Of a stretch of DNA of 21,325 nucleotides, positions 1-21,325 are shown one piece after another. How positions within the stretch are numbered: the stretch's first letter is position 1; each line of letters opens with the position of its first letter. Where the stretch lies: positions 1 to 21,325 of the IMG/VR virus record IMGVR_UViG_3300020204_000448. One strand, written 5' to 3'. The notes below the pieces were generated by a model. It saw nothing but the letters and a program-made list of their open reading frames with translations, searched no databases and was not told where the DNA came from. This DNA comes from a virus. A program made the translations under genes and the position numbers.

Positions 1-941
1 TTAACTTGACAAATTGTTGGAATCATTTGATGGCTAAACTTTTGAAATGCCACGGCAGAACCAGTAACAAAGCCCTCAACCATAAACAAATCGCCAAACA
101 CAATACGAACAGGTAATGGGTTAATAAACGCAGAGTTTCCAAAGTTCTTTTCGGACAATGTTTTTCTAAAAGCAGCCTCATCAAATTGAGTGTTTTGAAT
201 AAATTGATTGTTCTGGTTTGCGTTGTTTCCTTGATTAGTCAACGAATTTTGAACCTCAGCAACTTTTGCATTAAAATTTGTAATGGTATCTATAACGTCT
301 TGCGAAATTCCTTGTCCAATTATTTTGTCAAAAATAGAAAGGTCGTGCAGCACCCCAGAATACCGTGGGTCACTCAATTCTCCAAGCATTGACGTAGTTG
401 TAAAATCGTCAGTTACAGAAAGAGGAAGGTCGTTTGCAGGAGCGTCTCTAAACCTAAACCGCAAATCTCGGTCACGATTTGCAACCTCGTATTCACGATT
501 AAAGGTCATTGTAAAATTAAATGAAGCCGTTCCTGGAACTGGTTGAGTCAGGTTTGCGGGATTTTGCAACAGTGGGTTTACTGCTCCTTGACTTTGCGCC
601 ACGTTACGTTCAATGTATTCTGGATTAAATTGAAAGTTTAAACGCACATTAGGAGTCCTAGTAGACCCTACAACCGTTTCGTTTGGCTTAGAACCGCTTG
701 TGTCAAACAGAATACTTCGCATAAAACCACGTCGCATTTTTGACAACGCTCTAAATACGTCGTTTTTTCCTCCCATGTTTTTGTTAATGTGCGGAGGATT
801 ACTACCAGGAAAAAAGAAAGGATGATTGACCTTACCGTCCTCTGCCGTACCAGTTCTTTCTACAAGTCTTCCATAATTAGAAAAATTGGCATTTTTTAAA
901 TCATCATAATCTTTACTGTTTGAATTATAGTTTTTAGTCAC
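1..941 (-). CDS. CIS tube-adaptor/baseplate-like tail protein, C-terminus cut by window edge
   Basis: The frame stays open for 313 codons from a GTG at 941 to the left edge, so the C-terminus is missing. The GTG overlaps the tape-measure stop (GTGA), with GAGG five bases upstream, which supports this start. Visible pieces are a Gly/Pro/Asn-rich N-terminus, a FQFNPEYIERN segment near residue 103, a beta-rich stretch (FNFTMTFNREYEV, about 141), a Gln/Asn-rich linker (about 236-253), and a final segment PLPVRIVFGDLFMVEGFVTG (about 276-294). The FNP motif followed by a late 'FGDLFMVEGFVTG' strand resembles the tube-adaptor proteins of contractile injection systems that join the tube to the baseplate. 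Position directly after the tape measure fits. The family assignment is by motif resemblance only; a generic baseplate protein is the alternative. Confidence 0.7.
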   Translation of the reverse strand, partial: MTKNYNSNSKDYDDLKNANFSNYGRLVERTGTAEDGKVNHPFFFPGSNPPHINKNMGGKNDVFRALSKMRRGFMRSILFDTSGSKPNETVVGSTRTPNVRLNFQFNPEYIERNVAQSQGAVNPLLQNPANLTQPVPGTASFNFTMTFNREYEVANRDRDLRFRFRDAPANDLPLSVTDDFTTTSMLGELSDPRYSGVLHDLSIFDKIIGQGISQDVIDTITNFNAKVAEVQNSLTNQGNNANQNNQFIQNTQFDEAAFRKTLSEKNFGNSAFINPLPVRIVFGDLFMVEGFVTGSAVAFQKFSHQMIPTICQV

Positions 942-3805
942 GATGTCCTCACATTCATCATTTTAACTTCACGTTCAATAAGTTTAGATACTTCTTTTGC
1001 TAACTTATTGGCATCTATTGGGATAGAACCAGATGTCGTCATGTTAATTGTAGGATTAATGTTAAACGTTGCATTGTTGGTTACCGTTTTTAGAGATGCA
1101 GCATTCGTTGGTGATGTAGCCGATGCTGGCTTAGGAGCATAATCAGAAGGGTCTCCAAGGTTCTTTTTAAAGCCACCCTTACCAGACAAAGGGTCATTTA
1201 CTTCCCCTGCCCAATGATAATAAATGTTATTGCCACGACCTGTTGTAAGACCATCAGCCATCAACCATCCAGCAGCCGCCTCAATGTTGTTTTGAGGGTT
1301 CCACAACCCAGAATAATCTTTTTTGTATTGTGGAAATTTCTTAAATAAATCATTTTTGTTGTTACCCAACAAATTTAACTGCAAAAGACCAAATGAAAAA
1401 TCAGAAGTACTGCTATCGTCGTTGTAGGCATTAGCATCGTACCTGCTTTCTCGCAGCATTAATTGAGTAAAATTACTTACTTCGTCTGAGGTGAGTTTTC
1501 TTCCACGAACAGTAATTCCACGAAGTCTGGTTTCCAAAGACCCTACCGATTGGTGGCTGGCTCCCAATTTGTTACGCATGCGGCGATAGTGTTTTTTACG
1601 TTCCTCATCCGTTTTACCATGTCCACCACCACGACCATTATCCACGTCAGATGGACTGGAACCACCGACACCGCCTCCAAACCCAGCATAATTACCCTCT
1701 GGACTGTTGTCAAACATGATTACTTGTCGTTCTGATGCAAAAGACGCCATAGACTCAGCAATAGACAGTTGTGATGAAATGACCGCCGACAATTCAATAC
1801 CGCTAGTCATTTGACCAGCGCTTTGACCGTATGGACTTGTCTCCCTAGTTTCTCCAGTAGTTCCAGGTTCGTATCTACCAACACCGCTTCGGTCAGTTCC
1901 TTGAGGCGCTCCGCCCTCTTCGTAGTTTCTGCGACTAGCAGGAATTCCACTGGGCTGAACGTGCCAAGGTTCATCGTGACGTGAAAACTCATCAAGACCG
2001 TATTTACTTGCATTTCTTTGCAACCACATTACATCTTCATTAGATGCAAAGTTAAGGTCTGCTGCCAAGCCAATTTCATGGTACGACAACCCTGGAGGGG
2101 CAGTCATTGGTTCACCAGGTTTCTTTTCCCAATATGACCCTTCAAAATACGTGTTTGTTTTTTTATCTGTTTTAACGTAACGTGACCTAAACAACGCATC
2201 TTGTGCTTGTGGACTTCTGTATGCACCTCCTTTCATAATGGTAATTCCAGGGCGGTCCGTCATCAAACGTTCCAACGGTTCACGCAATGTTGGCTTTAAC
2301 TGTGACAAAAGGGCGTCTTGATTCCCAGCACGAACCTTGTTGGTTGGGTTTTTGGCTTGAATACGTCCCGTTCCCCCGCCTTCACCACCGTCACCAAGAA
2401 CACCACCAATAGCCATCAAAGGAATACCAATATGTGGAAAGAATGGGGCCAAACCCATTCCTAACATTTGTGTCATTTTGGCAATTGGGTTTCCACGTAT
2501 TGAAGTACGTGCACCAATAATGCTTGACAAAAAGTCTTCAAACTTTTCTAACGCTTTGTTAGTTGCCTGAAGGTTCTTTTCCATTTGTGCATAGTTGTCT
2601 GCCTGCCGTTTGTACATTTGTTCCTCACGGCTTACCTCAGTACGAGTGGTTTCCTCTTCTTGAGTTGCGTAGTTCCCTTCAATTCCCATTATGCTACGAT
2701 GTGCTTTATTTGACGGGTCATAAGTTCCTTGACCGCCACGTTCTTTAAACGAAATGTTGGATTCTGCGTATTGAAGGAGCATGTCCTGCGCCCCTTGGTC
2801 CAATCCAGCCATTGACAAACGTTGGCGAAGAACCGACCCGTCCTGACGACCACCTTCAATGATTTCACGATTGTTTAAACCAAGCCGTTGAATAAGTTCT
2901 TGATTTACCTGCATTGCCGACTTTTGTTGACCACCAATTCCGTAAAGACTCGTTCCAGTCATCATGAACATTCTGTTTACGGTGTCAGCCTGCCCCATAC
3001 TTTCAATGTATTGAGTAACGTCTCCAGCAGTTGCTGAATAACCAGTCAATGCACGCAACGATTCAACAGAACTCGCCTGCATTCGTGCGCTCAACCCAGT
3101 ACGAGATTGCATTGCTAACAACTCATTGATACCTCCGTATCCAAGTTTGTATTGTCGGAGTGGGTCACGCAAATCACGTTGTACTTGTCCTTGACTCATG
3201 TTGTATTGTTGTTGCAATACAACGCTCAAACGGTCAGCGGGCAAAGCGTATTGTTTGTTTCTGTCTACACGGTTGTCAATTTCTTGAACAGCCATTTGTA
3301 AGGCTTCAAAACCTTTTGAACCAGTAAAAGTTTTTAAAGCACTTGTCTTTTTAGTACCACCACTTGCGGGTGCTGCTCCAGGTCCAGAAGAGCCTATTCC
3401 CAACTGAGCCAAAATAGCAATCGCATCGGCGGCTTCGGTGCTTATTCCAGAACCACCAGTTCCAGGAGGAGGCGCAGATGCCGCAGGAGGCATTCCCTTA
3501 GACGTGTCCATATATCCAGAGGAACCAGCGCTACCGCCCATCTTGCCCATGGCAGTGGCTGCCTTATTTAATTGAGTAGTAAGGTCCTTTGCTTCTCTGG
3601 TAAGAGATTTAAACTTGTCTTTAATCTTTTTTACGTTGCCATCAAGTTTGGTAAGTTCTTCGTTGAGACCTTTTAGCATGGTCAAATCAACGCTGAGGCG
3701 TGAGTTAACAACGGCGTTGCCCATAGCACTAGCCGCAGAGCCTTCAGCAGCGCTATCGCCGCCAAGACCTCCTGTTGCTAAGTTAGGTTCGTTGTTGTCT
3801 ACCAC
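938..3805 (-). CDS. Tape measure protein with M15 peptidase and lytic transglycosylase domains
   Basis: 955 residues. GTG start with GGAGG seven bases upstream. Residues 38-85 are a charged helix likely to form a coiled coil, followed by Gly/Pro/Ser-rich and helical stretches and one hydrophobic segment (about 445-470). Residues about 525-620 form a VanY-type M15 peptidase: SYHEIGLAAD gives zinc ligands H576 and D583, and DEPWH gives E612 and H615. Residues about 770-870 form a lytic-transglycosylase/lysozyme-like domain with catalytic-type E786 in LRESRYD and SFGLLQ at 804-809. The C-terminus (NATFNINPTINM, then a Lys/Glu-rich helix) is typical of tape measures. The protein should set tail length, be packed inside the tube and help open peptidoglycan at infection. 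The place after the tail assembly chaperone supports the call. Two muralytic domains in one tape measure is notable. Confidence 0.88.
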   Translation of the reverse strand: MVDNNEPNLATGGLGGDSAAEGSAASAMGNAVVNSRLSVDLTMLKGLNEELTKLDGNVKKIKDKFKSLTREAKDLTTQLNKAATAMGKMGGSAGSSGYMDTSKGMPPAASAPPPGTGGSGISTEAADAIAILAQLGIGSSGPGAAPASGGTKKTSALKTFTGSKGFEALQMAVQEIDNRVDRNKQYALPADRLSVVLQQQYNMSQGQVQRDLRDPLRQYKLGYGGINELLAMQSRTGLSARMQASSVESLRALTGYSATAGDVTQYIESMGQADTVNRMFMMTGTSLYGIGGQQKSAMQVNQELIQRLGLNNREIIEGGRQDGSVLRQRLSMAGLDQGAQDMLLQYAESNISFKERGGQGTYDPSNKAHRSIMGIEGNYATQEEETTRTEVSREEQMYKRQADNYAQMEKNLQATNKALEKFEDFLSSIIGARTSIRGNPIAKMTQMLGMGLAPFFPHIGIPLMAIGGVLGDGGEGGGTGRIQAKNPTNKVRAGNQDALLSQLKPTLREPLERLMTDRPGITIMKGGAYRSPQAQDALFRSRYVKTDKKTNTYFEGSYWEKKPGEPMTAPPGLSYHEIGLAADLNFASNEDVMWLQRNASKYGLDEFSRHDEPWHVQPSGIPASRRNYEEGGAPQGTDRSGVGRYEPGTTGETRETSPYGQSAGQMTSGIELSAVISSQLSIAESMASFASERQVIMFDNSPEGNYAGFGGGVGGSSPSDVDNGRGGGHGKTDEERKKHYRRMRNKLGASHQSVGSLETRLRGITVRGRKLTSDEVSNFTQLMLRESRYDANAYNDDSSTSDFSFGLLQLNLLGNNKNDLFKKFPQYKKDYSGLWNPQNNIEAAAGWLMADGLTTGRGNNIYYHWAGEVNDPLSGKGGFKKNLGDPSDYAPKPASATSPTNAASLKTVTNNATFNINPTINMTTSGSIPIDANKLAKEVSKLIEREVKMMNVRTS

Positions 3806-3808
3806 GGA

Positions 3809-3958
3809 TTAACCTCCAGTAGAGTTTTTCCAACGAGCCATACGAAACCAGTACGCTCGTTGTCTTACTGTCATGGATTTCAGGTCTTCTAGACCAAAAC
3901 CTCCATACGTAGAGGCAATCGCTTCGTACTCCCAATATATTTTAACCAGATTAGCCAA
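3809..3958 (-). CDS. Out-of-frame tail assembly chaperone extension (programmed frameshift or TTG start)
   Basis: The 145 bases between the zinc-ribbon protein and the tape measure are coding in the +1 frame relative to the upstream gene. That frame is open from just after a TAG at 3977-3979 to a TAA at 3809-3811. From the TTG at 3958 it reads MANLVKIYWEYEAIASTYGG, then FGLEDLKSMTVRQRAYWFRM and ARWKNSTGG (49 residues). The pattern of aromatic helix, YGG, 'LEDLKSMTVRQRAYW' is what the second half of tail assembly chaperones looks like (lambda T-type part, P2 E'). Such parts are usually made by ribosomal frameshifting just before the tape measure gene. Frames can only be exchanged between about 3951 and 3976. 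I see no classic slippery heptamer, and the shift needed is +1 (or -2). The alternative is reinitiation at the TTG that overlaps the upstream stop. No Shine-Dalgarno is visible for it. Confidence 0.72.
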   Translation of the reverse strand: MANLVKIYWEYEAIASTYGGFGLEDLKSMTVRQRAYWFRMARWKNSTGG

Positions 3959-4748
3959 ATAGAAGTGAGACCCAATCTAGTGCTAATACAATTTTAGCAT
4001 TACAGTGGGCGCATTGGGTTTCCACCTCTTCCATACGAGGCCCTGGCTGCGCTGAGAAAAGGGCTTTGACCAACTTGTTACGGTCAGCCAATGACAACCC
4101 CCTTGCCCACGCCTCTTTGTCGTTATCACTTTTACCTTGTAATATAACGCAACGAGAAAGAATGTACGTATTCTGTTCGGCAGTAGTTTTTCCTTTTTTA
4201 CTAGCGGCTTGACTATCTCCACCATTGGGGTAAAGCAGTTCTACAACCGTACCGTTTTTTAACTTTATTTTCATTGTTTCATGTAAATCGTGTTTAGGGT
4301 CTTCCATTTTAAAATCATTTTCAAGGTCCATTGTTACGTCGTTACTTCCCCCACATTCACGACAAGTAACCTGAAACTCTCTAAAACGCCCGTAAGTTGC
4401 CTTGAGCACCCCAAGAAACAACAAGTCACGGTCACCAATGATAAGTTCGTCAATTATTTCTGCACGTCCCAGCACATCAACGTTTCCAATAGATGTAACG
4501 CTTCGTTTTAGCATGTGCGTCATGTATTCGGAGTACGATACGCCTTTTTGCACGTCAAAAGCCGCCAACGCCTCCTCGTCAGTTCCGTTTAGTTCTCTAA
4601 CCACTGCCGACATTTGCCATTCGTTGTCAAGAGGGTTTAAAAGACCCCGCATTAAATCAACTTTAAGACTTGTCGGAAGGTCTACACGTGGCGCTGGTTC
4701 TACCAGCGCTTCATTAAAGGCGGCAGCCGACGATTGTGTATTGCTCAT
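3951..4748 (-). CDS. T4 gp26-like zinc-ribbon protein, probable tail assembly chaperone N-terminal product
   Basis: 265 residues. ATG start preceded by AGGAGCACAAT. The body (LGRAEIIDELIIGDRDLLFL at about 93-112, then VLKATYGRFREF) resembles the T4 baseplate gp26/gp28 family, in which a helical N-terminal part with an 'I..GDR..L' motif precedes a cysteine pair. Two CxxC pairs, C129/C132 and C246/C249, should bind one zinc ion. It sits between the tube gene and the tape measure, where the tail assembly chaperone normally lies, and a coding continuation follows in another frame. I infer that it helps assemble the tape measure/tube complex rather than being a finished-virion part. A baseplate hub assembly protein is the alternative reading. 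Confidence 0.72.
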   Translation of the reverse strand: MSNTQSSAAAFNEALVEPAPRVDLPTSLKVDLMRGLLNPLDNEWQMSAVVRELNGTDEEALAAFDVQKGVSYSEYMTHMLKRSVTSIGNVDVLGRAEIIDELIIGDRDLLFLGVLKATYGRFREFQVTCRECGGSNDVTMDLENDFKMEDPKHDLHETMKIKLKNGTVVELLYPNGGDSQAASKKGKTTAEQNTYILSRCVILQGKSDNDKEAWARGLSLADRNKLVKALFSAQPGPRMEEVETQCAHCNAKIVLALDWVSLLFG

Positions 4749-4779
4749 ATTGTGCTCCTACTTAACTTGTAAAGTTGTA

Positions 4780-5427
4780 TTAATTTGCTTGTGCTAACGC
4801 AGCCAATTCTGTCTCAGTAAAGGCAATTACAAAACCCTCATGATGAATAGTCATTTGTTGAATCAAAATACCGTTATCACCAGCATTGAGACCGTTCATT
4901 GCCCAAACACCAGGCCAACAATTAAAAAGTTTAAAACCAAGTCGGGCAACACCAGGCTTAGTGTTTGCATCAGGAAGGTCAGTTCTCTGATAATAACCGC
5001 CATTGTTGTCGGCTGCGGTGTAGGGATGGTCAAAAACCCTTACAATAATGTCACAACGGTAATCATTACCAGCAGCCAAATTACGTAGACCAGTGCTCCC
5101 TGAACTTGTTGCACCTGGTTGCGATGCTGCCCCCTGTTGCCATGAGTGTATAAATGTTTGCCATTTCCACATCTGTGATTGGTTGGCAAACACACCACGA
5201 CTAAACGAAACTGGCGGAAAATCAGATTGACCCACCATCTTGTGCGGGTGCGTGTTCATCCCACCCTCACGGTAGGCGATGAGTTCGTTGGTGACGCTAA
5301 GTCCCGACATTTCTGCAAATCCAAGACCTTCCAAACCACCAGTGTGCGTGTTTAGTGAAGGAGCAGTAACAATTTGAATTTGGAATTTGAAGTTACGAAG
5401 CGGGTCAGTACGTTGTGAAATAGGCAT
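4780..5427 (-). CDS. Tail tube protein (T4 gp19-like)
   Basis: 215 residues. The ATG start has a strong ribosome site (AAGGAG) placed right at the stop of the sheath gene. The N-terminus DPLRNFKFQIQI, then GFAEMSGLSVTNELIAYREG (about residues 36-55), is the hallmark of T4 gp19-family tubes in contractile phages. A central FSRGVFANQSQMWKW strand/helix and a late 'IQQMTIHHEGF' strand also fit. It should stack as hexamer rings to make the inner tube through which DNA passes. Length is in the usual range for this family, with a small Ser/Gly insertion around residues 100-116. It pairs with the sheath gene just upstream. Confidence 0.93.
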   Translation of the reverse strand: MPISQRTDPLRNFKFQIQIVTAPSLNTHTGGLEGLGFAEMSGLSVTNELIAYREGGMNTHPHKMVGQSDFPPVSFSRGVFANQSQMWKWQTFIHSWQQGAASQPGATSSGSTGLRNLAAGNDYRCDIIVRVFDHPYTAADNNGGYYQRTDLPDANTKPGVARLGFKLFNCWPGVWAMNGLNAGDNGILIQQMTIHHEGFVIAFTETELAALAQAN

Positions 5428-5436
5428 TATTACTCC

Positions 5437-6924
5437 TTAGACGGTTTCCGTGAGGGTAGAGCCGCCAGTGAACTGGCTGACTTCAATGACAATGAATTCG
5501 GCGGGAGTTTGCAGTGCAACCCCGACCTCAACATGGACTTCCCCGTTTTCAATCGTGTTTGACGTGTTGTTTGTTGAATCACACAAGACGTAGAACGCTT
5601 GTGCAGCAGTTCCACCCTTGAGTCCACCTGCCGACCAAAATTCAGAAAGAAACTTGGATAGGCGAACTTCAATGGTTGTCCACAAACGGTCATTGTTTGG
5701 CTCAAAGATGGCAAACTCGGTCAACCGTTTGGACTGTGCCTTGACGTAGTTCAAACTACGACGGGTTGGAACAAACTTGGTGATGTCCGTCTTCTTCAAA
5801 GTACGAGCACCGTTGACAATGACACCAGCGCCTGGAACCGCTTTCAACGTGTTTACATGTGCGTCGTACATTGTTCCCTGCTCAGCCTCTGTAAAGGAGG
5901 TCACAAGACCGAAGGCCCCACGCAAATCGTATGCATAGCCAGCAGGTGCTTTGGCGACTGTTCGCTCAGCCTCAACACGTGAGTAGAGTCCAAGCAATGC
6001 ACCACCAGGAGCAGTGTCACGGATGGCTGCCGCACCAGTCTTAGATGGGTCTACCATCTTCAATTTGGGGTAGTACACGGCTCCATACGAAGACGCACTG
6101 TATCCGCTGATTGCTGAAACAGCATCAGCGCCGCTTGTAACCGTAGCGGGGTCAATGACCACAAACACATCACCACGGTTTTCTGCGTACGTAAGGGCGT
6201 TGTTTACCACGGCAGCCGTTGTCATGTTGACGAGGTTGAGAACCAACTCTTCCGTGACGGAATCAAAGCGACTTACCGCATCGTTCCAGTCGCCGTTTGC
6301 AACGCTGACTCCATCAGAACCAGAAACAAGAGCGGAGTTGGCAGCCGCAGTAACGGTAAATGCCGACGTGTACGCAGCAACGTTGGAAACACGAATATAC
6401 GTTGAATACGTATTAACTACCGTAGACAAATAACGATTTGACGATAGGTCAAGACTGACCTCACTCCAACGCTCAACTTCCGTTCCATCCAGTTTTACAA
6501 TGAGGTTGAATGTCGGCTCGTTACCAGTGACAAGACCAGCAGTAGTAGTAACAGTAAGGCTGTTACCCCACACGCCAGCGTTTTCAGCAGAAACTGTAAA
6601 CACTGTAGTTGAGCCACCACCGTTAACAGTTCCAGCCACGTTTACAGAGGCGGCTGCGGCATGAGATGAGTCATACACACGGGACACAAATGCACTGCGA
6701 CCACCATTTGCAAAATAGTGATAAACGGCGTACGGCAAATCGTAAGCACTATCAATGTCCCCGTACAGTGCTTTGTACGCAGTCCACGAGTTCACTCGTG
6801 TTGGGACAACTGGACCACGAGAAGCCGTGCCGACAAAGCCAGCAGCAACAGTAGCCGCACCAGCGGTGGATGTGGTGGCAAAAGCGCCTTCTGAGACGTA
6901 AACGCCAGGTCGTGAATAAGCCAT
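5437..6924 (-). CDS. Tail sheath protein (T4 gp18-like)
   Basis: 495 residues. It begins MAYSRPGVYVSEGAF, the typical sheath opening, followed by GFVGTASRGPVVPTRVNSW and an ALYGD motif (about 51-55). The middle is Ala/Thr/Ser-rich and variable, as in domains exposed on the tail surface. The C-terminus (YVKAQSKRLTEFAIFEPNND, then LWTTIEVRLSKFL and a final FIVIEVSQF) matches the conserved sheath C-terminal domain that interlocks subunits. It forms the contractile outer layer of the tail and proves the myovirus type together with the tube. The ATG start has AAGGAG upstream in a TAAGGAGTAATA leader shared with the tube gene. An 80-base gap precedes the gene and may hold its own promoter. Confidence 0.95.
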   Translation of the reverse strand: MAYSRPGVYVSEGAFATTSTAGAATVAAGFVGTASRGPVVPTRVNSWTAYKALYGDIDSAYDLPYAVYHYFANGGRSAFVSRVYDSSHAAAASVNVAGTVNGGGSTTVFTVSAENAGVWGNSLTVTTTAGLVTGNEPTFNLIVKLDGTEVERWSEVSLDLSSNRYLSTVVNTYSTYIRVSNVAAYTSAFTVTAAANSALVSGSDGVSVANGDWNDAVSRFDSVTEELVLNLVNMTTAAVVNNALTYAENRGDVFVVIDPATVTSGADAVSAISGYSASSYGAVYYPKLKMVDPSKTGAAAIRDTAPGGALLGLYSRVEAERTVAKAPAGYAYDLRGAFGLVTSFTEAEQGTMYDAHVNTLKAVPGAGVIVNGARTLKKTDITKFVPTRRSLNYVKAQSKRLTEFAIFEPNNDRLWTTIEVRLSKFLSEFWSAGGLKGGTAAQAFYVLCDSTNNTSNTIENGEVHVEVGVALQTPAEFIVIEVSQFTGGSTLTETV

Positions 6925-6939
6925 TGTATATTACTCCTT

Positions 6940-6980
6940 AGAAAAAGTATACCTTAAATAACGGGACTTTACACGTTGTT
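6940..6980 (-). promoter_or_regulatory. Possible promoter ahead of the sheath gene
   Basis: In the 80-base gap before the sheath gene the minus strand reads GGTATACTTTTTC, with TATACT at 6951-6946 matching five of six bases of a -10 box. About 17 bases upstream there is only GTGTAA, a poor -35. The same TATACT follows the hairpin after the capsid gene. The A/T-rich context suits a promoter for a highly expressed gene, but the evidence is weak. Confidence 0.25.
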
Positions 6981-7004
6981 GTGCAGTGGTTGTTCATAAA
7001 AACA

Positions 7005-7733
7005 TCAATCAGAAAAGGGTTCTGTTGAGTTTTCATCTATGTTGTAGACACTTCCATTGACGCTGTTGATTATCTCAACATTACCAATAATCTCTTCCAC
7101 CGCCTTACGACCAACGACACGAGATGATGGAATCTCGGCAGTCATTTGTACGGTGTAAACTTTGCGAAAAATGCGTTTGCGATAACCCGCTTCTGGGTCA
7201 AGCAGGTCAGCCGTTGTCCAGTCCAATAGGTCCAAACGACGGATGGTGTTGTCAGCCCCAATGTCAATAAAGCCCTTTCTCCAAGGAAACACTTCGGTAA
7301 GCATTTTTGCGGTCATTTGGCGGTCATGTAAGGCGGTTCTGGTAAACGTTGATACCTGATACAGCAAATCCACTGGCACGTGTTCGTTGGCTTCCAAGTA
7401 TGCATAATTGTTTTTACCAGTTTTAAAACTAAAGTCAGTAGAAACGCTGGGCCAATAATCCATACGATTGGGTGAATTGGCTGGAATGGCTGGAGCATTA
7501 CCAGCCCCAGTCCTAAAAAAGATATCTGATTCGGAGTGTTGTCTGTTACGAGCGTGGATGATATCAATTTGTTCAATAGTGATAAACGGATAAGAACGTT
7601 CTGTTTCGCCTTCTGGATAACGAAAAAAGACATCTACTGAACGGGAATTATTACGGTCATCGGTGACTGTTAAATTACTAAGAATGGCTTTCATAGCCTC
7701 ATCTTCAGCAAGGAGTAAGCCCACACGACTCAT
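7005..7733 (-). CDS. Probable tail terminator / tail completion protein
   Basis: 242 residues. ATG start overlapping the previous stop (ATGA). It carries DVFFRYPEGETERSYPFITI (about residues 34-53), a pattern of short tail-terminator and connector proteins: a strand, an acidic 'PE.E' and 'YPFI.I'. Later parts are soluble mixed alpha/beta with no membrane segment. Place is the main evidence: it is the last of four connector genes and directly precedes the sheath, where the protein that caps the finished tube and sheath is normally encoded (T4 gp3/gp15 position). I do not see a motif that settles whether it is the terminator or the sheath-completion protein. Confidence 0.6.
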   Translation of the reverse strand: MSRVGLLLAEDEAMKAILSNLTVTDDRNNSRSVDVFFRYPEGETERSYPFITIEQIDIIHARNRQHSESDIFFRTGAGNAPAIPANSPNRMDYWPSVSTDFSFKTGKNNYAYLEANEHVPVDLLYQVSTFTRTALHDRQMTAKMLTEVFPWRKGFIDIGADNTIRRLDLLDWTTADLLDPEAGYRKRIFRKVYTVQMTAEIPSSRVVGRKAVEEIIGNVEIINSVNGSVYNIDENSTEPFSD

Positions 7734-8158
7734 CGGTACTTTTCCTTTAGTTTAGCGTGTACTTTATTAGCAATACGGTCACCAAGTTCTTTTTGATTAC
7801 TGACGGTATGGGAACGCAACAGGGGTTGCGGGGCGTTTTGTTTAGGCACTCCGTACTCTAAATCAGTGGCTATTTTGGCGCTCTTTGTGCGTTGGTCCAT
7901 TACGCCAAATTCAAAATTACCAGTTTTTTCGTTGTACCTTGATTCAAGGTCAGACGACAACCGTGCCCATGCCGTGCTGGACTCTTTTGCCTTTTTACGA
8001 AGTTCTTTGGTTTCTTCTCTAGACACTTCCTTAATTGATTGAGCCAACGCCTTTGCATATTCTTTGGAAAGAAACTCTGCGTACTTTACAATTTCTAATG
8101 TGCCCGATAAAAAAGACGGTCTAGAAGAACGGGCAGACGACATTGACTCAGTGCTCAT
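7730..8158 (-). CDS. HK97 gp10-like head-tail completion protein
   Basis: 142 residues. ATG start with GGAG six bases upstream. The first half is a charged helix (EYAKALAQSIKEVSREETKE, then LRKKAKESSTAW). The second half has DLEYGVPKQNAPQPLLRSHT (about residues 99-118), which recalls the 'yEfG..... aPfmrpa' signature of HK97 gp10-type completion proteins, and ends in a basic helix. It should act at the interface between the closed head and the tail. Its stop overlaps the next start (ATGA), so the two are probably translated together. Placement between the closure protein and the terminator fits. The similarity is faint outside the signature. Confidence 0.6.
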   Translation of the reverse strand: MSTESMSSARSSRPSFLSGTLEIVKYAEFLSKEYAKALAQSIKEVSREETKELRKKAKESSTAWARLSSDLESRYNEKTGNFEFGVMDQRTKSAKIATDLEYGVPKQNAPQPLLRSHTVSNQKELGDRIANKVHAKLKEKYR

Positions 8159-8188
8159 AGCACTCCGATTCTTCTAGGCAGTTGTACC

Positions 8189-8206
8189 CTTTGACGCTCG
8201 TCAAAG
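8189..8206 (-). other. Perfect short hairpin between connector genes
   Basis: CTTTGACG and CGTCAAAG form a perfect 8-base inverted repeat with two bases between, giving a 7-bp stem and GAGC loop in RNA. It lies in the 62-base gap between the closure gene (ends 8221) and the gp10-like gene (starts 8158). No U-run follows, so a classical terminator is unlikely; an RNA-processing or stability element, or a protein-binding palindrome, is possible. Confidence 0.45.
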
Positions 8207-8220
8207 TTAAACCAATTTTA

Positions 8221-8760
8221 TCAGATAGTAGGAAGCGAAGAGGGCCAAGGCAAAGACGAAACGCCATTGAACGTGGTCGTAGGGTCAAATGGGTATTCTT
8301 GGTTCATGTACACTTCCAAACCTTCAACAACGATAATAATGTCATCTCGCATACGACCACGCACTTTGTACGACGTTACAGTAAAGTACCTACCGTCGTA
8401 AATGAACAAATCGTTGAGGTGTTGTTTGTACTCAAACGGGTCGGTGATGCCAGCACGTCTAAATTCGTCAATGGATGCTACAAAGTTAACAACTTCAACT
8501 GGTTGACGACCTTCAGGAATTGAACGTTTCTGGTCTTCTGTTTCGGTAATCATGAGCACAGGGACAATGACACCGTTTTTGTATTTGCGACCACCCGTTC
8601 CCCCAATGCCCTCATCGTAAACGGGGTCATAATAAGACCCACTTGCGCTGGCTGCTGCGCCAAAAGGTAGGAATTCGTAATACACAACGTGTTCACCAGC
8701 ATGTCGGCTGTACTCACGATACTGTTTGCGAATTAGCCCCAGTTCAACACGGGTATCCAT
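8221..8760 (-). CDS. Probable head closure (stopper) protein
   Basis: 179 residues. The ATG overlaps the upstream stop as TGATG, with no visible ribosome site, so it is probably translated by reinitiation. A Gly/Ser/Tyr-rich loop occupies about residues 30-60, followed by beta strands (VIVPVLMI) and the segment LFIYDGRYFTVTSYKVRG (about 117-134). That 'I.dG..y.V.s.....' pattern is common in small beta-barrel closure proteins that plug the portal channel. It follows the adaptor and precedes the completion protein, which is the usual gene order for a head-tail connector. The function is assigned mainly from order and general fold impression. Confidence 0.52.
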   Translation of the reverse strand: MDTRVELGLIRKQYREYSRHAGEHVVYYEFLPFGAAASASGSYYDPVYDEGIGGTGGRKYKNGVIVPVLMITETEDQKRSIPEGRQPVEVVNFVASIDEFRRAGITDPFEYKQHLNDLFIYDGRYFTVTSYKVRGRMRDDIIIVVEGLEVYMNQEYPFDPTTTFNGVSSLPWPSSLPTI

Positions 8761-9569
8761 CAGAAGTGCCCAGTGTTATAAAGACTGCCAGGGGGAGTGG
8801 TGTCAACAAAAACGTCTTCACGCAAATCGTCTTCTTGGTCAGAGATGTCAATAGTGCCTTTGTCACGGTCTGGGAACACTCGTTTGATTGGACCGTAGTC
8901 ACCGATTTCACGGGCAACATAGATGGGTACATAACGGTTGGTCGTACGGGAGACACGGCTGAGGTTAAGCACCTCAATGCGATTGACGCCAATGTTAAGG
9001 GCCTTGGCTTGGTTTTCATATTCTTTTTGCCAATACTCTAAAAGGCTCTGCACCATTCGGTAACGTTGGCTGCCAGGGATATGCACTGACTCAGAAGTCA
9101 TTACATCAATGTCACGACTGTATTCCCCCAACAAAGCCCACAATGATTTAACTACCGTAGCCAAACCAATCGTGTTAACAACAATGTCAGACATGTTTTC
9201 AAGAGGGATAGCCAAGTTGTAAACATGTTCTTCAATGGCGTGGTGGGCATAGTATGACATGTCATCTGGCGATACCCATTCGTAATAGTAACCTTCAACC
9301 ATTAAACGACTGTTAGCGGCAGGAGTAGATGTCATACGAACAATGCCGTTTCGGGCATCTAAAGAAAACGCCGATGCCGCCAATTCGTTTGCTTGATTGG
9401 ATGTGTATACGGCAATGTACAAACTATCTTTGTCTATGTTTGGGTGTCCTAGTTCGTACGTGCGTGAAACGTTGTCAAACGCAATTTGAAAGAATCGTGG
9501 AAAGTCACGAAGATACGAACGTGATATTTCCGTAATTCTGTCAACAATTGTTTGGTCAAAATGCGCCAT
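8760..9569 (-). CDS. Probable head-tail adaptor / neck protein
   Basis: 269 residues. The ATG is three bases after the stop of the preceding small gene. The first third is helical and aromatic (SYLRDFPRFFQIAF, about residues 18-31). The middle (YYAHHAIEEHVYNLAIPLEN, then IGLATVVKSLWALLGEY) is helical, and the C-terminus is acidic and Asp-rich. I see no enzymatic motif. As the first gene of the connector block, downstream of the capsid genes and translationally tied to the closure-like gene, it most likely binds the portal ring on the outside. The role is inferred from order rather than from a diagnostic motif. Confidence 0.5.
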   Translation of the reverse strand: MAHFDQTIVDRITEISRSYLRDFPRFFQIAFDNVSRTYELGHPNIDKDSLYIAVYTSNQANELAASAFSLDARNGIVRMTSTPAANSRLMVEGYYYEWVSPDDMSYYAHHAIEEHVYNLAIPLENMSDIVVNTIGLATVVKSLWALLGEYSRDIDVMTSESVHIPGSQRYRMVQSLLEYWQKEYENQAKALNIGVNRIEVLNLSRVSRTTNRYVPIYVAREIGDYGPIKRVFPDRDKGTIDISDQEDDLREDVFVDTTPPGSLYNTGHF

Positions 9570-9572
9570 AAG

Positions 9573-9728
9573 TTACTCGTCAGATGAGTCTGGACCAGGA
9601 AGCGTGTCTTGTTCTGGGGCGTTAATAGAGGGTTGCGCCTCACGGTGACGACGAACAGTTGTTCGTTTAACGGCTATCATGTCCTCAACCGTTCCAGTAG
9701 GTCGTGGGATGGGGCGTTCCAAAGACAT
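9573..9728 (-). CDS. Small 51-residue hypothetical protein
   Basis: A longer reading begins at 9785, inside the preceding gene. The ATG at 9728 is preferred because it lies just after the preceding stop (9736) and has TAAGG nearby. The product is Pro/Arg-rich, with PIPRPTGTVEDMIAVKRTTV in the first half and an acidic tail ending DSSDE. There is no membrane segment or known motif. It is tightly packed between the fibre-like and adaptor genes, so it may be a minor virion or assembly protein. I do not recognise it. Confidence 0.5.
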   Translation of the reverse strand: MSLERPIPRPTGTVEDMIAVKRTTVRRHREAQPSINAPEQDTLPGPDSSDE

Positions 9729-9735
9729 GGAAACC

Positions 9736-10350
9736 TTAACCAAATACTTGTCCACCAAGTACAAGGTTGCCATCCCCACCATCAATTGTAGTAACTATGG
9801 TTGCGTTTACCCACGCCGAACCGTTCCATTGCAGTACTTGGTCATTAGACGGAGAGGGAGCAGTAACATCAGAAAGACTATCAAGTGTTGTCGGAACGGG
9901 AACATTAGAAAGAACAAAAGCACGTTTATCAATAATGTCATTAGCAACAATTGACTCGTTGGTTCTCCGCAGAATTGCTGCCAAAACAATATCAGTGCTT
10001 GGAAGGGCGGGAAATACTGGATTGGTGGTGCTTGCTACTCCAGTAATTGTTTGAATAGTTACTGCGCCACTTGCAAAGCGGGCAACCACAAGGTCAAACC
10101 TGTTGCCAGAAGACGGGGCAGCAGACAGGGCGTATGCGCCGTTAGCAGAGAGGGCATAATCTGTTCCCTCGTAGGCAATCGTTCCAGAAGCAACGGCAAC
10201 GGTATTGCCAGAAACTGATGTTACGGCAGAATTGGTAACAACGCCTTTTCTACGATTACCTAGAATTTCAAAATCAACACGGTCTGGCTCAGACTGGTCA
10301 AGCGTTGATTTGTCATTATCTGGGGCGTTGGGGATTGTAAACCCTGCCAT
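9736..10350 (-). CDS. Fibre- or decoration-like virion protein
   Basis: 204 residues. ATG start with GGGAGTAAT upstream. The sequence is rich in Ala, Val, Ser and Thr and looks like an all-beta protein: VTNSAVTSVSGNTVAVASGT (about residues 37-56) and SGNRFDLVVARFASGAVTIQ (about 81-100). Near the end it has TLDSLSDVTAPSPSNDQVLQ and WNGSAWVNA (155-183). This 'L..LsDV..p.p..gqvL.wnGsaW' pattern recurs in phage fibre, appendage and surface proteins. Because it sits two genes after the major capsid protein and before the connector genes, it may be a head fibre or capsid decoration protein rather than a tail fibre. I see no receptor-binding or enzyme motif that would decide. Confidence 0.58.
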   Translation of the reverse strand: MAGFTIPNAPDNDKSTLDQSEPDRVDFEILGNRRKGVVTNSAVTSVSGNTVAVASGTIAYEGTDYALSANGAYALSAAPSSGNRFDLVVARFASGAVTIQTITGVASTTNPVFPALPSTDIVLAAILRRTNESIVANDIIDKRAFVLSNVPVPTTLDSLSDVTAPSPSNDQVLQWNGSAWVNATIVTTIDGGDGNLVLGGQVFG

Positions 10351-10358
10351 ATTACTCC

Positions 10359-10595
10359 CTACTCAAGAGTGTCGTAGATATTACCATTCTTACGCAGGTA
10401 GTTGTACAAATCTTTGGGGATGTTGAATCGTTTTCCGTCCACAAAATTATACACCGAACCACCCCAGTACATATTCCATGAACCTTTGACACGGGCTTGT
10501 ATTAAGTTGCTTTCTTCCGTAGGAACGGGTATTGCAACTTCAACCTCGGTTTCATCTTCAACAGATTCCGCAAACTGATTACTTTTCCTAGCCAT
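10359..10595 (-). CDS. Small 78-residue protein after the capsid gene
   Basis: ATG start with AGGAG upstream. The N-terminal half is acidic and probably disordered (EDETEVEVAIPVPTEE). The C-terminal half, YWGGSVYNFVDGKRFNIPKD then LYNYLRKNGNIYDTL, is compact. I recall similar 'G..ynF..G+...+p.d+..yL+..G' proteins next to phage capsid genes, but none with an established function to my knowledge. It is separated from the capsid gene by 90 bases with a strong hairpin, suggesting lower expression than the capsid protein. A minor capsid or connector-assembly protein is possible. Confidence 0.65.
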   Translation of the reverse strand: MARKSNQFAESVEDETEVEVAIPVPTEESNLIQARVKGSWNMYWGGSVYNFVDGKRFNIPKDLYNYLRKNGNIYDTLE

Positions 10596-10628
10596 GATTG
10601 TCTCCTAATTGTGTTTCATAAGTATAGC

Positions 10629-10665
10629 GGGGTCGGCGGGCGTTAATTACCACCCAGCCGACCCC
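10629..10665 (-). terminator. Strong GC hairpin directly after the major capsid gene
   Basis: GGGGTCGGC (minus strand, 10665-10657) pairs perfectly with GCCGACCCC (10637-10629), a 9-bp GC-rich stem. After one mismatch two more G-C pairs can form. It lies 21 bases past the capsid stop. The bases after the stem are GCTATACTTATG, without a U-run, so it is not a textbook intrinsic terminator. It may be an attenuator that lowers expression of downstream genes or a 3' stabiliser of the capsid mRNA. Confidence 0.5.
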
Positions 10666-10685
10666 AACTACTTGGATTGTCGCTA

Positions 10686-11777
10686 TCAGGAAGCCCCGAT
10701 TGCGCCACCCTTGGTGTTGATGAGCACACGGCTCTCGTGCGTAATGACCCCGAAGCCCCAGATGGCGTACCACGCCAAACCGTGCTCACGTCCGAAGTCA
10801 ATGACGCCACCGTCACGGAGTTCAACAGGAAGTGCGATTGCCTGACCGAAAGCGTTGTCACCAATCATGATGGCGCTGTACGAGTCGGCATGCGGGTCCT
10901 GGACACCAGCGCTGCTGGGGTTCACGTCCACGACGCTTCCAGTCTGACCCCTGAGCACTTGCGTGGTCTCAATGAACACAACGTCGTAGAGGCGACCAAT
11001 TTCACCCAACATGAAGTTGCCAGGAGCAGCGTACTTGGTGACTTCAATGAACTCAGGCCAGTCACGGAGCGAGCGGCTCTGCGACGGGTGAACGAAGCAC
11101 ACGTAGGTGTCGCCAAGGCGAGGAATGTTTTGACCAGCCAACACCTCAACTGCATCCTTGATGGTTGCAGGCGAGAGGTAGCCAGGAGCACTTGCACTAC
11201 CAGCGGCGCTGTACTCGTACGGGGCGATGGAACCACGGGTAGCACCGTTGGTCAGACGACCAAAGACCACGCTCGGCGGAACGGCTGCGCCGCCACCGAA
11301 GGGAACTCCCGAAGCGTACAGCGTGTTACGTGCCTGAATGTCCATGGACTGTGCCATGTGACGACCAAGGAGACGTGAAGCCGACGCCATGACGTCATCA
11401 AACGCTGCGTTGAGCAACAGTTCGGTGACAGCAACTGCGTTGCCTTGTTCCTTGACCGTAATTTGAATCTGCGAAGCAGACAGAGCATTTGGCTCCAAGC
11501 GCACACCTTCGGTCAATTCTGCGCCAACAGAAGCGTTGGTGGAGAGGTTGGTGTAACGCATGAAGTTAACAGTGAGACCAGGCATCACGCCAAGTTCGGT
11601 CTTCTTCACTGCAAACTGCTCAAAGCGCAGAACGGGCATTGCCTGGAACAAGATTTCCTTGCTCCAGATGACTTGGATTGCGGGTGACAGAGTGGTGTCA
11701 GACGAGTAGCCAGTCGTCGTAATTGACGCTAGGTTTGCTCCTGTGATTGAACCACCTGCTGGTGCTGGAAGTGCCAT
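10686..11777 (-). CDS. Major capsid protein (HK97 fold, N4-gp56-type)
   Basis: 363 residues. ATG start with GGAGG and an unstructured A/C-rich leader. The pattern VIWSKEILFQAMPVLRFEQF (about residues 36-55) followed by 'PGLTVNFMRYTNL' matches the N4-gp56 family of HK97-fold capsid proteins. Other fitting parts are EQGNAVAVTELLLNAAFDDV and the late YVCFVHPSQSRSLRD. It forms the icosahedral shell. The gene follows the scaffold and is followed by a hairpin. Synonymous codons look more GC-rich than in neighbouring genes, as expected for a highly expressed protein. No N-terminal delta-type domain is visible, consistent with a separate scaffold. Whether it is cleaved during maturation cannot be told from the sequence. 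Confidence 0.92.
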   Translation of the reverse strand: MALPAPAGGSITGANLASITTTGYSSDTTLSPAIQVIWSKEILFQAMPVLRFEQFAVKKTELGVMPGLTVNFMRYTNLSTNASVGAELTEGVRLEPNALSASQIQITVKEQGNAVAVTELLLNAAFDDVMASASRLLGRHMAQSMDIQARNTLYASGVPFGGGAAVPPSVVFGRLTNGATRGSIAPYEYSAAGSASAPGYLSPATIKDAVEVLAGQNIPRLGDTYVCFVHPSQSRSLRDWPEFIEVTKYAAPGNFMLGEIGRLYDVVFIETTQVLRGQTGSVVDVNPSSAGVQDPHADSYSAIMIGDNAFGQAIALPVELRDGGVIDFGREHGLAWYAIWGFGVITHESRVLINTKGGAIGAS

Positions 11778-11836
11778 TGAAAATATCCTCCGTGGATAGT
11801 TGTTGTTTATTAGTTGTTTGTTCTAAAACGGTTTCG
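11778..11836 (-). promoter_or_regulatory. A/C-rich leader of the capsid gene
   Basis: The 59 bases before the capsid ATG read as AGAACAAACAACTAATAAAC, then AACAAC and further on GGAGG near the start. It has almost no G apart from the ribosome site, so it should stay unfolded and give efficient ribosome loading. I see no clear -10/-35 pair in it. A weak GTTTC/GAAAC hairpin sits at its upstream edge, over the scaffold stop. Confidence 0.4.
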
Positions 11837-12637
11837 TTAGAAACGTCCCCGTGAAGAACGTGCGTTCAAGAGTCTCTCACGCATCTTCTGATACTGTTCC
11901 ATTGACATGTTCCTAATATCTTCGGCTGTCAACGTTTGCTGCTCCATCTGAGTTTCCATTGGCCCAACGGGTGGGGCTGTAACCCCCGCACCCTTCAAAC
12001 GACTTTGGGTTTCCGCTGTCGCCTTTTGAACATTTTCAAGAATAGCAGAACTAACTTCTTTGTACCTGTTAATTTGTGATTCAACTTCTTCCTCGCTTGA
12101 ACCACTAATCATGCCAATAAGTTCGGGAATAATGTGCTCTTGTTCCTCTTGCACACGGCGACCAATGTAATTTTGTAACTCTTGGTGGCGGCGCTCTTTC
12201 TCCAAAAGGGCAGACTGTGCCTGACGGTCACGGTCAATTTCCTCAAGACGTGCCCTCCACTCCGCCTCAACCGTGTTGAGTTTTTGATTAAACTCCGTCT
12301 CTTGACGAATGAGAAGTTCCTTAGCCGACAGTTCCTCAAACTCTTTTTCTTTAAGAGCCTTGGCTTCGGCTTTTGCCCGTTTTTCTGCTTCCTTAAGGGC
12401 AGCCTCACGTTCGTCTGACATGATTTTTAGTTGTTGTTCAAGTGCTTTGACACGGGAATCCGCATCGTCCACTTTCTTATACAACTTGTCTTTTTCTTGC
12501 TTGCGAATGTTTTCCACCTCATCTTCGGTGAAAGTTCGCTGTTTGGTCTGCTGACCAGTTACTTCAGCAGCCTCATTCTTAAAGGTTTCAGTCGCCTCTA
12601 CTGGGATGACGACTTCATCCTGTGCTTGCTTTGCCAT
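11837..12637 (-). CDS. Capsid scaffolding protein
   Basis: 266 residues. ATG start with GAGG upstream. Residues about 36-165 are a very long charged helix rich in Glu, Lys, Arg and Ala (for example ALKEAEKRAKAEAKALKEKE), certain to form a coiled coil. A Pro-rich break (TAPPVGPM) is followed by a final helix and a basic end, ERLLNARSSRGRF, the kind of tail with which scaffolds bind the capsid protein. It lies between portal and major capsid genes, the classic scaffold position. It should direct prohead assembly and then leave. No protease domain is fused to it, so removal must rely on exit or on another enzyme. Confidence 0.88.
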   Translation of the reverse strand: MAKQAQDEVVIPVEATETFKNEAAEVTGQQTKQRTFTEDEVENIRKQEKDKLYKKVDDADSRVKALEQQLKIMSDEREAALKEAEKRAKAEAKALKEKEFEELSAKELLIRQETEFNQKLNTVEAEWRARLEEIDRDRQAQSALLEKERRHQELQNYIGRRVQEEQEHIIPELIGMISGSSEEEVESQINRYKEVSSAILENVQKATAETQSRLKGAGVTAPPVGPMETQMEQQTLTAEDIRNMSMEQYQKMRERLLNARSSRGRF

Positions 12638-12687
12638 GTGTACTACCTCGCTAGTTTGGCTGATATGGACTTGGGTAATTAAACGTT

Positions 12688-14370
12688 TTATTCTTCGCTA
12701 GGGCTACGACGCTGGGCTAACCTTGCGCCATAAGCCCTACTAACCATTTGATTCATCAGGTCTGATTCTACAGGGCCGACAGCCGTTCCAGGCATGCCTG
12801 CTCCAGAATCTCCCGTAGATGACACGTCAGAACCACCTGCCGATGTCGCTGCGGGTCCCGCACCACCTGGAACCATGCCCGTGGCGAGCATGACTGCCAT
12901 TTGGATTTGAGAATTAAGCATGGTCAACGCACCTTGGTCAATGGCGTCGTCCATAAGTTCTTCAAAGATTTCTTCCATTTTTTCATTGGGGAACTCTTCG
13001 CCAAGGATACGCAAAGCGCCCCGCTTGGACTCAAGCCCAAGACCCATCTTTGACTGCACTTCATTAAGTTTGATAAGCACATCAACGGGCAACGGTTCAG
13101 GCCAATGAACAGTAGTTTTATAAGTAATTGGGTCTGCTGGGTCTAGTTGGGTTAGATGGTCTCGTTCTGGACGTGCTGCCCGCATAGGATTGTACACAAG
13201 CATCTCTGGTCGGAAGATAGAAGCAGTACGAATAATAAGTTCATTAACGTGCTCAAGCCCTTTTGTAAAGTGCGTTTTTTTCATTGAATAACGATTCATT
13301 AACGGCTGGTATTGGATAGCCAAAGCCACACCACTGGTATTGGATACTGGTTGAAATTGTCCCAATGCTGTTTCTGGAATGCCTGTAATTTCGTGCATTG
13401 TTCGCTTCAAAAATTGAATGTACTCCAACGCTCCAGCCATTTCTCCACGAGATTCAAGATTGAATACCTGTGCGTCTTTGGGCAAACCTGCCCAAACCTT
13501 CTTAGGACCACGCTCAAGTTGACTTGCCTTAGCACCAGTAATGATGGTGACAGGGGCAGCATGATAATTAATGATGTCCGAAACTTCAACCATCTTTTCA
13601 TTGAGTTCACGATTCAATGGAATGATGTCCCAAATATCCGATTGGCCCCACGGCGACGATGAAATACTCACATTAGGAATGTGTACGACTGGTACTGAAC
13701 CAATCGCATTTGGATATTCGTCAATCAATTCATCATTAATAAACTGTTGAACCATTTCATCAGACAAGATTTCTGTAAAAGTGTAAACCTGTCGTGTGCC
13801 CTCAGCAGACGTTCCCCAAAAACGATACTTAAGTTTAAACCTCAATAACCTGTCACGGTCATGCGGATGGTATTCAGGAAAACAATGCGCTGGGTTAAGT
13901 GGAATGACACGAATACGACCTTCGTGAGGAATTCCAACGGTGTCTACATACGGCTCTTCATAGGCAACTTTAACAAAACAGTCTCCAGTAACCCCTGCTA
14001 ATTGCCCCATTTCCCACAACACTTTATACTTGTTGTTGTGACTATTCCAAACGTCATCTAACAAGTGCGGAATGATGGCAGTGTTTTGTTCTGGGCATTT
14101 AAAATGGACACCTTTACCAAAGCAAAAATTGGTAATGTAGTCTGACATTGTGCGAACGTAGTTAAGATAAAAAGCGGATTCGCCCATCTCACGTCGGTAT
14201 GCCCAATGGTGACCCAAGTACCATGCCCAAGCCGACGAATAACGATTTAAGCGTGGACCATGAACCTCAAACTCTTCATCGGCAAGTTCCACCAACCCCA
14301 ACGGGCTGATGGCTACCGTCAGGTCACTGGCGGCAGCACGATAAGACGGTGACCAAAAGTCAATTGCCAT
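12688..14370 (-). CDS. Portal protein (SPP1 gp6-like)
   Basis: 560 residues. ATG start with only a weak A/G-rich ribosome site seven bases past the previous stop. The sequence has the portal pattern: AWYLGHHWAYRREM near residue 48-61, VRTMSDYITNFCFGKGVHFK (about 72-91), a long crown region, then QSDIWDIIPLNRELNEKMVE (about 253-272), and the helix TMHEITGIPETALGQFQPVS (about 330-349). 'ITGIPE..LG....SG+AL' is a well-conserved feature of SPP1-type portals. It makes the twelve-subunit ring at the vertex for DNA entry and exit. The final ~60 residues are Gly/Ser/Pro-rich and probably flexible. Length is usual for the family. Confidence 0.92.
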   Translation of the reverse strand: MAIDFWSPSYRAAASDLTVAISPLGLVELADEEFEVHGPRLNRYSSAWAWYLGHHWAYRREMGESAFYLNYVRTMSDYITNFCFGKGVHFKCPEQNTAIIPHLLDDVWNSHNNKYKVLWEMGQLAGVTGDCFVKVAYEEPYVDTVGIPHEGRIRVIPLNPAHCFPEYHPHDRDRLLRFKLKYRFWGTSAEGTRQVYTFTEILSDEMVQQFINDELIDEYPNAIGSVPVVHIPNVSISSSPWGQSDIWDIIPLNRELNEKMVEVSDIINYHAAPVTIITGAKASQLERGPKKVWAGLPKDAQVFNLESRGEMAGALEYIQFLKRTMHEITGIPETALGQFQPVSNTSGVALAIQYQPLMNRYSMKKTHFTKGLEHVNELIIRTASIFRPEMLVYNPMRAARPERDHLTQLDPADPITYKTTVHWPEPLPVDVLIKLNEVQSKMGLGLESKRGALRILGEEFPNEKMEEIFEELMDDAIDQGALTMLNSQIQMAVMLATGMVPGGAGPAATSAGGSDVSSTGDSGAGMPGTAVGPVESDLMNQMVSRAYGARLAQRRSPSEE

Positions 14371-14377
14371 TTATATA

Positions 14378-14683
14378 TTACTTCTTCTTTTTCTTAGTAA
14401 CGGCTTTCTTAACGGCAGGAACTTGTGCAACAGCAGTTGGTTGAGCAACAGTTTCCTTAACAGCAGCCTCAACAACTTTGCTTTGTTTGACAAAGAAATT
14501 AGCAACAGTGGGGTCCCCAACCCACGTACTTGCGGCATTGAGTAAATACAAAAGGACGGGAAGAACCACGATGTTAAGAGCAGGGTCAATTTCCCAAGTA
14601 GCAAACAAGTAGGAAACAACTCCCACTGCGCCACCTTTGGTTGCTACGTCGGCTAGTGCGGATACTTGCAGTTTCTTTGACAT
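14378..14683 (-). CDS. Small two-helix membrane protein with Lys-rich tail, possible holin
   Basis: A reading from TTG at 14710 exists, but the ATG at 14683 has AGGAG at the right distance and is preferred, giving 101 residues. There are two hydrophobic segments, GGAVGVVSYLFATW (about 18-31) and IVVLPVLLYLLNAAST (about 38-53), joined by a short acidic turn. Then comes a Val/Ala/Gln-rich stretch and a tail of five Lys. Two short helices plus a strongly positive C-terminus is holin-like. However, it stands between the Ntn peptidase and portal genes, away from the endolysin, and could be a membrane protein of another role. I do not recognise the family. Confidence 0.6.
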   Translation of the reverse strand: MSKKLQVSALADVATKGGAVGVVSYLFATWEIDPALNIVVLPVLLYLLNAASTWVGDPTVANFFVKQSKVVEAAVKETVAQPTAVAQVPAVKKAVTKKKKK

Positions 14684-14709
14684 ATGTTCTCCTGTAGATA
14701 GGTGTGACA

Positions 14710-14739
14710 ATTATACCGCTTTGCGACGTTTTGTGCTAA
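14710..14739 (-). promoter_or_regulatory. Candidate promoter for the portal-scaffold-capsid block
   Basis: On the minus strand, TTAGCA (14739-14734, four of six matches to a -35) is followed after 18 bases by a perfect TATAAT (14715-14710). It overlaps the end of the Ntn peptidase gene and lies about 27 bases before the next start. It is the best sigma-70-type match I noticed in the window, though one hexamer match can arise by chance. Confidence 0.35.
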
Positions 14740-15337
14740 CCTTTTGTCCTTGCACAAACGCTTGATACGGTGCGCCAGTACCAGAGTCGTACTTAGAAGC
14801 AATGGCTAAGGCACGAAGAGCAATGCTTTTTGCCTGTTGAGAGTTTAGTTTTTTGTTACGAATTAATACCGTCATAGCACCCAAAGCATACGACGAGCCA
14901 CTACCTAATGAATACAGTCCAGAGGCTTCCGACGACCACGAATAGTCAGATTCAATGACGTATATTTGAGAATTAATAGAAACAATAATAGACGACCCCT
15001 GTTCAGCAATATGTTCTTTGTCCTCACGGTCAGGAACTGAATAACCTTGTGCGTCAAAGCATTCTCGCAAAGACGGTACAAATTTGGACGTAAAAAACTG
15101 GTCTAGTTTCTTTCCACGAATGTTTTGTGGAGGCGTAGGTGGCTGAAAGACATGATGCAAGATGTTGATGGCACGAACATCCCCAGCAGCACCAATAATG
15201 TATTTTCCATTTTGTGCCAGTTTTCCAGAACCTTCTCGCAATGTTCCTATTTGTCGGGCGTCATCACTTGTAGTGACACGAGAGTCTGCACAGATTACCG
15301 CAAACTCATCTCCTTGAATACCAACAATAGTTGTCAT
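14711..15337 (-). CDS. Proteasome-beta / HslV-like Ntn peptidase
   Basis: 208 residues beginning MTTIVGIQGDEFAVICADSR, very like HslV and 20S proteasome beta subunits after propeptide removal. Cleaving Met1 would expose Thr2 as nucleophile. D18 (ADSR) fits catalytic Asp17, and K39 (GSGKLAQNGKYIIGAAGD) fits Lys33 in position before the conserved strand. Near the end, GSGSSYALGAM (145-155) is the conserved beta-subunit 'GSGS.yA.g' motif, and the YDSGTG segment (D184) fits the Asp166 region. So all catalytic elements appear present. The start has no ribosome site and lies two bases past the phosphoesterase stop, suggesting coupled translation. No unfoldase partner (HslU, Mpa/ARC) is in the window. 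It could serve as prohead/scaffold protease, disable host proteins, or act with host ATPases. The fold call is firm; the role is open. Confidence 0.85.
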   Translation of the reverse strand: MTTIVGIQGDEFAVICADSRVTTSDDARQIGTLREGSGKLAQNGKYIIGAAGDVRAINILHHVFQPPTPPQNIRGKKLDQFFTSKFVPSLRECFDAQGYSVPDREDKEHIAEQGSSIIVSINSQIYVIESDYSWSSEASGLYSLGSGSSYALGAMTVLIRNKKLNSQQAKSIALRALAIASKYDSGTGAPYQAFVQGQKVSTKRRKAV

Positions 15338-15339
15338 GT

Positions 15340-16491
15340 TTAATTAACAGAAAACTCAATACCTCGGTACATGCCCCACCCATTGTAAATGGGCATTACT
15401 TCATATGAGAACTTGTGCTCCCCCCTGTCCTCATACGTAACAACACCTACTCCTTGTTGCCAATTTTCGTACCGAACAATCGGACGCCCGTCAAGGTCCA
15501 CACCACCTTTTGTAGACGGTACAGCACCATCAATGCGGGCAAGACAACCAGGAGAAGCAGCCATAATGGTACGAGGACCATCAAAGTCTTCCCTTGTTTT
15601 AAACGCCGTTTCAATCCTGTGGATGTGTCCATATATCACACTCGTCTTTTCGTTGTTTAGATAAACGTGAGCCGTTGAGCCAGAAGACTTTACACGGTCA
15701 CCGTGAATGATTCTGAGTTTCTCATTAATCCAATAATCGGACGCAGGGTAGCCAGGTCGGTACTCCACTTTGTAGTCATCCATGCGACACAGATACGGAA
15801 CAGTAAGAACGGGCCACGACTGCGGCATATTTCCTTTGCGTAAACCGTACGCTGCTGCTGCGTTGGTAAGAAGATATTTTGGCATACGCTCTTCGTGGTT
15901 TCCAGCAAGCCAAGCAATCTTTGCGTGCGGTGCAGCATTACGAAGTTCCGCACATAGTAAAGCAGCCCTGTCTATTGCCGCTTGAGTAGTTTGTTGGTAG
16001 GCAGGTGTAGTTAGGTATTTACCCATTTCAGGAAAATCAAGGTTGTCACCAACGCAAACTACAACATCTGGTTCTACGGAGCAAATCAATTCAAGAACGA
16101 TTTTAATTGCGTTCTCGTCATGGGTTGGTTCTAATTTACCGTCACGACCACGGTAGTAACCAATCTGTGCATCTGGAACCACTACACACTTTTTAAACTT
16201 GCTTTTTTTAAGAGTGCGTGCTTTTTTAGTAGGCAGTTTGATTGCGGGACCTTGTTGAATTACAGGCCATTTTGGACCACTGTCCCATGTTGGAGAAAAT
16301 TGAATTGCAGCAAGGTCGTGTACTTCTGCTTCACCTTCTTCATTTTTTGTTAACGACTGATAAATGGAAACACGGCTGACGTCACCAATATCGGCAATGT
16401 CTATGTTTTTTCGTTTGAGCAAGTCAAGCAAATCGCCCAACACTTTTTCACGTTTTTCTGGTCCGTTCAAATCATCCTTCAGATTGGTCAC
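15340..16491 (-). CDS. Calcineurin-type metallophosphoesterase
   Basis: 383 residues. GTG start with AAGGAG upstream, overlapping the HTH gene by 20 bases. After a charged ~100-residue N-terminal part, the phosphoesterase blocks appear in order: DAQ with D107 (His of the usual DxH replaced by Gln), GDNLD (148-152), GNHE (197-200), HGD (263-265) and GHIH (288-291). These bind two metal ions and hydrolyse phosphodiesters or phosphomonoesters; the substrate is unknown. DxQ variants of block I, as here, may alter metal affinity. Similar phosphoesterases behind a small HTH protein are, as I recall, frequent in actinobacterial phages. The N-terminal part (helix, then AAIQFSPTW) may bind DNA, but that is a guess. 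Confidence 0.88.
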   Translation of the reverse strand: MTNLKDDLNGPEKREKVLGDLLDLLKRKNIDIADIGDVSRVSIYQSLTKNEEGEAEVHDLAAIQFSPTWDSGPKWPVIQQGPAIKLPTKKARTLKKSKFKKCVVVPDAQIGYYRGRDGKLEPTHDENAIKIVLELICSVEPDVVVCVGDNLDFPEMGKYLTTPAYQQTTQAAIDRAALLCAELRNAAPHAKIAWLAGNHEERMPKYLLTNAAAAYGLRKGNMPQSWPVLTVPYLCRMDDYKVEYRPGYPASDYWINEKLRIIHGDRVKSSGSTAHVYLNNEKTSVIYGHIHRIETAFKTREDFDGPRTIMAASPGCLARIDGAVPSTKGGVDLDGRPIVRYENWQQGVGVVTYEDRGEHKFSYEVMPIYNGWGMYRGIEFSVN

Positions 16492-16756
16492 AAGAACACT
16501 CCTTGTTTACGTGTCGTTGTATCGTACTTACACTTATTTGATAACCGTTCTTACGTAACACTTTAGCAAGCCACACACTACTATGCGACCTATTCTTACC
16601 ATTGAGGTTTGATGTGCGAATGAGTTCAATGGCTTTTACCAATGCCTCACGCTCGTCACCCTCTAAAGAATTAATCAACCTACCTATTTTGCAAGGATAG
16701 TGTTTGGTTTCTTTTGATTGGTCTGTTAAGTCGGTCAGCAACGACGACTTGTCCAT
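16472..16756 (-). CDS. Small helix-turn-helix DNA-binding protein
   Basis: The longest frame begins at a TTG (16768), but that TTG is part of the GGAG ribosome site of the ATG at 16756, so the ATG is preferred (94 residues). Residues about 60-85 (SSVWLAKVLRKNGYQISVST then IQRHVNKECSC) form a helix-turn-helix with a 'S.sTIqRH....C.C' ending. That pattern resembles small DNA-binding proteins of actinobacterial phages that precede a phosphoesterase gene. A helical region EGDEREALVKAIELIR lies before it. The gene is coupled to the phosphoesterase by a 20-base overlap. It might regulate transcription or guide the partner enzyme to DNA. A small terminase role is possible but unsupported. Confidence 0.7.
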   Translation of the reverse strand: MDKSSLLTDLTDQSKETKHYPCKIGRLINSLEGDEREALVKAIELIRTSNLNGKNRSHSSVWLAKVLRKNGYQISVSTIQRHVNKECSCDQSEG

Positions 16757-16780
16757 GTTGTGCTCCAAGTTGTGAAAAAA

Positions 16781-17590
16781 CTACGCAGTGAGGGCGTCCC
16801 ACGTGCGCTGATTGCAAACACCATTGGTTTGTAGGCTAACAGACTTTTTGAAGTAGTTGAGGGCTTTTTCGGTAGCAGGTCCAAAGTTCCCGTCAACTGT
16901 GCAAGCAAAGCCCTTTTTAGTAAGCAACTCTTGCATTTGTTTTACTTTGTCACCCTTGTCTCCCAATTTCAGTTTCAAACCATCGTCTGTATTTACAGCA
17001 GCAGGAGCGGCAACGGGAGCAGCCTCTTTCACTTCTGGGGCTTTAATACCGTTTTTATCCATGTATGTTTTAACAGCAGTAGGAACTTCATCACCGCATA
17101 CATAACGCAAATGCCACGGCTCTTCTGGAACCACTTCCCAACTAAAACCAAATGTTTTAACGTTGTCAATAAGCCACTTAAGACGGGGACCGCTGGCAGT
17201 ATGAACGTCCACCGCAATTCCCAAATTATGTTGAGAGGACCCTGGCGCAGCAAGGCTGGCTAGTTTTGGGTCTTTCTTGTACCATTTGACGCCTTCAAAC
17301 GTCCTGGTTGCATTGCCGTTTGGCTCTTTGGTGTAACGCTGTTTAAACGCTGTAAGTTGTGAATCGTAAGTACGGTAGGTATCTCCTGCCGAAACAGGCT
17401 TTAATTCAACACCGTCTGCTTTGGCCTTTTCCACCATTGCAGCCCACGCTGCTGCGGCAAGCCAGTGCAGTTTTCCACCACCAACGGCGGGACAAAGCAA
17501 GTGCTCAGGCAACCGACCAGGTTGCACACCCTTCAAGTCAGCGGGCATTTTTACTGGAACAACGTAGTCCCAATCAACTTTTTTGGACAT
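16781..17590 (-). CDS. Endolysin: M15 (VanY-like) peptidase plus peptidoglycan-binding domain
   Basis: 269 residues. ATG start with AGGAG upstream. The catalytic domain covers about residues 30-175: SSQHNLGIAVDVH gives H121 and D128, and EEPWHLRYV gives E157 and H160, the zinc ligands and catalytic Glu of VanY-type D,D- or L,D-carboxypeptidases and endopeptidases. A Pro/Ala/Val linker (about 183-200) leads to a PG_binding_1 domain (about 207-267: LGDKGDKVKQMQELL, VDGNFGPATEKAL, RTWDAL). It should cleave the peptide bridge of the host wall at lysis. There is no signal peptide, so it needs a holin; candidates lie on both sides. The gene is upstream of the portal gene rather than behind the tail genes. 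Confidence 0.92.
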   Translation of the reverse strand: MSKKVDWDYVVPVKMPADLKGVQPGRLPEHLLCPAVGGGKLHWLAAAAWAAMVEKAKADGVELKPVSAGDTYRTYDSQLTAFKQRYTKEPNGNATRTFEGVKWYKKDPKLASLAAPGSSQHNLGIAVDVHTASGPRLKWLIDNVKTFGFSWEVVPEEPWHLRYVCGDEVPTAVKTYMDKNGIKAPEVKEAAPVAAPAAVNTDDGLKLKLGDKGDKVKQMQELLTKKGFACTVDGNFGPATEKALNYFKKSVSLQTNGVCNQRTWDALTA

Positions 17591-17592
17591 GC

Positions 17593-19554
17593 TTAACTCC
17601 TCTTGCGTCGTGTTTTTGCTGGTATTAATGATAACTGGTCTGCGGTCTGCGGTTCATTCCTTCGCCTGTTCCGAACGGCGGATTCAAATAAAGGTTTTTG
17701 AGACGCAGTTCTTGACATGTAGTCTTCATGGGCTTCACTAGCAGTTCTACCAAAGCCTAGTTTGTTTAAAACTGGACGAAGTTCAGGCAAATGTTCCCAC
17801 ATTTGACCAAGAGCCAATTTATTTGCAAGGTGTACATCATAATGCTCATCTAAATTAGTGGGAGCATGTCCCCCATATCGGTAAGTCCTTCTACCAGAAC
17901 GACGGGAGGCGTCTCTTCGTTGTCGTGCCAACGTGTGATTGTGTGCGGCTATCACGTCTTCTCTAATTTGATAATGCTCTAGTAGTTCTAGACGGTTTGG
18001 AATTGCAAGGTCATCTCCTGGATTTGCCGCCAAATGCTGACGAACAGCCGAATAGAGTGCCCTTTCCGTAGCGTTCCAATTTCCGTATTCAGAAGAGTAT
18101 CCGCTATTTTTAATTTTTTCTGAACGAACATCAACATCGTGAAACACATCCTCTACCTGCCCACGATGATAGTATGTCCTATCGGTGTGAGCATCGGCAT
18201 AGCCTTCTGCAACAGGGTCCGTTATACTATTACGCATTTTACGGCGAACTCGCTCCGTTCGTACATTGTTAAAACCACGCATAGGTTCAAAAGTGTGTCC
18301 AATTTCATGCACAAGTGTAGACGTGACTGGAACGTATTTGTTTTTAACTGGAACAGTTTCATGAGTAATAGGTTCTTCTATTTCAATTTTATTTCCTTGT
18401 TCATCCATTGTAAAATACATTTTTGTTGGTAGTTTAGTGGGCTTTGTTCTGTCTGGTTCGTGACGGGTGTGCCAAGTTACTGTTTTGTAGTCTGCGTTTA
18501 TAGACCTTCTGTCGGGACCGTTTTCAAGTTTTACAATTCTTGCAGAATGCTTTTCAGTGTTTTTACCAATACCTGGAAACACGTTTGGAACAATGTTATT
18601 AGTTTCTAAAAAATCAAGTACGTCGTGGTCGGGTGCTCGTGTATCGTCAGACGCATAAACTTTGACTATATTGTCAATGTCTACATTGTCAAAATCGTGG
18701 AACCTATGCCATTTTCCTGTTCCTGCTCCTTGTTTTCGTGAATCAACAATATTTTGTTTACTGTCGTTATCCAATTCTTCAACGTGTTCGTTTTCTTCCA
18801 CTTCGTGTCGTTGAGCGTATTTTGAATGCCTATTTTTAATAGGCACGTTCAAATCGCCAAGGGTTAGTTCTTCTAAATCGTCATTGGTGTAAATAGTGCC
18901 ATTAGGATGCCGCCACCGAATATGCTCTTTGCTTTCACCATCGGGTACGTATTTTGGAGCATATTTTCTATTCGGGGCTTGAATTATGTCTTGATAGTAT
19001 TCTGCTGCCTCTGGATTGTGCTTCTCGTATTGTCCCTCTTTCCAGAACTTTTCATTAAAAATTGGTGTATCGGAGGGTTCATAACCCACCGTTTTAATGG
19101 GTACTTTTTGGTAAGCCTGTTCAACACCAACTACGATGTTCCCGCCGTAGAAAGAGGCGTGTCCACGACCACGCCCCAATTCTCCTGTTAATACGGCATT
19201 CGTTCTGCCGATATCTGACATTGTTGTATCGGTTTTGTTAATTGCCTCAACAAATCCAGCAATGTGTCCCTCGGCTGCTGGTCCTTTAAGTCTGGCACGA
19301 CGTGCGTAATCAACGGGGTCTGTTAAACCTAGCGACTTTTTAATGGCTCTAGTACGGTCTTCACTACTTACCGTAGGGTCTTGTACTAAACCAGTATGGG
19401 CATATGGGCTAAACAACATCCCTTGAGGACTGGTGTCACGTTTAGAATTAACTTCTTCCGCTACTCTGTAGTCTTCACGTACAGAGTAATCAGTGGTATC
19501 ACCCGTATCTGGATTTTGCCAGTACGTGTTTTTAAACTGACTGCCTAAAGTCAC
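17593..19554 (-). CDS. Large protein with HEIGH zinc-metalloprotease motif, function unknown
   Basis: 653 residues from a GTG that overlaps the upstream stop (GTGA). It is hydrophilic, rich in Asp, Glu, Arg and His, and lacks signal peptide and membrane segments. VHEIGHTFE (HExxH at 416-420) followed by DPVAEGYADAH (E450) is the zincin pattern with a second motif Glu, so it is likely a zinc-dependent protease. The region before it has a beta-rich part (YKTVTWHTRHEPDRTKPTKL at about 356-375). The C-terminus is Arg-rich (EPQTADQLSL, then ends KTRRKRS). The ~400 N-terminal residues match nothing I recognise. It stands between a membrane protein and the endolysin. It may process virion proteins, be injected, or attack host proteins; the sequence does not say which. 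Confidence 0.72.
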   Translation of the reverse strand: MTLGSQFKNTYWQNPDTGDTTDYSVREDYRVAEEVNSKRDTSPQGMLFSPYAHTGLVQDPTVSSEDRTRAIKKSLGLTDPVDYARRARLKGPAAEGHIAGFVEAINKTDTTMSDIGRTNAVLTGELGRGRGHASFYGGNIVVGVEQAYQKVPIKTVGYEPSDTPIFNEKFWKEGQYEKHNPEAAEYYQDIIQAPNRKYAPKYVPDGESKEHIRWRHPNGTIYTNDDLEELTLGDLNVPIKNRHSKYAQRHEVEENEHVEELDNDSKQNIVDSRKQGAGTGKWHRFHDFDNVDIDNIVKVYASDDTRAPDHDVLDFLETNNIVPNVFPGIGKNTEKHSARIVKLENGPDRRSINADYKTVTWHTRHEPDRTKPTKLPTKMYFTMDEQGNKIEIEEPITHETVPVKNKYVPVTSTLVHEIGHTFEPMRGFNNVRTERVRRKMRNSITDPVAEGYADAHTDRTYYHRGQVEDVFHDVDVRSEKIKNSGYSSEYGNWNATERALYSAVRQHLAANPGDDLAIPNRLELLEHYQIREDVIAAHNHTLARQRRDASRRSGRRTYRYGGHAPTNLDEHYDVHLANKLALGQMWEHLPELRPVLNKLGFGRTASEAHEDYMSRTASQKPLFESAVRNRRRNEPQTADQLSLIPAKTRRKRS

Positions 19555-19826
19555 TCTTCAACAACTTCTTCTAATTCCGCCGATTCTTTATTACGACCAG
19601 TTGAAATCATCAAGCCAGCCAACGTTCCAGTAATGAACGTAGCCACACTAGACAACACACTAAAAAACATTTTATCGTTTTCTGATTGCACTCCAATTGG
19701 TTGAGTAACAAACACAAGTGCGTATAACACACCAGTTGTGGTAATCGTTAAAACGCCAGCCAGCACACAGCCAACAACAAATTTAAGTCGTGCATCAAGT
19801 TCTTCTGGGGTAAGTCTATTTTTCAT
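19551..19826 (-). CDS. Two-helix membrane protein
   Basis: A longer frame begins at 19874, but the ATG at 19826 has a strong GGGAGG site and overlaps the lipoprotein stop, so it is preferred (91 residues). Two clear hydrophobic segments are FVVGCVLAGVLTITTTGVLY (about 17-36) and FFSVLSSVATFITGTLAGLM (about 55-74). A charged N-terminus (RLTPEELDARL) and an acidic tail (SAELEEVVEE) flank them. Size and topology fit a holin or an anti-holin, but no specific motif shows this. Its stop overlaps the HEIGH-protein start, so both are probably made together. Confidence 0.65.
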   Translation of the reverse strand: MKNRLTPEELDARLKFVVGCVLAGVLTITTTGVLYALVFVTQPIGVQSENDKMFFSVLSSVATFITGTLAGLMISTGRNKESAELEEVVEE

Positions 19827-20004
19827 TGGTTTCCTCCCAATCAAATCCAATAAGGTCTTTAGAGCATGCGCCATCTACCTTGCAGGCAGGCAGATTACAT
19901 TCTTCTTTTGCCCAGTTCATAGGGTCCTGGCACTCATAACGGTAATGTCCGTCATATCCGCAGGATGAAAGAGCAAGCAACATTACAAAAATTACCTTTT
20001 TCAC
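19816..20004 (-). CDS. Small Cys-rich lipoprotein
   Basis: 62 residues from a GTG two bases past the holin-like stop. The start KKVIFVMLLALSSC is a lipoprotein signal with lipobox ALSSC, so C15 should be lipidated. The mature part has four Cys (C25, C36, C41, C47) in GYDGHYRYECQDPMNW and beyond, likely two disulfides. I have the impression of near-identical small lipoproteins (HYRY-C-QDP.NW) in aquatic phages, but cannot verify it. It might be a spanin-like or superinfection-exclusion factor at the outer face of the membrane. The role is unknown. Confidence 0.65.
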   Translation of the reverse strand: MKKVIFVMLLALSSCGYDGHYRYECQDPMNWAKEECNLPACKVDGACSKDLIGFDWEETNEK

Positions 20005-20006
20005 AT

Positions 20007-20252
20007 TTATTCTTTCGGGGCCTTTTTGTCAACTTTTGAGAACACCTCATTGATTTCATCAGCATCAAGTTTCCCGTCATCTAGGAACTCACGAGACAAT
20101 CCCTCAACAACGGTGGCAACCCCAGCAATGCCCGCCATAAACACGGCTTTCCACACTGGGACGCCAGCAATGGTTCCAGCGCCGATAACTCCAAGACCGC
20201 TGGCTGCAAATGTTGCAAGCATGCGTAGCAGTACGTTTTTAAATACGCTCAT
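20007..20252 (-). CDS. Holin-like membrane protein with EF-hand-like tail
   Basis: 81 residues. ATG with AAGGA upstream. Residues about 8-48 are almost continuously hydrophobic (MLATFAASGLGVIGAGTIAG then VPVWKAVFMAGIAGVATVVE), enough for two membrane helices. The tail has DDGKLDADEINEVF, half of an EF-hand calcium loop (DG.L...E) whose first acidic positions are missing. Such small glycine- and alanine-rich proteins with an EF-hand-like tail occur in phage lysis regions. A holin role is plausible from size, two helices and a charged tail. It may alternatively be a membrane protein of unknown role. Neighbouring genes are the small lipoprotein and another membrane protein. Confidence 0.65.
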   Translation of the reverse strand: MSVFKNVLLRMLATFAASGLGVIGAGTIAGVPVWKAVFMAGIAGVATVVEGLSREFLDDGKLDADEINEVFSKVDKKAPKE

Positions 20253-20260
20253 ATAGTTCC

Positions 20261-20476
20261 TTACTTTTTCTTAAGAAAATGCCATTTAACATGGTCATGC
20301 AAGTCGCCCTTTACTTCACGAACATCCGTTTTTAATTCGTTAATTGCTTCCATGACAAGGTTGTGGTCGTTTCTGTTTTCTTCACGAAAGTCCAATACAA
20401 ACTTGATTAACCAACCAATTCCTGCACCCAATACTGGAACGGCAGCGACAACTATTGCAATCCAGGATTCGCTCAT
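20261..20476 (-). CDS. Single-helix membrane protein, holin-like
   Basis: 71 residues. The ATG overlaps the upstream stop (ATGA) and has GGAAGG before it. An N-terminal hydrophobic helix, SWIAIVVAAVPVLGAGIGWL (residues 4-23), is followed by a charged amphipathic helix (NELKTDVREVKGDLHDHVKW) and a Lys-rich end. Short proteins with one helix and a coiled-coil tail of this type are found next to lysis genes in many phages, some annotated as holins or DUF2746-type proteins. It is the third membrane protein in this small cluster. Which of them makes the lethal pore cannot be told from sequence. Confidence 0.65.
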   Translation of the reverse strand: MSESWIAIVVAAVPVLGAGIGWLIKFVLDFREENRNDHNLVMEAINELKTDVREVKGDLHDHVKWHFLKKK

Positions 20477-21036
20477 CGCAACCTTCCAAAACCTGCACCA
20501 CGGTCTTTTGGCCCAAAAGATTCACCACGTAGTTCTTTTATTTCTTGATAGTCAAGTTTTCGTTGAAGGTCAAGTTCATTGATGTTTTGTGGATTTGCTT
20601 TGTTATACACATTAATTGCACGGGAGCGCATGCGAGCAGTGTCAATAAAACGAATTCGTGGAGAAACACCAGCGCCTTTTAATCTAGTAAACGGTTTATG
20701 CGCTTTAAAAGCGTCCGTTGGTTCTTGCACACTTTTAGCGCTACTAGACTCACGACGAGCAGATTGATAGCCACCACCAATGAAACCAATACGACGACCA
20801 CTGTCGTTCTTTGCAAACTTGTTTTTAAAGTTGTAGTCGTATCCTAAGTTTTTGTGGCCGTGCTGAGTGCTGTAAAACTCAGACCAACGTGCCTTTCTCA
20901 TTGCCGAAAAGTCATAGAGTCCACCACCTTGATATGACCCAGCAATGGGGATACCAGACAAAGAAGTGGTCAGTGGGATAATGACTTTTCTAGGGTCAAC
21001 ACTTCTACCTGACGGAGAACTGCCGTAACCAGCCAC
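20473..21036 (-). CDS. Basic hypothetical protein
   Basis: 187 residues from a GTG with AGGTAAC upstream. It is Gly/Ser/Arg/Lys/Tyr-rich, mostly without long helices until the end (INELDLQRKLDYQEIKELRG). The middle (GYDYNFKNKFAKNDSGRRIG) is strongly basic, and no enzyme or membrane motif is visible. It is coupled to the following small membrane protein by an ATGA overlap. Its charge may mean that it binds DNA or lies in the virion. I do not recognise it. Confidence 0.65.
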   Translation of the reverse strand: MAGYGSSPSGRSVDPRKVIIPLTTSLSGIPIAGSYQGGGLYDFSAMRKARWSEFYSTQHGHKNLGYDYNFKNKFAKNDSGRRIGFIGGGYQSARRESSSAKSVQEPTDAFKAHKPFTRLKGAGVSPRIRFIDTARMRSRAINVYNKANPQNINELDLQRKLDYQEIKELRGESFGPKDRGAGFGRLR

Positions 21037-21059
21037 AACCGTTACCTAGTTGGCTGTAA

Positions 21060-21325
21060 CTAATCAGAAACGACTGTTGGATTTGGCCTGTTCATGTGGG
21101 AGCCGCTGTTTACCTCTATCTCAAACGTTGGCATACCGTCACCAGACATTGCGCCAGTTACAAAGTCTTGAAGAACAGCAGGGGCTTCAACCCACGAGGC
21201 TGAACCGACATGAGCACGCTCACGCATGGTGTCTTCTGCATGCTTGTAAAACATTTCAGGGTTGTTGTGGTTTTGACGCATTGGAGACGGGGCAGTGTCG
21301 TAGTATGCGCCAATTGAGAAGTCGT
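21060..21325 (-). CDS. C-terminus of an unrecognised protein, cut by window edge
   Basis: The frame is open to the right edge. An ATG at 21281 lies inside it, but the codons before it (reading DFSIGAYYDTAPSPM) continue without a stop and look coding, so the gene probably starts outside the window. The visible part includes RERAHVGSASWVEAPAVLQD (from about the middle) and ends VNSGSHMNRPNPTVVSD. No domain is recognised. It is followed after 23 bases by the basic hypothetical gene. It may be a minor virion protein or part of the gene set before the lysis cluster. Confidence 0.65.
   Translation of the reverse strand, partial: DFSIGAYYDTAPSPMRQNHNNPEMFYKHAEDTMRERAHVGSASWVEAPAVLQDFVTGAMSGDGMPTFEIEVNSGSHMNRPNPTVVSD

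Follow-up and report, generated by a model that had tools for sequence, protein, structure and literature searches.

A proteasome/HslV-like peptidase encoded beside the portal gene in two phage lineages is probably not a substitute for a head-maturation protease

Our study confirmed a proteasome-type peptidase gene next to the head genes of the window (the whole stretch of DNA analysed, a 21 kb fragment of a virus record comprising 21,325 nucleotides), which comes from a freshwater phage whose host is probably an actinobacterium. Because close relatives make the same heads without it, the product more probably serves infection in an accessory role than matures the head. The peptidase is of a kind already known from phages, and its gene context is informative.

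The open reading frame occupies positions 14711-15337 on the minus strand and encodes a product of 208 aa; the plus strand of the same interval contains stops throughout. The original prediction had placed the gene in this interval, and every sequence feature on which it was built was recovered in the translation: the product opens M-TTIVG, carries D18 and K39 (numbered from Met1) and has GSGSSYALGAM at residues 145-155. The peptidase matched the Pfam family Proteasome (PF00227) with an E value of 2e-8, above the curated cut-off, and phrog_1040 ('peptidase HslV family') with an E value of 4.5e-23 and residues 1-200 aligned. A sequence search of the PDB returned BPH (5ovs, E 2e-5), which was the best solved relative by sequence, followed by HslV and 20S beta. 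Judged from these sequence matches, membership of the family is well past chance. Thr2, Asp18 and Lys39 were invariant in all 189 sequences compared, which came from two divergent lineages, and Gly49/Gly52, Ser146, Asp184 and Thr187 were likewise conserved across the window-type clade. Conservation of the three catalytic positions among relatives, whose lack would have counted against the original prediction, was thereby borne out. Values of dN/dS against close relatives were 0.03-0.12, a range that indicates purifying selection on the gene. There is no propeptide, as the gene begins M-T, and Thr2 is the predicted nucleophile once Met has been removed.

An AlphaFold2 monomer model of the peptidase, built from 31 relatives, reached a pLDDT of 83 and a pTM of 0.81. 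Foldseek matched the model to HslV and BPH with E values of about 1e-11 (HslV, 4e-11), and VIA-align superposed it on BPH, HslV and 20S beta with Z scores of 18-19 over 165-177 residues, at an rmsd of about 3 A. Residue 2 of the model was paired with residue 1 of BPH 5ovt_A and of HslV 1e94_A, which puts Thr2 in the place of Thr1. The model has helices at 54-63 and 76-96, and the loop of the pore region (residues 106-112) had a pLDDT under 50. On the evidence of this model the peptidase has the proteasome fold, and the prediction of a monomer fold, also proposed at the outset, returned HslV, BPH and 20S beta alike, that is, the Ntn/proteasome type. The earlier claim of an Ntn peptidase whose active site is intact, and for which removal of Met is the only processing step, is thus supported by the invariant residues, the M-T start and the predicted fold. 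The peptidase is likely to be active as an enzyme and would form a ring.

The genes of the minus strand run in the order VanY endolysin, helix-turn-helix protein, metallophosphoesterase, peptidase, small protein, portal (SPP1 type), scaffold and capsid, as follows:

16781..17590, minus strand: VanY-type (M15) endolysin with a peptidoglycan-binding domain (Pfam match)
16472..16768, minus strand: small protein with a weak helix-turn-helix match (Pfam and PHROG)
15340..16491, minus strand: metallophosphoesterase (phrog_20266), directly upstream of the peptidase (Pfam and PHROG)
14711..15337, minus strand: predicted proteasome/HslV-like (group I, BPH-like) N-terminal threonine peptidase, 208 aa (Pfam, PHROG and PDB sequence matches, AlphaFold2 model, conservation)
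14378..14710, minus strand: small protein (about 100 aa) with a hydrophobic segment and a Lys-rich tail, encoded between the peptidase and the portal (a homologue was detected in 43 of 104 relatives)
12688..14370, minus strand: portal protein, SPP1 gp6-like (Pfam and PHROG)
11837..12637, minus strand: scaffolding protein (alignment to the scaffold annotated in Streptomyces phage GiJojo)
10686..11777, minus strand: major capsid protein (phrog_1357), without a delta domain (PHROG and alignment)

The metallophosphoesterase gene is separated from the peptidase gene by a gap of 2 nt, with no overlap. Elsewhere in the window, the tape measure protein (938-3805, minus strand) contains an SLT transglycosylase domain and a VanY-type peptidase region that shares about 35% identity with the VanY endolysin of the same phage, which suggests a common origin. 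A protein of 653 aa that belongs to no known family (17593-19554, minus strand) lies between a holin-like gene and the endolysin; it is a variable insertion, carried by only a few relatives (L003, L127 and L128) and absent from others, such as L005.

The order metallophosphoesterase, peptidase, portal was kept in all 98 close relatives long enough to include both neighbours, so that the position beside the portal, scaffold and capsid genes noticed originally is confirmed in the window and across these relatives. A single exception to this order (L078) was seen among 104 loci. In nearly all relatives the metallophosphoesterase match stops 3-16 nt ahead of the peptidase. In about a fifth of the close relatives (L041, L045, L047, L129 and others) the peptidase and portal are about 1.0-1.25 kb apart rather than the usual 0.33-0.38 kb, with an extra gene inserted. 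A search of GTDB bacterial genomes for relatives of the peptidase gave one match, L118 (JAURLY010000091.1), a contig filed under a Gammaproteobacteria MAG with VanY, metallophosphoesterase and peptidase genes in the phage order. This contig keeps the metallophosphoesterase-peptidase pair and has no portal match after the peptidase. In appearance it is phage DNA, either misbinned or linked to the host.

Larger relatives extended the survey beyond the window. One close relative of 92 kb (G001) has end genes that match neighbouring genes in the window; this adjacency suggests that the G001 map is complete and circular. A scan of its genes found a terminase, polymerase A, RecA/UvsX, DnaB and baseplate genes, together with two WhiB genes. 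WhiB is a marker of actinophages under a published rule (PMC6802176), and the host of the window-type phages is probably an actinobacterium, because relatives carry these genes.

The original prediction noted that the visible head block contains no standard prohead protease, which is correct, and it would have been undermined by a conventional head protease elsewhere in the genome. Neither S78, S14/ClpP nor S49 head proteases were found in seven relatives of 92-98 kb, and the absence therefore extends from the head block to these near-complete genomes; the negatives rest on these three families, and a protease of an unrecognised family could exist. Among the families listed, up to 25 per PHROG list, the full gene scan of G001 likewise showed neither a further head protease nor an ATPase of the Clp/HslU type. 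It had also been suggested that the peptidase might work with an unseen phage ATPase. This finds no support in the relatives, as the AAA_2 (Clp/HslU type) domain was missing from seven near-complete window-type records and five E7-type records, in a search whose positive control matched 14 genomes. Together with the G001 scan, this led us to reject a phage-encoded unfoldase of the AAA_2 (Clp/HslU) type.

A second, very divergent actinophage lineage also carries the gene beside its portal. Phage LanE43AprE7 (E7; 39 kb) infects 'Ca. Planktophila', a host that has been cultured (PMC10202952), and encodes a homologue that is 31% identical and lies directly after the portal gene; its capsid belongs to the same PHROG family as that of the window (phrog_1357). 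The peptidase comes directly after the portal in 79 of 80 E7-type loci, and it is missing from 9 of the 73 loci with E7-type portals that could be scored. The portals of these nine are 85-87% identical to that of E7, and the genes that follow have moved up. One record with an E7-type portal (G043, 39.9 kb) had no phrog_1040 match anywhere. In the tree, the head-adjacent groups of the window and of E7 stood apart, with the genes of the DSL-LC01 type, L118, L121 and Pumpernickel on the window side. Two separate moves to the portal side, onto opposite flanks, are the simplest reading of this arrangement; a single ancestral portal-side position followed by several losses may also account for it. 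The records of the Planktophila phages E7 and F5 (OX376640.1 and OX376641.1) are unannotated and named Caudovirales sp. ct2KA10, which makes the proteasome homologue invisible to a keyword search. Another record (L202, 79,356 b) has an E7-type block that matches L196 (a record of 40,549 b) and is about double the usual genome length, possibly a head-to-tail dimer of the assembly.

The same head module occurs without the peptidase. Streptomyces phages GiJojo and BRock share with the window the portal (52%), the capsid (60%) and the scaffold, and neither had a phrog_1040 match or any S78, S14 or S49 protease; the annotated 'peptidases' of GiJojo are NlpC/P60 and a weak C92-like match, which by family are not head proteases. 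We collected 80 related portals from IMG/VR, of which 52 were scorable, having at least 2.5 kb upstream. The peptidase was absent near the portal in all 52, over the stretch covered, and missing from the whole record in 12 of 13 related records, although these are metagenome fragments in which absence is not proof; in the thirteenth (G037), a divergent copy lies some 14 kb away from the portal. S78 was found in none of 10 related records searched. The capsids of phages that do not carry the peptidase are 54-70% identical, and the capsid N-termini of carriers and non-carriers align, showing a short arm only and no cleavable delta domain, though a separate scaffold might still be cleaved. A separate observation concerns Bacteroides phage BS162P1 (L094), in which positions 9334-12054 encode relatives of the capsid (about 36%) and portal (26%) of this actinophage head, and in which a terminase-like protein contains an intein with a LAGLIDADG domain.

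Homologues in named phages also sit away from the head genes. The closest of these, in DSL-LC01 (48% identical), has a WhiB gene as its neighbour and lies some 10 kb away from the portal, and the S78 domain of this phage belongs to a separate, annotated capsid maturation protease. AAS21 (S78) and D'Alembert (S49) each have their own head protease, with the peptidase homologue elsewhere. In the named phages examined, the homologue was located in nucleotide-metabolism or early blocks.

These data bear directly on the suggestion that the peptidase is an unusual maturation protease. An obligate enzyme of this kind, replacing the usual prohead protease, would account for the site in the head locus and for the lack of recognised proteases. 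However, the peptidase is absent beside the portals of phages with 54-70% identical capsids and from E7-type phages with portals about 87% identical, and the capsid N-termini are the same with or without it. This reading is therefore largely refuted and we regard it as very improbable; as the main explanation, a substitute head-maturation protease was rejected on the natural absences, the S78 of DSL-LC01 and a capsid without a delta domain. As to the co-occurrence of the peptidase with this capsid type, put forward as a check, the head-block position is very stable and S78, S14 and S49 are lacking in the relatives searched, but the same capsid type mostly occurs without the peptidase. Most phages with this head lack both the peptidase and S78, and the head type therefore seems to have no need of a protease. 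Location in a head block and the lack of a known head protease are, as a caution, insufficient grounds for naming a head-maturation protease.

The explanation that we prefer, though with slightly less than even confidence, is an accessory, ATP-independent, self-compartmentalising threonine peptidase of group I (BPH/HslV-like) that is probably made late in infection and is not required to build the head. Going by gene order and strand, it would be synthesized late, as part of a block in which the genes for the head and for lysis lie on one strand with it. A Met aminopeptidase would expose Thr2, and the subunits would assemble into a double ring. With no unfoldase dedicated to it, the ring might cut the unfolded proteins or peptides of the host as it dies, or phage proteins made in excess, while head assembly would proceed without it. 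Working without an unfoldase is in line with BPH, for which no partner unfoldase is known (PMC5777263). The natural absence of the gene from phages with the same head supports an accessory role, as does the failure to find an AAA_2 partner in the phage relatives. What counts against it is an adjacency to the portal (98 of 98 scorable close relatives and 79 of 80 E7-type loci) that is more stable than would be expected of an accessory gene with no tie to the head.

Turnover of scaffold is the main rival to this accessory role, since it needs explaining why the gene adjoins the portal in two lineages. Here the ring would be a dispensable helper that breaks down scaffold or aborted head proteins, either while the prohead assembles or afterwards, and speeds maturation, recruited beside the portal twice in actinophages, which we consider possible but doubtful. 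It draws on the position of the gene on opposite portal flanks in two divergent lineages, the separation of these groups in the tree, the lack of S78, S14 and S49 head proteases in both, and the scaffold-like genes and phrog_1357 capsids that both contain. Its weight is lowered by the natural absences in E7-type loci (9 of 73), and most phages with the same portal, scaffold and capsid have neither the peptidase nor S78. DSL-LC01, which is nearer to the window by sequence than E7, carries the gene away from the head, and a closed chamber would be ill-suited to cutting inside a prohead. The more specific proposal, that a proteasome-type peptidase was recruited twice and independently to the portal-side head block of actinophages and degrades scaffold there, is unlikely. 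If true, this would place an Ntn hydrolase in phage head morphogenesis for the first time; our literature search found no paper joining a prohead protease with an Ntn hydrolase, and nothing relevant on HslV and scaffolding protein.

Two further readings are less likely than scaffold turnover. The peptidase might serve a host unfoldase (Mpa/ARC, ClpX or ClpC), or interfere with the host 20S proteasome by joining its rings, which we consider improbable. Many Actinobacteria possess a 20S proteasome and Mpa, while the known actinobacterial unfoldases dock on alpha rings or ClpP, and no docking feature was found in the peptidase. Hosts that are probably Actinobacteria would suit this reading (two WhiB genes in G001, Streptomyces phages with the same head module, and E7 on 'Ca. 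Planktophila', PMC10202952), but Fuchs et al. (2021, PMC8665760) found no co-occurring AAA+ partner for such homologues, and pull-downs with BPH gave none (PMC5777263). Alternatively, the proteasome fold may support another chemistry, that of a protein ligase like connectase or of an amidase, acting on a phage or host protein. Connectase, a ligase, does belong to the proteasome-like family (PMC8665760), and the pairing with a metallophosphoesterase, kept even in L118, is unexplained by proteolysis. The active-site residues, however, are those of peptidases, and connectase has a two-helix S3/S4 insertion over its active site, whereas our predicted model has no helix between the early strands; we find this reading quite improbable.

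Sequences of proteasome homologues from phages were described in 2021, and their gene context gave no hint of function (PMC8665760). In the present case the gene is fixed next to the portal in two large actinophage lineages, close relatives lack it and the host of E7 has been cultured; with two lineages, natural absences and this host, the function of a widespread orphan peptidase becomes directly testable. The original description of such enzymes as rare in phages does not hold, since phrog_1040 exists, the D'Alembert homologue matches 177 named phage records (mostly Salmonella and Escherichia phages), 38 models in BFVD have a matching fold (E <= 0.001) and phage homologues have been published (PMC8665760). 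The window profile itself matches 523 IMG/VR stretches.

Among known systems, the homologues of the window, E7 and DSL-LC01 all match phrog_1040, that of the window over its whole length, but the named members of this family that were examined lie in nucleotide-metabolism or early blocks and not adjacent to the portal as in the window. PPH and AAH are phage proteasome homologues of group I (Fuchs, Alva and Lupas 2021, PMC8665760), with no functional gene context reported and no known partner, and that study found AAH in no Actinobacteria-specific phage. PPH has about 140 residues and no helix H2 (PMC8665760), whereas our peptidase has 208 aa and two model helices in that region (54-63 and 76-96), which excludes it from PPH under the published definition. 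The Planktophila phages E7 and F5 (OX376640, OX376641) resemble the window in having a homologue beside the portal and a capsid of the same PHROG family, but differ in their 39 kb genome, their other neighbouring genes and the opposite portal flank. HslV (ClpQ) shares with the peptidase the fold, the TTI start and equivalents of Asp17 and Lys33, whereas no HslU-type gene was found in the phages searched and the peptidase has a longer loop leading from its second helix to the strand that follows. BPH assembles into a tetradecameric double ring, for which no unfoldase is known (PMC5777263), and has an elongated acidic pore loop. It is the best solved match by sequence and joint best by fold (5ovs, 5ovu); like the peptidase it belongs to group I, lacks a propeptide and has an EDKE-motif stretch at the pore loop, but identity is only about 20%, and the peptidase is encoded by a phage and carries a conserved DKEHIAE stretch in its loop.
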